The notes under the pieces are model-generated. The model was given only the letters and a program-made list of their open reading frames with translations, had not been told where the DNA came from and ran no database searches. Below, piece after piece: positions 1-64,000 of a DNA stretch of 64,000 bases (position 1 is the first letter of the stretch; each line of letters begins with the position of its first letter). Position numbers and translations under genes: made by a program. The stretch spans positions 2,666,001 through 2,730,000 of the forward strand of contig AP009389.1 in the NCBI GenBank assembly GCA_000010565.1. The letters run 5' to 3'. This DNA is from Pelotomaculum thermopropionicum SI. GTDB taxonomy: Bacteria > Bacillota > Desulfotomaculia > Desulfotomaculales > Pelotomaculaceae.

Positions 1-326
1 AGGACCGAACGGGGGAAGGAAAAGCCGCGCAGCAGGAAGGAAAGCGCCATGGCAGACATGGCCTGAAAGAAAACAACGCAAATCAAGGAGGCAAAAATTT
101 CCGCCCAGCGCCACCGGTAGCCGCCGTACAGCCTGTAAAAATAGAAAAGCGCCAGGGCAGAAACGGTAAGCCACGGCCATGTAGAAAGGTAAGCGGTGAG
201 GTTTTCCCGCGGGATGTTCCAGCCGAACTTAATGAAAAAAGCAAGGATATAGCCAAAATTGACCAGGGCCAGGTCGGTCAGAACGAGCGCCGGCAAAAAC
301 AGGCCCTTATTTCTCTGAACAAACAT
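1..326 (-). CDS. Polyprenyl glycosyl-phosphotransferase or CapD-like membrane protein, N-terminal part
   Basis: This is the first 108 codons of a minus-strand gene that runs off the left edge of the window. The ATG at 326 follows GGAG with good spacing. The visible part is hydrophobic, with several predicted membrane segments (near residues 8-30, 40-58 and 75-98) and aromatic/basic loops. That is the usual N-terminal membrane bundle of undecaprenyl-phosphate sugar-1-phosphate transferases (WbaP type) and of FlaA1/CapD-type epimerases. The catalytic domain lies outside the window, so the two cannot be separated. It is the last gene of the minus-strand glycan locus. A fragment of a second copy, sharing the peptide STWPWLTV, lies near 2011-2063. 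Confidence 0.6.
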   Translation of the reverse strand, partial: MFVQRNKGLFLPALVLTDLALVNFGYILAFFIKFGWNIPRENLTAYLSTWPWLTVSALALFYFYRLYGGYRWRWAEIFASLICVVFFQAMSAMALSFLLRGFSFPRSV

Positions 327-446
327 AATTATTCTCCGCACCGGTAAGTTAAAAATTTATTATGTCATTTCGCTATATTGCGGCATTTTCCTTTTTTTAA
401 CCGGTTTGGACTGGAGGCTATTTACCAGCCTTTAATAACCATCTGT

Positions 447-686
447 TCATTTTACCCTTTCGTCTGAAGCCCTCAGGCGGTTAACAAAGGCCAGGGTGTC
501 TAAATCGTCGTCAAAAAAGCCCTCCGCACCCTCGATATAGGCAAGACGGGCCCTGCGCTTTAGTTCTCTTTCAATGGCTGCGGCAATAAACCGGGAGCGG
601 TTCCCTTTGCCCACCAGGGCGTCGATTTTCTTGACTATCCCCGGAGGCAGCCTTACGGCTGTGACTTTGGAATTACCAGAAGCCAT
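447..686 (-). CDS. Ribbon-helix-helix (CopG/Arc-type) DNA-binding protein
   Basis: This small protein of 79 residues has an N-terminal beta strand (KVTAVRLPPGIVKKIDALV) followed by two helices (GNRSRFIAAAIERELKRRAR), the layout of ribbon-helix-helix antitoxin-type repressors. The acidic C-terminal tail could bind a partner, but no toxin gene is adjacent. The ATG at 686 was chosen because GGGGA lies just upstream; a longer reading frame from 791 would overlap the preceding glycosyltransferase and adds an unrelated hydrophobic stretch. It lies between a glycosyltransferase and a sugar-transferase gene, so it could be a local regulator or an orphan antitoxin. Confidence 0.65.
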   Translation of the reverse strand: MASGNSKVTAVRLPPGIVKKIDALVGKGNRSRFIAAAIERELKRRARLAYIEGAEGFFDDDLDTLAFVNRLRASDERVK

Positions 687-787
687 TTGCATCATCCCCA
701 TGTCTTGTATTACATTAAGTATAACAAGCCGGCAGGTCATTAGATTCAACAGCACAAAGAACATCACAAAAGGCTCCATCCGGCCTC

Positions 788-1990
788 TCATTCCAGGTAC
801 AGCTCCCGGTAGCGGCGCAGCATCTGCTCCAGCGAAAACTTCTCCCGCGCCCGGCGCCGGCCAGCCTCCCCCATGCGCCGGCGCAAGTCCCTGTCGGCCA
901 GCAGGCGCGCCAAAGCTCGCTCCGCCTCCCCCGGGTCCAGACTTTCGATCAAAAAGCCGGTCTCGCCGTGCACCACCAGTTCGCCCACTCCTCCCACGCC
1001 GTTAGCGACCACCGGCACGCCGGCCAGCATGGCTTCGATTACGGTCAGGGGCAGGCCTTCCCAGCGGGAAAAGAGGACAAACACGTCAAAGTCCTGCACC
1101 AGCTCCGCCGCATCTTCCCTTGCGCCCAGCAGAAACACACGCCCGTTCAAGCCTTTACTCTCGACGAACTCCTCACATTGAGGCCTTAACGGCCCATCAC
1201 CAATAATAATAAAATAAAGCTTCCCTTCGCCGGGGCATCTTTCAGAAAAGGCGGCCATCCGCCCGGCTATTTCCAGAAAAAAAAGCGGTTCTTTTGGCGG
1301 CGCCAGGCGTGCCACCATCCCTATAACAATATCTTCCTTGCGGATATTTAACTCCCCGCGCAGGGCCCCTTTCCTTTTTGCCGGTTCCGGCAGGCCGTTG
1401 TAAATAACGCATAACTTGCCGCCGGCCGCAAGCCGCAGCCTGCGGCCTTTCTCAAGATCGCTTTCAGATACACATACAACCCTGGTGCTGACCGCCCCGG
1501 CCAGCCGCTCCGCCCACGCATAAAAAAAACGGGCCGGCCGGCTCTGGTACTCATTTATGCCCCACCCGTGAGCCGTAAAAAAAATTTTCGGCACGCCGGC
1601 CATCCACGCGGCCAGCCGCCCAAGCACGCCGGCCTTGGAGCTGTGGCAGTGGACCACGTCAAAGCGCCCCCGCCGGATCAGCCGGTAGAGCCGGTAGAGG
1701 ACGAGGAGATCAAAAAATGGGGAAACATTGCGTTTGAGTTCCGGAATCTCAACCACGCGCACTTTATGCGGCAACTGCTGCAGCCAGCGCACCAGTTCCC
1801 CGCCAGGCGCGCAGGCAACAGTCACCTCAAACAGTTCCCGGGGCAATCCGGCAGCTATGTGGTAGACAACCTTCTGCGCCCCGCCCATTTCTGATAAAGT
1901 AATAAATATTAAAATTTTAATATGTTGGATATAGAACACCCCTGTTTTATCTTCTACATTAACTTTAATTTTGCAACAATAAAATTTCAA
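788..1990 (-). CDS. GT4-family glycosyltransferase
   Basis: This is a retaining glycosyltransferase with the GT-B fold, probably cytoplasmic or membrane-associated and adding one sugar to a lipid-linked glycan. The N-terminal half has the glycine-rich acceptor motif SEMGGAQKVVYHIAAGLP, and the C-terminal half has a donor-site EX7E motif within EGLPLTVIEAMLAGVPVVA. The frame opens at a TTG at 1990 without a clear Shine-Dalgarno site. The conserved domain begins near residue 25 and the true start may lie there, at a non-ATG codon. Its closest relative in the window is the broken copy at 4086-4421, whose N-terminal half is almost identical. Donor and acceptor cannot be read from sequence. Confidence 0.85.
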   Translation of the reverse strand: MKFYCCKIKVNVEDKTGVFYIQHIKILIFITLSEMGGAQKVVYHIAAGLPRELFEVTVACAPGGELVRWLQQLPHKVRVVEIPELKRNVSPFFDLLVLYRLYRLIRRGRFDVVHCHSSKAGVLGRLAAWMAGVPKIFFTAHGWGINEYQSRPARFFYAWAERLAGAVSTRVVCVSESDLEKGRRLRLAAGGKLCVIYNGLPEPAKRKGALRGELNIRKEDIVIGMVARLAPPKEPLFFLEIAGRMAAFSERCPGEGKLYFIIIGDGPLRPQCEEFVESKGLNGRVFLLGAREDAAELVQDFDVFVLFSRWEGLPLTVIEAMLAGVPVVANGVGGVGELVVHGETGFLIESLDPGEAERALARLLADRDLRRRMGEAGRRRAREKFSLEQMLRRYRELYLE

Positions 1991-2010
1991 CTATTTTTGA
2001 GGGGACATAT

Positions 2011-2063
2011 GCCTGAAAGAGAAAGTAACAGCCCGGCGTCAACGGTGAGCCACGGCCAGGTGG
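2011..2063 (-). pseudogene. Fragment of a second copy of the sugar-transferase gene at 1-326
   Basis: On the minus strand this stretch encodes STWPWLTV, the same peptide as in the gene at 1-326. About 22 of 25 bases match around the shared AACGGT-AGCCACGGCCA segment, and a second shared word, GCCTGAAAGA, lies a little further on. The material between the two words is shorter here, so the fragment carries an internal deletion. It has no start codon or reading frame of its own and is best read as debris from duplication of a glycosyltransferase-sugar transferase block. Confidence 0.5.
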
Positions 2064-2065
2064 AA

Positions 2066-2119
2066 CCAAAGCAGCATTGATAACACCCGCAATAGACAGG
2101 GTGGTTTATGCTGCTTTGG
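2066..2119 (-). terminator. Long hairpin, possible terminator of the HD/YwgA-like pair
   Basis: A perfect 12-base inverted repeat (CCAAAGCAGCAT at 2066-2077 and its complement at 2108-2119) encloses 30 bases that can extend the stem through ACCACCC/GGGTGTT. It lies just after the stop of the gene at 2132-2689, where a terminator would be expected, but no T-run follows. It may instead be a small palindromic repeat or a recombination scar. Confidence 0.4.
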
Positions 2120-2131
2120 GGTTGGCCGCTT

Positions 2132-2689
2132 CTAACAAACCGCCTTCAATAATTCCTCCGCTTCCAATCGCAAAGAATCAATTTTTTCTACTGCAAGGCG
2201 CGCCTCTTCCAGGGAAATATGCGGCTTTAGATTATGAATGTATTCAGCCCGCCATTCCACATTTTGCTTTTCTTCATGCTCCCTGGTTACATAAAATGCC
2301 GTGGCAAGACGCTCAAGTTCAGCTACTCCTTTCAGCGCGAATGTCTTTACGACAAAATCAATATTACTTTTGTATTTCGCCCTTGTTTTGGGGTAGCTTT
2401 TCATTATTATTTCTGCAGCAGCTCCGGGCAAAAGGGAAGGTCCATAAGGGTAAGGCCGTACATGGAGCTCAAGGAGATTATCAGCACGCATCGCCGTCAG
2501 TTCATCCCTTAAGTCAAAAGAGAACGGGCCGTGCTTATAAAGGATAAAATCAAATCCCATCGGGACTGCCATCATTTCCTGAAGAAAGTAACCGCATTTT
2601 TGGATGTGCGTTTCTCCGCACCAACTCCCCTGTTCCTTCATCCTTTCAATTAATTCTAAGATTATTGCCGTTCTTTTTAAACTATCCAT
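2132..2689 (-). CDS. YwgA-like / Panacea-type (DUF4065-related) protein
   Basis: This soluble protein of 185 residues has the sequence character of the YwgA/DUF4065 (Panacea, SocA-like) group: an N-terminal helix, then KCGYFLQEMMAVPMGFDF and YKHGPFSFDLRDEL, the segment in which that group keeps a tyrosine/histidine-rich core. Some Panacea domains act as antitoxins, while Bacillus YwgA is uncharacterised. It begins five bases after the HD hydrolase stops, so the two are almost certainly co-transcribed. As I recall, Bacillus ywgA also sits beside the HD-family gene ywfO, which supports a conserved functional pairing. Family assignment rests on motif resemblance only. Confidence 0.55.
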   Translation of the reverse strand: MDSLKRTAIILELIERMKEQGSWCGETHIQKCGYFLQEMMAVPMGFDFILYKHGPFSFDLRDELTAMRADNLLELHVRPYPYGPSLLPGAAAEIIMKSYPKTRAKYKSNIDFVVKTFALKGVAELERLATAFYVTREHEEKQNVEWRAEYIHNLKPHISLEEARLAVEKIDSLRLEAEELLKAVC

Positions 2690-2693
2690 ACCT

Positions 2694-4016
2694 TTACTCC
2701 TCCTCTCCCGGCCTGATTATTTCTTCTCGATTTTTTTCCAGCCATTCCTGGGCTTCTTTTAACAGATCTTCCCTAATGAACACGTAATCAACAGCAACAA
2801 CAGGAATATTCCTGAGTGTATCTGAAATAACAAGAGAGGAAACAATTCTCCCATCCTTGGTCTTCACAGGAAAATCAGGAATACCGCCTTTTTCCTTGTA
2901 AAAGTCGCCACGGACCAGATCCTCGCCAAACCTGGCGGAAGCGCTCCTAAAAATCGCTTCTCCGGCCCGGATGTTTATTTGGAGGTCGGCCGGATTACGC
3001 TTATACAAAAGCTTATAGTGCTTATGTTCAACAATCCTTCGGGCGGGATCGTGCCCGGGGTGCCCAGGATCCCGAGAAGCTTTTAAAAGTGCTGTTATTA
3101 CTTCACTATCAGTAAGAGCCAAAAATCGTTCAACATTTGTAGGAAATTTTCCGCTAGGTAACCACTTCTCCAAAAAATCTTTCAAGTGAATGTCGTAAAT
3201 CCGTCTTACCGGATGGAAATAAACCTGGCCATACATAAAATAACGGGCGAGAAGGAGGGCTTCTGCAGTATGAATGCCCCCTTCTTCAATTCCAAGTACC
3301 GGTTCCAGTGAGCCCTCTGAACCATCTGTAGCCGCCCTGGGCAAAATTCGCAAAGTATCAAGCAACCGGTAGTGATCAAACCTCCCATAAGCAACCCCGG
3401 CATGATAAGAATCACGGAGCAAATAGTCAATCCGGTCTACACCAAAAGCATCGCCAACAATTATTTCCGAAAGGATAGCTTCCCAATCGGTAAATTTTAC
3501 ACCTTTAAGTTTCTTCGGCCCCACTGCCAGTTTGATTATATCTTCACAACGCAGTGGGGGAGTCATCTGCTGCCAGATTGAACTGAGTTCCTCGTGATTC
3601 CTGATAATTTCCCCCGTCATGGTTTCGTGATCAAAACCAACTGGCAGCAGGTCTTTTTCGGCAGCGTGGGAGAAGGGAAGGTGCCCCATATCATGACACA
3701 AGGCGGCCATACGAAGAACGCGGCGCCAGTAGCTAAGTTTGTCTTTATTATGAAGTTCTGGAATAACACTCTTAATCTTATCATCAATCGCTTCCGGCCG
3801 GGTGACCACGTCAAACACCCTTCCGGCCAACTCCATAACCCCCAGTGAATGTTCAAACCGGCGGTGGGTTGCTCCTGGATAGACAAGGTACGATAAAGCC
3901 AACTGATGAATGTAACGGAGGCGCTGGAAAGGATAGGAGTCTAAAACTTTTCGCTCATCGGAATCAAGTCTGATAAAAACGTGTAACGGATCTCGAATTT
4001 CGTGATATTCTTTCAT
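2694..4016 (-). CDS. HD-domain phosphohydrolase, dGTPase/YwfO-like
   Basis: This 440-residue metal-dependent phosphohydrolase has the complete HD signature: RRFEHSLGVMELA (first His), AALCHDMGHLPFSHAAE (His-Asp) and a later Asp in VDRIDYLLRDSYHAG. This spacing is typical of SAMHD1/dGTPase-like proteins and of Bacillus YwfO, which hydrolyses deoxynucleoside triphosphates. The ATG at 4016 follows AAAGGGA; an upstream in-frame extension to 4067 lacks a ribosome site. It is translated with the YwgA-like gene that follows five bases downstream. The pair is inserted between two glycan-gene remnants and looks like cargo rather than part of glycan synthesis. The substrate is inferred from the family. 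Confidence 0.8.
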   Translation of the reverse strand: MKEYHEIRDPLHVFIRLDSDERKVLDSYPFQRLRYIHQLALSYLVYPGATHRRFEHSLGVMELAGRVFDVVTRPEAIDDKIKSVIPELHNKDKLSYWRRVLRMAALCHDMGHLPFSHAAEKDLLPVGFDHETMTGEIIRNHEELSSIWQQMTPPLRCEDIIKLAVGPKKLKGVKFTDWEAILSEIIVGDAFGVDRIDYLLRDSYHAGVAYGRFDHYRLLDTLRILPRAATDGSEGSLEPVLGIEEGGIHTAEALLLARYFMYGQVYFHPVRRIYDIHLKDFLEKWLPSGKFPTNVERFLALTDSEVITALLKASRDPGHPGHDPARRIVEHKHYKLLYKRNPADLQINIRAGEAIFRSASARFGEDLVRGDFYKEKGGIPDFPVKTKDGRIVSSLVISDTLRNIPVVAVDYVFIREDLLKEAQEWLEKNREEIIRPGEEE

Positions 4017-4085
4017 GATAACAAGTCCCTTTAAATAAATAATATGGGGATGGTTCATTCCGAACAAGTGTTTTACAGTAATTCT

Positions 4086-4421
4086 CTACCCTGTCCAAAA
4101 AATCCTTCTTTCTGGCTGGGAAAATTTTTTAAGATTCGGCAGGCCGTTGTAAATAACGCATAACTTGCCGCCGGCCGCAAGCCGCAGCCTGGCGAGGAGA
4201 TCAAAAAATGGGGAAACATTGCGTTTGAGTTCCGGAATCTCAGCCACGCGCACTTTATTCGGCAGCAGCCTCAGCCAGCGCACCAACTCCCCGCCAGGCG
4301 CGCAGGCCACCGTCACCTCAAACAGTTCCTGCGGCAATCCGGCTGCTATGTGGTAGACAACCTTCTGCGCCCCGCCCATTTCGGAAAGGGTGACTATCTG
4401 GAGGATTTTAACTTGAGCCAA
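4086..4421 (-). pseudogene. Internally deleted GT4 glycosyltransferase copy
   Basis: This is a second copy of the glycosyltransferase at 788-1990. Its first ~80 codons match that gene closely (SEMGGAQKVVYHIAAGLP, ELKRNVSPFFDLL). It then jumps directly to RLRLAAGGKLCVIYNGLP, losing about 260 bases, and soon ends in unrelated sequence. The whole donor-binding half, including the EX7E motif, is gone. A TTG at 4421 sits eight bases after GAGG, so the 5' end may still be translated. The frame visible upstream to 4448 also lacks an ATG. The bases from 4422 to 4626 show no convincing gene. Confidence 0.8.
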
Positions 4422-4626
4422 AAAATCCACCTCATGATTTCTTGTCAACGGCAGTCGAAGGATTCGCTCTGCCAGTGGAAAGCGCTTTTTTCTGGTGAAA
4501 ATGGTTTACTTGCCTAGCACCGGCTCCATTCTGGAAGCAGGTCAGCATCGCGTAGCTGTCTAGTGGTAGCTCCTTTATCACTTCCAAACAAGTATTACCA
4601 CCATGACACATTATCAAAAGTAACAC

Positions 4627-5811
4627 TTATGCTCCCGTCCTTAAATTTATCATAATTTTTTTAACTACTTTCAAAGGCGCCTTATAACCATGATTCTTCC
4701 AAAGATTAAGAATTTTTCTCATTAGCGGATGTCTTGGAATATTGATATTAAAATCCTTTTCTTTTACAACCGGAGCACAGTATGCGCCAAGTTCAGGTAT
4801 CTCGTTAATAATTTGATTTGCAACTTTACTTAAACAAAAATTTTGGTTGATATGATTATATGCATTATTAGCTATGGCCAAGCGTGCTGAGCGACTTATA
4901 ATAAGGCTTCTTATGGCCTGAACCCAGGATTCTGGGGTTTCATCTACAAGTACCCCGTTTACCCCATCTTCAATAACATGAGTATATGGCTCTGCCTTTG
5001 AATAAATGCCTGCAGCACCAATAGCACCATATTCAAGGTATTTATTATAAAACTTGCATGCATGGAAATTACTTTTTGGCAAGGGCGCCAGCCCTATATC
5101 CCATTTTAAAGATTTCATTATCTTTACATATTTACTATGATCTGCCTCATAAGGTATATACGTTATATTAAACCTTTCCAAAAAGTCAGGCCTTGGACCC
5201 ATTATTTCAAACCTCACCCTAGAGCCAAATTCAGTCAAGATCTGCTCAATAGGATTCATTAAATAATGTTTCACCGACCATTCATGATCAATTCCACCTG
5301 AAAAGCCAATAATTACAGGTTCACTTTCATCTTTTTTTTCTAGACAAGGAATACCTACATTTTCATCTAAAAGTAAGGCAGGAACGCGGGTAATGCGCAC
5401 ATCTGAACAGTATTTGCTGTATTTATGAGCTATATTTTTATTTGGAGTCATAATAACATTTGATAAATTCAATAGTTTGACAATATTATTTTTAATTTTA
5501 GATGACGAAAAATAATCATAGGAAATTGCTGTACTAGGTACGTTCAAAAGGTCGTCATCTAAAAAATAAACTATATATCTTCCCCTATCTCTTGCAACTC
5601 TGATAATATCAACCTCAAAATATGCACAACCACGTATACAAATTATTATATCAGAATTAGCTAAATGTCTTGAAGTAACTTTATTAGACTCAACAAAAGA
5701 AAAATTAATTATACCCTTATTATCTAATATTTCCAAAGGCTTGATCACACCAACTATTGCCGAAGGAATTAGTGATTGACATATGGCTAGTACAGCAGGT
5801 CGGTCGTTCAT
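4627..5811 (-). CDS. GT-B glycosyltransferase (GT4/CgeB-like)
   Basis: This protein of 394 residues has a GT-B-like C-terminal half: DIGLAPLPKSNFHACKFYNKYLE, then GAAGIYSKAEPY and DGVNGVLVDETPESW, the nucleotide-sugar pocket segments of GT4-like enzymes. The N-terminal half has a Rossmann-like start and FLDDDLLNVP. ATG at 5811 follows GGAGG. The C-terminal half is clearly related to that of the 660-residue protein at 11872-13854, so one domain type recurs in the locus. It is AT-rich like its neighbours and starts 30 bases after the radical SAM fusion ends. Donor and acceptor are unknown. Confidence 0.75.
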   Translation of the reverse strand: MNDRPAVLAICQSLIPSAIVGVIKPLEILDNKGIINFSFVESNKVTSRHLANSDIIICIRGCAYFEVDIIRVARDRGRYIVYFLDDDLLNVPSTAISYDYFSSSKIKNNIVKLLNLSNVIMTPNKNIAHKYSKYCSDVRITRVPALLLDENVGIPCLEKKDESEPVIIGFSGGIDHEWSVKHYLMNPIEQILTEFGSRVRFEIMGPRPDFLERFNITYIPYEADHSKYVKIMKSLKWDIGLAPLPKSNFHACKFYNKYLEYGAIGAAGIYSKAEPYTHVIEDGVNGVLVDETPESWVQAIRSLIISRSARLAIANNAYNHINQNFCLSKVANQIINEIPELGAYCAPVVKEKDFNINIPRHPLMRKILNLWKNHGYKAPLKVVKKIMINLRTGA

Positions 5812-5841
5812 GCTTTTCCTCCATTTTTAAAAGAAATTTTT

Positions 5842-8412
5842 TTAGTCACAGAGAAGTTCAGCGAAAAGCTTACACTCCAGTTTTCTTTTTAAAATTTTCG
5901 AATATCTTTGCCATTCATAAACTCTAATGCCATACTCTTCAACATCTTCAAGGCCCACAAAACGAACCCAAAAAGCCTTTCCAGCACAATTATGTAATGG
6001 CTCAAACTCTATTTTAACAGGAAGATTATGCCTGATCATTTGGGGATCAATAAATATATTCCTTAAAATATTTTCTTCCTGTGATAAAATCTCAATGGCA
6101 AGTGGCGCTTTATGATCAGATAAATCACCAAGGCATGAAAGAACAATTTTCAAACCTTTTAAGCTATCTTGCTGCATTTGTATTTTATAAGCAAATATCT
6201 CATTTTTTCTAATAAAAGAGGAAATGCCCAGCACATAATTGTTTAAAGGAAATGTAGATTGGAGAATACTTGATTCAAGAATTGGGCGGCATTCTTTGTT
6301 AATTAAATTTGCAAGGTCAAAACATCCAAAAAGAATTCTCCTTAAACGCACTGCAATACGAGTTTGCCTCCCAAAACTATTTTTCACATATTCTGAAACA
6401 AGTTGTCTTACTTTTTCTTTGCTATGTTCCCATTCTCTTTTTAAGTGTAATTCAAGATCCCTGCACTTTTGTTCACTTTGCTCCTTTTCTAATTTGAAGC
6501 GCAATTCAAGATCTCTGTATTTTTCTTCGCTTTTTTGCTTTTCCAATTTGAAGAGCAATTCGAGATCCCGATACTTTTGCTCGTTTTTCTCCCTTTCCAG
6601 AAAAAAATAGGTTTCCATATTTTTATAATCTTGCTCATATTTTTCTTCAATTTCTTTAAGTTGGTGTTCTAGCTCTTCACGTTTTGTTAGTTCTTGTTCA
6701 AGTGATGATTTTAATTTTTCATTTTCAAGTCTTAAGTCTTCAATCTTCGCCTGATATCTTCTCAAAGTAATATAAGGAGGCTCTTGGTATTCTATAACTT
6801 TAGCCATATCTTCTATCTCCTTATTTGAGATATCCTCTTTCACAACCAACAGATGATACATTATCTGATCTACAACATTAATAGAAGTCTGTCTGAGCTT
6901 TCTCTTCTCATTTTCATCCAGTCGGCGATACTGAGGAAAATAAAAAAATTCTATTCGCAAACAGCGAAAGTCCATTTTGCATTTGCTGTTATCGCTTTCA
7001 GCTATACCCCAATTCGGTGCATGTGGAAAGTCATAATCTAATTTATCAATTAAGGTATGATGAGATGTTGTAAAAAATCGGGGGGTATGCTCATTAAAAA
7101 CCTGCTTATGGAATGGGTTGGCCATGTTCAAGGAGGTGTGGTAGTATGGGGCGACAATACAAACCAGAGCTTTATGCTTACAAACACGATAAATTTCTTG
7201 CATGATAAAAATAATATCATCAGCATGCTCAAGGGAGTGGGACGCAACTAGGTAATCAACACTATTATCATCTAAAGGCAGCCCTTTATTCATGTCTGCA
7301 ACAATATCTACGCCCGGCAAGGGAAAACGGTCGATACCAATAAATCCCGCTCGTTTAACCCCTCCACAACCCAAATCCACCCTTACAGCCCTGTGAAGTT
7401 CCGGTACAACTTCAGTAAATAAATATTTTCGCTCTTCGAGATCGTCAATGAGTTGTTGCTCATCGCGCTTGATCCAGAATTCTCTTAAATTATCATTACT
7501 AAGATACCCACCTAAGGAAAGAGCGCAATTCTTACAATACTCCAGTTCTTTTCTTTTATCCAGCCGTAAAAGATGTCGTATATTCGACATCTTTTCGCTA
7601 TTCAATAATTCACCCATTCTCATTTCTACAATAGAACCAACATTAAAATTTTCATTATAAACAGCACAGCAAGGCTGGGCCTTGCCTTTTACTGTAAAGT
7701 AAAGTGAATCCTGCTCAACAAAAGGGCATCCACCGAAAATATTCCTCCGCCTGCCAGCAATTTCAAGTTTTTCATTTCCACTATAATCATGCATTTCCCG
7801 TGTTTCTACTTGGATGCCAAGTGGATTAAATATCCCTTTCAAATTCCTAACCGCCTCATCACAGGAAATCACTTTTAATCCAGGTACTTCTCCCTCCCTG
7901 GGAAGAATTGTACAAGTGGTAAGAAGTAATTCTGGCCTTACCTTTTTTGCCTGCTTTGAAAAATTTTTTATATTCCTCATTACTTCATGATAGTGTGGCC
8001 CTCTTAAGATCTCGTAACTTTCCACATCACCGAATCCATCAAAGGGAAATACTAATTTTTTGACTACTGGTACTTCTAGAAGCGCATTAGCTTTCTCACC
8101 TTTAAGCATAGATGCATTGGTATGCATTATTACCTGCGCATTACGGGCAACTTTTGACTGGTATACTATCTCCAGGCATTCCCTAAACTTTGGGTGAGCA
8201 AGCGGTTCACCAAAATGGAAAAGCCAAATTGTCTCAATTGAAGGCCAAAGGTCCATCTCACGGCAAATTCTATCTAATAGTGAAATTTCAATATATTGAA
8301 ACCGCTCGTATTCATTTGACTGGTTAGCCGTCACCGGGCACATTTTACAGGAAAAGTTACAACCACGTACTAATTCAATTCCAATTGTCCTTGGATAAAA
8401 AATTATTGCCAC
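5842..8412 (-). CDS. Radical SAM-SPASM / class I methyltransferase / coiled-coil fusion with glycan-locus C-terminal module
   Basis: This 856-residue multidomain protein starts with GTG at 8412 behind GGAG. Residues ~8-240 form a radical SAM domain with CxxxCxxC (C18, C22, C25). Residues ~235-320 form a Cys-rich SPASM-like region (GGCPF, QPCCAVY, YCKNCAL) for extra iron-sulfur clusters. Residues ~340-480 form a SAM-dependent methyltransferase (VDLGCGG, DMNKGLPLDDNSVDYLVASHSLEH). Residues ~560-690 are a charged coiled coil built from 18-residue repeats. Residues ~730-856 form a beta-rich module shared with the glycosyltransferase at 10100-11878. It probably modifies a sugar or glycan carrier; the reaction is unknown. 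I know of no standard named family with this exact architecture. Confidence 0.75.
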   Translation of the reverse strand: MAIIFYPRTIGIELVRGCNFSCKMCPVTANQSNEYERFQYIEISLLDRICREMDLWPSIETIWLFHFGEPLAHPKFRECLEIVYQSKVARNAQVIMHTNASMLKGEKANALLEVPVVKKLVFPFDGFGDVESYEILRGPHYHEVMRNIKNFSKQAKKVRPELLLTTCTILPREGEVPGLKVISCDEAVRNLKGIFNPLGIQVETREMHDYSGNEKLEIAGRRRNIFGGCPFVEQDSLYFTVKGKAQPCCAVYNENFNVGSIVEMRMGELLNSEKMSNIRHLLRLDKRKELEYCKNCALSLGGYLSNDNLREFWIKRDEQQLIDDLEERKYLFTEVVPELHRAVRVDLGCGGVKRAGFIGIDRFPLPGVDIVADMNKGLPLDDNSVDYLVASHSLEHADDIIFIMQEIYRVCKHKALVCIVAPYYHTSLNMANPFHKQVFNEHTPRFFTTSHHTLIDKLDYDFPHAPNWGIAESDNSKCKMDFRCLRIEFFYFPQYRRLDENEKRKLRQTSINVVDQIMYHLLVVKEDISNKEIEDMAKVIEYQEPPYITLRRYQAKIEDLRLENEKLKSSLEQELTKREELEHQLKEIEEKYEQDYKNMETYFFLEREKNEQKYRDLELLFKLEKQKSEEKYRDLELRFKLEKEQSEQKCRDLELHLKREWEHSKEKVRQLVSEYVKNSFGRQTRIAVRLRRILFGCFDLANLINKECRPILESSILQSTFPLNNYVLGISSFIRKNEIFAYKIQMQQDSLKGLKIVLSCLGDLSDHKAPLAIEILSQEENILRNIFIDPQMIRHNLPVKIEFEPLHNCAGKAFWVRFVGLEDVEEYGIRVYEWQRYSKILKRKLECKLFAELLCD
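6451..6612 (-). repeat. 54-bp tandem repeat encoding coiled-coil units
   Basis: About three copies with a 54-base period (starts near 6451, 6505 and 6559) encode variants of KYRDLELLFKLEKQKSEE, an 18-residue coiled-coil unit inside the radical SAM/methyltransferase fusion. The copies differ by point changes, so the array is not very recent. Copy number could vary between strains and change the length of the stalk between the catalytic and C-terminal domains. Confidence 0.8.
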
Positions 8413-8445
8413 GTAAAATTCATCTCCTGAACAAAAACATTAACT

Positions 8446-10097
8446 AGGGCTTGCTGAACAAGTTTTCCAATTTCACAAACTGCTCTTAGATAACCGCATA
8501 CACAGTGTAATCTTGGTCCTTATAAGCCTTCAAGATGGCGCATATAAAATGGCAAAAAAGAAGCCGGAGCCGGTGTTCCAAGTTCATTACCAGGAACTGC
8601 AGCGCAATGACGCTCTCTGCTGTCTCTTTGAGGCGTGCCATGATCCTGGCCAAGCCGTATCTGCGCTTGCATACGCCAAAGCAACAGCGTTGCGTTCCCT
8701 CATGTCCTGGTGTGCGAATTGCTTCTCCCGTCTGCTATCAAGTGGCGGACGGCCCAGCGGCGGCCCGCTCAGCCTGATGCCATGTTTTCTGCAGAAAGAG
8801 AGGTTTTCTCTGGTGCGATATAACTGGTCGGCCAGGACTGCTTCCGGATAGTGACCGTACCGTTTCTTGTAGTCTTCGACCGCCTGTTTTAAGCCAAGAC
8901 TTTCGTTGAAGGAATCCCAGCTGAGGTGATCGATGAAGGCGTATCCATCAACCATGCTAATGGCCACTTTAGCCCCAAACTCGGTCTCCGCCCTGGCCTT
9001 GCCCCTTACTATGGGACGCACGTGGGGCTGAGAGATGCTGACTATGCGATCATCAATCCGGTGTGTCCTTGTCTGGTACATCTCCCGCTGCTGGGCGTAG
9101 AGGATATGAATGGTTTCCAGTTCTCTAGACTGCCGGGCGCTCAAATTGCCATGGCCATCACGCTTTAGAAGAAAATCGATTGTGCCCAGGTTTCTGCGAA
9201 GGTACCCCAGTTGTTTACCGATAGCCTTACGAATAGCCTTCACATGCGGTTTTCTCTGCCTGGCGAACTTCAGGTAGTCTTTTCTCGCCCGCTTGCGGTA
9301 GGTACGGGGTTTCCTGGCCAGTCCGAGTTCCTGATTGTACAGGGTGTCGATCATCTTTTCCGTTTTTTCCCTGGCCTCATTGAGAAGGGAGAGGTCAGTG
9401 GGATACCGGATGTCTGCCGGGGCGCAGGTAGCGTCAAGCAGCAGCTTGCCCTTGTTCACTTCCGGCTTCCATACTTCAAAATTACCGGAGCCTGATGGAT
9501 TGCCTGGGCCTTTGTCTTTTGGGTCTTTGTCTTTTGGGTCTTTGTCTTTTGGATCTTTGTCTTTTTGTTCCTTGTGTTTTTCGCTCTGGCAGATCAGCTC
9601 GTTAATTTTCTTTATGATCTTTTGATCCAACCGTTTCCGGAAATGGACCATTAACGAGGGATCGAAGGGCGGTTCTATCTGGTATTTCTCCAGCCCGATG
9701 AAATACTGGAGATAGGGGTTTTCGGTGATCTGCTCCACCGTCTCCCTGTCGGTGAAACCGCATCGTTCTTTTATAATCAAGGCGCCCAGGGCCATACGCA
9801 AGGGCTTTGCCACTGTACCGGTATTGGACGGGAAAAGATCGGCATATTCATTTTCGATCTGCTCCCAGGGTATTATCTTGGCCAGTTTCACCCAGCGGTT
9901 GTTGGCATCAAGTTTTCCTTCGAAGGGAAGTAGGAAGTCTTCAATAACCATCTGACCAGTGGGACGCCGGTACATATTATCAGCCTCCAAGTGCAAGCTT
10001 TTTACATGATTTAGCTCGTTTTCCTTGGAGAATAATTCGACATAAACACCCTTAATCCCTTGGTACTACTGAAATTTATGGCTATTCAGCAAGCCCT
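8446..10097 (-). mobile_element. IS1182/IS5-like insertion sequence, 1,652 bp
   Basis: The element is bounded by inverted repeats beginning AGGGCTTGCTGAA on both ends (left from 8446, right ending at 10097) and flanked by a direct repeat AACT (8442-8445 and 10098-10101), a 4-bp target duplication. It carries one transposase gene on the minus strand, now frameshifted. It lies between two glycan genes, with its right edge against the stop codon of the glycosyltransferase at 10100. It therefore separates that operon segment from the radical SAM fusion downstream without breaking either gene. Confidence 0.9.
8486..9975 (-). pseudogene. DDE transposase of IS1182/IS5 type, frameshifted
   Basis: Start ATG at 9975 follows GGAGG. 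The N-terminal region (PWEQIENEYADLF, PLRMALGALIIKERCGFTDRETV, PFDPSLMVHFRKRL) is typical of IS5/IS1182-group DDE transposases, followed by a lysine/aspartate/proline-rich linker and the catalytic core with LLLDATCAPADIRYPTD and EAVLADQLYR. After DMRERNAV the frame shifts. The expected ending (FGVCKRRYGLARIMARLKET and on to VIALQFLVMNLE) is present in another frame and stops at 8486. The missing EGK-type residues suggest a deletion of about seven bases near 8680. The catalytic glutamate region straddles the shift, so the enzyme is probably inactive. Confidence 0.85.
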
Positions 10098-10099
10098 AA

Positions 10100-11878
10100 C
10101 TATTCCAGCTTTTTTTGAAAAATATAAGCACCATATAAACCAAAAGTGTTTCTAAAAAAAACTTTTTTACTAATTCCTCGCAAAACATACTTTTGCTTTT
10201 GCCACTCATAAATGCTGATACCTGAAGAGTGGTCCAAATAATTTGTCTGAAATTCAATTATAAAGTTATGATCCTTTGAATTTTTAATTGGATCAAATTT
10301 TAACCAAACCCATGCATTATCAGGCAATTGGCTTAGAGATATTTCTAATGTTCGAATTGGAAAACTTCTTTTCATAGCGGAATAAATTCGTATAGATAAT
10401 GTTCCCTGGTTAACACGCTGGTGTGTACCAAACATTACTTTAATACCACACCAGTTTGATTGGTCTATTTTAACTTTATATGTGCGTTTTCCTGTAATAA
10501 TAGGGCTTGGTAAAGGCAATGCATGTTCTATATAAATTTCTTTTTCTTGTTCATTTTCATTTTCTGAATTAATGTAAAAATGATTATTATTAGTTAATAC
10601 TTGAATTTTTTCGTTTTTTATAGAAACACTATTTTCAGTGTCAACTAATAGATTTATTAAACCTTCACGGACATTCCATAAAAAGTGATTCTTAGTCATT
10701 TTCTTTTTAAGCCAAAAATTCTCGCATACTTCAGATAGGCTTTTCATATAAATTTCCGAAAGACGCCGTACATCATATTTTTCCTCGCAAATTAACCGCC
10801 CAGTTCGACCCATATGTGAAGCCTTCTCGGGATTGTCAATAAGCCAGCACATTTTTTCAGCAAGTTCTTTTGCATTGTTTTGTTCTATTAGAAATCCTGA
10901 GTCTCCATTGACAATTATCTCTTCCGGGCCACCGCACTTAGTACTTATCACCGGACGGCCATAGCTCATGGCTTCAATAGCCACAAGAGAAAATGACTCA
11001 ATCTGGCTGGTAACAACTGCAGCATAACAATTATTATAAATATTTTCTATATCTTGCGTCCTTGGATGAAGGTAACAGTACTTTCCAAGGCCATTGTCAA
11101 CAATAAACTTCTCTATTTTCTCACAGTACGCCGGTACACCATCCCCATAGATATGAAACTCAACATTCTTTTTACCCTCCATCACTACCTGCCTGGCAGC
11201 TTCAAGAAACATAATAATATTTTTGTTCGGCTCCAATGTACACAGTTGTACAAATCTACGGCAATCACCAATTTCTTCTAGATTTTTATATGAAGTGGGA
11301 CAAACTATGCCGTTGGGTATCACCCTGATCTGCTGCGGCTCAATAGAAAAGGTATCTTGAAAAAAACTTTTAACCCAGTAAGACGGAGCAAGTATCAAAT
11401 CCGAGTTAGCTAGCATAAAGGCTTCTTCGGCGCGCCAATGTCGCACTTCAAGACCTGGAAATAATCCAGGTCCTATTATACCATGTAAATGCAACACCTT
11501 AGGCAAATTACTTAAAATAGCCGCAAGTATACCGGAAACAACGACACCAGTATTTATTACCACCAGGTCCACTTCGAGCGCCAATAAAAGATCTGCCAAT
11601 TCATAAGCAATATCTATTTCTTTTTTTATATTGTTGCCAATGGCAGTCTGAATTGTGCTGTTCATCGTGGAGAATGAAAACTGCACATTAAAACATGGGA
11701 TGCCGGCTTCCTGGAGTATTTTTTTTAAAGGACCTTCTCCAGGTAAAATAGTAATAGGCGAAAACCGTTCTCTATCAATATTCAAGATAAAATTTGCAAG
11801 TGATCTCTCAGCCCCGGCAAGATGAGGGGAGTGGGAAATAAAGGCTACACGCCAGCATTGGTTCATATTGTTCAACAA
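10100..11878 (-). CDS. GT4-family glycosyltransferase with C-terminal accessory module
   Basis: This protein has 592 residues. Residues ~8-370 form a GT4 glycosyltransferase: HSPHLAGAERSLANFIL near the N-terminus, RVIPNGI in the middle, then ESFSLVAIEAMSYGRPVIS (EX7E). Residues ~470-592 form a beta-rich module ending in GISIYEWQ, which also occurs at the C-terminus of the radical SAM fusion (GIRVYEWQ). Several starts are possible: TTG at 11878, right after a run of G, or ATG at 11866. The gene overlaps the end of the upstream glycosyltransferase by a few bases, indicating translational coupling. An insertion sequence abuts its stop codon. The accessory module may bind glycan or tether the enzymes. 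Confidence 0.8.
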   Translation of the reverse strand: MLNNMNQCWRVAFISHSPHLAGAERSLANFILNIDRERFSPITILPGEGPLKKILQEAGIPCFNVQFSFSTMNSTIQTAIGNNIKKEIDIAYELADLLLALEVDLVVINTGVVVSGILAAILSNLPKVLHLHGIIGPGLFPGLEVRHWRAEEAFMLANSDLILAPSYWVKSFFQDTFSIEPQQIRVIPNGIVCPTSYKNLEEIGDCRRFVQLCTLEPNKNIIMFLEAARQVVMEGKKNVEFHIYGDGVPAYCEKIEKFIVDNGLGKYCYLHPRTQDIENIYNNCYAAVVTSQIESFSLVAIEAMSYGRPVISTKCGGPEEIIVNGDSGFLIEQNNAKELAEKMCWLIDNPEKASHMGRTGRLICEEKYDVRRLSEIYMKSLSEVCENFWLKKKMTKNHFLWNVREGLINLLVDTENSVSIKNEKIQVLTNNNHFYINSENENEQEKEIYIEHALPLPSPIITGKRTYKVKIDQSNWCGIKVMFGTHQRVNQGTLSIRIYSAMKRSFPIRTLEISLSQLPDNAWVWLKFDPIKNSKDHNFIIEFQTNYLDHSSGISIYEWQKQKYVLRGISKKVFFRNTFGLYGAYIFQKKLE

Positions 11879-13854
11879 GATCCCCCCAGCGCATCTTTAA
11901 GCATTTTTAAAAAAGGAAGTAACATTCTTTCAGTGGTAAATCTTTCACGTATGTCCTTTTCTGCATTTTCCAGCAACTGGCGCCGGAAATCACAGTCATC
12001 TACCAGTTTTAAAATAGCACTTGACCAGGACTCGATGTTATTTTTAACTATTAAACCATTATAGCCATCCCGGACACAGCTTAAATAAGGCTCTACATCG
12101 GAATATACACCCACCGCTCCTGCCGCAGTAATTTCTAAATACTTATTGGGGCACTTGGATCTTTCAAACCTGGTGTAGCCCAAAGGAGCAACCAGAATGT
12201 CAACACTTTTTTCGCAAACAATTTTGGCGTATTCTTCATAATTAAATACATAAGGATGAAATTCAACGCGACTTTTCGGCAATGAACTGAATGATTCCGG
12301 CAATCTATTACTCATAACAAATAAAAAGACCTTTTCTCGCTTTCTCATTACCTCAGCCAGCGCTTCGAAAGCAATATTATCCTGTCTATAAGAGCCAACA
12401 TAGCCTGCACGGGTTACTCCGTCATTTCGGCGGGTATTACGTGGAAACAGCGACAGTTTTATATTAGTGTCTAGACGGCAAATCCGCTTCGCATATGGTT
12501 TTATATCCTCAGCCAAAAGAGGATTATATGTCAGCACTAGGTCAGCACGTTTTAAACAATAGAGGAAATTTTCAAAAAATGGGAGGCCCGGTGCAAAGAT
12601 ATTTGAATAATCAGGCCATTCCTTGCCAACCCAAAACCAGTTATCATCAATCATGTAAATAGTCGGAATTTTTTGTTGGTTACAGAAATCCATTAGCCGA
12701 CAGCCGTTATCGCTTTTTACACGGCTAAAAATAACCAGATCACTGTTGATTAAATCAGCGGAATTACATGCTGTATCCAGTATAGTTCGCCAGGTTAAAA
12801 TACCCCAATCTTTTACAATTTCAAAATAATTAAAAAAACAAAGTTGGTTATGAGCCGGTTCGTTGAGCCCACCAATGATAGTTATACGCAAAGGGCGTGG
12901 AAACATTGTTTTTGCTTTTCTATATATTTGATTTAAATACTCCGAGTTAATATTAAAATTCTTCGGTACGTTAATTTCTTTAATATATTTATCATAAAGC
13001 GAAGTATTTTCACACGTAAGTTGCAGGTACCGCTCAAGTCTTTTTGCCGTCTCCTCGTGTAAGTTACTCAATAAGCTACTCATTCCATCAAAAGTGACTG
13101 AGCATGAATCTTGAATGCTGCGGACTTCTAACGTCTGGTTTAATAAGCGCGCTGCAAGATCTCCATTTAAGGGAGAAAAATAGCGGAATGGGTAGTTATA
13201 CCAACTCCAGCGGCATTCTAATGCAGGTATATCTACCTGATTAATTAATATTTTCCTTGCTGCACGCAAACAAAATTCCCACCAAAAATATCTTTGAAGC
13301 AAAAATGATGAAGAAAATCCTCCTAATTTTTTAAAAAATTTTCGTCCAACTAAGCAATTGTTCATTGGAATGAGGCTAAGCATTTGCAGCCACCCAAGTG
13401 GGAAACCGGGTGGTATATTATCTTCTGGAGATGGTAACCAGGTCTGAGTATAAAATTTCCTGGACTCAGTTTGGCTCCTCCAGCCTGCAACGAAAGATGA
13501 ATTTTTATTTTTCGCAAAATCAAGCAATCTCAGCCAACTTTCTTCTCTACCTTCAATATCGCATCCAGGCCAGAGGAATGAAATAAATTCCCCAGTAGCA
13601 CACATAATGGCTCTATTTATTAAAACACCAGGGTGTTGACACTCATCAGGCAAAAAGATAAATTTTAAAGATTGTTTATCAGCAATATTTAATGGAAGTA
13701 CTTTTTTCCAGTGAGGGCCATCAATAACAAATATAAATTCAATGAAATTTTTCTCAAATGAATTATATAATGCTATTCCGTTCAAAAGAATAGCTGCATG
13801 TCTTTCAATCTCAATAAGATCCCCTGTTATAATTACAATAACTGACAGCCTCAT
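11872..13854 (-). CDS. Two-domain glycosyltransferase (GT2-like plus GT4/CgeB-like)
   Basis: This protein of 660 residues starts with ATG at 13854 behind GGGGG. The N-terminal ~290 residues resemble GT2 (GT-A) enzymes: VIVIITGD at the start, then GEFISFLWPGCDIEGREESWL where a DxD-type motif is expected. The C-terminal ~330 residues resemble GT4/CgeB-like GT-B domains (DILVAPLGYTRFERSKCPNKYLE, GAVGVYSDVEPY, DGYNGLIV) and match the C-terminal half of the protein at 4627-5811. It may add two sugars in sequence. It is separated from the GNAT gene by about a dozen bases and overlaps the next glycosyltransferase. Confidence 0.7.
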   Translation of the reverse strand: MRLSVIVIITGDLIEIERHAAILLNGIALYNSFEKNFIEFIFVIDGPHWKKVLPLNIADKQSLKFIFLPDECQHPGVLINRAIMCATGEFISFLWPGCDIEGREESWLRLLDFAKNKNSSFVAGWRSQTESRKFYTQTWLPSPEDNIPPGFPLGWLQMLSLIPMNNCLVGRKFFKKLGGFSSSFLLQRYFWWEFCLRAARKILINQVDIPALECRWSWYNYPFRYFSPLNGDLAARLLNQTLEVRSIQDSCSVTFDGMSSLLSNLHEETAKRLERYLQLTCENTSLYDKYIKEINVPKNFNINSEYLNQIYRKAKTMFPRPLRITIIGGLNEPAHNQLCFFNYFEIVKDWGILTWRTILDTACNSADLINSDLVIFSRVKSDNGCRLMDFCNQQKIPTIYMIDDNWFWVGKEWPDYSNIFAPGLPFFENFLYCLKRADLVLTYNPLLAEDIKPYAKRICRLDTNIKLSLFPRNTRRNDGVTRAGYVGSYRQDNIAFEALAEVMRKREKVFLFVMSNRLPESFSSLPKSRVEFHPYVFNYEEYAKIVCEKSVDILVAPLGYTRFERSKCPNKYLEITAAGAVGVYSDVEPYLSCVRDGYNGLIVKNNIESWSSAILKLVDDCDFRRQLLENAEKDIRERFTTERMLLPFLKMLKDALGGSC

Positions 13855-13866
13855 CTGGTTCCCCCA

Positions 13867-14397
13867 TTATTTACACAAAAAATTACTTGGCAAAAGAACC
13901 ATGTGTAAAATTCCTTGTTCCTCAGAAATCTCGCAATTATCCTCAATAAAACCTAATTTATGATAAATATTAATTGCCCTACTATTATCTTTAAAAACAT
14001 TGAGATAAATTACTTCTAATCCTAAGGTTTCAAACCCATAATTACATATTAGAACGCTTGCTTTAAATGCTAATCCTTTTTTATTCGCCAATAGCTCGCC
14101 AATCATTAAACGGCCAAATTCCGCACTTTTGTTAACCGGATCAATATTATACAGAGAAACCGTCCCTACCGGTTTTTTTAGATCTATTGTTTCTTCTATA
14201 ATGAACATAAGGTCCCCTTCGCGTTGGCAATAAGCATGATACCAGGCCTTTTGCTGCTCTGGTGAAATAATTTCACTGTTAATAAAACAGCTTCTAATGT
14301 GATCCTGATTTCGCCAAGTGCGGACCATCTCTAAGTCCTTCTCTTCCAATGGACGCAGTATAATTTCGTCGCCTTTAATTACCTTAATTTTTTTCAT
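13867..14397 (-). CDS. GNAT-family N-acetyltransferase, probably acting on an amino-sugar nucleotide
   Basis: This protein has 176 residues with GNAT fold features: ILRPLEEKDLEMVRTWRN at the start, a central AEFGRLMIGE and the acetyl-CoA loop region (KKGLAFKASVLICNYGF), then VFKDNSRAINIYHKLGF. It resembles WecD/PseH-type enzymes that acetylate 4-amino-sugars on a nucleotide. It lies directly downstream of a DegT aminotransferase (18-base gap), and together they would convert a keto sugar into an N-acetylated amino sugar. The likely precursor is dTDP-4-keto-6-deoxyglucose from RmlB in the same cluster. The exact product (for example Qui4NAc or Fuc4NAc) is inference. Confidence 0.75.
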   Translation of the reverse strand: MKKIKVIKGDEIILRPLEEKDLEMVRTWRNQDHIRSCFINSEIISPEQQKAWYHAYCQREGDLMFIIEETIDLKKPVGTVSLYNIDPVNKSAEFGRLMIGELLANKKGLAFKASVLICNYGFETLGLEVIYLNVFKDNSRAINIYHKLGFIEDNCEISEEQGILHMVLLPSNFLCK

Positions 14398-14415
14398 CTG
14401 TACCCTCTTGAAAAG

Positions 14416-15543
14416 CTATGGCATGAAATCATATATCGCCTGTATAACTCTTTCCTGATCATCATTAGTTAAATCGGGGAATAATGGCAAAGATATAATT
14501 CTTTTCCAAATCTGATTTGCCACTGGAACTTCAGCTTTAATATTTTTATAATATGGATGTAAGTTTATTGGGTAATAGTGCACACCTGGTGCAATATTGT
14601 GTTCTTTTAGGTGCCTAATCAAACGGTCCCTGATTTGTCCGTTAGGCACTTTTACTACATAAAGATGCCAAGAACTTTTAGCGTATTCTTTTTCAACCGG
14701 GCGCTCCAGCCAATCTAAATCTGCAAAAGCATCCTGGTACCTTTGCACAATTTGCCGCCTCTTTGCGTTATTCTTTTCCAATTTACGAAGTTGCACCAAT
14801 CCTATTGCAGCTGAGATATCGTGCATGTGGCATTTAAATCCAAGCTTGTCAACCCAGTATTGCCATGCATACACCTTTTCATTTACTGTACGTGAAAAGG
14901 TATCTTTAGTAATACCAAGCCATCTCATTTCGCGGAAATAACGGGCAAACCAGTCGCTGTTGCAAGTAATGGCTCCCCCTTCACCACAGGCAAGGTTTTT
15001 CACGGCGTGAAAACTGAAACAAGTTAGTTCTGAAATAGACCCTATTTTCACACCTTTATATTCTGCTCCACAGGCATGAGCAGCATCTTCAACCAGGTAG
15101 ATCCCCTTTGCATCACAAAGTTTATGTAGAGCATCCATATCACAGGGGTGCCCTGCATAATGAACACAAAAAACGGCTTTTGTTTTTGCAGTTATTTTTT
15201 TCTCAACATCCTGCACATCCAGGTTTAAGGTATCCGGCTCCACATCACCAAAAACAGGCGTCGCACCGACATAACCTATGGCATGGACAGTACTGACAAA
15301 GGTTATCGGGGTCACAATTACTTCGTCATCTGCTTTTAACTGCAGAGCGCAGGCGGCTAGATGAAGTGCCGCAGTACCTGAATTGAGGGCAATTGCATAA
15401 TCACAGCCTATATAATCCGCAAAGGCCTCTTCGAATTCCATGGTTTTAGGGCCAAGCCCGACCCAACCGGAACTCAACACCTCCGCCACAGCATCGATCT
15501 CTTCCTGGTCATATGCAGGCTTCAACACAGGTATTTGTCTCAT
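14416..15543 (-). CDS. DegT/DnrJ/EryC1/StrS-family PLP sugar aminotransferase
   Basis: This 375-residue PLP-dependent enzyme converts a nucleotide 4-keto (or 3-keto) sugar to the amino sugar using glutamate or glutamine. Visible features are LNSGTAALHLAA (phosphate-binding loop), VEDAAHACGAEYKG (cofactor aspartate) and FSFHAVKNLACGEGGAI with the Schiff-base lysine. Length is normal for the family. The ATG follows GGGAG and lies within the 3' end of the ABC ATPase gene (35-base overlap), so the two are translationally coupled. With the GNAT downstream and RmlB upstream, a dTDP-4-amino-4,6-dideoxyhexose is the most likely product. Confidence 0.88.
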   Translation of the reverse strand: MRQIPVLKPAYDQEEIDAVAEVLSSGWVGLGPKTMEFEEAFADYIGCDYAIALNSGTAALHLAACALQLKADDEVIVTPITFVSTVHAIGYVGATPVFGDVEPDTLNLDVQDVEKKITAKTKAVFCVHYAGHPCDMDALHKLCDAKGIYLVEDAAHACGAEYKGVKIGSISELTCFSFHAVKNLACGEGGAITCNSDWFARYFREMRWLGITKDTFSRTVNEKVYAWQYWVDKLGFKCHMHDISAAIGLVQLRKLEKNNAKRRQIVQRYQDAFADLDWLERPVEKEYAKSSWHLYVVKVPNGQIRDRLIRHLKEHNIAPGVHYYPINLHPYYKNIKAEVPVANQIWKRIISLPLFPDLTNDDQERVIQAIYDFMP

Positions 15544-16312
15544 CTACACTCCCTCTTTTCTTATCAGTATTGTTTATGGATCCAAGATATTTTTTAATTA
15601 CATCATCAGGCAAACCTTCTGCCCGGATTTTTCCTCTATCTAACCAAATGGCACGATTACAAAAATCCTTAATTGATTGCATATTGTGCGATACAAAAAG
15701 CAGTACTTTTACACGGCCCATTAGATCTTTAAGGCGCTTTTCAGCTTTAGCAAGAAAAGATGCATCTCCAGCCGCTACCACTTCATCAAGTAGCAAAATT
15801 TCCGGTTCAATGGAAGTTGATACAGAAAAAGCCAAACGGATAAACATACCGCTGGAATAGTGGCGGACAGGTAAATCCAGGTAATCACCCAGGCCGCTAA
15901 ATTCCGCTATCTCTAATGCTTTTTTTTTCATTTCTCTTGGCGTGGCACCCAACATCAACCCACGCAAGTAGATATTCTCCCAACCCGTGGCTTCCATTTC
16001 AAAACCAGTGGCTAGTTCAAATAGACAAGTAACACGGCCATTAACTGACACATTGCCAGAAGTAGGAGGATAGATGCCTGCAACAACTTTTAACAATGTA
16101 CTTTTACCAGCACCATTCAAGCCAATTATACCAAGCCTATCTCCCTGTCTTAATTCTAAATTTATTTCTTTGAGAGCAGCAATCTTTCGCTTTTGTAAAG
16201 TATTATAGCAATTTTTCTTTCCCCACAAAGAAAGAAATATATCTTTCAATGTAGTGCTTTTATTAATATCAAAAGTAAGGCTTACATTTTCAAGTTTAAC
16301 TGCATACATCAT
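15509..16312 (-). CDS. Polysaccharide ABC transporter ATPase (Wzt/TagH type)
   Basis: This 267-residue nucleotide-binding subunit powers export of a finished lipid-linked polysaccharide. Walker A is GLNGAGKSTLLK, the signature motif is YSSGMFIRLAFS and Walker B is ILLLDEVVAAGD. It has the short form, without the C-terminal carbohydrate-binding domain of some Wzt proteins, so the substrate end is probably not read by this subunit. The permease gene lies ten bases upstream. Start ATG at 16312 is preceded by AAGGGGA. This pair argues for an ABC-dependent rather than Wzx/Wzy-dependent export route for at least one glycan. Confidence 0.92.
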   Translation of the reverse strand: MMYAVKLENVSLTFDINKSTTLKDIFLSLWGKKNCYNTLQKRKIAALKEINLELRQGDRLGIIGLNGAGKSTLLKVVAGIYPPTSGNVSVNGRVTCLFELATGFEMEATGWENIYLRGLMLGATPREMKKKALEIAEFSGLGDYLDLPVRHYSSGMFIRLAFSVSTSIEPEILLLDEVVAAGDASFLAKAEKRLKDLMGRVKVLLFVSHNMQSIKDFCNRAIWLDRGKIRAEGLPDDVIKKYLGSINNTDKKRGSVDETNTCVEACI

Positions 16313-16321
16313 TTAGTCCCC

Positions 16322-17101
16322 TTAAATTTTAAAAACTAGAACACGCTTGGTTTTTTTCAAAAACAAGAGGCTTGACAATAACATAAATAAACTGAATAAT
16401 GCAGTCCAAAGCCATGATTCAGGATTAGGAAATTTATGCTCAAGTATAGGAATGCGGATAGTCTCAAGTATATGGTAAATAGGGTTATACTTATAAAGCC
16501 AGGCCAGTTTCTTGCCCAACATTTTAGACGGGAACATAATCGGAGTAGCGTAAAAAACAGCCTGCAGAACCAACGATTGGATATGGGAATAGTCACGGAT
16601 ATTAGTATGAGCAATGCCACTTATAATTGCAAAACTAAAACCAACTATAAACAAGGCAAGCAATCCAGGGATCACAGCAAATGTACCAATAGCCAGACGT
16701 TCATTTTGAAAAATTATTATTAGCACTATAAAAGCTGCAAGGGCAAAAATTAAATTAATAAATCCTCCCAGTGCTACCCGCAAAGGAAAAACAATTAAAG
16801 GTATGTTAGACTGTTTAATATAGCCCTCTGCCGATATAAATGATATAGCGCCGGCATCAGCACATGTAGTGATAAATATCCAGGGATTAAGTCCGGCAAA
16901 AAGGTATGGTACAAATTCTTCAATTGGTTGTCCCAAGACCTCTGAAAAAACAAATCCGATTATAATTACCATCGCTAAAGGTGAAACAAACGACCAAGCA
17001 AAGCCAAGAAAAGAACGCCTATACCTGTTTTTTAGGTCATTCATTACTAAAGACCATATTACGTATCTGTTATAAAAAATTTCTTTTGCAAATTCAAACA
17101 C
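16322..17101 (-). CDS. Polysaccharide ABC-2 type permease (Wzm type)
   Basis: This protein of 259 residues has about six membrane segments: 'NRYRRSFLGFAWSFVSPL' leads into the first, and more lie near residues 65-85, 105-135, 140-165, 175-195 and 230-250. This is the standard ABC-2 permease layout of Wzm/TagG proteins. Start GTG at 17101 shares one base with the rmlD stop and follows GGAGG, so translation is coupled. It forms the exporter with the ATPase encoded ten bases downstream and would move an undecaprenyl-linked glycan across the membrane. Confidence 0.9.
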   Translation of the reverse strand: MFEFAKEIFYNRYVIWSLVMNDLKNRYRRSFLGFAWSFVSPLAMVIIIGFVFSEVLGQPIEEFVPYLFAGLNPWIFITTCADAGAISFISAEGYIKQSNIPLIVFPLRVALGGFINLIFALAAFIVLIIIFQNERLAIGTFAVIPGLLALFIVGFSFAIISGIAHTNIRDYSHIQSLVLQAVFYATPIMFPSKMLGKKLAWLYKYNPIYHILETIRIPILEHKFPNPESWLWTALFSLFMLLSSLLFLKKTKRVLVFKI

Positions 17102-17991
17102 TAATTATAGTCCTCCTGAGACGAACAACATATATATTCTTTCAATGCTTCTTGCCAGGTTCGTGGCTTGATACCTGTAACCAACTCAAATTTTTTTGTT
17201 GACAATGATGAATACAGTGGTCTTTTTGCCAAGGAAGGCCACTCCGCTGTTTTAATTGGTTTAATTTTATAAAATGATAAACCTTTTAATTTTAGAATTT
17301 CTCTTGCAAATTTATACCAAGAACATTCTCCTTTATTACAAAGATTATATATTCCATACCTTGCATTTGTTTTGAATAAAGCAATTAGCCACTTCGCAAG
17401 ATCATTACTATATGTGTAACATGCAACCTGATCATCCACAATTTTTAAATATGGCTGAGAAGTAATTGCCTCAATAATTCTCTGTACAAAATCTTTGCGC
17501 CTGGATTTACCCATACCGAAAAGCCTGGAAGTACGGATAATATAATACTGGTCTGTCACATGGCTGACGAAAAGATCGCCTGCTGCTTTTGTGGTTCCAT
17601 ATACGTTTAAAGGATTAAACCTATCCTCCTCTGTATATGGCTGTTTTTTTTCACCCGAAAAAACAAAATCTGTGCTGAAATGAACCAATGGAGTTTGTTG
17701 TTCAGCGCATATCTTCGCAACAATCAAAGGTCCGTATGCATTAATCTTCCAGGCCTTCAGTTGCTCTTTTTCCGACTTTTCAACATCGGTAAAAGCCGCT
17801 GCGTTAATAACCAAGGAAGGTCTTACCTGATGTATATAATCCTTGGTTTGATAGGGATTCGTAATGTCTAGAATATTGTGTCCAGGTGTAATTATCTCGG
17901 CATTTAATTTCTTCAATTCAGGGATAAGAGCCTGACCGATAGTACCTGAACTGCCAATAATTAGAACTCGCTGCAAAAAATTATTTACCAT
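17101..17991 (-). CDS. rmlD: dTDP-4-dehydrorhamnose reductase
   Basis: This 296-residue extended short-chain dehydrogenase performs the last step of dTDP-L-rhamnose synthesis. The NAD(P) motif is IGSSGTIGQAL near the N-terminus; the catalytic YxxxK is seen in VYGTTKAAGD, preceded by FSTDFVFSGEKKQPYTEEDRF typical of RmlD. The ATG at 17991 was chosen because AAAGGA lies six bases upstream; an upstream in-frame ATG at 18006 has no better site. It lies 14-30 bases downstream of rmlB. Confidence 0.9.
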   Translation of the reverse strand: MVNNFLQRVLIIGSSGTIGQALIPELKKLNAEIITPGHNILDITNPYQTKDYIHQVRPSLVINAAAFTDVEKSEKEQLKAWKINAYGPLIVAKICAEQQTPLVHFSTDFVFSGEKKQPYTEEDRFNPLNVYGTTKAAGDLFVSHVTDQYYIIRTSRLFGMGKSRRKDFVQRIIEAITSQPYLKIVDDQVACYTYSNDLAKWLIALFKTNARYGIYNLCNKGECSWYKFAREILKLKGLSFYKIKPIKTAEWPSLAKRPLYSSLSTKKFELVTGIKPRTWQEALKEYICCSSQEDYN

Positions 17992-18020
17992 CCAAATCCT
18001 TTCCATATATACGAATATCT

Positions 18021-19037
18021 TTAAAAAAGATCATTATACATTTTTTGATAATATTCCTTGTATTCTCCTGATTTAATCCTTTTCCACCACGCTTCATTTT
18101 TAATATACCACTCAATAGTTGACTGGATACCTTGTTCAAAACTATATTCAGGCATCCAACCCAGTTCTTTCATTATCTTGCCCGCATCGATAGCATAGCG
18201 ACGATCATGGCCGGGTCTGTCCTTTACAAATTTAATTAAATTTTCATTCTTGCCTAGTATTCTTAAGATTGTCTTTACTATTTCCAGATTAGTTTTTTCA
18301 TTATTTCCTCCTATATTATATACTTCACCCGGCCGCCCATTTTCAATGACACAGTCGATAGCTGCACAGTGGTCTTTTACATGGAGCCAATCACGCACAT
18401 TTAAACCGTCACCGTACACAGGTAGAGGCAAATCCTCTAAGGCATTGGTTATCATTAACGGAATTAATTTCTCTGGAAACTGATATGGACCATAATTATT
18501 TGAACAACGTGTTATATTTACATTCAACCCAAAAGTATGTCTGTACGCATGTACCAAAAGGTCAGCTGCCGCTTTGGAAGCTGAATATGGACTGTTAGGG
18601 CAAAGGGGCATATCCTCCCGAAAATAGCCGCTTGCACCAAGCGAACCATAAACTTCGTCAGTAGATATCTGAACAAACTTTTTAATTCCAAATTTAAGGG
18701 CTCCATCTAACAAAACCTGAGTACCAAGTACATTTGTTTTAACAAAGATACCGGGGTCGTGAATGCTCCGGTCCACATGCGATTCAGCTGCGAAATTGAC
18801 GATAACATCTATACCCCCAGCCAGGATCTTCCCCACCAGTTCTTTGTCAGCTATATCACCTTTATAAAACTGATAACGAGGGCTATCTTTAATAGCAGCA
18901 AGATTTTCAAGACACCCGGCATAAGTTAGTTTATCCAAGTTTATAACTATACAATTTTCATATTTAGTTAACAAATAAATAATAAAATTACTCCCTATAA
19001 AACCTGCCCCTCCGGTAACCAGATACCGCTTACCCAT
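18021..19037 (-). CDS. rmlB: dTDP-glucose 4,6-dehydratase
   Basis: This 338-residue extended SDR enzyme makes dTDP-4-keto-6-deoxyglucose, the shared precursor of rhamnose and 4-amino-sugars. Features are VTGGAGFIGSNF (NAD binding), FAAESHVDRSI, STDEVYG, YSASKAAADLL (catalytic Tyr/Lys) and RCSNNYGPYQFPEKLIPL. ATG at 19037 follows GGGAGAG. The start overlaps the end of the RmlC-like gene by eight bases. Its product probably also feeds the DegT/GNAT branch at 13.9-15.5 kb. Confidence 0.95.
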   Translation of the reverse strand: MGKRYLVTGGAGFIGSNFIIYLLTKYENCIVINLDKLTYAGCLENLAAIKDSPRYQFYKGDIADKELVGKILAGGIDVIVNFAAESHVDRSIHDPGIFVKTNVLGTQVLLDGALKFGIKKFVQISTDEVYGSLGASGYFREDMPLCPNSPYSASKAAADLLVHAYRHTFGLNVNITRCSNNYGPYQFPEKLIPLMITNALEDLPLPVYGDGLNVRDWLHVKDHCAAIDCVIENGRPGEVYNIGGNNEKTNLEIVKTILRILGKNENLIKFVKDRPGHDRRYAIDAGKIMKELGWMPEYSFEQGIQSTIEWYIKNEAWWKRIKSGEYKEYYQKMYNDLF

Positions 19038-19491
19038 CTTTTCTCTCCCAGTTATAAGGAACATTATTGTTATGGGGATCTATTCTATACTCGTCAGGCT
19101 CATTATAGTTATAAGTCTCTGTCGGAATATTAATAACTATTGCTTCACTTTCTCCAATAGCCTTAAAACCATGATAAACCAACTTAGGTATTTGTAATAA
19201 AATCGGATTATATTCTCCCATAAAAAACTCATTTACCATACCACGTGTTTCAGAACCTTCCCGGTCGTCATATAGTACTACTTTCATCATACCTTTGACT
19301 ACAACAAAATTATCTGTTTGTTTTTTATGATAATGCCATGCTTTTACAACACCAGGATATGCAGTTGTCATATAAACCTGCCCAAATTTTATAAACAAAT
19401 CATCATCTGCCCTTAACATTTCCATTAACCTGCCCCGCTCATCGGGAATCACTTTTAATTTTTTTATTTTAACCCCTCTAATCAATTCCAC
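19030..19491 (-). CDS. rmlC: dTDP-4-dehydrorhamnose 3,5-epimerase family cupin
   Basis: This cupin of about 153 residues is related to RmlC. It has IPDERGRLMEML, GQVYMTTAYPGVVKAWHYHKKQTD with the catalytic His and metal-free cupin pocket, and a YNYNEPDEYRIDPH ending typical of this RmlC-like group. It would epimerise C3 and C5 of dTDP-4-keto-6-deoxyglucose. The group also contains enzymes with other products, so function is supported mainly by neighbours rmlA, rmlB and rmlD. GTG at 19491 fits the usual N-terminus; an ATG at 19509 is also possible. Confidence 0.8.
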   Translation of the reverse strand: MELIRGVKIKKLKVIPDERGRLMEMLRADDDLFIKFGQVYMTTAYPGVVKAWHYHKKQTDNFVVVKGMMKVVLYDDREGSETRGMVNEFFMGEYNPILLQIPKLVYHGFKAIGESEAIVINIPTETYNYNEPDEYRIDPHNNNVPYNWERKDG

Positions 19492-19517
19492 AATAAACAC
19501 CACTTTCATAAGATTTG

Positions 19518-20279
19518 TTATAAACTAACCGCTTTTTCTCCTAATATTTCTCCAATTTGCTTATCAATACCAGTAATTCTTGTCATTTCGTTTGCTTGAG
19601 CTAGAGACTTAAAAGTGCCTGCATCAGACCACCAACCATGCATAACATCGTAATACAGACAGTCCATTTGAATATACGCATTATTAATGTCAGTCACTTC
19701 TAATTCACCGCGCCATGAAGGTTTAAGCGTTTTAATAATATTAAAAACCTGCGAGTCATACATATAAATACCGGTAACAGCATATTTACTTTTTGGTTGC
19801 TTTGGCTTTTCTTCAATTGAAACTATTTTAGAACCATTTAGTTCAGGAACTCCAAACCGCTTTGGATCGGGTACTTCTTTTATGAGTATCCGCGCTCCTC
19901 TACCCTGCTCCCGGAAAGCATTTACGTAAGGAGTTATATCGTCCTCAAAGATATTATCGCCGAGAATAACAACACATTGCTTCTCACCAACAAAGTCCTT
20001 TGCCAAACCCAGAGCTTGAGCGATGCCGCCAGCCTCATCCTGGACGCGGTAAGTAAAATCCAAATTCATCTGCCGACCGCTGCCTAAAAGGTTTACAACA
20101 TCCCCCATATGTTCTCTACCTGTTATAATAAGAATATCCTTTATTCCTGCCTGGGCAAGTTTTGCAATAGGATAATAGATCATGGGATACATCCCTACTG
20201 GTAATAAATGTTTATTTGTCACTTTTGTCAGGGGGAAAAGTCGCGAGCCGGTTCCGCCAGCTAATACTATACCCTTCAC
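19518..20279 (-). CDS. rmlA: Glucose-1-phosphate thymidylyltransferase
   Basis: This 253-residue nucleotidyltransferase activates glucose-1-phosphate with dTTP. It has the LAGGTGSRLFPLT nucleotide loop, NKHLLPVG, and VILGDNIFEDD with the metal-binding aspartate. It is shorter than the ~290-residue enterobacterial enzymes, as in many Firmicutes and Archaea. GTG at 20279 follows GAAAGGGG; the frame extends upstream without a ribosome site. It is the first of four adjacent dTDP-rhamnose genes. Confidence 0.9.
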   Translation of the reverse strand: MKGIVLAGGTGSRLFPLTKVTNKHLLPVGMYPMIYYPIAKLAQAGIKDILIITGREHMGDVVNLLGSGRQMNLDFTYRVQDEAGGIAQALGLAKDFVGEKQCVVILGDNIFEDDITPYVNAFREQGRGARILIKEVPDPKRFGVPELNGSKIVSIEEKPKQPKSKYAVTGIYMYDSQVFNIIKTLKPSWRGELEVTDINNAYIQMDCLYYDVMHGWWSDAGTFKSLAQANEMTRITGIDKQIGEILGEKAVSL

Positions 20280-20326
20280 TAATAAGCCCCTTTCTAATTT
20301 TTTTAGCAAATAACCATTCGGTATAT

Positions 20327-22123
20327 TTAAAGCTTTATCCGGTATTCTCCATTTGACAGAGACAAGTTTGGGTTATAAAATAAATCGCCATTATCTAGAA
20401 ACTTTTCCCATTTATTAAGAAAATAACTAATATTTCTTTTTGATAATACCTGGCCCCTGGTTTTTGATTCTTGGTGATAAAGTAACACATATGGCGTCCA
20501 AACAACATAATAACCTTTATTTATAACTCTGAGGCAAAGATCAATATCATTTAATGCAATATCTAATTCTTGATCAAAACCTCCAACTTCATAGAAAACA
20601 TCTCGCCTCATCATCATGCAGGCGGCGGTAACAGCTGAGTAGTTACGGCATACCACAGCAAAGTCCATATATCCTGGCTTATCGGCCGGACTACAATAAA
20701 AGGCGTGGCCAGCTATACCACGAAGTCCTATAATAACTCCTCCATGCTGGATTGTTCCGTCAGGGAAAAGAAGCTTAACCCCAACTGCTCCCGTCTCCCT
20801 CTTCTGGGCAAGGGCAATCATTTCTTCCAACCATTCGGTTGTTATTACCTCGGTATCATTATTGAGAAACAAAAGGTAATCGCCATTGGCATGTTCAACA
20901 GCAAAATTATTTATTTTTGAGTAATTAAATGGTTCATCAAAATTTAAGATAACAAATCCACTTACCTTTTTCAGCTTATCCAAATAAACTTTAGTTTCCT
21001 TTTCTATACTACCGTTGTCCACTACAATTATTTCATAATTTTTGTAGGTAGTTTTTTCAAGGATGGAATTAATACACCTGGTTAAAAGATTGATCTTATC
21101 ACGTGTTGGTATAATTATACTGACAAGCGGTTTTTCTTTAAGGTGATATTTTACACGAAAATGCCCTTCTCCTGTCAACCACACATCTGCGTCTATCCCG
21201 CACCTGGCCAGCGTATTTAGAACAATTTTTTGCCCCTTACAACTTAATTCCTTTGCATCTTTTGCTTTGTATAGTGCCCAGTCGGGAATGCTCCTCCTAT
21301 GGTAAAGCACCTCCGGCAGGCGGACGATATTTTTTGTTAACTCTGATAAACGCAAGAGCATGTCATGGTAATGGACTCCTTCTACATCCTCTCTGAACCC
21401 GTTTAATTTATCAAGTAAACTTTTTCTCACTGCCAGGTAGCGCCCGACATAATTCATTGAAAGCAGTAAATCCGGAGACCAACCGGGTTTAAACAAGGGT
21501 CTCGAACGCTTGTTTTTATTATTCAAGCGATCTTCATCAGTATAAATTGCGTCTATTTTTGGTTCTCTATTTAGCAACTTCACTATTTCTAAAAGGGCGT
21601 GCGGCGCTAATTCATCACCACAATCCAAAAAACCGACAAATTCACCTACGCACATTGAGAGAGCAGCATTGGCAACCTGCACCACACCACTATTAAAGGA
21701 AATAAAGCTAAGCCTAAACCTGTCGTCGATGCTTTGATATTTTTTATATATTTCAATAACATAAGGATTAATTTTGTCAGTAGCAACAGCACATAACTCC
21801 CAACAGGGATAGGCCTGCCTCAATACGGAATTTAATGTTTGCTCAAGATATTTTATTTCGATATTGGCTAGTGGCAATATTGTCGATATTAACGGTTTGT
21901 ATATCAGCGCTTCTATATCTCCCATCGCTGCAGATAATTTCTCTTTTATTCTTGCTAATTCTCTCTTTAACCACAACTGGTAAACATGCTTATTGCTAAA
22001 ACATAGACAAATATCTTTCCAATTGCGGTTCCTTACGTACCAACTGGCCCTGCGTAACATTTCTGCCGGGCCTTCGTGGATTATTAACCACCAGGCCTTT
22101 GCAAATACTGAGCCTGATTTCAT
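20327..22123 (-). CDS. Tandem GT2 glycosyltransferase, rhamnosyltransferase-like
   Basis: This protein of 598 residues has two GT2 (GT-A) domains. The first (~residues 75-290) has ISTILPLANIEIKYLEQTLNSVLRQ and DCGDELAPHALLEIVKLL followed by YTDEDRL. The second (~335-560) has VSIIIPTRDKINLLTRCINSIL, VDNGS and the DxD-type FLNNDTEV, then GGFDQELDIALNDIDLCLRV. This arrangement is common in enzymes that add repeated rhamnose or similar residues. ATG follows GAGGGAG. It lies directly upstream of rmlA, which agrees with a rhamnosyl donor, but this is not proven. Confidence 0.85.
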   Translation of the reverse strand: MKSGSVFAKAWWLIIHEGPAEMLRRASWYVRNRNWKDICLCFSNKHVYQLWLKRELARIKEKLSAAMGDIEALIYKPLISTILPLANIEIKYLEQTLNSVLRQAYPCWELCAVATDKINPYVIEIYKKYQSIDDRFRLSFISFNSGVVQVANAALSMCVGEFVGFLDCGDELAPHALLEIVKLLNREPKIDAIYTDEDRLNNKNKRSRPLFKPGWSPDLLLSMNYVGRYLAVRKSLLDKLNGFREDVEGVHYHDMLLRLSELTKNIVRLPEVLYHRRSIPDWALYKAKDAKELSCKGQKIVLNTLARCGIDADVWLTGEGHFRVKYHLKEKPLVSIIIPTRDKINLLTRCINSILEKTTYKNYEIIVVDNGSIEKETKVYLDKLKKVSGFVILNFDEPFNYSKINNFAVEHANGDYLLFLNNDTEVITTEWLEEMIALAQKRETGAVGVKLLFPDGTIQHGGVIIGLRGIAGHAFYCSPADKPGYMDFAVVCRNYSAVTAACMMMRRDVFYEVGGFDQELDIALNDIDLCLRVINKGYYVVWTPYVLLYHQESKTRGQVLSKRNISYFLNKWEKFLDNGDLFYNPNLSLSNGEYRIKL

Positions 22124-22143
22124 TAATACTCCCTCGCGACCTT

Positions 22144-23292
22144 TTAATGAAAAATATTGCCTATTATTTCATTTAGCTCATTTATTCTCTTTTCCCAAGT
22201 ATTTTCTAGAGCCATTTTTAAGCGCTTTTGTCTCATTTTAACGTTGTCTTCAGCAATTGCTTTGTCAGCAGCGCGCACAAATTCTTCCGCTGAATTACCT
22301 AGATAGAAATACCCGTTGCCCCAAATTTCACTCAAGCGCTTTAACTCCGGCGTTGCAGTGGCCACTATAGGTAGTCCGAAACTAAGGTATTCATTTAACT
22401 TAGCTGGGTGCATTGCACCGGAATAGTCATCTGAGAAGTACGGGACAAGGCCAGCATCGGCCTCCTTTAAAAAACCAGCCAGGTTTACGTACATCTGTTT
22501 AGGAAACTGATAAATATTTCCTAAAGAAGGTATCTTTATGTCATCAGTACGGGGTCCCACCAGGATCACTGAACCATTTTGAAAGTATTTGGCCAATTCA
22601 ATTATAAAATCCAAACACAGCTTTTTATTTAACCCCCCGATATAAATAAAACGCGGGCGTTGCATCTCTTTGATTTCTGGAATATCAATATTTTTATTAA
22701 CAATTTCAAGGTTAAACCCGTCTTTAAATAATACCGGATTTTTTGCAAGTTTATAATATTTATCATATAGGGTTATTGAGGCAAAAAAAGTAAAGTCAGA
22801 ACCCTTTAGCAACTGCTCCTCATATGGCGCAAGGCGCGGCTGAATTATTTTCGAATCACTGACTATATCATATACAGTTACACCCCATTTATAATCTCTT
22901 ATTATTGATAGTACAACAGGAGTAGCAAGATAAGTCCAAAAAATAATCTCAGATGGTTTAAGATTATATTTTTTTAAATAATTATTTATTTTTAATTTAA
23001 AATATTGCTTATTATAAGTTATAGCAAATATGCTAAATGGAAAGGGAATAGCCAGAGGTGAAAAGATATCTAAGTTTGATGATACTTCTACATTTTTTAT
23101 TTGCCCTGCAGCAGTACGAAGTCTACTAATAACGCGCGGCATGTCGTTAAGACCAGGACAACGCACCCCGGTATTTTCTACAAAAAATACTCTTAAGCCC
23201 TTTTCTGCCAGCCCGGCCATTAAATAATGTGTTCTCTGTTTAAGAAAATCCCAGTCTACAGCGGAAAAACAAATGACTCCTTTATAGCGCAA
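22144..23292 (-). CDS. GT-B glycosyltransferase, TuaH-like
   Basis: This protein of 382 residues opens with ICFSAVDWDFLKQRTHYLMAGLA and a following FVEN motif, characteristic of the TuaH-like group of glycosyltransferases. The C-terminal half has YFSDDYSGAMHPAKLNEYLSFGLPIVAT, where GT4-like enzymes bind the nucleotide sugar. The frame opens at TTG (23292). It is probably the first gene of the AT-rich glycan segment; the gap to the upstream ligase-like gene is about 90 bases. Sugar specificity is unknown. Confidence 0.78.
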   Translation of the reverse strand: MRYKGVICFSAVDWDFLKQRTHYLMAGLAEKGLRVFFVENTGVRCPGLNDMPRVISRLRTAAGQIKNVEVSSNLDIFSPLAIPFPFSIFAITYNKQYFKLKINNYLKKYNLKPSEIIFWTYLATPVVLSIIRDYKWGVTVYDIVSDSKIIQPRLAPYEEQLLKGSDFTFFASITLYDKYYKLAKNPVLFKDGFNLEIVNKNIDIPEIKEMQRPRFIYIGGLNKKLCLDFIIELAKYFQNGSVILVGPRTDDIKIPSLGNIYQFPKQMYVNLAGFLKEADAGLVPYFSDDYSGAMHPAKLNEYLSFGLPIVATATPELKRLSEIWGNGYFYLGNSAEEFVRAADKAIAEDNVKMRQKRLKMALENTWEKRINELNEIIGNIFH

Positions 23293-23384
23293 TTATCCCA
23301 GCCCACCTAATCTAACTAAGTTAGTTTAAATAATTATATTATCTCTTTCTTTTCCAACCTCAGCCCGGAAGCAATTATCTTAAT

Positions 23385-25805
23385 TTATAACACCTTCAAC
23401 CCCCGAAGACCCTCATACCCCTTGGCCAATTCGGGCGCAAGCTTTTGGGCCTGGGCAAGGTATTCCTGTGCCTCCTGGGGCCGGCCCTGCTTGTCGCGCA
23501 GGAGGGCCAGCCACAGGAAAGCCTCGCCTTTAGTCTTTTCGTCGGTCTTTTCGCCGGAAAGGGCGGCCTGCAGGCCGGCGTCGGCCTCGGCCCAGCGGCC
23601 CAGCAGGTACTGCGATGCCCCCACGTTGAGTTTCACTGCCGGCGTGGGCTCCATCAGCGGGGCCACGTTCCATAGCTTTTTCTCCGTATCATTCAGCGCA
23701 GCCATTTTAGCTTCAATGCGGCCCGGCACAGCAGCAGCTTTTTCAAAATACTGTTTTGCCGCTTCCCTGTTGCCGGAAACCATTTCATTGTACCCAACGA
23801 TAAAATAGATCCGCGACAAAAGCTCATACCACTGCACCTGGAACGGGGCCAGAGAAAGGGCCTTTTCGGCATAGCTTACGGCTTCTTCACTGCTTTTCTT
23901 TCCGTTAAAATAAAGGCTTGCCAGGTCGGCGCAGCGGGGCGCGCTGTACTTGCTCAGCTCCAGAGCCTTCTGGGCTTCAGCAATGCCCTCGTCAAATTTG
24001 CCCTGCTGCTGGTAGATGCGGGCCAGGCTGCTGTGGTAGTCGGCATTGAAAGGATTATATGCTGCAGCTTTTTGAAGCAGTGCAATGCCCTGGCTGATGT
24101 TTTGCCTCTGCAGGTATTTTCCGGCCTGCACGGCGTAACTGCCGGCGGCTGCCAGCGAACCGGCAAAGACTATTAATACGACCGTTGCTATTGATGCACC
24201 GGCCAGCACGGCATTGCTGGGCGGGACGTATTTCCTGATTTTTTTCTCTTCTGAAGCGGTTCTGGTATAAATCTCAATGCTCCTGGTCAGGCCGAACATG
24301 GTCCAGAGGACCAGGGCCAGGGCGGAGAGGGAAAGGTCGAAGTCGATTGCCGCGTGCAAACCGATGGACAGGGCGGCAATGAAAATTACCCATACCAGGA
24401 AACGAGCAGCGTTATCCGCTTTAGTACCGTGGTAAAGCCGGTGGGCAAGGTGCAAAAAGCTTGCCCATATGCCCAGGATGGCCAGCAGGCCCAGAATGCC
24501 GGTCTCCACCATAATCTGGAAGTAATGCCCGTGCACCTGGTTGGAGTTGTAAAGGTAACTTTGATAAGCACGGTAGGCTTCCTGCCAGCCGCCGCCGCCC
24601 CAGCCGAGGATTGGGCGCTCCTTGAACATCTTCAGGGCATCCTGGAAGAAATACATGCGCTCTGTAGCATTGCGCAGGCGGACTTCTTCGGCCAGCGCCT
24701 TCAGGGCTTCAGCATGTCCGCTTACGTAAACGCCGGCTCCGATGCAGCCAACAACAGCCACTAACAGCACTGCGGCCAGGACGACGTATTTATGTGCGGC
24801 AATCCAATCCAGCAATCCCTTTCTTACAACAAAACTGTACAGAGCCTGTCCGGCCGCTGTCAAGACCAGACCCGCAAACACCCACAGCCAGGCCATATCC
24901 ATTTTGCTGCTGCCCACGGCGGACAGAAACTGCCAGATGGCAATGAAGGACGCTATGCCGGTTAAAATAAAATGAATTACAGCGGAAACCCTGTTGCCTT
25001 TCGGCATGCCGGCAATAAAAAGGACAAATACAATCGCAAATACCAGAAGGCCGCCGTTTGACCTGGTGCCGAGAAGCACTGCAAGCAGCAGGAAGTTGCC
25101 TGCGGCGTAAAGGTACTGATATATATTAAGTTCAGTCGAACCGGCCTTAAGCCAGAGGTAAATACCGATAAACGTCACCGCCGCCAGGTAGCTGGCCAGG
25201 GCGTTGGGATACTGGAAGGTGGAGTAGATCCTCCCGTTTAAAAAGCCGTCATTGATATGGATGATCCCGGTGGCAGTGGAAAGGCCGGCCAGGGCCACGC
25301 CGATGGCGCTTACGTAGATTACCTGCAGGATGGCCGTAATGTCCCTCTCGTTCCTGATCAGCCGGGAAGACAGCCAGTAAACCAGGAAGTACAGGACGGT
25401 CTTGACCACCTCGTCCACCGCCAGGCCGTAGTTGGCGGCCTGGAAGGCGGATATTATGTAAACTACTGGGAAGGCCAGGATGAAGTAGTCCAGCGGGTGG
25501 GAAAGAAAGCCGTGGTCCCGCTTCGACCACTTCCACAGCCAGGCAAACCAGAAAATGACGGCAGCAAAAATTAAAGCCCGTTCCTGCTCGGGCTGGAAAA
25601 ACAGTCCTCTGAAATACGGCGGCAGGAACAGTAAAACAGCCAGTCCCCAAAAAGCCACTGCGTGACTGAATTCCCACTCGCTGCTCCGGGGCGTTTTCTT
25701 TGCTTCAGGCAGCTTTTTGCCTTCTGAAGATTTCTTGCCTTCGCGCGCCTTCGGGGCAGATGCGGCTTTTTTCTTTTCTTTTGGCTTTGATGCTGCTTTA
25801 GACAA
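23385..25805 (-). CDS. O-antigen ligase/Wzy-like membrane protein with C-terminal TPR repeats
   Basis: This protein has 806 residues. A lysine-rich N-terminal tail (~45 residues) is followed by about a dozen membrane segments (to ~residue 560). The Wzy_C-type segment ILGWGGGGWQEAYRAYQS with VHGHYFQIMVETG lies near residue 405, where ligases and polymerases keep catalytic Arg/His residues. Residues ~575-800 form TPR units (SLARIYQQQGKFDEGIAEAQKALEL and similar). Such fusions join or polymerise glycans on the outer face of the membrane; the TPR part may recruit a protein acceptor such as an S-layer protein, which is inference. GC content is higher than in the glycosyltransferases downstream. 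Confidence 0.82.
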   Translation of the reverse strand: MSKAASKPKEKKKAASAPKAREGKKSSEGKKLPEAKKTPRSSEWEFSHAVAFWGLAVLLFLPPYFRGLFFQPEQERALIFAAVIFWFAWLWKWSKRDHGFLSHPLDYFILAFPVVYIISAFQAANYGLAVDEVVKTVLYFLVYWLSSRLIRNERDITAILQVIYVSAIGVALAGLSTATGIIHINDGFLNGRIYSTFQYPNALASYLAAVTFIGIYLWLKAGSTELNIYQYLYAAGNFLLLAVLLGTRSNGGLLVFAIVFVLFIAGMPKGNRVSAVIHFILTGIASFIAIWQFLSAVGSSKMDMAWLWVFAGLVLTAAGQALYSFVVRKGLLDWIAAHKYVVLAAVLLVAVVGCIGAGVYVSGHAEALKALAEEVRLRNATERMYFFQDALKMFKERPILGWGGGGWQEAYRAYQSYLYNSNQVHGHYFQIMVETGILGLLAILGIWASFLHLAHRLYHGTKADNAARFLVWVIFIAALSIGLHAAIDFDLSLSALALVLWTMFGLTRSIEIYTRTASEEKKIRKYVPPSNAVLAGASIATVVLIVFAGSLAAAGSYAVQAGKYLQRQNISQGIALLQKAAAYNPFNADYHSSLARIYQQQGKFDEGIAEAQKALELSKYSAPRCADLASLYFNGKKSSEEAVSYAEKALSLAPFQVQWYELLSRIYFIVGYNEMVSGNREAAKQYFEKAAAVPGRIEAKMAALNDTEKKLWNVAPLMEPTPAVKLNVGASQYLLGRWAEADAGLQAALSGEKTDEKTKGEAFLWLALLRDKQGRPQEAQEYLAQAQKLAPELAKGYEGLRGLKVL

Positions 25806-25954
25806 TGGATCAGGACTCCCTTGATTAATATGTCATCAATGCTTTTTGGCTGGCACAAATCTTATATTTCTACACAATTTAACAAATTCCTGCTTTTCCG
25901 GCTAGAGTTGCAAAATCCATCTTTGCATATTTCTGGAAAGAGCTATCTCTGATA

Positions 25955-25984
25955 TTGACACAAACACCTGTTCCGTAATAGAAT
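25955..25984 (+). promoter_or_regulatory. Sigma-A-type promoter for mntA-hepT
   Basis: A consensus -35 TTGACA (25955-25960) and a -10 TAGAAT (25979-25984) are separated by 18 bases and lie about 20 bases before the ATG of the nucleotidyltransferase gene. This is one of the best promoter matches in the window. Confidence 0.7.
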
Positions 25985-26003
25985 AAAGCAAGGTGGTGAA
26001 AAA

Positions 26004-26387
26004 ATGAACTCACCGGAAGAAGTGACCCGTGTGCGCCGCTTCCTTCTGGAAAGGGAAGAGAAGATGCGGCAGGCCAGGGAACTGGCGCGCGGGCAGGTCA
26101 TTGCCAGGTTAAAACATGCGCTGCAGGTGGTGGCGCCTCTCTTCCCCGTAGATAGGGTTTACCTGTACGGTTCCATGCTGAGCGGCCGCTGGCGGCAGGA
26201 TTCAGACCTCGATCTGGCGGTAGAGGGCGACCTTTCCTCCAGTGAGCTTTTTAAACTGTGGGCGGAACTGGATCGCCTGCTGGAGCAGGAAATTGATCTC
26301 CGGGAAATGTCCAGGCTGCCTTTCCGGGAAAAAATTCAACGTGAGGGGATATTGCTTTATGAAAGAAAGGATCCTTCTCCTTATTAG
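26004..26387 (+). CDS. mntA: MntA-type minimal nucleotidyltransferase antitoxin
   Basis: This protein of 127 residues has a polymerase-beta nucleotidyltransferase core: YLYGSMLSGRWRQDSDLDLAV contains the GS and D-x-D residues that bind the nucleotide and metal, with a third acidic residue in EIDLRE. In MntA/HepT modules this enzyme adds AMP to the toxin's active-site tyrosine and neutralises it. An N-terminal helical extension of ~45 residues precedes the core. The ATG follows GGTGG. The last 29 bases overlap hepT, the typical operon arrangement. Confidence 0.85.
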   Translation: MNSPEEVTRVRRFLLEREEKMRQARELARGQVIARLKHALQVVAPLFPVDRVYLYGSMLSGRWRQDSDLDLAVEGDLSSSELFKLWAELDRLLEQEIDLREMSRLPFREKIQREGILLYERKDPSPY

Positions 26388-26829
26388 CGAGGTGGAGAGC
26401 GCAAACCGACGGCAGGCCCAATTATACAGCAAGCTCGACCGGAGCTGGGAACGCTATCAGCAGAACGGGGATTACAGCTGCCTTGTAGAAACAGCTTTTT
26501 ATCTAAATCAGCTTTATTCTGGGTACGAGAGGATTTTTTGGGATGTGGCCGGGGTCTTTGAAAATACTCTTGATAGTATACACTGGCACAAAAGTTTATT
26601 GGAGAGAATGCGGCTTTCTATTGAAGGGCTGAGGCCGGCTTTGGTCGGCGAGGAAACTTTTCGCTGCCTCAACGAGTTAAGGGCTTTCCGGCATTTCTTC
26701 CGCCACGCTTACGATACCGATCTGGAACCGGAAAAAGTAGCGCTGGTTATGAAGAAGGCCCTGCGGCTAAAGGATTTGTGGGCCGGTGACTGCCAAGCTT
26801 TCATCAATTTTTTGCGCAAGCTGCTTTAA
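26359..26829 (+). CDS. hepT: HepT-like HEPN ribonuclease toxin
   Basis: This all-helical protein of 156 residues carries the HEPN catalytic motif RX4HXY in RAFRHFFRHAYD near residue 115, which in HepT toxins cleaves RNA and carries the tyrosine AMPylated by MntA. The start ATG at 26359 lies within the end of mntA behind GAGGGG; the open frame upstream is a shadow of mntA. The pair forms a type VII toxin-antitoxin module next to a tRNA gene. Confidence 0.85.
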   Translation: MKERILLLISEVESANRRQAQLYSKLDRSWERYQQNGDYSCLVETAFYLNQLYSGYERIFWDVAGVFENTLDSIHWHKSLLERMRLSIEGLRPALVGEETFRCLNELRAFRHFFRHAYDTDLEPEKVALVMKKALRLKDLWAGDCQAFINFLRKLL

Positions 26830-26860
26830 TTCCGCCCTGCGTCGTTTTCTCCCGTTCCAC

Positions 26861-26890
26861 TTGCTTTCCGGGTTTTTCGTATGTTATAAT
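26861..26890 (+). promoter_or_regulatory. Promoter for tRNA-Val
   Basis: TTGCTT at 26861-26866 and a perfect TATAAT at 26885-26890, 18 bases apart, lie about 30 bases upstream of the tRNA 5' end. Confidence 0.6.
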
Positions 26891-26920
26891 GTACTTGTTC
26901 CGTTAAGAAAAACTTAATAC

Positions 26921-26995
26921 GGGGGTGTAGCTCAGTGGGAGAGCGCTTGACTCACATTCAAGAGGTCGCTGGTTCGAAACCAGCCATCCCCACCA
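26921..26995 (+). tRNA. tRNA-Val (anticodon CAC)
   Basis: The sequence folds as a complete cloverleaf: acceptor GGGGGTG with CATCCCC, D arm GCTC/GAGC, anticodon stem CTTGA/TCAAG with loop CTCACAT (anticodon CAC, reading GUG), and T arm GCTGG-TTCGAAA-CCAGC. CCA is encoded at 26993-26995. It is flanked by two toxin-antitoxin operons, a common situation at tRNA integration sites, although no attachment-site duplication was found. Confidence 0.95.
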
Positions 26996-27003
26996 GAAAA
27001 ATC

Positions 27004-27024
27004 AAGCCCTGCGGGGCTTTTTTT
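27004..27024 (+). terminator. Intrinsic terminator after tRNA-Val
   Basis: AAGCCC-TGCG-GGGCTT followed by a T-run forms a compact hairpin terminator nine bases after the tRNA CCA end. Confidence 0.85.
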
Positions 27025-27042
27025 ATAAGGAGGAATCTGTAA

Positions 27043-27273
27043 ATGCAGCGCAGGTTTAAGGTTGTCCTGACGTGGGATAAAGAGGATAAGGTTTATGTTG
27101 CCACCGTGCCTGCTATTCCTGGCTGTTCTACCTTTGGTGATACTAAAGAGGAAGCCCTTGCTATGGCTGAGGACGCCATTAAGGTTACCCTGGAGGGACT
27201 TGCTGCCACCGGACAGCCGCTACCTGAAAGTGATGTTGACGTAAGTATCGTTGAGGTAATGGTTCCCGCATGA
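27043..27273 (+). CDS. hicB: HicB-family antitoxin
   Basis: This protein of 76 residues has the partial RNase H-like fold of HicB: VVLTWDKEDKVYVATVPAIPGC, then GDTKEEALAMAEDAI. It would bind and block the HicA toxin encoded four bases into its own stop. It lacks a C-terminal DNA-binding domain, so autoregulation may be weak or need another factor. ATG follows AAGGAGG. Antitoxin-first order is the reverse of the classic hicAB order. Confidence 0.85.
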   Translation: MQRRFKVVLTWDKEDKVYVATVPAIPGCSTFGDTKEEALAMAEDAIKVTLEGLAATGQPLPESDVDVSIVEVMVPA

Positions 27274-27503
27274 TGTCTCCCAGTCTCCCGCGAGTAACGG
27301 GTAAGGAAGTGGTTGCCGCCCTAAAAAGGGCCGGCTTTATCGTCAGAAAAAGTGGAAGCCATATATTTTTAAGTCATCCTGACGATGCAACAAGGTACGC
27401 CACTGTTGCCGTCCACAGCGGAAAAAATATTCCCGTAGGTACGCTTAATGAAATCCTACGTACAGCCAGGCTCACACCAGATGAATTTAGAAAATTGCTC
27501 TAA
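27270..27503 (+). CDS. hicA: HicA-family mRNA interferase toxin
   Basis: This protein of 77 residues has a double-stranded-RNA-binding-like fold: TGKEVVAALKRAGFIVRKSGSHIFLSH, with the catalytic histidine in GSHIFL, and VPVHSGKN-like AVHSGKNIPVGTLNEILR. It would cleave mRNA during translation. Its ATG overlaps the hicB stop codon (4 bases), so synthesis is coupled to the antitoxin. At the usual length it appears intact. Confidence 0.85.
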   Translation: MMSPSLPRVTGKEVVAALKRAGFIVRKSGSHIFLSHPDDATRYATVAVHSGKNIPVGTLNEILRTARLTPDEFRKLL

Positions 27504-27604
27504 GCCCTGCTCAGCCAATATCCGGCCACAACGCGGGGATTTTACTTTTGGCGAGCTTTTTTTGCCCGGGACATCTACCAGTGACCGGGTGTTATCACTT
27601 TCGT

Positions 27605-27740
27605 ACGGACTGTAGACGGGGTGCGGCCCTGGTCACCAGCGAGGCCAACTCGGCCCATGTCATCTCTTCACCCGGCCGGAACAGGCCGTTCTCATCCCCT
27701 TTGATTAAGCCCAGGCCACAGGCGATGGCCACGTAGTTTG
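27605..27740 (-). pseudogene. SLH-domain fragment
   Basis: On the minus strand this segment encodes YVAIACGLGLIKGDENG, then FRPGEEMTWAELASLVTRA, a recognisable S-layer homology repeat. The frame meets a stop immediately upstream, has no start, and does not continue downstream. It is a remnant of a surface-protein gene lying between hicA and the chemotaxis genes. Confidence 0.6.
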
Positions 27741-27868
27741 CTTTCAGGCAAAGAGATTAACCTGGCCAAACCTGTTACAAGGTCCTGCAGGCGACCCGCG
27801 TGTCCCTCTGTGATAAAATCCCTGGCCTCCAGCGCCTTTTTAAGAATTTGTTCTTTAATTTGCAAGTT
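27733..27868 (-). pseudogene. HD-GYP-domain fragment
   Basis: In another minus-strand frame the bases encode LEARDFITEGHAGRLQDLV and then LARLISLPESKLR, matching the beginning of HD-type signalling phosphodiesterase domains (the GH-x2-R segment before the HD motif). The HD and GYP motifs themselves are missing and the sequence runs straight into the SLH fragment. This junction of two unrelated partial genes indicates deletion and recombination. Confidence 0.5.
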
Positions 27869-27906
27869 TCTCTATGTCAAGAAGCAACCAAATGTTTTTC
27901 CCGTTT

Positions 27907-28005
27907 TTAATAAGAGCGAATTATCTCGTTTGCCTCGTAAATGGGAAGAGCATAGCTCTGCTTGTTTATTTCAAATATTACAACCAGATTATCTTTTTCC
28001 ATCAT
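27907..28005 (-). pseudogene. cheW: Truncated CheW
   Basis: An ATG at 28005 with an excellent ribosome site (GGAGGGAGC) opens a 32-codon frame reading MEKDNLVVIFEINKQSYALP and then IYEANEIIR before TAA. This is the first beta strands of a CheW-like domain; the remaining ~110 residues are missing. It sits immediately downstream of a chemoreceptor gene, the normal place for cheW, and was probably cut by the event that brought in the HD-GYP and SLH fragments. Confidence 0.6.
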
Positions 28006-28013
28006 GCTCCCTC

Positions 28014-29603
28014 CTATATCTTGAATTGTGCTACGGAGTTTTGCAATTTGCTTGCGATGTCGGCGAGTTCTTGCGTTGCGCCGGCCACCTGCTGGATAGT
28101 TGAGCTGACCTGCTCATTGCTGGCTGCCAACTGCTGCATTCCTTCACTTGTTTGCTTTGCGCCCAGGGTTATTTCCTCGACCAACACAATGTTGTGGTTT
28201 ATTGCTTCAACGATCTTTTCGAGGGCTGCACTTGCATCAGAAGCTAAGCTTACACCTTCGCTAACTTCTTTCGCACTTTGTTTCATGGAATCGATTGCTA
28301 CGTTGACTCCTGATTGGATCTGTGTTATTAATTGCCCTATTTCCTTTGCTGCGCTCGCGGATTGTTCAGCCAGTTTTCTCACCTCTTCGGCGACAACGGC
28401 AAAACCGCGCCCCTGGTCACCGGCACGCGCCGCTTCAATGGCTGCGTTTAATGCCAGCAGGTTGGTCTGGTCGGCAATACCCGTGATGACATCAGTTATG
28501 TTCCCAATTTTTGTAGATAGTTCTCCTAAATTTTGTATGGAGTTGTTTACCTTATTAGATGATTCTGAGATGGAATTTATCTTACCAATAGTGAGTTTTA
28601 CCGTTTTCTCTCCTGTCTCTGCAACTTCAATAACTTTTTTGGATTCGACCATGGTTTGGTTGGCGTTTTCCATGCTTTTTTCCGCCATAGATGCAACTTC
28701 GTTAGTTGTGCTGGCCACTTCTTCAACGGTTGCGCTGACTTCTTCGGCGGATGAAGCCAACTCTTCGCTGTGGGTGGTAAGGGTCTGGGCATTTGCAACT
28801 ATGTCTGAAATAAGGGTCTTCAGCTGGCTTGACATGGCATTTAGGGACCTGGCAAGATCCCCGACCTCATCTGAAGATTTTACCATTATTTCTTCGGTGA
28901 AATCACCCCTGGCAAACTTGTTTGCCCCGCTGACCATTTCAAGAATTGGGTTTCTAATAGATCTTGTGATAAAGAGACTTGTAACCACCCCGATTACCAG
29001 GGCTATGACAGTTAAAATTACAGATGTAGAGATGACTCTTGCAGCGTTACTTTCGGCAGAATTTATACTTTTCTTAAATATCATTTCGTTGCTGGCAACT
29101 AATCCACTTATTATTTCTGTAAGTTGGTTTGTCATTGAAACCAGCGTATTTGCTATGCTTGTAGTTTCCTCCCGGGCAATCTCCCTGGCTTTCGGGTCAG
29201 TAATGCTATATTGTTTTTGAACAGCCGGGATAAGATCGTTTACCAGGCCCTGGCGGTATTTTTCTGTGACCTCAATTAGCTTCTGCACCTCAGTTTTTTT
29301 CTCTTCAGCACTTATTCCCAAAAGTTTCTTTTCCAAATCCACTATAAGCTCTATTTCTTTGATACAAGACTCCTTATAGGAGTCCGAACCATATGCTATA
29401 TATCCGCGAATGGCAGCAACAGTGTTATAAAAGTGAACTTCTATGTTTTTTTGGAGCGAAAGCCGTTCGTATATTATGCTAATGTTTTTCAGGTTATTAT
29501 CAATAGATCTTGTCGAAACAATTGAGCTTACACCCATCACAGCCAGTAACAGTAACACTATCGAAAAACCCAAAGTTATTTTAGTTCCGATTTTTAACCT
29601 CAC
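28014..29603 (-). CDS. Methyl-accepting chemotaxis protein (membrane-bound)
   Basis: This chemoreceptor has 529 residues. Membrane segment 1 is at residues ~10-30; an extracytoplasmic four-helix-bundle sensor at ~31-185; membrane segment 2 at ~190-212; HAMP at ~213-265 ([22 protein letters not shown]); and a long signalling coiled coil with the conserved tip [20 protein letters not shown] and [16 protein letters not shown]. It would couple ligand binding to CheA. GTG at 29603 lies after AGGGGAG. No intact cheW/cheA is next to it, so it must use components encoded elsewhere. The ligand is unknown. Confidence 0.92.
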
Positions 29604-30343
29604 TCTTTAAACAACTCCCCTCATAGCAGTAAATTTTACGCTTTTTTACATCTAAGCTTAAAGCCTTTTTTCTTTTAGGCATTGTTTTTTTGCCTGGCTA
29701 TCAAAATATCTGTCACCAATTCATTTTAAGTACTCATAATAAAAAAAGCAGGAAAACATATGTTCCCTTCAAAACAGCAAGAAAACCTCCTCTTTCACCA
29801 CTTTTAGCTGGGCCCTAACAGGTATTTATCCATCAACTTAAACCATAATTTCTCACTAGTTTCCCAAATTAATTATTCCTAATTATAAGCCATTGCCACC
29901 CCCTGACGCTTTTGCTATACTTGATTAAACAAGGCAGGACGTAAAGTAAAAAAAGCTTAACCCCGTTACCGGGCCAAACTTCGCTCTCTTTCCGGTTTAG
30001 TGTGCATACAATGTGCGGCCTAAGCCGCGAACTCTTATGCCACTTGCAATTGTCTCAACGGGTCGCCAGACTCACCTCCGAGGGCGATATTACCTGCAGG
30101 TTTGCTATTTCCTTTATGTTTCGCGCACTGTGTGATTAGCCAGGCCTTGATCTGCGGGATGGTCGCGCCTTTTTATTTTTGGAATAGGGAAGTGAAGGAC
30201 TCTTTTTATTGCTCCTCCCACCTATTTCCTCTGTTTAATACTGGGATTTACACTTTACCTTTTACTTAAAAATACTTCTTGCTAGAGTACTTATACTAAA
30301 AGTGATATATATTGTATAAAATATTGTTAAATCATAGATAAAT
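29604..30343. other. Long intergenic region without a confident gene
   Basis: About 740 bases hold no gene I can support. A minus-strand stretch near 30030-30160 reads as IPQIKAWLITQCAKHKGN and on without a start codon, so it may be a decayed gene. Words near 29930-29990 (GGACGTAAAG, GTTACCGG) recall c-di-GMP riboswitch motifs but do not fold into the full structure. The right end becomes very AT-rich ahead of the XRE gene. Confidence 0.4.
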
Positions 30344-30364
30344 TATAACTATAACTAAGTTATA
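30344..30364 (+). promoter_or_regulatory. Palindromic operator candidate upstream of the XRE gene
   Basis: ATAACT-A-AGTTAT is a perfect palindrome at 30351-30363, nested within a wider TATAACT...AGTTATA repeat (30344-30364). It lies about 45 bases before the start codon of the XRE regulator, where an autorepressor would bind. Confidence 0.45.
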
Positions 30365-30408
30365 TTTCAATATATTTTAACCCAAAAAAAATTACAGGTG
30401 AATAATTC

Positions 30409-30924
30409 ATGTCATGGGGGGCGAGGATTCAAGAAATCAGAAAGACTCTAAATTTAACCCAGGCTGAGTTTGCTGAAAAGCTCAGGATTAGTCAAGCACA
30501 TGTCTCTAAAATTGAAAAGGATCAGATTTCACCGTCCGAGTTATTACTCAGTTATATATGCTGTAATTTTCATGTTTCAAGAAAATGGCTGGATACCGGT
30601 CAGGGCGAAATGTTCATCTCGCCCGAAAGAATTCTAAAAAATCAAATGGCCCGCTTTGGCGAGCAGGCCTTCCTGAATGCAATAAGCAATATTTTGGATG
30701 AACGCGGCTTGACCGTCACTGCAGCCCGGTCGGCCCATCGCGCCGATACAGGCGATCCCGTGCTTGACCGTATGGTCAACACTCTTTATGATCTATGGGC
30801 TGTAGGGGACGAAAAACTTAAACACTGGGCAGAAGTCCAGTTCAATCGCGCCTTCCCAGACGATATAACAGAAATTATACAAAAAAAACAAAAAGAAAAC
30901 CTTGGACACACGCCTGTCGGTTAA
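30409..30924 (+). CDS. XRE-family helix-turn-helix regulator
   Basis: This protein has 171 residues. Residues ~5-62 form a phage-repressor-type HTH: GARIQEIRKTLNLTQAEFAEKL, then ISQAHVSKIEKDQISPS. The C-terminal ~100 residues are helical, without recognised peptidase residues, so this is not a LexA/CI self-cleaving type. AGGTGA precedes the ATG. It is monocistronic and has a palindrome in its own upstream region. Target genes are not evident; it may be a relic of a mobile element. Confidence 0.8.
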   Translation: MSWGARIQEIRKTLNLTQAEFAEKLRISQAHVSKIEKDQISPSELLLSYICCNFHVSRKWLDTGQGEMFISPERILKNQMARFGEQAFLNAISNILDERGLTVTAARSAHRADTGDPVLDRMVNTLYDLWAVGDEKLKHWAEVQFNRAFPDDITEIIQKKQKENLGHTPVG

Positions 30925-31055
30925 ATTTACACTTATTACCAAGGCAGGCCTTGAATTTCCCGTAAAAATTTGTTACTGCTTGCTTTCAGCCCTTTCTTCA
31001 TCCTTTCAGCCCTTTCTCCATCTCTGACAGGGGGATAATGGAAGCATAAACCTGC

Positions 31056-32267
31056 TCACTCCCCGCCGGACAAGGCCCTCTTCCGGCGCGCCAGCGCCCC
31101 GGTGCCGGGCAGGAAGGCAATCAGCAAAAGACCGAGCACCGGAAACAAAACCATCACCTTGAAAACTACCGGCAGCCCCCACCTGTCGGCCAGCCAGCCC
31201 AAAAAAGTGGTTCCCACGCCGCCCATGCCTATGGCAAAGCCCAGCGTCAGGCCGGAAATCAAGCCGATATTGTTCGGCAGCAGCTCCTGGCCAAAAACTA
31301 CGGTCACGGCAAAGGTGGAGATCAGGACAAACCCGGTCAGGGCCACCACTATCAGCGTCCAGATCCCGCTTACGTGAGGAAACAGGTAGAGCAGGGGGAT
31401 AACCAGGGAGGTTGATACAATCATTATGTTTTTTAGGCCCCAGCGGTCGGCAGCGGGGCCGCCCACCGTGGAGCCCAGCGCACCGCAAAGCAAAAACAGG
31501 GTAACCACGGAGGCCGCGTAGGCGTTGCTGTGATGCAGGTAATTCACAAAATATTGCGGCAGGAAGGTGACGATGCCGAAGTGCACCCAGGTGCGCATGA
31601 CTATTACCAATATAAGCAGGACCACCGGAAAGACAAGCGCCACACCACTCATCCCGGCAGCATCACCGGCTTTGCCCCGGGCGGGGTTTACCGGTCCGGC
31701 CGGGCTGTTTTTTGGCACGGCCGGCGCTATTTCGGAAAGGTAAATCCACAGCAGCGCCGCCATGAGCCCGTTTAAAGCCAGAAAGCCTGCCGTTCCGCGC
31801 AGGCCCGCCGCCTCATAAAAGAAGGTGGCCAGCCCGGGGCCCAGGGCAAAGCCGATATTACCGCCCACGGTATACATTGCCATGCCGGAGGCCCTGCGCG
31901 AGCCGCTGGCCAGGCGGGCAAACTTCGAGCCCTCCGGGTGGTAGGCCGCAACGCCCAGGCCGCAAACCATAACGGCTGCAAGCAAAAAAATGTAGCCGGG
32001 GGAAAAACCGACCAGGGCCATTCCTAACCCGGCCAGAAGGCACCCGGCCGGGATCAGCCAGGCCATCCGCCGGCGGTCGCTGAAAAGGCCGAAAGCAGGC
32101 TGGATAACTGACGAAAAAAGATTTAAGGCCAAAACCACCACGCCCACCTGCAGGTGGCTTAAGGCCAGCACAGGCTGCAGAAAGGTAAGCATCATCGGCA
32201 CGGCGCTCTGGCTGATGTCTGTTACGGCGTGCCCTACACCAAGAATGGTCAGTGTCTTTTTATTCAT
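31056..32267 (-). CDS. MFS transporter, fosmidomycin-resistance (Fsr) type
   Basis: This protein of 403 residues has about twelve membrane helices. The N-terminal GVGHAVTDISQSAVPMML and the central YHPEGSKFARLASG motif are characteristic of the Fsr branch of the major facilitator superfamily, whose members export fosmidomycin and other small molecules. The ATG at 32267 follows AGGGG; the upstream frame extension has no site and is polar. It is monocistronic. The natural substrate is not predictable. Confidence 0.85.
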   Translation of the reverse strand: MNKKTLTILGVGHAVTDISQSAVPMMLTFLQPVLALSHLQVGVVVLALNLFSSVIQPAFGLFSDRRRMAWLIPAGCLLAGLGMALVGFSPGYIFLLAAVMVCGLGVAAYHPEGSKFARLASGSRRASGMAMYTVGGNIGFALGPGLATFFYEAAGLRGTAGFLALNGLMAALLWIYLSEIAPAVPKNSPAGPVNPARGKAGDAAGMSGVALVFPVVLLILVIVMRTWVHFGIVTFLPQYFVNYLHHSNAYAASVVTLFLLCGALGSTVGGPAADRWGLKNIMIVSTSLVIPLLYLFPHVSGIWTLIVVALTGFVLISTFAVTVVFGQELLPNNIGLISGLTLGFAIGMGGVGTTFLGWLADRWGLPVVFKVMVLFPVLGLLLIAFLPGTGALARRKRALSGGE

Positions 32268-32392
32268 TTTCGTACCCCTGATCTGCCTAAAGCCGTGCCC
32301 GGAAAGGGCAGTCATAGCTTTGTCGTTCGCTTTGCTGGCGGGCCCTCTCAAGCCCCCTCAAGTGAATATTATACATCAAAAAAGCAGCCCTT

Positions 32393-32426
32393 AAAAAACT
32401 TTCTCCCGCAAAAAACTGCGGGAGAA
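32393..32426 (-). terminator. Intrinsic terminator after the acetate-transporter gene
   Basis: On the minus strand TTCTCCCGCA and TGCGGGAGAA form a perfect 10-base stem followed by AGTTTTTT. It lies about 60 bases after the satP-like stop. Confidence 0.75.
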
Positions 32427-32488
32427 CATAACAAAATTGCCCAGTAAGGTTGTAGCCGTCCTGGCGGCCTCTAATTATATAATTAGAT

Positions 32489-33073
32489 TTATTTTACAGG
32501 GAGAACAACTCTGCCAAAAACCGTGTTAATAACTCCAGCTGCTGAAGTATACCAGGCGGCTAACGCCGTAAGAATACCTGCATACCCCCCCAAAGTGTGC
32601 GCCGCATGATTGCCGGCCGCCCCGATGTCCAGTAGAATAAACGTTATCAAAAGGAGTGTGAATGTAACTATTAGTGCTTTGTTAGTTTTAAAACTGCCTA
32701 TCCACATGTAAAAAGTGAAGATTGTCCAGGCAATGAGGAAGAGCAAAACGCCTTCTTCAGGTACCTTCCAATTCGGGTTCAGGATTTTAAGGCAATCAAA
32801 CACCCCCAAGGATATCCAGAAGGCGCCATATGAGGAAAATGCCGTACAGCCAAAGACGTTGTTCTTTTTAAACTCCCACATGCCGGCCAGTATTTGCGTG
32901 GCACCGCCGTAAACCAGTGCCAGGGCAATAACAACTGTTACTGCACCCGCTCCTACCAGTCCGGCATTTACTGCGCTTAAGCAAAAAGTAGTAAGGGCAA
33001 AGCACGCCAGGCCAAGCGGCCCCGGGTCGGCTATTGCAGATTCTTTAATTTCGTAAATCTGCTGTTTGCTCAT
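32489..33073 (-). CDS. satP: Acetate/succinate transporter, SatP (GPR1/FUN34/YaaH) family
   Basis: This protein of 194 residues has six membrane helices. The family motif NPAPLGL appears as ADPGPLGL near residue 17, followed by GLxxFxLTTF-like ACFALTTFCLSAVNAG; the second motif, GGATQILAGMWEFKKNN, is also typical. It would move acetate or related monocarboxylates with protons, which fits an acetogenic or syntrophic anaerobe. ATG follows GAGGGGG. It is followed by a strong terminator, so it is monocistronic. Confidence 0.88.
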   Translation of the reverse strand: MSKQQIYEIKESAIADPGPLGLACFALTTFCLSAVNAGLVGAGAVTVVIALALVYGGATQILAGMWEFKKNNVFGCTAFSSYGAFWISLGVFDCLKILNPNWKVPEEGVLLFLIAWTIFTFYMWIGSFKTNKALIVTFTLLLITFILLDIGAAGNHAAHTLGGYAGILTALAAWYTSAAGVINTVFGRVVLPVK

Positions 33074-33314
33074 TAAAGAGTTACCCCCTCTTACAAAGCA
33101 AAGTTGAAAATAAGTGCTTACATTTACTTACGCCATATATCACCCCCCTCCAATTAAAAAAATTCTTACTTTATAACATAACCGCATTGTCTAAATTTTT
33201 AAATATATCTACACATGAATCTAGCCCTTTTTTTCCAGAACTTCAAGAGATATCTGCCTTTATTTTTTAAAAATCTTAATTTTTTATATTTTTGTTTCCC
33301 TTAAACGGCCGCGT

Positions 33315-34271
33315 TTAATTACCGTCCGCCTTAAAATACAAAAGCACGCCTTTTTCTTCCTCCGCCTTTGCCCTGCCATCCTCCAGCAGGATATCCAGGG
33401 CGGCAAGGGCTTCTGACACGCCCAGGACGACATCGAAGCCCCCGATCCGCGGAAACAGGGCCACGGCAATTTCGTAGGCGGTCCGGCCTCTTTCGCCGAG
33501 CAGGCGGTACACCGTGTCATTGCGGTCGCTGTGGTGCCTGAACACCTCATCCACCGTTACCTGCCAGTTAACTATGTTTTCACCGTGCCCCGGCCATATT
33601 TCGGCTATGTCCATCTCCAGAAGGTGCGCCAGCCCGTCCAGGTACATTTTCTTGGCGGGCAGGCGCCGGCCGGTTTCCGGCGAAACTTCCATCAGAGGGT
33701 TGGGTGTTATATGGGGCAGCAGGAAGTCCCCGGAGAAAAAATTCCTGGACTGCGGGTCGTAAAGGCAAATATGCCCCTGCGAGTGGCCGGGGAAATTCTG
33801 GACAACCAGTTCGCCGTCTTCAAAGGTTAAAACTTCACGGTCTGCCAGCGGCAAAATGCCGCTTTTTGGCACCTGGCGGTACTGCCTGGCCCTCATGTAA
33901 ACGGCCAGTTCCTGGATAAGGCCGGGCGGAACGCCGGCTTTTACCAGGGAAGGGAAAATTTCTTTAAAATAGTCCCTCTCCCCCGTCAGGCGGCCTGCCT
34001 CAACCCCGTTGACAAATATTTGGGCTCCGGCGGCCTCCCTGATGGCGCCGGCTAGCCCGCAGTGATCCGGGTGGCAGTGGGTGATGATAATCCTTTCAAT
34101 ATCCTGTAAGGCAACACGGCAGGAGGCAAGGGCCTCCTCCAGGGCCCGCCGCGAAGCCGGCAAATCCGGGCCGGTGTCAATAAGGGTGCAGGGCTTTGAC
34201 TTAATCAGGTACACGTTGACCGGTCCCACGGGGTAGGGGGTGGGTAGATTTATCTTGTATACTGGTAGCAA
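33315..34271 (-). CDS. Metallo-beta-lactamase-fold hydrolase
   Basis: This protein has 318 residues. The metal-binding motif is ITHCHPDHCGLAGAI, with further ligands in PGHSQGHICLYD and FSGDFLLPHI. The C-terminal ~90 residues (WPGHGE onward) form a helical domain as in the MBL subgroup related to glyoxalase II-like and LACTB2-like proteins. The substrate is unknown. TTG at 34271 follows GGGAGG. It is separated from proA by a terminator. Confidence 0.85.
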   Translation of the reverse strand: MLPVYKINLPTPYPVGPVNVYLIKSKPCTLIDTGPDLPASRRALEEALASCRVALQDIERIIITHCHPDHCGLAGAIREAAGAQIFVNGVEAGRLTGERDYFKEIFPSLVKAGVPPGLIQELAVYMRARQYRQVPKSGILPLADREVLTFEDGELVVQNFPGHSQGHICLYDPQSRNFFSGDFLLPHITPNPLMEVSPETGRRLPAKKMYLDGLAHLLEMDIAEIWPGHGENIVNWQVTVDEVFRHHSDRNDTVYRLLGERGRTAYEIAVALFPRIGGFDVVLGVSEALAALDILLEDGRAKAEEEKGVLLYFKADGN

Positions 34272-34409
34272 TTATCTGTTCCTCCCGCCTGGCACTTTAA
34301 ATCCGCAATTATTACGTAGTTAATTATATTCTCATTCTTTTTCCCTGTCACCTCCATCTTGCTGAAGCGGCAAAAGCGGGCCTTTGAATATATTTCAATA
34401 GCAGTGGTC

Positions 34410-34434
34410 AAAAAAACACTCCGGCAGGAGTGTT
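34410..34434 (-). terminator. Intrinsic terminator after proA
   Basis: On the minus strand AACACTCC-TGCC-GGAGTGTT is followed by a run of T, about 45 bases after the proA stop codon. Confidence 0.85.
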
Positions 34435-34480
34435 CCAGGCACTGTAAGCAATCCAGGTTAAATGATTTATAAACCGGACG

Positions 34481-35785
34481 TCATTTTGTGACAATACCAT
34501 AATCTTTATTCATTTTTCTGTGCTTGAAGGTTTTCAAGCGGCCGGCGTAATCCCCAACAATATGGCCGTTTCCGATGAGCCTGTACTTGTAGATAACCAG
34601 CCCGTCCAGGCCCACCGGCCCTCTGGCGTGCACCTTGCTGGTGCTTATCCCCACCTCGGCCCCGAAACCGTAGCGGAAGCCGTCGCTAAAGCGGGTGGAG
34701 CAGTTCCAGAAGACGTTTCCTGAATCAACGTAGTCCATAAACCGGGCGGCCTTTTCCCCGCTCCTGGTGATGATGCCGTCGGTATGGCCGGAACCGTAAG
34801 TATTGATGTGGCCGATGGCTTCGTCCAGGCCCGCCACCACCTTTACCGAAAGCTTTAAGTCCAGGTACTCGGTTCGCCAGTCCTCTTCGGTGGCGGGGGC
34901 GGCCGGAATAACGGCGCGCGTCCGCGGGCAGCCTATCAGCTCCACCTGGCGGGCGTCCATTGCCTTCTTCAGCTCCGGCAGAAATGCCGGGGCTATCTTT
35001 TCGTGCACCAGCAGTGTCTCCACGGCGTTGCACACGGCCACGTACTGGGTCTTTGCGTCCACGGCAATTTTTACCGCCATTTGGATATCGGCATCCTCAT
35101 CGACGTACAGGTGGCATATCCCGTCGGCGTGGCCCAAAACCGGAATCCTGGAGTTGTCCATTATGTAACGGACAAATTCGTTGGAACCCCGCGGTATGAT
35201 TAAATCGATATACTTGTCCATCTTGAGCATCTCGCCGACGTCTGAACGGGTCTCCAGCAGGGCAATCCAGTCCGGCGGAAGGCCGGCCTTATGTGTCGCC
35301 CCGGCAATAATCGCGGCCAGCACCCGGTTGGTCTCCCGGGCCTCGGAGCCGCCCTTCAGCAGCACGCCGTTGCCGCTCTTCAGGCAAAGGGTGGAAATTT
35401 GCACCAGGGCGTCAGGCCTGGACTCAAAAATAACGCCTATAACCCCTATGGGGCAGGTCACCTTGTACAGCTCCAGGCCGTCGTCCAGTTCGGTGGAAAG
35501 CAGCGTCCTGCCGACGGGGTCTTCCAGTTCGATAAGGCTGTGGATGCCTTCAATTACCTCCTGAATTTTTGCCTCGTCAAATTTCAGCCTTTTGAGCAGC
35601 GGCCCGGGAAGGTTCTCTTTTTCGCTTCTCAGCAAGTCCTCCCTGTTGGCCCTTATGATCTCCTCCCTGCCGTCCTGCAACGACCGGGCAATCTGCGCCA
35701 GGGCCCTGTTCTTCAGCTCCGTTCCGGCACTGGCCAGCACTATGGAGGCCTCTTTTACGCGGCGCGCCAGTTCATTCATGTCCAT
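34481..35785 (-). CDS. proA: Glutamate-5-semialdehyde (gamma-glutamyl phosphate) reductase
   Basis: This 434-residue enzyme of the aldehyde dehydrogenase superfamily reduces gamma-glutamyl phosphate for proline synthesis. It contains GVIFESRPDALVQI, SGNGVLLKGGSEA, LIIPRGSNEFVRYI, and the catalytic cysteine in QYVAVCNAVETLLVH. The ending TDGIITRSGEKAARFMDYVDSGNVFWNCSTRFSD is split over standard ProA blocks. ATG follows GGAG. proB is not adjacent; a nucleotidase gene lies upstream. Confidence 0.95.
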   Translation of the reverse strand: MDMNELARRVKEASIVLASAGTELKNRALAQIARSLQDGREEIIRANREDLLRSEKENLPGPLLKRLKFDEAKIQEVIEGIHSLIELEDPVGRTLLSTELDDGLELYKVTCPIGVIGVIFESRPDALVQISTLCLKSGNGVLLKGGSEARETNRVLAAIIAGATHKAGLPPDWIALLETRSDVGEMLKMDKYIDLIIPRGSNEFVRYIMDNSRIPVLGHADGICHLYVDEDADIQMAVKIAVDAKTQYVAVCNAVETLLVHEKIAPAFLPELKKAMDARQVELIGCPRTRAVIPAAPATEEDWRTEYLDLKLSVKVVAGLDEAIGHINTYGSGHTDGIITRSGEKAARFMDYVDSGNVFWNCSTRFSDGFRYGFGAEVGISTSKVHARGPVGLDGLVIYKYRLIGNGHIVGDYAGRLKTFKHRKMNKDYGIVTK

Positions 35786-35826
35786 ACCCGATACTCCTTT
35801 CCAAAAACGTCCTGCCGAAAAAACCT

Positions 35827-36420
35827 TTATATTGTTGCGCTTTTCAGGCGGGGCGGGAACAGTTGCTGCGGCCCGGCGGCAATTGTGCGGTAAATTTCCT
35901 CCCAGGAGCGCTTGCGGTAGACCAGCCCCGGCAGGGCGCCCTGGTTGTACGGGGCGTCCAGCAGCAGCACCGGCACCCCGGCGGAGCTTACTTTAATGCT
36001 TATCTCCAGGGTGTCCTCCACCAGCACGTTCAGGCCGCTTTCCAGGCAGGCCTCCCTCTTTTCGTGGCTGCCCAGAAGGATCAGTTCATCGTAAGGCAGG
36101 CCGTGCTTTTCAAGCCACTCGCCGGTCTCCCGCCTGAACTGCCCGTCCCTGGCCGTTATGATGAAAATTTCGTGGTGCTGCTTGATCTTTTTGAGGTAAT
36201 ACGGCGCTCCGGCCACAGGGGGCGGCCCGGTCATTAAATACCTGCCCTTGCGCCTGAGAAACTCGTTAAGCTCTCTTTCGGTGATCCCGTAAGTCTTGCA
36301 GATATCGAAGAGGTGAATTTCCTCCACGCGCCTGTTTTTATTGAAAAAGCGGTTCAGCTCGCCGACCCACAGGGGCAAACTGTCCGCCAGGACACCGTCT
36401 ATATCGACGCCTATTCGCAT
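35827..36420 (-). CDS. HAD-family 5'(3')-deoxyribonucleotidase-like phosphatase
   Basis: This protein has 197 residues. HAD motif I is DIDGVLADS at residue 5; motif II is in IFIITAR; motif IV is near LVEDTLE. It resembles NT5C/YqfW-type nucleotidases, which dephosphorylate nucleoside monophosphates. ATG follows GGGGGG. It lies between cysK and proA with short gaps, so the three could be co-transcribed, though their pathways differ. Exact substrate unknown. Confidence 0.82.
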   Translation of the reverse strand: MRIGVDIDGVLADSLPLWVGELNRFFNKNRRVEEIHLFDICKTYGITERELNEFLRRKGRYLMTGPPPVAGAPYYLKKIKQHHEIFIITARDGQFRRETGEWLEKHGLPYDELILLGSHEKREACLESGLNVLVEDTLEISIKVSSAGVPVLLLDAPYNQGALPGLVYRKRSWEEIYRTIAAGPQQLFPPRLKSATI

Positions 36421-36462
36421 GATACCCCCCGTTTAAGGAAAAAATTCTTTTACATTATATTC

Positions 36463-37371
36463 TTAAGGCGAGCATTTGGCGCAGATTGACCGGAACAGGG
36501 TGGTGCTCAGGTACCGGTCGCCGCGGTCTGGCAGGATTGCCACAATAACGCCCGACTCCATCCGGCGGGACAGGTGCAGCGCCGCCGCCACGGCCGCGCC
36601 GCTGGACATGCCGGCAAAAATTCCTTCCCTGGTGGCAAGCCGCCTGGCCGTCTCGAAAGCCTCGTCGTCCTCGATGTTGATCTTCTCGTCAAGCAGCTCG
36701 GGGTGGTACACCTTGGGAACGATGGCCTCCTCCATGTTTTTCAGCCCCTGAATGGCGTGGCCTTTCATCGGCTCGACGCCGACGATCTTGATATCCGGCT
36801 TTTTCTCTTTCAGATACCGGCCCGTCCCCATCAGCGTGCCGGTCGTGCCCATGCCGGCAATGAAAACGTCGATGTTCCCGCCGGTCTGGGACAGAATTTC
36901 CGGCCCCGTGGTCTCGTAGTGGGCCAGGGGGTTGTTTTCGTTTTCGAATTGATTGGGCATGTAATACTTATCCGGTTCCCGGCCGATAATCTCGTGGGCC
37001 TTCCGGATTGCGCCGTCGGTGCCTTCTTCCGCAGGAGTGAGGATTACCTCGGCCCCAAAGGCCTCCAGGATGCGGCTCCTTTCCACGCTGACGCAGCCGG
37101 GCATGACCAGCTTGACCTGGTAGCCCTTTGCTGCGCCGATCATGGCCAGCGCTATGCCGGTGTTGCCGGAGGTTGGCTCGAGGATGATCTTGCCCCTGAC
37201 CAGCTCCCCGGACTCCTCCGCTTTTTTAATCATGTAGTAGGCCGGGCGGTCCTTCACCGAACCGCCGGGATTGTTCCCTTCCAGCTTGCCGAAAATTTTC
37301 ACCTTCGGGTTGCCGTTCAAGGTTTTCAGTTCAACCAGCGGCGTATTGCCGATTGTGTTTAACAAATCCAC
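36463..37371 (-). CDS. cysK: Cysteine synthase (O-acetylserine sulfhydrylase)
   Basis: This 302-residue PLP enzyme makes cysteine from O-acetylserine and sulfide. The PLP lysine is in NPGGSVKDRPAYYMI, the substrate loop is PTSGNTGIALAM and the phosphate cup is GMGTTGTLMGTG. GTG at 37371 follows GGAGG with nine-base spacing. The C-terminus ends in ICAKCSP, with two cysteines not typical of the family. Discrimination between CysK and CysM types is not certain. Confidence 0.92.
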   Translation of the reverse strand: MDLLNTIGNTPLVELKTLNGNPKVKIFGKLEGNNPGGSVKDRPAYYMIKKAEESGELVRGKIILEPTSGNTGIALAMIGAAKGYQVKLVMPGCVSVERSRILEAFGAEVILTPAEEGTDGAIRKAHEIIGREPDKYYMPNQFENENNPLAHYETTGPEILSQTGGNIDVFIAGMGTTGTLMGTGRYLKEKKPDIKIVGVEPMKGHAIQGLKNMEEAIVPKVYHPELLDEKINIEDDEAFETARRLATREGIFAGMSSGAAVAAALHLSRRMESGVIVAILPDRGDRYLSTTLFRSICAKCSP

Positions 37372-37407
37372 AAACTGTCGCCTCCAATGACCGTCGCTTT
37401 ATTACTT

Positions 37408-38421
37408 TTATTCGCTGTCTAAAGGAGGTGTTCCTGCCCCTTTTGGGATATTATTGGACAATTCCTCGGCTTGTTTTTTCAATTCCTCAGCTACAGAGCT
37501 CAATTCGCTAACAATAGCATTGATTTCCTCGGTCGAGGCCGCCTGCTGTTGGGCCCCCGCCGACACCTGACCAATGGAATTGGTTATTTCCATAATTGAT
37601 TTTTGCACGTACTGTAAAGTTTGCGTTATATTCTTTACCGATTGTTGAGTTTCCCGGGACAGTTTACGTATCTCACCTGCAACCACATTAAAACCGCGCC
37701 CGGCTTCTCCCACACGGGCCGCCTCAATAGCCGCATTTAAGCCTAACAAATGGGTCTGCTCAGTAATTCTATTAATTAATTCTACTATTTCGTCGGTCTT
37801 TTTTATTTCCTCACTTATACTGTGAGCATAATTATTCAAGTTTTCAGCGGTGGCTGCCAATTCCTCCGCTGTTGCACTAAGGTCAGTGGTAGCCATGGCC
37901 AGGTTGGAGGTGCTTGTTTCCACCTTTTCTGCTGCCTTAACGAGCTTTTCCTGACGTTCGATAGGAGTGACGGTGATCATCGTGCCCACCAACTCGCCGG
38001 TTTCCGGCTCAATCAGCGGGTAACACCGGCCGATATACGGCATGCCGTAGACCTCCGCCCCAACCCTTGCCACCGTCCTTTGCCTGCTCCGGATGGTCTG
38101 CATGGCGGTGCCCCCTTCCTTGTTAGGGTCCCCCTTCTTCGCGGCCAGCTTGACTATTCCGTGCTCGCAGTATATGTTCTTGTACAGGTCGGTAATGTAA
38201 AGGCCTATTTCGTCGCCCAACAGGCCTTTAAGGTGCGGCGCCAGTTTCAGGGCGCAGGTTAAAAGGCCTGGCTCATCTGCGCTTGTATGGCCCGCTACCG
38301 CCTCTTGAACGCTATCGGCTGATCCTTCATCTTCATCACTTAAAGACCGCTGATCCTGCACTTCCTCAAGTTGTCCTTCCAGCAAAGACTCCTTCCTTCT
38401 TAATCCACCGAACAGTGCCAT
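37408..38421 (-). CDS. Soluble methyl-accepting chemotaxis protein
   Basis: This receptor has 337 residues and no membrane segment. After an acidic N-terminal tail (~50 residues) lies a small sensor domain (~residues 55-165) that resembles a cache/PAS-type fold: [19 protein letters not shown], and later [21 protein letters not shown]. The signalling coiled coil is short, with the tip [20 protein letters not shown] and [18 protein letters not shown] at 38421 follows GGGGGAGAG. Such receptors sense intracellular signals; two cysteines in the sensor could bind a metal or redox group. Confidence 0.85.
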
Positions 38422-38493
38422 CAACGTCTCTCCCCCCGGTAACTTTTGTATTGCACGGCAGCCTTATACCGATAAGCCAAGGCTCCTTAAACT

Positions 38494-38562
38494 GGTTTAA
38501 CAATGTCAAATGCTGTTTTTATAAAAACCAAAAACTAATTGTTAATTTGACATTGTTAAACC
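38494..38562. repeat. Perfect 18-bp inverted repeat with a 33-base spacer
   Basis: GGTTTAACAATGTCAAAT (38494-38511) and its exact complement (38545-38562) flank an AT-rich spacer of 33 bases. It lies 70 bases upstream of the soluble chemoreceptor gene. It could be a large RNA hairpin, a regulator site or the ends of a tiny mobile element. No target duplication was found. Confidence 0.75.
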
Positions 38563-38640
38563 TCGTTTTGTTTTACTTTTCTATACCATTCCTTAAAACT
38601 CCTTCCGTTCCCGCGCAACTTTATCCGGATTGCTGCCCTT

Positions 38641-38662
38641 AAAAAAATAAAGCCCGCCGGGC
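38641..38662 (-). terminator. Weak terminator after the SplB-like gene
   Basis: On the minus strand GCCC-GGC-GGGC followed by TTTATTTTTTT lies 25 bases after the stop. The stem is only four to five pairs, so this is tentative. Confidence 0.35.
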
Positions 38663-38686
38663 AGGGCAGGGTTTGCCAAAAACCTC

Positions 38687-39487
38687 CTAAACAAGCAGCA
38701 GCCGGCAGCCGAAGTGGCCGGAAATTCCGGCAAGCAGCTTCTTTATTTTATTCCGGTAAGGCTCCCGGGCGGCCAGATAAAGCTCCAGGTCCGCCAGCGC
38801 GGCGGGAAAATGCCTGCGGTAAATATTTTTGAGCCGCCGGACCACCGCCGGGTAGGGATTCAGGGTGTCCGCCAGGACCTCCCTTACCCCTGCCTGCTTA
38901 AGCGCGCCGAACAGGGCGGCCAGGGCCTCCTCGCCGTCCCCCACCCCCGGCAAAAGGGGGGCGATAAAAACCCAGACCGGTATGCCGGCCTCACCCAGTT
39001 GCCGGGCGGCGGCCAGGCGCAGGCCGGGCGGCGAGGCCCCGGGTTCCAAAAGGCGCGCCGCCTTTTCGTCCACGGTGGTTACGGTAAAGCCCACCGAGCA
39101 GCGGGAAAGCTCCTTCAGGAGGGAAATGTCCCTGACGACCAGGGCGGATTTCGTGAGAATATCCACTTCCAGCGAGGGATGCCGGGCCAGGACGGCCAGG
39201 CAGGAACGGGTCAGCCCGTAGCGGGCTTCTGCCGGCTGGTAGGCGTCGGTGACGGTGCCCAGCAGCAGCCGTCCTGCCGGCGCGCGCCGGCCGCCCAACT
39301 GCTTCTGCAAAACCTGGGGGAAGTTCACCTTGGCGTCGGCAAACTCCCCCCACGGCTCTCTGCGGCCGGTGAAGCGGCACATAAAGGAAGCATAGCAGTA
39401 CACGCACCCGTGCGCACAACCCACATACGGGTTCAGGCAGTAACTGTAGCCGGGAATGCCCGTTTTGGTAAGGGCCGTCTTGCACAT
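38687..39487 (-). CDS. SplB-like radical SAM protein
   Basis: This 266-residue radical SAM enzyme has the CxxxCxxC motif in VGCAHGCVYCYA near residue 32, preceded by CLNPYVGC, and TVTDAYQPAEARYGLTRSCL, which is the layout of the spore-photoproduct-lyase-related group (Rv2578c/SplB-like). True SplB has a conserved cysteine that I cannot place here, so DNA repair of spore photoproduct is possible but not secure. ATG at 39487 follows AGGAG; the frame upstream has no site. Monocistronic. Confidence 0.75.
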   Translation of the reverse strand: MCKTALTKTGIPGYSYCLNPYVGCAHGCVYCYASFMCRFTGRREPWGEFADAKVNFPQVLQKQLGGRRAPAGRLLLGTVTDAYQPAEARYGLTRSCLAVLARHPSLEVDILTKSALVVRDISLLKELSRCSVGFTVTTVDEKAARLLEPGASPPGLRLAAARQLGEAGIPVWVFIAPLLPGVGDGEEALAALFGALKQAGVREVLADTLNPYPAVVRRLKNIYRRHFPAALADLELYLAAREPYRNKIKKLLAGISGHFGCRLLLV

Positions 39488-39636
39488 TACTTCTCCTGGC
39501 AAAACTAAACCGGGCAAAACAAAGTCTCCTCTGATTAGACTGTGTCAGCCATTTTTGGGGCCGGCAAGGCAACTTTAAAGATGTCCGCCTTCGTCTCCAG
39601 GCATTTTCGCAGGGACAAATCACTGTCGCAGGCTTT

Positions 39637-40437
39637 TTAATAGGTGAAAGCAACGTTGCCGATGATCCGGCTTAAAGGCCTGGACCACAGCCACGGGTTG
39701 TCTACGTAAGTGGCAAAGAAGTAAACCGCCCCGTTGGTGGGGTCCCATCCTCTCAGCGCGTCTGCGGCCGCCATTATGGATTCGGTGCTCGGACGGACGT
39801 TTATCCATCCGTTCATAACGGGCTCAAACTGGTAGGTGCCGTCCTCGTACTGGTAGATGACCTCCGGAATCGAATCGGGAAAGCCGGGGTCTTCAACCCG
39901 GTTTAGCACCACGGCCCCCACCGCCACTTTGCCCTCATAAGGCTCTGCATCCGCCTCGGCCGTTATCAGCCTGGCCAGCAGGTCAAATTCGGCCAGGCTC
40001 GGCCTTTTAAAGCCGCCCCTGCTCACTTCCGGCAACTGCCGCCACACTGCCTCGCCTGAACTTGCAGGTATGTACAGCACCATACCGGGGTAAATTTGCG
40101 GGCCGGTTAAACCGTTTGCCCACATGATTTCCTGGTAGCCCATGCCGAATTTCTGCCCAATCAGGTAAAGGCTGTCCCCCGTCCGGACGGTATAATAGGT
40201 TGAACTTCTCTTCGCCCCGCTTTCCGGAATGTAGAGCTGCTGGCCCGGGTAAATCATTGAATCCCAGATGCCGTTTGCCTCCATCAGCGAATCTAAAGAA
40301 ACGCCGTAAGCGCGGCTGATAGTAAAAAGGCTTTCTCCCGGCGAAACATAGTGGACTGCGGCCTGGGCCCCCACAGGCAGGACAAGCACCAAAAGCAAAA
40401 CGAAAAGCCCCATAAAAAAACGGGTAACCTGAAACAT
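39637..40437 (-). CDS. LysM-SleB-type cell-wall hydrolase
   Basis: This 266-residue exported hydrolase has a signal peptide at residues 1-27 (FMGLFVLLLVLVLPVGAQA). LysM 1 (HYVSPGESLFTISRAYGVSL) and LysM 2 (YTVRTGDSLYLIGQKFGMGY) bind peptidoglycan. A SleB/CwlJ-type hydrolase domain at ~150-266 has LLARLITAEADAEPYEGKVA with the catalytic glutamate, and ends in GNVAFTY. It could act in spore-cortex lysis or in wall growth. It is preceded by a c-di-AMP riboswitch, matching the known control of cell-wall hydrolases in Firmicutes. ATG follows AAAGGAGGGG, just outside the riboswitch. Confidence 0.9.
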   Translation of the reverse strand: MFQVTRFFMGLFVLLLVLVLPVGAQAAVHYVSPGESLFTISRAYGVSLDSLMEANGIWDSMIYPGQQLYIPESGAKRSSTYYTVRTGDSLYLIGQKFGMGYQEIMWANGLTGPQIYPGMVLYIPASSGEAVWRQLPEVSRGGFKRPSLAEFDLLARLITAEADAEPYEGKVAVGAVVLNRVEDPGFPDSIPEVIYQYEDGTYQFEPVMNGWINVRPSTESIMAAADALRGWDPTNGAVYFFATYVDNPWLWSRPLSRIIGNVAFTY

Positions 40438-40452
40438 ATAAAACCCCTCCTT

Positions 40453-40660
40453 TGGCCTCCGAGGTTAGTTGAAGGGTTCGGGTTAGAGGGTACCCTACGG
40501 TTTCAGAACCGGCTGCCATAGGCAGGAAGCCTGATTCCTGCCGGAATTTGCCTCGCAAACCCGCTAAGGCGGCTTACGGCTTAACGGCTTCCGGCTTCTG
40601 AATCCGATTCACCCCAAAAGGTATTGTCCCCCGTACCCCGGCTTGTCCGGGGATTCGGCC
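40453..40660 (-). promoter_or_regulatory. c-di-AMP (ydaO/yuaA) riboswitch
   Basis: On the minus strand the leader of the LysM/SleB gene contains the conserved blocks of this class: CCCCGG...CCGGGG with GGGGGACAATAC, then GGGGTGAATC, and the 3' part GTAGGGTACCC followed by GAACCC and AACTAACCTCGGAGGC. Between the blocks is an expanded stem region (about 100 bases, 40500-40600) with repeated AAGCCG words. The ribosome site AAAGGAGGGG starts directly after the last conserved block, so control could act on translation; I see no intrinsic terminator. Confidence 0.9.
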
Positions 40661-40670
40661 TTTTTGTACA

Positions 40671-40699
40671 ATTATACAGGTTTCCCGTTTGTTTGACTA
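40671..40699 (-). promoter_or_regulatory. Promoter of the riboswitch-LysM/SleB transcript
   Basis: On the minus strand TATAAT (40676-40671) lies 17 bases after a weak -35 (TAGTCA, 40699-40694). The transcript would begin just before the riboswitch. Confidence 0.55.
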
Positions 40700-40746
40700 T
40701 AGCTCAAATATTAGCAGGCCTGCTACATGATGGCAAGGCGCCCCCC

Positions 40747-40773
40747 AAAAAAATAACCCCTCAAAGGGGTATT
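40747..40773 (-). terminator. Intrinsic terminator after the zinc-ribbon gene
   Basis: On the minus strand ACCCC-TTTGA-GGGGT with flanking A/T pairs and TATTTTTTT begins at the stop codon of the gene at 40772-41161. Confidence 0.8.
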
Positions 40774-41161
40774 ATTCTTTCGGCTCTTCCGGTACTGCCC
40801 TGGCCCCGCAATTAAAGCAGAACTTTGCAGTAAGGGGAAGCTCCGTCTGGCATTCGGGGCAAACCGGCGGCTTTGGATGGAGCCTGTCAATTTGTTCCTG
40901 CAGGCCGGCAATTTCGTCCTCAAGGATTCTGGTATTTTTGAGCAGGCGCTCCACCTCTTCTTCCAGGTCTTTTTCTCCCTTGTACTGCATGTAGACAAGG
41001 TTGCCCAGGGCGGAAATGTTGTTTTCCATTTCCTTTTCCAGCTTCGCTATTTCAAACTTCAGCCTGGCCGTTTCAACCAGGTCGCTGGACTTTTTGCCGA
41101 GGGTTCTGGCACCTTCGCTGATAGTTCTGGCCCCTTCTGTGACCTTTTTAAAAATTTCCAT
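40772..41161 (-). CDS. Coiled-coil zinc-ribbon protein
   Basis: This protein of 129 residues is mostly helical (residues ~1-95, heptad-rich, with LEKEMENNISALGNLVYMQY and LEEEVERLLKNTRILEDEI). It ends in a zinc ribbon, CPECQTELPLTAKFCFNCG, with the two CxxC knuckles complete. Such proteins are widespread in Firmicutes and mostly uncharacterised; some associate with membranes or other proteins. AGGAGGG precedes the ATG. Translation may couple with the RNase HI-like gene 36 bases upstream. Confidence 0.8.
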   Translation of the reverse strand: MEIFKKVTEGARTISEGARTLGKKSSDLVETARLKFEIAKLEKEMENNISALGNLVYMQYKGEKDLEEEVERLLKNTRILEDEIAGLQEQIDRLHPKPPVCPECQTELPLTAKFCFNCGARAVPEEPKE

Positions 41162-41197
41162 TACGGCGTCCCTCCTTTCTTTAAATTATTTTCTAAA

Positions 41198-41641
41198 CTA
41201 CCTTACTTTATCCAGCCACTCCTGGTAACTGTCAAGCTCACGGTTGACGGCATCGTCGGCCAGCTTATTCTCCTCCCTGGGAACATGCTTTAAGGTCAAC
41301 TTCAGGCCGGGCGTAATGGCAAGGTTCTCCCACACTCTTTCTGCAATCTTCCTTAAAGAAGGCTCCTTGATTTTATACTGCCTGTTGAACTGGCGCACCA
41401 CCAGCTCGCTGTCCGCCCTCACCTCCGCTTCCAGGCTGCCGTACTGGCCTGCCAGGTGGACCAGGGCGTTCACCGCCCCTTCCAGGGCGCTCCACTCGGC
41501 AAAATTGTTGGTCAGCGACGGGCCCAGGAACTTGCTTTTGGTAGCCAGCACCCTGCCCTCCTCATCGGTGACGACCATTGCGGCCGCCGCAGGGCCGGGG
41601 TTGCCGCGGCTCCCTCCATCTATATTCACAAATACTTTCAG
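41198..41641 (-). CDS. RNase HI-like protein, probable CTG start
   Basis: This protein of ~147 residues has an RNase H fold with the four catalytic acidic residues in place: NIDGGSRGNPGPAA (Asp), FAEWSAL (Glu), RADSELVVRQ (Asp) and NKLADDAVN (Asp). It would cleave RNA in RNA-DNA hybrids. The only standard start, GTG at 41629, removes the first beta strand and lies 20 bases from the ribosome site. A CTG at 41641 follows GGAGG by eight bases and restores the family N-terminus (KVFVNIDGG). A stop directly upstream of the CTG excludes a longer frame. Confidence 0.85.
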   Translation of the reverse strand: MKVFVNIDGGSRGNPGPAAAAMVVTDEEGRVLATKSKFLGPSLTNNFAEWSALEGAVNALVHLAGQYGSLEAEVRADSELVVRQFNRQYKIKEPSLRKIAERVWENLAITPGLKLTLKHVPREENKLADDAVNRELDSYQEWLDKVR

Positions 41642-41829
41642 TCAGAACACCTCCGCCTGCATGTTTTTCAGACAGCTCTCCGATCCTCCCGGCGTTAGTA
41701 TTCGCCGGCATCTCCCGAATTACCTGCATTTCTTCCGGACGGCAAAATTTTGTTTTACATTCCCCGCATTATATTATCATTATATTATCATTGGGCAAAT
41801 AGTTTTGGCACCAAATAGGTACCATTTAA

Positions 41830-41860
41830 ATAAATTAGCCCCCGGGCAAAAACCCGGAGG
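41830..41860 (-). terminator. GC-rich hairpin, possible second terminator
   Basis: On the minus strand CCTCCGGG-TTTTTG-CCCGGGGG (eight pairs, including a G-T) is followed by CTAATTTATTT. It lies downstream of the structured RNA region and could stop leftover transcription before the RNase HI-like gene. Confidence 0.4.
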
Positions 41861-41893
41861 CCTTGATTTCTCTGGAGCCTAACATATCCCACA

Positions 41894-41925
41894 AATTAAA
41901 AAGGGAGTTGTATTAACAACTCCCT
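41894..41925 (-). terminator. Intrinsic terminator of the DUF3800/structured RNA transcript
   Basis: On the minus strand AGGGAGTTG-TTAATA-CAACTCCCT is a perfect nine-base stem followed by TTTTTAATTT. Confidence 0.85.
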
Positions 41926-42037
41926 AAACTCTTGGTGCCTCCGGGCTGGCTATCTTATAGATAGCTTATGCCTTTAGTGTTGTGGCACAGTTGCCGGAGG
42001 TCTTACCCAAAACTTTGATCAAACTTTGTTCAAAGTT
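41894..42037 (-). ncRNA. Candidate structured RNA downstream of the DUF3800 gene
   Basis: On the minus strand the 3' region of the DUF3800 gene can fold as a three-way junction. P1 is CCTCCGG/CCGGAGG (42000-41994 with 41944-41938), P2 is TGCC/GGCA closing an 11-base loop, and P3 is GCTATCT/AGATAGC with a 3-base loop. It is preceded by an AACTTTG/CAAAGTT stem with an extra CAAAGTT repeat (42037-42009) and followed by a strong terminator. RNA motifs associated with DUF3800 genes have been reported by comparative genomics; whether this is one of them needs an Rfam search. It could be a separate small RNA or a 3' UTR element. Confidence 0.5.
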
Positions 42038-42074
42038 ATTCTAACATGGAATACGCATCGCAGTCAAATGTTAT

Positions 42075-42719
42075 TTATTTGCCAAAACCGGTAATTGGAA
42101 ATTTTAGTCTCTTTTTGACAAGCCTCCAGATAAAAGGCGAATATAAGTCAGTATTAGGGTAATTCTCTCTGCCCCATAATGCATTACAGATAAAATCAGC
42201 CGCCTGGATTTCAAAGAAATGTTGGGAATCTAGGTATTTAACACTCACATATGTCTGCTTCCTTAGTCCAAAATTTAGTTTAATTGCAATGTAATCTTCA
42301 AAAGAATTCAATGAGCCAACTTTTAAAGATTTATTGTCTATAGTAAAGTTAAGTTCAGTAAAATTATTTGTACTTCTAATATATCTAGCAACTAGACCAA
42401 GTTGGTAATTATAAAACCTATTATAATTACTCTCAAGCAGATTATAGTCTAAGTGGTTTTTATCAACTACTATATAATAAATATCTATATTTTCTTTGGC
42501 TAACTTCCTTATAATATAATCTTTTGCAATACTGGGGCAATTATTAGCTTTAATTTCTGGGAGTGCTGAAAGGCTGGGAAACTGTTCTCTAACATCTTTT
42601 ACAGCTCTTCTCATAACAGCTCGAATTCTGTATTGGTTCTGTGTCACATAACCGCCAATTACAAAATATCTTTCAGTATTTCTATCCCAATTCCCAGATT
42701 CATCAAAAATTAAATTCAT
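42075..42719 (-). CDS. DUF3800 protein (RNase H-like fold)
   Basis: This protein of 214 residues has the acidic motif set of the DUF3800 family: LIFDESGNW at the start followed by FVIGGYV, EIKANN, TIDNKS and, near the C-terminus, FEIQAADFICNALWG. The spacing of D, E, D and D residues suggests a metal-dependent nuclease-like site. Family members are found with mobile elements and defence loci, and function is mostly unknown. ATG at 42719 follows GAGAGG. It is more AT-rich than its neighbours, stands alone between a tRNA-Thr and RNase HI-like gene, and is followed by a structured RNA candidate. Confidence 0.82.
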   Translation of the reverse strand: MNLIFDESGNWDRNTERYFVIGGYVTQNQYRIRAVMRRAVKDVREQFPSLSALPEIKANNCPSIAKDYIIRKLAKENIDIYYIVVDKNHLDYNLLESNYNRFYNYQLGLVARYIRSTNNFTELNFTIDNKSLKVGSLNSFEDYIAIKLNFGLRKQTYVSVKYLDSQHFFEIQAADFICNALWGRENYPNTDLYSPFIWRLVKKRLKFPITGFGK

Positions 42720-42840
42720 GTCGAAATGCCTCTCTTTCGTATATAGTAGCATTTCGACAAATTTTCAGATTATCCTTGTAATAAAGATTCCTCTTGAATG
42801 TAAGGGATAAACTTATATCCCTATTACTTGCAGGTCTAAC

Positions 42841-42861
42841 AAAAAACGGCTTAAAGCCGTT
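42841..42861 (-). terminator. Terminator hairpin between tRNA-Thr and the DUF3800 gene
   Basis: On the minus strand AACGGCTT-T-AAGCCGTT followed by TTTT forms a short hairpin. It lies about 95 bases beyond the first tRNA terminator and may be a backup. Confidence 0.5.
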
Positions 42862-42943
42862 AAGACAACATGCGAAAAGGGAACTTGAGGAAAAGCTGCG
42901 GACGTTTAAAAAGATACTGGCCGAGGCAACTACGACAAATGGT

Positions 42944-42975
42944 AAAAAATACAAAAGCCGCAATCCCTTGCGGCT
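42944..42975 (-). terminator. Intrinsic terminator after tRNA-Thr
   Basis: On the minus strand AGCCGCAA-GGGA-TTGCGGCT is followed by TTTGTATTTTTT, 13 bases after the tRNA 3' end. Confidence 0.85.
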
Positions 42976-42987
42976 GTAAGTTTTTCA

Positions 42988-43062
42988 TGGAGCCGATGGC
43001 GGGATTCGAACCCGCGACCTGCGCATTACGAGTGCGCTGCTCTACCCCTGAGCCACACCGGC
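42988..43062 (-). tRNA. tRNA-Thr (anticodon CGT)
   Basis: The minus strand gives a full cloverleaf: acceptor GCCGGTG with CATCGGC, D arm GCTC/GAGC, anticodon loop CTCGTAA (CGT, reading ACG), T arm GCGGG-TTCGAAT-CCCGC, and an encoded CCA. It borders the DUF3800 gene, so it could mark an integration site. Confidence 0.95.
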
Positions 43063-43093
43063 ACGCCCGTTTCAACCGTAAGCAGTGTATATT

Positions 43094-43645
43094 TTACCCC
43101 ACCGGTATTGAAAAGTCAACCGGGCCTTCCCTCCCCTGCACTTTTTCAAGTGTTAAAAGGTATTTTTTCATCTGAAGGCCACCGCCGAAACCGCCCAGAG
43201 AGCCGGTGGAAGCAATTACCCGGTGGCAGGGGACCACCAGGGGGGTACGGTTGGCCCGCATGACGCCGCCTACCGCCCGCGCTCCTTTAGGGGATCCTGC
43301 CTGCCGGGCGATCTGGCCGTAGGAGCGGACCTCGCCGTAAGGTATGGCCCTGGTTACTTCCAGCACCCGCCGCTGGAACGGGGTGTAGCCCGACCAGTCC
43401 ACCGCCGCCGAAAATGTTACCTTTTCGCCCCGGAAATAACGTTCCATTTCATCAATCAGCTCCTGCACCCGGCCGTCAAGAGCTGTTGCGGCAGCCAGGG
43501 AACAGGGGGAAGTCCGCAGCCCGTTGCCCAGTTCTAGGAGCGCGGCCTTTTGGCTGGGCTGCGGCAGCGTCAGGGCAACCAGCCCTGATTCCGACCAGGC
43601 CCCGGCCATCCAGCCGGGCCGGACGCGAAATAAAAACGCCTGCAT
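43094..43645 (-). CDS. ogt: Methylated-DNA-[protein]-cysteine S-methyltransferase
   Basis: This 183-residue DNA-repair protein transfers the methyl group from O6-methylguanine to its own cysteine. The active site PCHRVIAS is present, with the helix-turn-helix VRSYGQIARQAGSPKGARAVGG and the RAVGGVMRANR arginine finger region. The N-terminal ~85 residues are a variable domain. ATG follows GAGG. Monocistronic. Confidence 0.93.
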   Translation of the reverse strand: MQAFLFRVRPGWMAGAWSESGLVALTLPQPSQKAALLELGNGLRTSPCSLAAATALDGRVQELIDEMERYFRGEKVTFSAAVDWSGYTPFQRRVLEVTRAIPYGEVRSYGQIARQAGSPKGARAVGGVMRANRTPLVVPCHRVIASTGSLGGFGGGLQMKKYLLTLEKVQGREGPVDFSIPVG

Positions 43646-43751
43646 TTAAAACACCTCACGGCACAGAAAACCGGACCTGGGACGAACCGGCCATACGTCT
43701 CTGGCTAGCATTATAATACACGATGTTTAATCTGGACAATACATGCCGGTG

Positions 43752-43778
43752 AAAAAAGCCGGGCAAAAATTACCCGGC
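43752..43778 (-). terminator. Intrinsic terminator after the AOR gene
   Basis: On the minus strand GCCGGG-TAATTTTTG-CCCGGC followed by TTTTTT lies about 40 bases after the aldehyde oxidoreductase stop. Confidence 0.85.
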
Positions 43779-43819
43779 ATTTATTCAAATATTTAAATAG
43801 TTTTTTATCTTTAAAATAT

Positions 43820-45544
43820 TTAGAAGTTAAAAACTTCGTCAATTTCTTCGTCTGTGAAGTCCCACGTGGTGTTATGAGGAGGACATTCTTCTTCGAAGAA
43901 CTCCGGCAGGCGGTCGTGGGCTTTGGTGAAGCCGGCCCTTTCGTTGAAGCCGCGCTCTGCCTTGAGGATGGACTTGCCGAGGGCGGTTACATCGTCCGCG
44001 GTAAGGGAGAGCCCGTACATGGCGTTGATCATGTCGATCAGGGCGTTGAAGCCGTCCGGAATGTCCAGAATGGCGAAGGCAATAAACAGGCACATGCCGG
44101 TGCTGTCAACAGCGGCGGTAGCGATCTGCAGGTTGCGGGACAGTTCCGCCTGGCCGCCCTTCTGCAGCGGCTCGACAAAGCCGCCGACCTTAAGGACGTT
44201 GGTGGCAACGGCATATCCTGCCGTATGGTCGGCGCCCATCGGGGTGGTGGCGTAGGTCAGGCCGACGCCTTTAACCGCACGCGGATCGTAAGCCGGGATG
44301 GCCTGGTTCTTCACAACGGGAACCCTGGTCATGCCGAAGCACTTGCCGGCAACGGCGGCACCGGAACCGATAATCCGGCCCAGCGGGGTGCCTTTACCGA
44401 TCTGCTCGACCAGATCCAGCGCTGCCTTGCCGTCGCCCCAGGGAATAACCCCGGCGTCCATAGCCACGGCAATGGTGACGGCAGTTTCAATGCTGTCCAC
44501 GCCGACATCGTCCATGGCGCGGTCGATGTAAGCAATGTCGTCCAGGTTCTTAATGCAGGAATTGGCGCCCAGGCCCCAAATGGTCTCGTACTCAAAACCG
44601 CTGGTGATGTATTTGCCTGCTTTGTCAACATACCACTGGGAGCAGCGGATGATGCAGCCGGCATGGCAACCGTGGGTGGGTTTGCCGCCGCGTGATTCAA
44701 TGGTTGCGGCCAGCGTTTCGCCGCCGATATCGTTGGCCCATTCGTTCCGGCCCCGGCGGAAGTTTTGAGTGGGAAGGCCGCCGGCCTCGTTCAGGATGTT
44801 GACCAGAACGTCAGTACCGTAGGCGGGCAGGCCCTGTCCGGTAACGGGGTGATCTTGCAGGGCTTTGGCAAATCTCTTTGCAGCCGCCCTGAAGGCTTCT
44901 GGGTCTTTAACGGAAACGCCGGGTGCTCCGGTATCGTCAATAACAACTGCTTTCACCTTTTTGGAGCCCATAACCGCTCCGAGCCCGCCGCGGCCGGCGC
45001 TGCGGATGTTGCCGTCGGGGTCCTTAAAGGAAATGTTCGCCGCGGGAAGCCTCATCTCGCCGGCAGGACCGGCCAGGGCAATGCCGACTTTATCCCCGTA
45101 CTTTGCATTTAAAACCCTGATTGCCTCGTAGTTGCCCTTGCCGATTATCTCGGCCGGAGCATCTTCAATTGTTACGCCGTCCATGGTTACTTTAATAACA
45201 AAGAACTTGTCCTCCGCCGGCAGTCCCTCAATAACGAGGGCCTTGATGCCCATCCTGGCCATTTTCTGGGAAAACGAACCGCCAGAGTTGCTCTCCTTAA
45301 TGGTGCCGGTCAGCGGGCTCTTGGCGCCCACCGAAATACGGCCGGAGTTGGCAGCGGTGGTGCCGGTCAGAAGGCCCGGGGCAAAAATGAGCTTGTTGTT
45401 CTTCCCCAGGGGATGGCAGGTCGGCTTCACTTCGTCGGCCACAAACATGGAAGTAAGGCCGCGGCCGCCTAGTCCGGCGTACTTCTGGGGAACTTCTTCA
45501 ACTTTTACCTGCTTTGTCGTCATGTCCACGCGGATGAACTTCAT
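43820..45544 (-). CDS. aor: Tungsten/molybdenum aldehyde:ferredoxin oxidoreductase family protein
   Basis: This 574-residue cytoplasmic enzyme oxidises aldehydes to acids, or works in reverse, using a bis-molybdopterin metal site and ferredoxin. Domain 1 has GGRGLTS, FAPGLLTGTTAANSGR and GGSFSQKMARMGIKALVIEG. The [4Fe-4S] ligands are in HGCHAGCIIRCSQW with a further Cys in DSTGMCLF. DxxGxD-type cofactor segments include DDVGVDSIETA and PMGADHTAGYA. The C-x3-C-x3-C spacing is that of a widespread subfamily without a fixed substrate. ATG follows GGAGGGG. Cofactor genes lie 5-20 kb away. The leader contains a terminator and other hairpins. Confidence 0.92.
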   Translation of the reverse strand: MKFIRVDMTTKQVKVEEVPQKYAGLGGRGLTSMFVADEVKPTCHPLGKNNKLIFAPGLLTGTTAANSGRISVGAKSPLTGTIKESNSGGSFSQKMARMGIKALVIEGLPAEDKFFVIKVTMDGVTIEDAPAEIIGKGNYEAIRVLNAKYGDKVGIALAGPAGEMRLPAANISFKDPDGNIRSAGRGGLGAVMGSKKVKAVVIDDTGAPGVSVKDPEAFRAAAKRFAKALQDHPVTGQGLPAYGTDVLVNILNEAGGLPTQNFRRGRNEWANDIGGETLAATIESRGGKPTHGCHAGCIIRCSQWYVDKAGKYITSGFEYETIWGLGANSCIKNLDDIAYIDRAMDDVGVDSIETAVTIAVAMDAGVIPWGDGKAALDLVEQIGKGTPLGRIIGSGAAVAGKCFGMTRVPVVKNQAIPAYDPRAVKGVGLTYATTPMGADHTAGYAVATNVLKVGGFVEPLQKGGQAELSRNLQIATAAVDSTGMCLFIAFAILDIPDGFNALIDMINAMYGLSLTADDVTALGKSILKAERGFNERAGFTKAHDRLPEFFEEECPPHNTTWDFTDEEIDEVFNF

Positions 45545-45581
45545 AAAACCCCTCCTAAAAATTTATTTTGGTTTTGGTAAA

Positions 45582-45683
45582 GAAAAAAGGAAGAGGACAA
45601 ATCCTCTTCCTTTGCGCACTGGCAGGCACGATAATTGCTCATCGCACCCTTTCGTTTATTATTTCCCCGTGGGAAATAATAAA
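45582..45683 (-). promoter_or_regulatory. Terminator-containing leader of the AOR gene, unidentified regulatory RNA candidate
   Basis: Reading toward the AOR gene on the minus strand, three hairpins follow one another: a perfect 13-base stem TTTATTATTTCCC/GGGAAATAATAAA (45683-45655), an eight-base stem GGTGCGAT/ATCGTGCC (45648-45625), and an intrinsic terminator GGAAGAGG-ATTTGT-CCTCTTCC with TTTTTT (45610-45582). The terminator stands just 38 bases before the start codon, so transcription attenuation is likely. The Moco/Tuco riboswitch would be expected here by function, but I do not see its conserved core. Confidence 0.55.
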
Positions 45684-45763
45684 TCGGAAGCACTTATATT
45701 CAGTGCAATAAGTGTACCAATCAAGATGAGGGGCAGCGACAGAAAATTCTTAAATTTTTCCAT
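45659..45763 (-). CDS. Possible 34-residue membrane peptide upstream of AOR
   Basis: ATG at 45763 opens a short frame with a single hydrophobic segment (FLSLPLILIGTLIALNI) and a charged N-terminus, stopping inside the 13-base hairpin of the AOR leader. The ribosome site is weak. It may be a true small membrane protein, a leader peptide whose translation influences the hairpin, or chance. Confidence 0.3.
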   Translation of the reverse strand: MEKFKNFLSLPLILIGTLIALNISASDLLFPTGK

Positions 45764-45982
45764 AACTTAATTTTAAATCATACCTGCAATCCTGACAAGC
45801 TATATGTTCAAAAATCACAGAATATTTTAAAATTGTGGCCGCACTCCCGGCGGGCTTGCAGCCTGAAATTTTGAAAATTAAACAAGCTTCTGCTTTTTCC
45901 CGGCCGGTTTTATGTTCGAAAATCACACGCATCCCGTACTAAAAAAAAACAGAATGTTACAAACTGGAGCGCAATTCATAAT

Positions 45983-46016
45983 TAAAAAAAGAGCCGCCGC
46001 TAAAATCGGCAGCTCT
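45983..46016 (-). terminator. Intrinsic terminator after groEL
   Basis: On the minus strand AGAGCTGCCG and CGGCGGCTCT form a stem around ATTTTAG, followed by TTTTTTT, about 15 bases after the groEL stop. Confidence 0.85.
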
Positions 46017-46029
46017 TTTCGGTTTCCAA

Positions 46030-47682
<1,653 letters not shown>

Positions 47683-47750
47683 CTATAGAGTTAAATTAAC
47701 AAGCTCCAAGCCAACAGACTCGATCTTTGACAATCACATAGGAATCCTGG

Positions 47751-47974
47751 GGCAGCTTGGATAAATATTCTCGTAGAGGCAGGGGGCTTCGACCACCTCC
47801 TTGGGAAGCTTTAGCTGTCCTGAAATAAAGAGTGAAGCCCCACCCATACGAGAGGACTCGAATGAGCACGTTGTGAATGCAGCTTTCTGCATGTTGCGAG
47901 TTACGCGCAAGGTTGAGTGGCTCGTAAGGGTTGCGGGAACCCTGCCTAAATTCTAATGAAGGTGAGGATGCAAA
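47751..47974 (+). ncRNA. Candidate bridge RNA in the IS110 non-coding end
   Basis: The non-coding end upstream of the transposase folds into separate stem-loops: GGGGCTTC/GAAGCCCC (47783-47790 with 47834-47841) enclosing a 43-base loop; ACTCG/CGAGT (47856-47860 with 47897-47901) enclosing an internal loop and the hairpin ATGCAG-CTTT-CTGCAT; and AGGGTT/AACCCT (47927-47932 with 47938-47943). Stems with large internal loops are the layout of IS110 bridge RNAs, which specify target and donor sites. This assignment is structural analogy from one sequence. Guide pairing with the groES-groEL flanks is not convincing beyond short words. Confidence 0.45.
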
Positions 47975-49192
47975 ATGTTTTACGGTGGCATTGATGTGGC
48001 AAAGTACCGCCACGAGGTGTGCCTTCTTGATGATGCCGGTAATGTCGTGCTGCAGATGCACATAGACAACAACCAGAAGGGAATGAACAAGTTCCTGCAG
48101 GCGCTGGAAAGGCTGGATATTGAACCTGACAGCGTTAAGTTCTGCCTGGAGGCTACCGGACATTACTGGCTCCCCATTTACTGCCACCTAAGTGAACTGG
48201 GATTCCAGCTCCATGTCATCAACCCCATCCAGTCGGATGCCCTGCGCAACCTCTATGTGCGCAAGGCCAAGACCGACCAGAAGGATGCCCTGCTCCTTGC
48301 CGATTTGCTGCGATTAGGTCGCACCCCTACAACCAAGCTCCCATCTGAGACGGTCCTCAAGCTGCAGACTCTCTCCCGGCTGCGCTTTGAGTTCGTTCGC
48401 CAAGTCGGCGGACTCAAAAACAGGGTACTCGGTATCCTCGACCGGATCTTTCCGGAATACCCCGGCTGTTTCTCAGATGTCTTTATCCGGACCTCCAGGG
48501 AGTTGCTCAAGTCTTACCCCGAACCGGAAGAACTAGCTACAGTGGACCTTTCCGAGTTGGCCGCTTTCTTAAAAGAGCATTCCCGCGGCCGTCTCGGTGA
48601 GGAAAGGGCCAAAAAGATCCAGTCTCTGGCCAAAGGTACTTTTGGCATTACCCTGGCCCTGGACGCTTTTGCTCTCCAGCTGCGTTTACTGCTCGAACAA
48701 ATCGAATTCATTGAAGAGCAGGTAAAGGTTATCGAGGAGGCAATTAACGAGGTCATGGAGGAGCTCCGTCCTGACAGGGATACTCCCTACCGCCACGTTA
48801 TTGAAACCATCCCCGGTATTGGTCCCGTCCTGGCTGCCGCAATTATCGGTGAGATAGGCGATGTTTCTCGCTTCCCAAACGCCCGGGCCCTGGTGGCCTA
48901 TGCCGGGTTGGATGCTTCTGTCAGGGTCTCTGGGCTGTTTGAGGGTACCCGCAACCGGATGTCCAAACGCGGCTCCCCTATGCTGAGGAACAGCTTGTGG
49001 CTGTCTGCCGTTTTAGCCCGGCGCTTCAACCAGGAATTGAAGGAATACTACGAGCTAAAATGCAGCCAGGGAAAGCATTCAAGCGTTGCTACCGGGGCTG
49101 TTGCCAGAAGACTTGTGCATTTGATCTACGCTCTTTGGAAAGAAAACCGGCCATACGATCCCAATTACCAGTGGTCCCCACCTAGAAAGTAA
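47975..49192 (+). CDS. IS110-family transposase (recombinase)
   Basis: This 405-residue protein has the N-terminal RuvC-like DEDD domain of IS110 recombinases: GGIDVAKYRHEVCLLD (first Asp), CLEATGHYWLPI (Glu), then KTDQKDALLLADLLRLG with the paired Asp residues. The C-terminal Transposase_20 domain has IETIPGIGPVLAAAIIGEIGD and GLDASVRVSG, then FEGTRNRMSKRGSPMLR with the catalytic serine region. It is full length and appears intact. ATG follows GGTGAGG. It runs against groES and groEL. Confidence 0.93.
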   Translation: MFYGGIDVAKYRHEVCLLDDAGNVVLQMHIDNNQKGMNKFLQALERLDIEPDSVKFCLEATGHYWLPIYCHLSELGFQLHVINPIQSDALRNLYVRKAKTDQKDALLLADLLRLGRTPTTKLPSETVLKLQTLSRLRFEFVRQVGGLKNRVLGILDRIFPEYPGCFSDVFIRTSRELLKSYPEPEELATVDLSELAAFLKEHSRGRLGEERAKKIQSLAKGTFGITLALDAFALQLRLLLEQIEFIEEQVKVIEEAINEVMEELRPDRDTPYRHVIETIPGIGPVLAAAIIGEIGDVSRFPNARALVAYAGLDASVRVSGLFEGTRNRMSKRGSPMLRNSLWLSAVLARRFNQELKEYYELKCSQGKHSSVATGAVARRLVHLIYALWKENRPYDPNYQWSPPRK

Positions 49193-49281
49193 TTTTTTGC
49201 CAGGATTCACAGGATTCTTATGTGATTGTCAAAGATCTCTTTTAGCCTATTGACTTTTCATAGCACGTCTTTTTTTGCTCC

Positions 49282-49569
49282 TTATTTCTCGATTACGCCG
49301 AGAACGTCGGCTTCGCGCATAATCAGGTATTCAACGTCGTCAATTTTTACCTCATTGCCGGCATACTTGGAGAAAAGGATTCTGTCCCCCGGCTTCAGGT
49401 CGATGGGAACACGCTGGCCGTTTTCCAGAAGCCTTCCGGAACCCACCGCCACCACTTCGCCCTCCTGAGGCTTCTCTTTGGCGGTATCAGGCAGAACGAT
49501 CCCGCCCTTGGTCCTTTCCTCGCTGGGCAGGGGCTTTACCACTACCCTGTCGCCTAATGGTCTGATCAC
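49282..49569 (-). CDS. groES: 10-kDa co-chaperonin GroES
   Basis: This 95-residue GroES contains [19 protein letters not shown] and [22 protein letters not shown], the mobile loop and following roof strand. GTG at 49569 follows AAGGAGGGG by seven bases and fits the family N-terminus; the open frame upstream to 49623 runs through the CIRCE operator and is not translated. A CIRCE site and promoter lie directly upstream. Confidence 0.95.
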
Positions 49570-49612
49570 TAAAACCCCTCCTTGTTTGGTTGATTTTTGC
49601 TTTGCCTTATTG

Positions 49613-49639
49613 TTAGCACTCAATTATAGCGAGTGCTAG
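49613..49639 (-). promoter_or_regulatory. CIRCE operator (HrcA binding site)
   Basis: TTAGCACTC-N9-GAGTGCTAG matches the CIRCE consensus with only the last base changed. It lies between the groES promoter and start codon, so HrcA would block heat-shock transcription here. Confidence 0.95.
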
Positions 49640-49653
49640 CATTTACGTAAATA

Positions 49654-49682
49654 ATAATATAGAATTAGAAAATCAAAAGCAA
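49654..49682 (-). promoter_or_regulatory. groES promoter
   Basis: On the minus strand TTGCTT (49682-49677) and TATTAT (49659-49654) are separated by 17 bases and lie just upstream of the CIRCE operator, the usual arrangement for a sigma-A heat-shock operon. Confidence 0.65.
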
Positions 49683-49908
49683 ATTAGACAACCGCATTAT
49701 TTTCCCTTTTTAGGCCAAAAAAGACTGCCTGGCGGGTCATAGCTTTCAATATCAGCTTCTATCTTGTTAATGGCCGGTATTCAATTTTTTCTTTCTTACC
49801 GCAATTTTATCCATATTTGCAGTGAAACACCGGCGCTGACCGGTTAGTAATATTTTCCCACTGAAATATGCATTATATACATTCATTGAACTAAAAATTT
49901 CCCACCGG

Positions 49909-50418
49909 TCAGGCGTTTCCTGCTCCGCACTCGCCGCCCCGGCCGGTGAGAATCTCCAGGCCGTGCGGCAGCACCGGCATTATCACGCCCAGGCATTCCT
50001 TTACGGCTTTTACGCTGCCCGGCAGGTTCACAATGAGGGTGCGGTGGCGCACCCCGGCAACCGCCCTGGAAAGCATGGCCCTGTTTGTCTTTTTCATGCT
50101 CTCCATGCGCATGGCCTCGGCCAGGCCCGGCACCTCCCGCTCGATTACCGCCAGCGTGGCTTCAGGGGTGTTGTCCCGGGGGCTTAAGCCCGTTCCGCCG
50201 GTGGTAAAAATCAGGTCAACCCTGCCCCGGTCAGACAGGTTAACCAGTGTTTCCTTCAGCACGTCCAGGTCGTCGGGAACCACCTGGTAACTCACCACGT
50301 CGCCAAGCGCACCGACCATTTCCCTGATGGCCGGGCCGCTTTCGTCCTTACGCTCGCCGCGCGAACCCTTGTCGCTTACGGTGACAATCGCTATTCTGTA
50401 CCTTGCATTTCCGTCCAT
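49909..50418 (-). CDS. mogA: Molybdopterin adenylyltransferase (MogA/MoaB family)
   Basis: This 169-residue MoCF-fold enzyme adenylates molybdopterin before metal insertion. It has [18 protein letters not shown] near the N-terminus, [22 protein letters not shown] with the MPT-binding loop, and [17 protein letters not shown] lies within the 3' end of moaC (28-base overlap), so both are made together. It supplies cofactor for enzymes such as the aldehyde oxidoreductase at 43.8 kb. For tungsten enzymes a MoaB-type member of this family can do the same job, so the symbol could be moaB. Confidence 0.9.
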
Positions 50419-50903
50419 GCTTCTTCCCCCTTCCGCTCAAAAACGCCGCTCTTTCCGCCGCTTTTATGCACCAGCCTGACCGCCCCGATTACCATTTCCC
50501 GGTCCACGGCCTTGCACATGTCGTAAATGGCAAGGGCCGCCACGGTTACGGCAGTCAGGGCCTCCATTTCCACCCCGGTCTGGCCGGTCGTCCTTACCCT
50601 GGCCTCAATCTCCACCCTGCTGCGCTCCGGGTCGGGGCGGAACTGCACATCAATTCCGGTCAGCATCAAAGGGTGGCAGAGCGGGATCAGCTCCGGGGTT
50701 TTTTTAGCGGCCATGATCCCCGCCACCCGGGCCACCCCGAAAACCTCTCCCTTGGGCACTTTTCCGCCCAGGATCAGTTCCAGCGTTTCCGGCCGCATGG
50801 ACACCTCTCCCCGGGCCACCGCCTCCCGGCGGGTGGCTTCCTTCCCGCCGACCTCGACCATTCTGGCCTGCCCCCGTTCATCCAGATGAGTCAAACCACT
50901 CAA
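50391..50903 (-). CDS. moaC: Cyclic pyranopterin monophosphate synthase MoaC
   Basis: This 170-residue MoaC works with MoaA in the first step of molybdopterin synthesis. It has [40 protein letters not shown] and [26 protein letters not shown], with the conserved active-site His, Lys and Asp residues. The TTG at 50903 follows GGGAGGG. It overlaps mogA. moaA is at the right end of the window, so the pathway genes are in two clusters. Confidence 0.95.
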
Positions 50904-51043
50904 GCCTTTGTTCCCTCCCGGTGCAGTTGCACCTTTATTTTTGCTTTTTTTTCAGGTATAATGAGTCAAGTGCTAGTATTTCTCTCCATCTGTCAAATAT
51001 CCTCTGGAAAAACTTTAAAATATTGCGTAAGGGTGCAAAATTT

Positions 51044-51871
51044 ATGCCTGAGAAACCTGGACAAAAAGACAGCAAAAGGGTCATCCTGCCGGTTACCCTT
51101 TACCGGGACGGCCGCTTTGCGGCCGGCAGCGACACGCTGGTAAGGGAAACGCCGGTCACCCTGTTTTTAAACGACGAGGAGTTCGTCACGCTGGTATGTT
51201 CCCCCGGCGAACTGAAGGAACTGGCGGTGGGGTTCTTGTGTTCGGAAGGAGTGCTTCAGAGGAGGGAAGACCTGAAGAGCATTGTCATAAACGAGGACGA
51301 CGGGCTGATCTGGGTTGAAACCGCCCGCCCCTCCCAGTCGGAAGAGATGTTTTTGAAGCGGTTTATCACCACCTGCTGCGGCAGGGGCCGCGCCTCGTTC
51401 TACTTTATCAACGACGCCAGGGGGGTGTCCCCCGTAACGTCCGGCCTTACGGCAACCCCCGGGCAGATCTTCTTCCTGTCCGGCCAGTTGGAGGAGAAAT
51501 CCGCCCTGTTCCGGGAAACGGGCGGCGCCCACAGCGCTGCCCTCTGCACGACAGAAAGCGTGGTCTGCTTCTATGAAGACATCGGACGCCACAACGCCGT
51601 CGATAAAATATTCGGCAGGTGCTTCCTGGAAGGCATTCCTTTTGCGGATAAAATCCTGGTTTTCAGCGGGCGCATCTCCTCGGAAATACTGATCAAGGTG
51701 GCCAAAATGGGCATCCCGGTGATTGTGTCCCGCTCGGCCCCGACCGAACTGGCGGTAAAACTGGCGGACGAGCTTGGAATTACCGTTGTCGGCTTCGCCC
51801 GGGAGGACAGGCTGAACGTTTACACCCACCCCGGCCGGGTCGGCGATCAGAAAAGCACGGGGCCGTCTTAA
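51044..51871 (+). CDS. fdhD: Formate dehydrogenase accessory sulfurtransferase FdhD
   Basis: This 275-residue FdhD sulfurates the molybdenum/tungsten bis-MGD cofactor before it enters formate dehydrogenase. It has LVRETPVTLFLNDEEFVTLVCSP, the cysteine loop ITTCCGRGRAS, and the nucleotide-binding GGAHSAALC, then DIGRHNAVDKIFG, which is strongly conserved. ATG at 51044 follows AAGGG; the upstream frame is not family-like. It is transcribed divergently from moaC. Its presence implies a formate dehydrogenase elsewhere in the genome. Confidence 0.93.
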   Translation: MPEKPGQKDSKRVILPVTLYRDGRFAAGSDTLVRETPVTLFLNDEEFVTLVCSPGELKELAVGFLCSEGVLQRREDLKSIVINEDDGLIWVETARPSQSEEMFLKRFITTCCGRGRASFYFINDARGVSPVTSGLTATPGQIFFLSGQLEEKSALFRETGGAHSAALCTTESVVCFYEDIGRHNAVDKIFGRCFLEGIPFADKILVFSGRISSEILIKVAKMGIPVIVSRSAPTELAVKLADELGITVVGFAREDRLNVYTHPGRVGDQKSTGPS

Positions 51872-51887
51872 AGAACGGCCCCTTTTT
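51859..51887 (+). terminator. Intrinsic terminator at the end of fdhD
   Basis: GGGGCCGT and ACGGCCCC form a perfect stem followed by TTTTT; the hairpin includes the fdhD stop codon. It also separates the converging SLH-protein transcript. Confidence 0.85.
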
Positions 51888-51903
51888 CATCATCAAAAGC
51901 CTT

Positions 51904-54102
51904 TTACCTTTGATATAGCCTTTTTATTTCACCGTCCTCCAGCCTAATTTCCACGTCCCAGCCTTCCTCCACCTCATCCAGATCGATGCGATCCCCGTCT
52001 TCGTCGTACAGTTTGCAGCCATCCGCCAGGTAGTAGGTAAACTCGTTGCCGTTGTCCTGAACGATCCTGATCCGGCCCCGGCTGGTGCTGACGTCGGTTA
52101 TTTCGCCCTCCACCGTGATATCCTCGTCGTTGAGCACTTCAATCCGGTCCGCTTCTCCGTCTCTGACCCTTACCTCTACCTCGGCGCCGATAACGATCTC
52201 GTCAAGATCTATACTGTCGCCGTCCCTGATACAGTCCACATCATCGGATATGTCGTAGCTGACCTCGCTTCCGCTGCTTTTCTTAATGGTTATCTCCGGG
52301 CTGCTGCCGGTATCCAGGCCGGTAACCGTGCCGGTTACGGTCAGGCTGTCTTCATCGGTCACCTCGATCTGGACGACGATGTCGTCGTCGTCCAGCTCCA
52401 GCCTCACCCATTCGCCTTCATCCAGCTCGTCGAAGTCGATCTCGTCGCCGTCCCTCTTCACCACCACATCTTCGTCCACTTCGTATTCTTCAACGTCGCC
52501 GTCCTCGTCGCGTATGGTTATGCCCCAGGTGCCCCTGGTGTCCAGTTCTTCTATTTCGCCCTCCACCTCAGAACTGTCTTCGTCCTCGTCCACCTCAATG
52601 TAGATTACGCAATCGTCGTCGTCCAGCTCCAGCTTCACCCATTCGCCTTCGTCCAGCTCGTCGAAGTCGATCTCGTCGCCGTCCCTCTTCACCACCACAT
52701 CTTCGTCCACTTCGTATTCTTCAACGTCGCCGTCCCCGTCGCGTATGGTTATGCCCCAGGTGCCCCTGGTGTCCAGTTCTTCTATTTCGCCCTCCACGCT
52801 GTTCAGGTGCAAAATTTCAATCCCTGTTATCATATTTTCGCAGACGGTCACTCTAACCCGGTCGCCCTCCTGGACTTCGCCAAAGGTCATGGCGATATCG
52901 CCCATTTTCACGTCAACATCGCCGGTTACGTTCATTTCGGTCAGCAGCCCGCTGTCATCACGCAGTGACAGGCTGGAGGTGTGGACCGCCTCAACCCTGC
53001 CTGTAATGGTGCTGGTCTTTAGCATGTTAATTTCGGTAATCTTATCGTCGACTAGCTTAATTTCCACGCAGTTTCCCTGGCTCAAAGAGGAAACATCCTT
53101 CTGGGTGCCTGATTCGTTCACGGTAACGCCGCTCATTACGGGGCGGGTGATACTGATGCCGTCGAAGCCTGTCAGTCCCAGCCAGTACTCTCCGCTGATT
53201 GCAAACAGCGAATTAACCCTGCCCCTGTACGTCTGAACCGCACCGGCCCCCGCCGCTTCGATATAGGCAACCTGGCCGCTGCCGTCCAGGAGCATCTTCA
53301 CCTGGTCGCCGGCTTTCAGGTCGGCCGGCAGGGCCCTCCTGCCGTCAACGAATACCGCGCAATTGGCGGCAAGCAGCCTGTTTACGCCATCCTGGACGGA
53401 AATAACGCCGGCGGCCGGATCGATCTGCGACAGCGTCCCGCCGACCAGGCGGGCCTGATAAGCTTCAGAAGGCCTGAATTTGGCAATGTTGCTTAAAAGA
53501 ACGGCCATCTGGGCCCGGTTGATTCCGTCGGCCGGTTTAAAAACATTGCCCGGAAGCCCCTTCATAAGGCCGTTTTTGACCACCGCAGCCACGCCTTCGC
53601 GATATTCGGCAGGAATCTGGCCGGCATCATCAAAGGTGAGCGGGCTGCTGTCCGGGCTGAGATCTAAAGCGTGATAAGCCAGCATGGCCACCTCCACCCG
53701 GCTTGCCGGCGAGGCCGGCTGAAGCTGGTCCAGGTAGTCCTTGTTCAGCATTCCCAGCTCGACGCCTACAATCAGGTAGCCCCTGCCCCAGAACAGGCCG
53801 GGCGGCATCCTGTAACTCACTTTGGCATTTTCTTTTGCCCTGGCCTGTTCTTCCATGCCCACGGCGCGCACCAGCATGGCAACCGCTTCCAGCCTGGTAA
53901 CGCCGTTATACGGCTTGAAAGTCCCGTCCTCATAGCCGGTGACAATCCCGGCCGCGTACATTTCCTCTATGGCCTGCTCGGCCCAGGAGGCCTCCTGCAC
54001 GTCCATAAGCACCCCGGCATACGCCGGGGTTGAGAATCCGGCCAGGGCAAGCACCAGCGCCAGGGCGGCAGCTATGAAAAACCCTTTTCTATTTTTAAAC
54101 AT
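51904..54102 (-). CDS. SLH-domain surface protein with acidic repeats
   Basis: This exported protein has 732 residues. A signal peptide occupies ~1-28 (FFIAAALALVLALAGFS). Three SLH repeats at ~30-210 include MYAAGIVTGYEDGTFKPYNGVTRLEA and NGLMKGLPGNVFKPADGINRAQM, for anchoring to secondary wall polymer. The remainder is a series of small beta domains (DUF5666-like) of 60-80 residues, very rich in Asp and Glu in the C-terminal half, including two almost identical 77-residue units. ATG at 54102 follows GGGGGGA. The acidic part may bind calcium or other cations. It probably belongs to the envelope, possibly bound by the glycan encoded at the left of the window. Confidence 0.85.
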   Translation of the reverse strand: MFKNRKGFFIAAALALVLALAGFSTPAYAGVLMDVQEASWAEQAIEEMYAAGIVTGYEDGTFKPYNGVTRLEAVAMLVRAVGMEEQARAKENAKVSYRMPPGLFWGRGYLIVGVELGMLNKDYLDQLQPASPASRVEVAMLAYHALDLSPDSSPLTFDDAGQIPAEYREGVAAVVKNGLMKGLPGNVFKPADGINRAQMAVLLSNIAKFRPSEAYQARLVGGTLSQIDPAAGVISVQDGVNRLLAANCAVFVDGRRALPADLKAGDQVKMLLDGSGQVAYIEAAGAGAVQTYRGRVNSLFAISGEYWLGLTGFDGISITRPVMSGVTVNESGTQKDVSSLSQGNCVEIKLVDDKITEINMLKTSTITGRVEAVHTSSLSLRDDSGLLTEMNVTGDVDVKMGDIAMTFGEVQEGDRVRVTVCENMITGIEILHLNSVEGEIEELDTRGTWGITIRDGDGDVEEYEVDEDVVVKRDGDEIDFDELDEGEWVKLELDDDDCVIYIEVDEDEDSSEVEGEIEELDTRGTWGITIRDEDGDVEEYEVDEDVVVKRDGDEIDFDELDEGEWVRLELDDDDIVVQIEVTDEDSLTVTGTVTGLDTGSSPEITIKKSSGSEVSYDISDDVDCIRDGDSIDLDEIVIGAEVEVRVRDGEADRIEVLNDEDITVEGEITDVSTSRGRIRIVQDNGNEFTYYLADGCKLYDEDGDRIDLDEVEEGWDVEIRLEDGEIKRLYQR
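52391..52799 (-). repeat. 231-bp tandem duplication inside the SLH gene
   Basis: Two units with a 231-base (77-codon) period start near 52391 and 52622 and are nearly identical over about 180 bases. They encode units containing LDTRGTWGITIRD, VDEDVVVKRDGDEIDF and LDEGEW. The near identity points to a recent duplication or gene conversion. Confidence 0.9.
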
Positions 54103-54232
54103 GGACAAAATCCCCCCTTAATTATGTGACTCTAATGGTTAGCAAAATGTTCCATATAAAGTTCCATATAAGTAAAAAAAAAATTGGTCCAAAGAGATGT
54201 TGATATCTTCTAAAAAACCCGGGCACTTTCAG

Positions 54233-56089
54233 CTATTTACTGCTTTCTTCTCCGCCGGTTTCCACGGTGTAAGTGCCCACCGGCACGGCCATGCCCCTTA
54301 CGGCGGCGCTGCCCAGGAACTTCAGCCTGCCCGCCATCCTTTCCTTATGCTTTAAACAGTTAACGGACCTGTCGCTTAAAATGATCCGGGTTCCGTATTC
54401 CTTGTTCATGCTTTCCAGCCGGGAGGCCAGGTTGACATCTTCGCCAATGATCGTGTAGTCCATCCGGTCCGGGCTGCCGACGTTGCCAACCACAACGAGC
54501 CCTGAATTGATGCCGACTCCTATACCCTCCATGGGCGGCTCGCCTTTCTCCCGCCATCTCCTGTTAAGCTCCTCCATCCGTTCCACCATTTCCAAGGCGG
54601 CCGCCAAAGCCCTGTCCGCGTGGTCCTCGCAGCGGACCGGCGCTCCAAAAAAAGCCATTAATCCGTCACCCAGTTACTTGTCCAGAGTACCCCCGTGCTT
54701 GAAGATCAGCGCGGTCATTTCGGTGAAGTACTCGTTCAGCCTCTGCACTATGTATTCGGGCTGCCTGTTCTCGCTGAAAGAGGTAAATCCCCGAATATCA
54801 GAAAAAAGGACGGTCAGTTCCACCCTGGCCCCGCCCAGGGCTACGTCTTGCCGGTTACGGAGCAGTTCTTCCACTACGGCGGGAGGAACATAGCGGGCAA
54901 AGAGGGCCCGGGTGCGGCGGCGCTCCAGCTCAGTGCGCACCAGGTTTCCGGCGGTAACCCCGCTGTAGACGAGTGCGGCCAGGGCCAGCGGGGAAATGAG
55001 GTTGAGCCAGTAGTGCCCGTAATACCAGGCCAGATACACCGCAAACGCGGCCGCTGCCATCAGGGCAAGCAGGTATAAAAGCCCACGCCAGGGGTTGGCT
55101 GCCCGGTAAACGGCAACGGCGGCCGACAGGCCCATGAACAGCAGGAATACCAGGTTGGCCGGGAGGGGCGCTCTTTTATAATAGCCACCCGTAAGATAGG
55201 TTCCTATGGCCGAGGCGTGCACCTCCACGCCGGGCGAGGGCAGCGCTCCGGCCAGCACCATGTTGCCGCGGGTAAAGGGGGTGGAAACGAAATCCTGTTC
55301 TGCCGCCGCGGTGGGCCCGACCAGCACTATCTTCCCGGCCAGCTCTTCCCGGCCCACCCTGCCTTCCAGGACGTCAACGTAGCTGTAAGTCCGGAAAGTG
55401 CCGGCCGGCCCCCAGAAATCAATCAGCGCCTGGTTTTTATAGTCCAGCGGGACTTCCATATCCCCCGCCGCCAGAGTGTGCCCCCCGGTAAACTTCAGGT
55501 GGTCCGGGTTTAAACCGCGGGCTGCCAGCAGGACGGCCAGGCTGAAGCAGGGAAACGGCCTTTTGAAATAGTTTACATCCACAACAGAGATGCGCCTCGC
55601 CACATTATCCAGGTCTTCCGGCATGTTGGCAAAGCCAATTCCGGCGGCGGCGCCGGCCAGTTGCCGGACAGGAAAAACGGGGACCTGATAAATACTGCCT
55701 CCTTCCTGTTGAAAAGCAAAAGAGGAAGCCAGAACCACCCGGCCGTGTGCTTTCATTGCCGCAGCCAGGCGCCCGTTATCCTCCGGCGTTCCGGGAGTGT
55801 CGAACAGCATGTCAAAACCAACCGCTTTTGCCTCCCCAAGTGCTTCAATCAGGCTGGCGTGCACCCGGCGGGGCCACGGGAGGAGCCCAATTTCCTTAAT
55901 TGAACGGTCGTCAATGGCCACCACCGCCACTTCCACCGGAGCCGGACGCGGCCCGCGCAGCTTGAACCAGGTATCGTACATAATCAGCTCCAGCCTCTCC
56001 CACATTCCTGCAATGCTCGTGAGCAGGAGCAGGGAGATCAGCACGGCCGGCACCAGCATAACCTTTATTTTTTCCGCCCAGTTTCTCAT
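54233..56089 (-). pseudogene. CHASE2-adenylate/guanylate cyclase interrupted by an in-frame ochre codon
   Basis: The first 471 codons encode a membrane segment (~12-28), a CHASE2 sensor (DRSIKEIGLLPWPR, FDMLFDTPGTPEDN, FWGPAGTF), three membrane segments (~310-385) and the beginning of a class III cyclase domain with LFSDIRGFTSFSE. At 54676 a TAA replaces the tyrosine codon of the conserved DKYxGD block. The frame continues as LGDGLMAFFGAPVRCEDHADRAL and DYTIIGEDVNLASRLE to 54233. Without the stop the product would be 618 residues with both metal aspartates. Nonsense mutation, read-through or sequencing error are the options. Confidence 0.88.
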
Positions 56090-56219
56090 TTGCCTGCACC
56101 CCTCAAATTATTGCAGGTAGTGCGGGATAAGCCTTACCATGCACAAAGGCATTCCCCGCCGCGGGCCTTTCTTAAAGAAAGATGAAATTTGCTTTCTGCC
56201 GCATGCAAAAAATGTTATA

Positions 56220-56555
56220 CTAAAGCAGGGTGGCTAAGGCCAAAACCAGAAGATGCCAGCACTGATCGGAAACCACGTGCAGCCATTGCAACCCTTCGGC
56301 CTTGTTGACCTGACGGACCCAAAGATTTACAAATCCTCTTCTGTCGATTATTAAGTGGGTTGCAAAAATTAAGGCCGCGGCTTTATAACTTATGCCTCCG
56401 TCCGGCAGGGCAAAAACGGCAACACTTAACGTGTAAACCGTTACATGGGCGGTAAGGGCAAGCAGGCTGGTGGTTTTTCTGACGGCCATCCAGTTCGTCT
56501 GGAGCAGGAAATCCCCCACCAGGTGGCCAATAAAGAGCCAGGCAAAAAGATTCAT
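56220..56555 (-). CDS. DUF3307-family membrane protein
   Basis: This protein of 111 residues has about four hydrophobic segments. LFIGHLVGDFLLQTNWMA at the start and THLIIDRR in the middle are characteristic of DUF3307. The histidine/aspartate pattern (GHLxGDF, HLxxD) recalls membrane metal-dependent hydrolases, but no function is established. It stands alone between the cyclase and the divergent HD-GYP gene. Confidence 0.7.
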   Translation of the reverse strand: MNLFAWLFIGHLVGDFLLQTNWMAVRKTTSLLALTAHVTVYTLSVAVFALPDGGISYKAAALIFATHLIIDRRGFVNLWVRQVNKAEGLQWLHVVSDQCWHLLVLALATLL

Positions 56556-56746
56556 AAAAAGTACACCTGCCGGTACGGGCTTATTTACCGGGATTGCCGT
56601 AAATCACATATATAAATGCCGATTTTAAAAAATTTCTTATTTGTTTTCCAATATCCTGCCATCCGGTAACAAAAATAATAAAAATCATAACGAAAAGCTC
56701 TTTAAGCTCTTTCCGGCAAGTGCACCGGCAAGATGAGGTGGAACCT

Positions 56747-58261
56747 TTGCCTCCAGAAATCAGCGTTGAAAACCTTTTAAACATCGGCATCGCCCTGTCG
56801 GCCGAAAAAAACCGCAGCCGCCTGCTGGAAATGATCGTCACGGAAGCGCGCAAAATTACCAATTGCGATGCCGGGACGCTTTACCTGAAGCAGGAAGAGC
56901 AGCTCGTCTTTAAAATCATACAGAACGAGTCGCTGAACATCTTTATGGGCGGCGGCAACGAGGAAATTTCCCTGCCGCCGGTCCCCCTGAAAAAAGAAAA
57001 CGTCTCGGCCTATGTTGCTCTCACCGGGCAATCGGTCAATATACCGGACGTTTATGATTACAACGGCTTTGACTTTTCCGGCCCGCGCCAGTACGATAAA
57101 ATAACCGGCTACCGCACCGCCTCCATGCTGGTAGTACCGATGGAAAATCACGAAGGCGAGATCATCGGCGTCCTGCAGTTGATTAACTCTCTGGAGGAAG
57201 ACAAAAAAACCGTCCGCGCCTTCCCTGCCTGCTGCCAGAAAGTGGTCGAGTCCCTGGCCTCCCAGGCCGCCGTTGCCCTTACCAACGCACAACTGATAAA
57301 AGACATCGAAAACCTCTTTAACTCTTTTGTTGAAGCGATAGCTACAGCCATTGACGCCCGCACCCCCTACAACGCCAATCACACCCGGCGCGTGGCCCTG
57401 CTGGCTCGCGCTACGGCCCTGGCCGTAAACCGGTCCGGCGCCGGAAAGTGGGCAGGCGAATTTTTTGACGGCGAAAGGCTGGAGCAATTAACCATGGCCG
57501 GCTGGCTCCATGACATCGGTAAAATTGCCACGCCGCTTTCCGTAATGAACAAGGCCACCCGCCTGGAGGGAAAAATCGACTTGGTGCTGCTGCGCCTGGA
57601 TTATATCAGCGAACTGGAGACAGCGGCTTCTTTAAGAAGGCAGTTGCGGCTGTTAAAGGAGGGACGGGATGCAGAAGCCGGGGCGGAAGAGCGGCTTTTA
57701 AAAGAAAAGCTGGCCAAAATAAACGTCATAAGAGAACTGATCGGCAGGTGCGACAACCCGGCCACGGTCATCGACGACGCCCTTGAAAGGCAGCTTATTG
57801 AGGCAGCAGGACTTACCTATACCGACCGGTCAGGGAAGGAGCAGCCTTACCTCACTCCCGGTGAACTGGAAAACCTCTGCATCCGCCGCGGCACGCTGAC
57901 CGGAAAAGAGCGCGGCATTATGGAGAATCACGTGGCGGTAACCGCCAGAATACTCGAAAAGATCCCCTTTATTAAAAAATTTAAGGATGTTCCCAGGTTT
58001 GCCACCATGCACCACGAACTGCTGGACGGCAGCGGCTACCCGCAGAAGCTGGCAGGCGGCGATATCCCCCTGGAAGGAAGGATACTGGCCCTGGCCGACA
58101 TATACGATGCGCTGACGGCCTGCGACCGCCCGTACAAAAAGGCCATGACCTGTGAAGAAGCCCTGCGCGCTATGGACTTCATGGTCAAGGAGGGCAAGCT
58201 GGACGCCGAACTTTTTGAAATATTTAAAGAGCACCGGGTCTGGGAAGAAATTTCCGGATAA
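56747..58261 (+). CDS. GAF / HD-GYP cyclic-di-GMP phosphodiesterase
   Basis: This protein of ~504 residues has a GAF domain at ~15-185 (DAGTLYLKQEEQLVFKI, TGYRTASMLVVPM, GVLQLINS) and an HD-GYP domain at ~190-500. The HD motif is MAGWLHDIGKIATP, and later metal and GYP motifs are HHELLDGSGYP. A ~110-residue insertion separates the HD motif from the GYP half, an arrangement found in some Firmicute members. It would degrade c-di-GMP in response to a GAF signal. TTG at 56747 follows GAGGTGG; a GTG at 56720 is possible but without a site. Confidence 0.88.
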   Translation: MPPEISVENLLNIGIALSAEKNRSRLLEMIVTEARKITNCDAGTLYLKQEEQLVFKIIQNESLNIFMGGGNEEISLPPVPLKKENVSAYVALTGQSVNIPDVYDYNGFDFSGPRQYDKITGYRTASMLVVPMENHEGEIIGVLQLINSLEEDKKTVRAFPACCQKVVESLASQAAVALTNAQLIKDIENLFNSFVEAIATAIDARTPYNANHTRRVALLARATALAVNRSGAGKWAGEFFDGERLEQLTMAGWLHDIGKIATPLSVMNKATRLEGKIDLVLLRLDYISELETAASLRRQLRLLKEGRDAEAGAEERLLKEKLAKINVIRELIGRCDNPATVIDDALERQLIEAAGLTYTDRSGKEQPYLTPGELENLCIRRGTLTGKERGIMENHVAVTARILEKIPFIKKFKDVPRFATMHHELLDGSGYPQKLAGGDIPLEGRILALADIYDALTACDRPYKKAMTCEEALRAMDFMVKEGKLDAELFEIFKEHRVWEEISG

Positions 58262-58264
58262 TTT

Positions 58265-58304
58265 AAGCCCGCCAGGCACCACACGGCCTTGCGGGCTTAT
58301 TGTT
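58265..58304 (+). terminator. Terminator between converging HD-GYP and moeA genes
   Basis: AAGCCCGC and GCGGGCTT form a perfect stem around an 18-base loop, followed by ATTGTTT. The T-rich tail is modest. The complement can serve the opposing moeA-PBP transcript. Confidence 0.55.
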
Positions 58305-58319
58305 TCAGCCGGGAATTAT

Positions 58320-60248
58320 TTACATATCATTGTGCCACATTACCCTGCCGCAGTCACGCAGGTCGTAGCCGCCAAGCTTCCTTACCTCTTCCTGGAACTC
58401 CGGCATTGCCATAACCTCCAGCAGCCTGCGGATATACGGGGTATCCCAGTGCCCGGCGGGCACGCAAAGGTCGTAGCGCTCCTCCCCGATGCCGATGAAA
58501 TCCAGGTCCAACGCCTGAGCTGCAGCCCGGATGCCCAGGCCGGCGTCCGCCGCGCCGGCTTTCACCGCCGCCGCTACGGCCATATGGGTGTACTCCTCGT
58601 AATCGTAGCCGCGGATGCGGGCCGGGTCCAGCCCCATTTCCTTCAGGCGGTAGTCCAGCAGGATCCTGGTGCCTGCGCCGCGCTGGCGGTTGACAAAGCG
58701 GACGTCCTCCCTGACCAGGTCTTCCAGGCCGCAAATCTTCTTCGGATTGCCCCTGGCCAGAATCAGCCCCTGTTCCCGGTAAACCAGATTGACCAGGTAG
58801 ACTTTTATGCCGGGCAGGTACCTTTTAATATAAGAAACGTTGTAGTCGCCCGTCTCCTCATCCAGAAGGTGCACCCCGGCGCAGTGGGCTTCCCCCCGCC
58901 TGAGGGCGGCAAGGCCGCCCAGGCTGCCGACGTGGGCCGAGGAAAGGGTGGCGGCGGGATATTTCTGGCGCAGGAAATTGGCCAGCACGTCCAGGGCAAT
59001 GTCGTGACTGCCGATTATCACGGTGGTCTCCCTGATTTCACCGGCAGGCCTCAACAGTTCCACCGGCGCCGCCTCACCTGCGTTATAGCCTTCGGACAGG
59101 CGGGGCACCCGGATTATGCCGTCCGCCCTCACCAGGGAGGTCAGCACGCCCGCCCCGCGGGATACCGGCGTGGCGATGACCTTGTCGCCCACCTGGCCGA
59201 GCTTGACCCGCACAAACTCCTCCACGCCCAGCGGGGAAAACATCTTCCTGGAGACAACCGCCTCAATCTTTTCCGGCGCCGGTGGCACGGTACCCAGTTT
59301 GCCGTACACCACCGGCTTCACAAACAGCTCCAGGCCAAGGTAGGCCGACACCGGATAACCCGGCACGCCCACCACCGGTTTGCCCCTCACCTCCCCCAGG
59401 ATTACCGGCTTGCCGGGCTTAATTGCCACGCCGTGGACCAGAACCTTTCCCAGGGAGGCAATGACGCCGGCGGTAAAATCCTCCCTGCCCGCCGACGACC
59501 CGGCGTTGACCAGCACCACGTCGGCTTCGTCCACAGCGTCATGCACCGCCTTCTTAAGGCTTTCAAAATTGTCCGCCGTTATTTCCTTGCGCAGCGGCAC
59601 GGCGCCCCAGCTCTCCACCATTGCCCCCAGCATGCGGGAGTTGTATTCGATAATATCGCCCGGTTTTAATTCCGCGCCCGGCTGCACCAGTTCGGTGCCG
59701 GTAGGTAAAATAGCCACCCTGGGGCGGGGATGGACGTAAATGCTGTTCACCCCGCCGGCCAGAACGGCGCCGATGTCGACAGGCCTGATCCGGTGGCTGG
59801 CCGGTAAGATCATTTCGGTGGCAACCACGTCCTCCCCCACTACCCGCACGTGCTGCCAGGGCGGAACGGCGCTGATGATCTCTATCACGTCGGGCTGCAC
59901 ATAGTGCACGTCCTCAATCATAATGACGGCATCGAAGCCTTCCGGCAGGGGATCGCCGGTATCCACTGCAATCGCTTCCTCCCCCACCTTCAGGCGTTTC
60001 GGAGCCGTTTCGGAAGCCCCGTAGGTATCGGCCGAACGCACCGCCAGCCCGTCCATGGCAGAGGCATGGTAATGGGGGGAAGATACTATGGCATATACCG
60101 GAGTTGCCGTAACCCTGCCGAGCGCCTTTTCCACGGGAACCAGCTCAGGCCGCCCTGGACTGAGCGAACCGGCTTCCCGGAGATAACTAAGGTAGCGCTC
60201 CAGCGCCTCCTCCCAGGGCAGGTCGTCCAGATAAACCTTTTGCTTCAT
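58320..60248 (-). CDS. MoeA fused to a periplasmic-binding-protein-like domain
   Basis: This protein has 642 residues. Residues ~1-405 form a MoeA molybdotransferase (PHYHASAMDGLAV, DTGDPLPEGFDAVIMIEDV, GDIIEYNSRML, LVNAGSSAGREDF, PGKPVILGEVRGKPVVGVPGYPVSA split over the MPT-binding loop). Residues ~415-640 form a PBP-like/LysR-effector-type domain (GSHDIALDVLANFL, HVGSLGGLAALRRGEAHCAG, RQRGAGTRILLDY). This fusion is known in Archaea and Firmicutes, where the second domain probably senses or delivers metal oxyanion. It follows a stand-alone moeA by 27 bases. Confidence 0.9.
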   Translation of the reverse strand: MKQKVYLDDLPWEEALERYLSYLREAGSLSPGRPELVPVEKALGRVTATPVYAIVSSPHYHASAMDGLAVRSADTYGASETAPKRLKVGEEAIAVDTGDPLPEGFDAVIMIEDVHYVQPDVIEIISAVPPWQHVRVVGEDVVATEMILPASHRIRPVDIGAVLAGGVNSIYVHPRPRVAILPTGTELVQPGAELKPGDIIEYNSRMLGAMVESWGAVPLRKEITADNFESLKKAVHDAVDEADVVLVNAGSSAGREDFTAGVIASLGKVLVHGVAIKPGKPVILGEVRGKPVVGVPGYPVSAYLGLELFVKPVVYGKLGTVPPAPEKIEAVVSRKMFSPLGVEEFVRVKLGQVGDKVIATPVSRGAGVLTSLVRADGIIRVPRLSEGYNAGEAAPVELLRPAGEIRETTVIIGSHDIALDVLANFLRQKYPAATLSSAHVGSLGGLAALRRGEAHCAGVHLLDEETGDYNVSYIKRYLPGIKVYLVNLVYREQGLILARGNPKKICGLEDLVREDVRFVNRQRGAGTRILLDYRLKEMGLDPARIRGYDYEEYTHMAVAAAVKAGAADAGLGIRAAAQALDLDFIGIGEERYDLCVPAGHWDTPYIRRLLEVMAMPEFQEEVRKLGGYDLRDCGRVMWHNDM

Positions 60249-60275
60249 AAAAAAAGGTCAACTCCCCGTTTCTAT

Positions 60276-61526
60276 CTAAAAAAGCTTCACTTCCACAATC
60301 TCTCCGGCCTCGACGCCCTCCTTGCCGGGAGGAATGCGGGCCAGGCCGTCGGCCTTGACCATGGTTGAAATCAGGCCGGACTTCCCCAGCACCGGCTCGG
60401 CAAACAACCGGCCGTCTTTGCAGTGCAGTCTGACCCGGATAAAATCCTCGCGCCCGGCAGCGGAATGAAGGCTGCGGGTAAGTACGGCCCGCAGGGGAAA
60501 AGCGGTTAGGGCCTCCCTCATTTCTTTTTCGCCTGCCGCATAGCCGCCGGAGCGGACCAGGGGGGCCACCATCAGCTCAAACACAACCATTGCCGATGCC
60601 GGATGGCCGGGCAGGCCGAAAACCGGCTTGCCGTTCACGACCGCGCCTATGGTGGGCTTGCCCGGCTTTACCGAAATGCCGTGGAAAAGCACGCCGGGCT
60701 CTCCCGCCGAATCGATGGCCAAGGCGGCCACGTCCCTGGTACCGACCGAACTGCCTCCGGACAGGAGCACCATGTCGTTCTCCGAAAGCGCCAGTTCCAG
60801 AGTTCTTTTCAGCTTTTCGTAATCGTCCCCGACAATGCCGTACAGACGGGGCTCCCCCCCGCATGCCGCCACCGCCCCGTACAGGGTATAGGAGTTGATG
60901 TCGCGCACCTGGCCGGGCACGGGACGCTCCCCGGGGCTTACCAGTTCATCGCCGGTGGAGATTATTCCGACTCTGACGGGAAGCTCCACCTCAACCTCGC
61001 TAACTCCAACAGATGAAAGCATTCCCATATCCTGCGGCCTGATCCGGTGCCCCGCGGGCAGGGCAATTTCGCCCGCGGCAATGTCTTCACCCTTACGGAT
61101 TACGTTTTCTCCGGGGGCTACCGGCCTGGTCACCCCAATGGTGCGGCAGTCCAGTTCCTCCGTGTATTCCAGCATTACCACGGCGTCGGCACCGGGCGGC
61201 AGCATCCCGCCGGTGGCAATGCGCCAGGCCTGGCCGGGACTCACCGTGCCTTCCGGTTCCCTCCCCATCAGCACCTCGCCGGCAACGTCCAGGTAAGAGG
61301 GAAGGCCCTCGGTGGCGCCGTAGGTGTCACGGGCCCGCACGGCATAGCCGTCTACGGTAGAACGGTCGAAACCGGGAACATCTTCGGGCGCCCGCACGTC
61401 TGCGGCCAGGCGGCGGCCCAGGCTCTCCAGGAGGGGCAACCTGACGCCGGGCCTTTTGCCCGGCAGGTAACGCGCCACCGCAACCCTCGCCTCCTCCACC
61501 GTCAGCGCTTTAAAAAGTTCGGCCAT
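60276..61526 (-). CDS. moeA: Molybdopterin molybdenumtransferase MoeA
   Basis: This 416-residue MoeA inserts molybdate or tungstate into adenylated molybdopterin. It has GFDRSTVDGYAVRARDTYG, ATGGMLPPGADAVVMLE, STGDELVSPGE, VLLSGGSSVGTRDV and KPGKPTIGAVVNGKPVFGLPG, the standard blocks. The C-terminal domain IV is present (KADGLARIPPGKEGVEAGE). ATG follows AGGAGTG. A second moeA fused to a PBP domain follows; having two MoeA proteins can mean separate handling of molybdenum and tungsten, which is inference. Confidence 0.93.
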   Translation of the reverse strand: MAELFKALTVEEARVAVARYLPGKRPGVRLPLLESLGRRLAADVRAPEDVPGFDRSTVDGYAVRARDTYGATEGLPSYLDVAGEVLMGREPEGTVSPGQAWRIATGGMLPPGADAVVMLEYTEELDCRTIGVTRPVAPGENVIRKGEDIAAGEIALPAGHRIRPQDMGMLSSVGVSEVEVELPVRVGIISTGDELVSPGERPVPGQVRDINSYTLYGAVAACGGEPRLYGIVGDDYEKLKRTLELALSENDMVLLSGGSSVGTRDVAALAIDSAGEPGVLFHGISVKPGKPTIGAVVNGKPVFGLPGHPASAMVVFELMVAPLVRSGGYAAGEKEMREALTAFPLRAVLTRSLHSAAGREDFIRVRLHCKDGRLFAEPVLGKSGLISTMVKADGLARIPPGKEGVEAGEIVEVKLF

Positions 61527-61542
61527 CAGTTCACACTCCTGC

Positions 61543-61746
61543 CTAGAAACATCCCAGCTCGCAGGCTTTAATCTTGATCTTCAGGGCATTGCAGGCCTCG
61601 CCCACCACCCTGGGCGGCACCTTCAGGTCTGCCGCCAGCTTCCTGGCCGCCGTACAGCTTATCTTTCCGTCCCTGGCCGCGTTTTTAACCGCCTCCAGGA
61701 CTTCCGGCGCAACTTCTGCCAACGAACTCACCCCGCTTTTTATCAA
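61543..61746 (-). CDS. Small conserved protein of the molybdopterin locus with a Cys tail
   Basis: This protein of 67 residues is helical, with a winged-helix-like flavour (CTAARKLAADLKVPPRVVGEACN) and a C-terminus of KACELGCF, containing a CxxxC pair; a further Cys sits in the middle of the protein. It lies between moeB and moeA with gaps of about 20 bases, so it is translated in the same operon. It could carry sulfur or metal, or regulate the locus as a small DNA-binding protein. I do not recognise a named family. Confidence 0.7.
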   Translation of the reverse strand: MIKSGVSSLAEVAPEVLEAVKNAARDGKISCTAARKLAADLKVPPRVVGEACNALKIKIKACELGCF

Positions 61747-61765
61747 AGATTACCCCATAAAAAAG

Positions 61766-62536
61766 CTACCCCCTTTGTCCGCAGGCCGGGCAATTCCCGT
61801 CACGGCTTACCGTCACCTCGTAAAAGCTGGCAGACAGGGCATCGTAGGTAAGGATCCGGCCCACCAACAGCTCCCCGATCCCCAGAATGAAGCGGATTGC
61901 CTCCGCTGCCTGGATTGTACCGATCACGCCGGGCACGGCGCCGAGAACGCCTACTTCTGAGGTGGTGGGGGCATCGGCCGAAGGCGCCTCCCTGAATATG
62001 CACTCAAAACAGGGGCCTTCCCCGGGCATCACCGTGAAGGTCTGGCCTGCCCAGGCCAGCACTCCTCCGTAAACAAAAGGCTTTTTCAGCCTGACGCAGG
62101 CCCGGTTGATGATGAAACGCGACGGAAAATTGTCGGTGCAGTCAATGACAAAATCGTATTTTTTTATTAAGCCTTCGGCAACGCTTTCGTTAAATACCTC
62201 CTGGTAGGTTTCCAGCCGCAGCTCCGGATTGAGCGCCTTCAGCTTTTCCCCGGCCGAAATCACCTTGGCCCGCCCAAGGTCGGCCGTGGTGTGCAGGATT
62301 TGTCGCTGCAGGTTTGACAGGGATACGGTATCGCCGTCTATCAGCCCTATCCTGCCCACCCCGGCGGCGGCAAGGTAAAACGCGGCAGGTGAACCCAGGC
62401 CGCCTGTTCCAACCAGCAACACGCTTGAGCGGAGCAGCTTCTCCTGCCCTTCCGGGCCTACTCCTGCCAGCAGGATGTTTCTTTGATAGCGCTGGCGCTG
62501 CTCTTCGGTTAGATTACCCCGTTCTTGCAAGTCCAA
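61766..62536 (-). CDS. moeB: MoeB/ThiF-family adenylyltransferase
   Basis: This 256-residue E1-like enzyme adenylates the C-terminal Gly-Gly of a sulfur carrier such as MoaD. It has GTGGLGSPAAFYLAAAGVGRIGLID (nucleotide binding, split here), LSNLQRQILHTTADLGRAK, DCTDNFPSRFIIN, and zinc ligands in CFECIF and CPACG. It lacks the rhodanese domain found in some MoeB proteins. TTG at 62536 follows AAAGGGG. No moaD or moaE is in the window, so they must be elsewhere or beyond the right edge. Confidence 0.9.
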   Translation of the reverse strand: MDLQERGNLTEEQRQRYQRNILLAGVGPEGQEKLLRSSVLLVGTGGLGSPAAFYLAAAGVGRIGLIDGDTVSLSNLQRQILHTTADLGRAKVISAGEKLKALNPELRLETYQEVFNESVAEGLIKKYDFVIDCTDNFPSRFIINRACVRLKKPFVYGGVLAWAGQTFTVMPGEGPCFECIFREAPSADAPTTSEVGVLGAVPGVIGTIQAAEAIRFILGIGELLVGRILTYDALSASFYEVTVSRDGNCPACGQRG

Positions 62537-62577
62537 GACCCCTTTTCCACTCTAAAAGTAGAAGATAAAATTCAACC

Positions 62578-63075
62578 TCATTTTTTTAAAATTTCCCTCT
62601 CTATCAAGTCGGCCACACCGGCGGCATGATCAAAGGAAAAATGCGTCACCCGGCCGCCGGGCGAAGCCTCGCCGACCACCGCCAGAAGCTCTTCCGGCGG
62701 CACGGCAGGCCGCCGGGATACACCCCGGTGGAAAACTTCTATCTTGGGCCACTTTCCCCTTTTGTATCCCTCCACAATAACAAGATCAACCCCGCTTATC
62801 ATTGCCAGCACTTCCTCCGGCGCAGGATCACCTTCAAACTGCCTGACCACCTTTACCCCGCCGGGCGCGGCCAGAGCAACAACGTCGGCGCCGGCCCGGG
62901 CAAAGCGCCAGGTGTCCTTGCCCGGTTGATCGAACTGTACCTGCTGGTGGGTGTGCTTGACCACGCCAACCCGGTAGCCGCGGCTCTTCAGTTCGCCGAC
63001 CAGTTTTTCCAGAAAGGTGGTTTTGCCGGAACCGGAATAGCCGGCCAGGCCGATGACAGGGATGCTCTTTTCCAT
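62578..63075 (-). CDS. mobB: Molybdopterin-guanine dinucleotide synthesis protein MobB
   Basis: This 165-residue P-loop GTP-binding protein assists attachment of GMP to molybdopterin. Walker A is GYSGSGKTTFLEKLV; VGVVKHTHQQVQFDQPGKDTWRF with DVVAL follow, and LVIVEGYKRGKWPKIEVF is typical of MobB. It starts where the MOSC gene ends, so the two are coupled. It implies a bis-MGD type cofactor, as in formate dehydrogenases. Confidence 0.92.
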   Translation of the reverse strand: MEKSIPVIGLAGYSGSGKTTFLEKLVGELKSRGYRVGVVKHTHQQVQFDQPGKDTWRFARAGADVVALAAPGGVKVVRQFEGDPAPEEVLAMISGVDLVIVEGYKRGKWPKIEVFHRGVSRRPAVPPEELLAVVGEASPGGRVTHFSFDHAAGVADLIEREILKK

Positions 63076-63522
63076 TTAAGCCTCCGTTTGCGGGATTATT
63101 TCGATGGGATCTCCGGCCTTAACCTTCCCGCCGGTCAGAACGCGGATGAAAATGCCCTCCCTGGGCATGACGCAGTCCCCTGCCTGGTAGTAAATGGCGC
63201 ATCGGGTATGGCATTCCTTTCCAATCTGGGTGACCTCGCCTACCGCCTCGCTGCCGATTTTCAAGCGGGTGCCCAAGGGCAGGCCGGTCAGGTCGATTCC
63301 CTCGGTGGTGAGGTTCTCGGCAAAATCCCCGGGCCCTACATCCAGCCCCATTGCCCGCATTTTTTCTATGCTTTCCATTCCTAAAAGGCTGACCTGGCGG
63401 TGCCACGGCCCGGCGTGGGCATCGTTCGCAAGGCCGTGCCCCTCAATCAGCAGCCCTTCGCCCACGTCTTTTTTCCGCATTCCTTTTTCCGGACTAATGC
63501 ACACTGCCCTTATTATACCCAT
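63076..63522 (-). CDS. MOSC-domain protein
   Basis: This 148-residue protein is a single MOSC domain: VCISPEKGMRKKDVGE, DAHAGPWHRQVSLLGMESIE, PGDFAENLTTEGIDL, and the conserved cysteine region IGKECHTRCAIYYQAGDC. MOSC domains bind molybdopterin-type cofactors or move sulfur to them. ATG at 63522 follows GAGGGG; an upstream TTG-type start would leave no spacing for a site. It lies between moaA and mobB in the cofactor operon. Confidence 0.88.
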   Translation of the reverse strand: MGIIRAVCISPEKGMRKKDVGEGLLIEGHGLANDAHAGPWHRQVSLLGMESIEKMRAMGLDVGPGDFAENLTTEGIDLTGLPLGTRLKIGSEAVGEVTQIGKECHTRCAIYYQAGDCVMPREGIFIRVLTGGKVKAGDPIEIIPQTEA

Positions 63523-63595
63523 CTGAAAACACATCCCCTCTATCTTCAATATTTCAGCACCGGTGACGGCCTGCACTTCTGGTTTTGCGGCTTTC

Positions 63596-64000
63596 CTACC
63601 CCCCGATCTGGGACATCTGCCGCCTGTCCCGCCATCCTTCGAGCATGTGATGCCGGTCGGGCTTTAAAGCAATAGCTTCCATTATCAAGGCCGCAATCTC
63701 CCTGGTCCCCGCGCCCTCCCGCAGCGGGGCCTTCAAATCTATCTCCCGCCCGTCGTATAGGCAGGGCCTCAAGCCCCCGCTGGCAGTCAGGCGCAGGCGG
63801 TTGCACCTGTGGCAGAAATGTTCGCTCATGGAAGTGATGAAGCCAACCGTTCCTGCAGCGTCCTTCAACCGGTAGTACTTGGCCGGGCCGCCTCCGGCCG
63901 GCTGTCTGGCCGGAACCAGGGGCCCCAGCTTGGCGCTTATTGCATCCATTACTTCGGCAGCGGGCACATACCGCCCGGCCGCCCATGAACTGGAGGAACC
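63596..64000 (-). CDS. moaA: GTP 3',8-cyclase MoaA, C-terminal part
   Basis: This is the last ~134 codons of a gene that enters from the right edge. SEHFCHRCNRLRLTASG with the later PCLYDGREIDLK contains the three cysteines of the C-terminal [4Fe-4S] cluster of MoaA, and the protein ends in Gly-Gly (SQIGG), the essential tail that stimulates catalysis. The radical SAM half lies outside the window. It is the most upstream cofactor gene visible, followed by MOSC, mobB, moeB, a small protein and moeA. Confidence 0.93.
   Translation of the reverse strand, partial: GSSSSWAAGRYVPAAEVMDAISAKLGPLVPARQPAGGGPAKYYRLKDAAGTVGFITSMSEHFCHRCNRLRLTASGGLRPCLYDGREIDLKAPLREGAGTREIAALIMEAIALKPDRHHMLEGWRDRRQMSQIGG

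Follow-up and report, generated by a model that had tools for sequence, protein, structure and literature searches.

A DUF3800 protein with a predicted RNase HII-like fold and its neighbouring three-way-junction RNA in Pelotomaculum thermopropionicum, a possible phage-carried module

What is the structured RNA that lies just behind a DUF3800 gene in Pelotomaculum thermopropionicum SI, and does it work together with the protein? Comparative genomics has brought to light several RNAs associated with DUF3800, and to our knowledge none has a known function. The window, by which we mean the whole stretch of DNA analysed, is 64,000 nucleotides long and corresponds to positions 2666001–2730000 of the single 3,025,375-bp contig. 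The initial annotation had placed a DUF3800 gene before three nested stems and a perfect 9-bp terminator on the same strand, and had proposed that protein and RNA form a two-part system. The gene is intact, and the stems and the terminator are all in the sequence. Behind the DUF3800 stop follow, in this order, a promoter-like site, the CAAAGTT repeat, the RNA core and the 9-bp terminator with its T run:

42988–43062 (−): tRNA-Thr (CGT), upstream of the cassette
42075–42719 (−): DUF3800 gene, intact, 214 aa, PF12686 E 4.8e-14
42038–42067 (−): probable RNA promoter between the gene stop and the RNA (TTGACT 42062–42067, 18-bp spacer, TAGAAT 42038–42043)
42011–42037 (−): inverted repeat AACTTTG-AA-CAAAGTT with a third CAAAGTT, which runs from the −10 box up to the edge of the core
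41927–42015 (−): three-way-junction RNA core (P1a, GUAA internal loop, P1b, P2, UAA joining strand, P3), from the match to model R1 and the covariation of the family
41902–41924 (−): intrinsic terminator with a 9-bp perfect stem, followed by a T run (TTTTT) at 41898–41902

The three stems are P1b (CCTCCGG 41994–42000 with CCGGAGG 41938–41944), P2 (TGCC 41984–41987 with GGCA 41969–41972) and P3 (GCTATCT 41959–41965 with AGATAGC 41949–41955). An outer stem, P1a, at about 42007–42014 with 41928–41935, closes the structure; this stem and the GUAA internal loop are parts of the RNA that the initial annotation had not named. A 167-nt stretch folds at −52.9 kcal/mol, compared with −33 ± 3.7 in shuffled sequences (z −5.4, 0/200), and the promoter-like site of the RNA was equalled by none of 100 shuffles. 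The AACTTTG/CAAAGTT repeat, which had been taken for a further stem of the RNA, starts immediately after the −10 box of the likely promoter and is absent from the relatives in the family comparison, and for these two reasons we leave it out of the RNA. That starting point makes a role as DNA operator or leader likelier than one as a structural stem. Many relatives have a terminator in the matching position.

The structure was assessed with alignment A4, which holds 21 relatives and in which N placeholders in some rows keep the P1b bulge in register, and with the covariance model R1, made from 21 relatives. The window was purposely left out of both, because the first alignment (A2), which was built with no placeholders and with no structure yet imposed, had set the GUAA of the window one column off. 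R1 finds the window RNA at 41927–42015 (−) with 58.7 bits (E 1.6e-13 over 252 kb), while the next-best match in an unfiltered search of 8 kb of the window scores 9.1 bits. In A4, 93% of the cells are paired in the named structure, and changes on both sides occur in 20 of the 30 pairs. The double-change cells number 140, as against 51 in shuffles (0/500), and the covariation is 0.61 against 0.24, with slid structures giving 0.07–0.18. Compensatory changes are found in A2 at all 13 of the 13 RNAalifold pairs, and a larger alignment that includes the window and was fitted to the model (A5) has 251 double-change cells against 85. The three-way junction is thus recovered by a model made without the window, and the covariation test among homologues, which had been set beforehand, was passed. 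The conserved unpaired parts are the GUAA between P1a and P1b and the UAA between P2 and P3.

R1 also finds divergent members of the family 3′ of DUF3800 genes in Fusobacterium (6e-7), Ligilactobacillus (1.8e-6), two Bacilli/Erysipelotrichaceae MAGs (1e-9, 4e-6), satellites of Streptococcus and, weakly, Listeria phage PSA (0.014). A scan of the window and the homologues with Rfam 15, which had been suggested as a check, matched no family as this RNA, the DUF3800 motifs included. Eleven such motifs were reportedly described in 2017; the comparison with them was made through Rfam only, where DUF3800-I was the one motif whose presence was checked. In the Bacilli loci L014, L018, L021 and L042, a conserved TCACCCA stretch follows the first RNA copy immediately on its 3′ side, between the RNA and its terminator.

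The 214-aa protein scores 53.7 bits against PF12686, for which the curated cut-off is 21, and is a member of DUF3800. A sequence search of solved structures gave no significant relative, and no PADLOC-DB model matched the window protein. When the AlphaFold2 model (pLDDT 89.7) was used in a structural search, the best matches were all RNase HII, H2 or H3, well above the unrelated rows, with RNase HII 1eke as the top match (Z 12.8, rmsd 3.1 Å over 164 residues). Residues D6, E7, S8, G9, E55, K57, D128, Q172 and D175 are invariant in 39 homologues, so that the conserved acidic residues of a putative RNase HII-like active site (D6, E7, D128 and D175, and also E55) accompany the predicted fold. The DESG motif on strand 1 stands in what we take to be the register of the DE/DEAG motif of RNase HII. 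The predicted model agrees with the nuclease-like protein first envisaged, and the DUF3800 protein is probably an RNA-cutting, RNase HII-like nuclease. A prediction published earlier had also given DUF3800 an RNase H fold (PMC10910872).

Is the RNA tied to the protein? Full-length homologues of the protein occur in Paenibacillus, Fusobacterium and Ligilactobacillus. A scan of genome contigs with the window protein as single sequence gave no match, and a search with a four-sequence alignment gave 29 loci; three further homologue loci are on viral contigs, and others are in Listeria phages and streptococcal satellite phages. The same RNA lies 3′ of most homologues, and in 17 genomes or records it was found at the DUF3800 locus only. 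A search with the RNA alone in 399 Bacilli and 391 Clostridia genomes (790) gave three new genomes, in all three of which it adjoins DUF3800, and a scan of the viral contigs with the RNA pattern gave one contig (L094), also with DUF3800 adjacent. All RNA copies found outside the streptococcal satellite phages adjoin a DUF3800 gene. Nine Bacilli loci (L004/L013, L014, L015, L018, L021, L026, L042, L043 and L072) and likewise viral contig L094 have two close copies, the second of which differs in P1a and P3.

In most loci the RNA follows the gene on the same strand, as a cis-acting 3′ element for the stability or autoregulation of the DUF3800 mRNA would. However, at one locus in a Clostridia genome (L074), the sole one of its kind, RNA and gene are convergent on opposite strands, and the RNA has its own promoter-like site (TTGATT-17-TATAAT) 8 nt before P1a. 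A promoter-like site is present in 24 of 24 gaps between gene and RNA (combined p 9e-10 versus shuffles), the RNA lies 5′ of the gene in DUF3800-I, and orphan copies exist. The opposite-strand, upstream and orphan copies led us to reject a cis UTR element, and there is no preferential pairing with the RNA's own gene, so we give a cis-acting role almost no credence. Antisense control of the gene was rejected as well, since cognate RNA–mRNA pairing is no better than non-cognate. Because order and strand vary (3′ on the same strand, 3′ on the opposite strand with a promoter-like site, 5′ in DUF3800-I), the RNA behaves as a gene and not as a UTR; most probably it is a gene of its own that is linked to DUF3800.

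Neither R1 nor Rfam found the RNA in ten DUF3800 loci that belong to a single Clostridia clade (L030–L037, L040 and L041) or in the outgroup L011. The clade sits within the RNA-bearing tree, and its proteins are without the C-terminal FPxxxFGK end. This joint absence of the end and the RNA suggests, from comparison of sequences, that the protein C-terminus may take part in RNA recognition. It also bears on the idea that the RNA is an independent small RNA of phages or satellites, a regulator or an aid to replication or packaging, which is merely the neighbour of DUF3800. The promoter-like site and the orphan RNA of 15 satellite records would fit such an RNA, but RNA and gene stay linked outside phage genomes, in Bacillota as well as Fusobacteriota and on either strand, in DUF3800-I they are linked with the RNA on the other side of the gene, and the RNA is missing together with the C-terminal end of the protein. 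We think this explanation distinctly unlikely.

Some neighbouring features were noted in individual loci. In L074 (1399–2737), DUF3800 stands directly after an ORF that by eye is smpB-like, a possible integration region. Paenibacillus cellulosilyticus (L013, 4075–5241, −) encodes a second, divergent DUF3800-like protein of 388 aa that contains DESGN, about 0.6 kb beyond the RNA pair and on the opposite strand. On a Ligilactobacillus salivarius plasmid (L006, 1790–2243, −), three tandem copies of the salivarius-1 RNA (RF03030) lie beside the DUF3800–RNA cassette.

The streptococcal satellites show how gene and RNA are lost. The RNA is present in 33 records and the intact gene in 20, of which 18 are among the 33; the other two, Javan276 and Javan529, have a divergent RNA copy, so that the RNA is found with 20 of 20 genes. 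The intact gene is missing in 15 of the 33 RNA-bearing records, and four of the six gene-less records examined keep just its last 19–75 codons, directly before an intact RNA. RNA without the gene is therefore common, and the gene without RNA was never seen in the 20 gene-bearing records. This asymmetric loss is the pattern expected of an antitoxin and favours such a role. However, the RNA borders on a slot in which cargo can be exchanged, and hence it may have outlasted such exchange through linkage alone; furthermore, the independent gene losses are few, with about five remnant types. Six satellites (L095–L100: Javan744, 723, 727, 724, 175 and 591) have other cargo in the slot before the orphan RNA, including DnaQ-type exonucleases (L098, L099) and a lipoprotein-like ORF (L095).

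A different DUF3800 gene, in Legionella pneumophila, was essential by Tn-seq (PMC7811196), a result that sits poorly with DUF3800 in the part of the toxin. That this gene scored as essential and strain-specific would suit the reverse arrangement, in which the RNA is the harmful partner and DUF3800 is the antidote that processes or destroys it. The persistence of the RNA without the protein in many satellites is, however, unexpected of a toxic RNA, and the reverse arrangement seems to us very improbable.

The mobile origin first proposed from AT-rich composition and the tRNA-Thr gene holds up. The G+C content of the DUF3800 CDS is 31%, compared with 49% for the window. This is the sole DUF3800 gene of the genome, a search of the 112 further genomes of its class gave no homologue of the protein, and the interval between tRNA-Thr and rnh holds other DNA in relatives. 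No att-like repeats were found around the tRNA-Thr cassette. Horizontal acquisition of the cassette is supported by the low G+C, the lack of matches in the 112 genomes and the different content of that interval in relatives. Elsewhere the cassette comes after holin and endolysin (amidase/glucosaminidase) genes or is flanked by genes for a CI-type repressor and an integrase; positions after lysis genes and between repressor and integrase are the usual places of phage cargo. The protein–RNA pair looks like a phage-carried module, cargo of prophages or satellites.

Two observations concern the surroundings. In the window at 40440–40670 (−), a c-di-AMP riboswitch (RF00379, 69.6 bits) lies directly before an ORF at 39637–40437 for a LysM/cell-wall hydrolase-like protein. 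A contig filed as Listeria phage LM 4-11-1 (L102, OR846895.1), which looks like host DNA misfiled as phage, carries at 670–1100 a CRISPR array with the repeat GTTTTGGTAGCATTCAAAATAACATAGCTCTAAAAC, and one of its spacers exactly matches the 3′ end of the RNA gene of phage PSA.

What might such a module do? We suggest, with slightly less than even confidence, a two-gene module of phages and satellites in which an RNase HII-fold nuclease, the DUF3800 protein, is bound and restrained by a shape-specific RNA. The three-way-junction RNA of 87 nt would be transcribed separately and steadily from its own promoter, and the nuclease would recognise it by its shape. Within a complex, the RNA would keep the nuclease inactive or targeted, in the manner of an antitoxin. 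An infection, or the loss of the element, would disturb this equilibrium and release the nuclease, which could result in superinfection exclusion or addiction. Transcription of the RNA, its binding and inhibition of the protein, toxicity and defence are all steps that we infer. Points against an antitoxin-like module are that the RNA lies 3′ of the gene, whereas it is 5′ in type III loci, and that no PADLOC-DB model recognised the protein.

Alternatively, the RNA may be a required cofactor, a guide or a scaffold, with DUF3800 and RNA together forming an active nuclease particle, as in RNase H-fold RNA-directed nucleases. The RNase H fold, the co-inheritance of RNA and protein and the presence of DUF3800 proteins alongside Cas12a2 and in some type VI-F loci (PMC10910872, PMC12669027) are consistent with this. 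On the other hand, the only variable unpaired part of the RNA, and so the only guide-like stretch, is the short P2 loop of 7–11 nt, and satellites keep the RNA without the gene; we consider a cofactor possible, if rather unlikely. Restraint or arming of the nuclease by the RNA is the best reading of the cargo module. Of the two-part system proposed at the outset, the linkage of the RNA with DUF3800 stands, and for the RNA an antitoxin-like part seems somewhat likelier than that of a cofactor.

More tentatively than the restrained-nuclease module itself, we put forward that these loci may be a new class of protein–RNA toxin–antitoxin or anti-phage system, in which an RNase HII-fold nuclease is under the control of a three-way-junction RNA and which unites DUF3800-I with the cargo of temperate phages and satellites. 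The RNA family is outside Rfam, has strong covariation and has a core in common with DUF3800-I; through these loci, RNA-controlled phage cargo would be linked to a nuclease fold of the RNase H2 type. A 214-aa protein and an RNA of 87 nt make compact natural systems in culturable species, and satellites that have kept the RNA and lost the protein are further ones, so that the function of the group is directly testable.

How does the locus compare with known systems? Type III toxin–antitoxin loci (ToxIN, CptIN and TenpIN) likewise combine a nuclease with an adjacent structured RNA, sometimes repeated, and are phage-related. They have RNA repeats upstream, one promoter, a pseudoknot and a toxin that probably belongs to another family (PMC5086642), whereas the window locus has its RNA downstream with its own promoter-like site, a three-way junction and an RNase HII fold. 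The type III layout, with upstream repeats, a shared promoter and a terminator between, is not that of the window locus, which by layout is not a type III system. As for ToxN, CptN and TenpN, the matches of the window protein are to DUF3800 and to the RNase HII fold, and a missing match to ToxN would be no proof. RNase HII and RNase H2 share the fold (Z 12.8) and the DE-[SA]-G motif on strand 1; DUF3800 differs in its identity of about 14%, in having no C-terminal RNase HII domain, in its private RNA and in being an accessory mobile gene. The DUF3800 accessory proteins of CRISPR types V-A2 and VI-F are of the same family and have the RNase H fold (PMC10910872, PMC12669027), but they come with TPR domains and CRISPR arrays, whereas the window locus has a 214-aa protein, a dedicated RNA and no CRISPR.

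The nearest likeness is DUF3800-I. Its model, RF02969 (gathering score 44.2 bits), has no match in the window stretch at E up to 10 or in 13 related loci at E up to 1, and by score the window RNA is not a member. The top match of R1 in L088 and L089 is nevertheless the DUF3800-I RNA, weakly (E 0.007 and 0.21), and the printed consensus shares with A4 a three-way-junction core with GUAA/CC and the UAA joining strand. The common core is P1a, a UAA(CC) internal loop, P1b, P2, UAA and P3, with no J3/1, and both RNAs have a U-rich P3 pentaloop, linkage to DUF3800 and a terminator. DUF3800-I differs by a 5′ hairpin, a short P1b and P2 and, in L089 and L092, a place on the 5′ side of its gene that immediately follows a lysin-like gene, whereas the window family is 3′ of the gene, has a longer P1b and P2 and often occurs in two copies. 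From these shared and distinct features, we read the window RNA family and DUF3800-I as probable sister families of one group.
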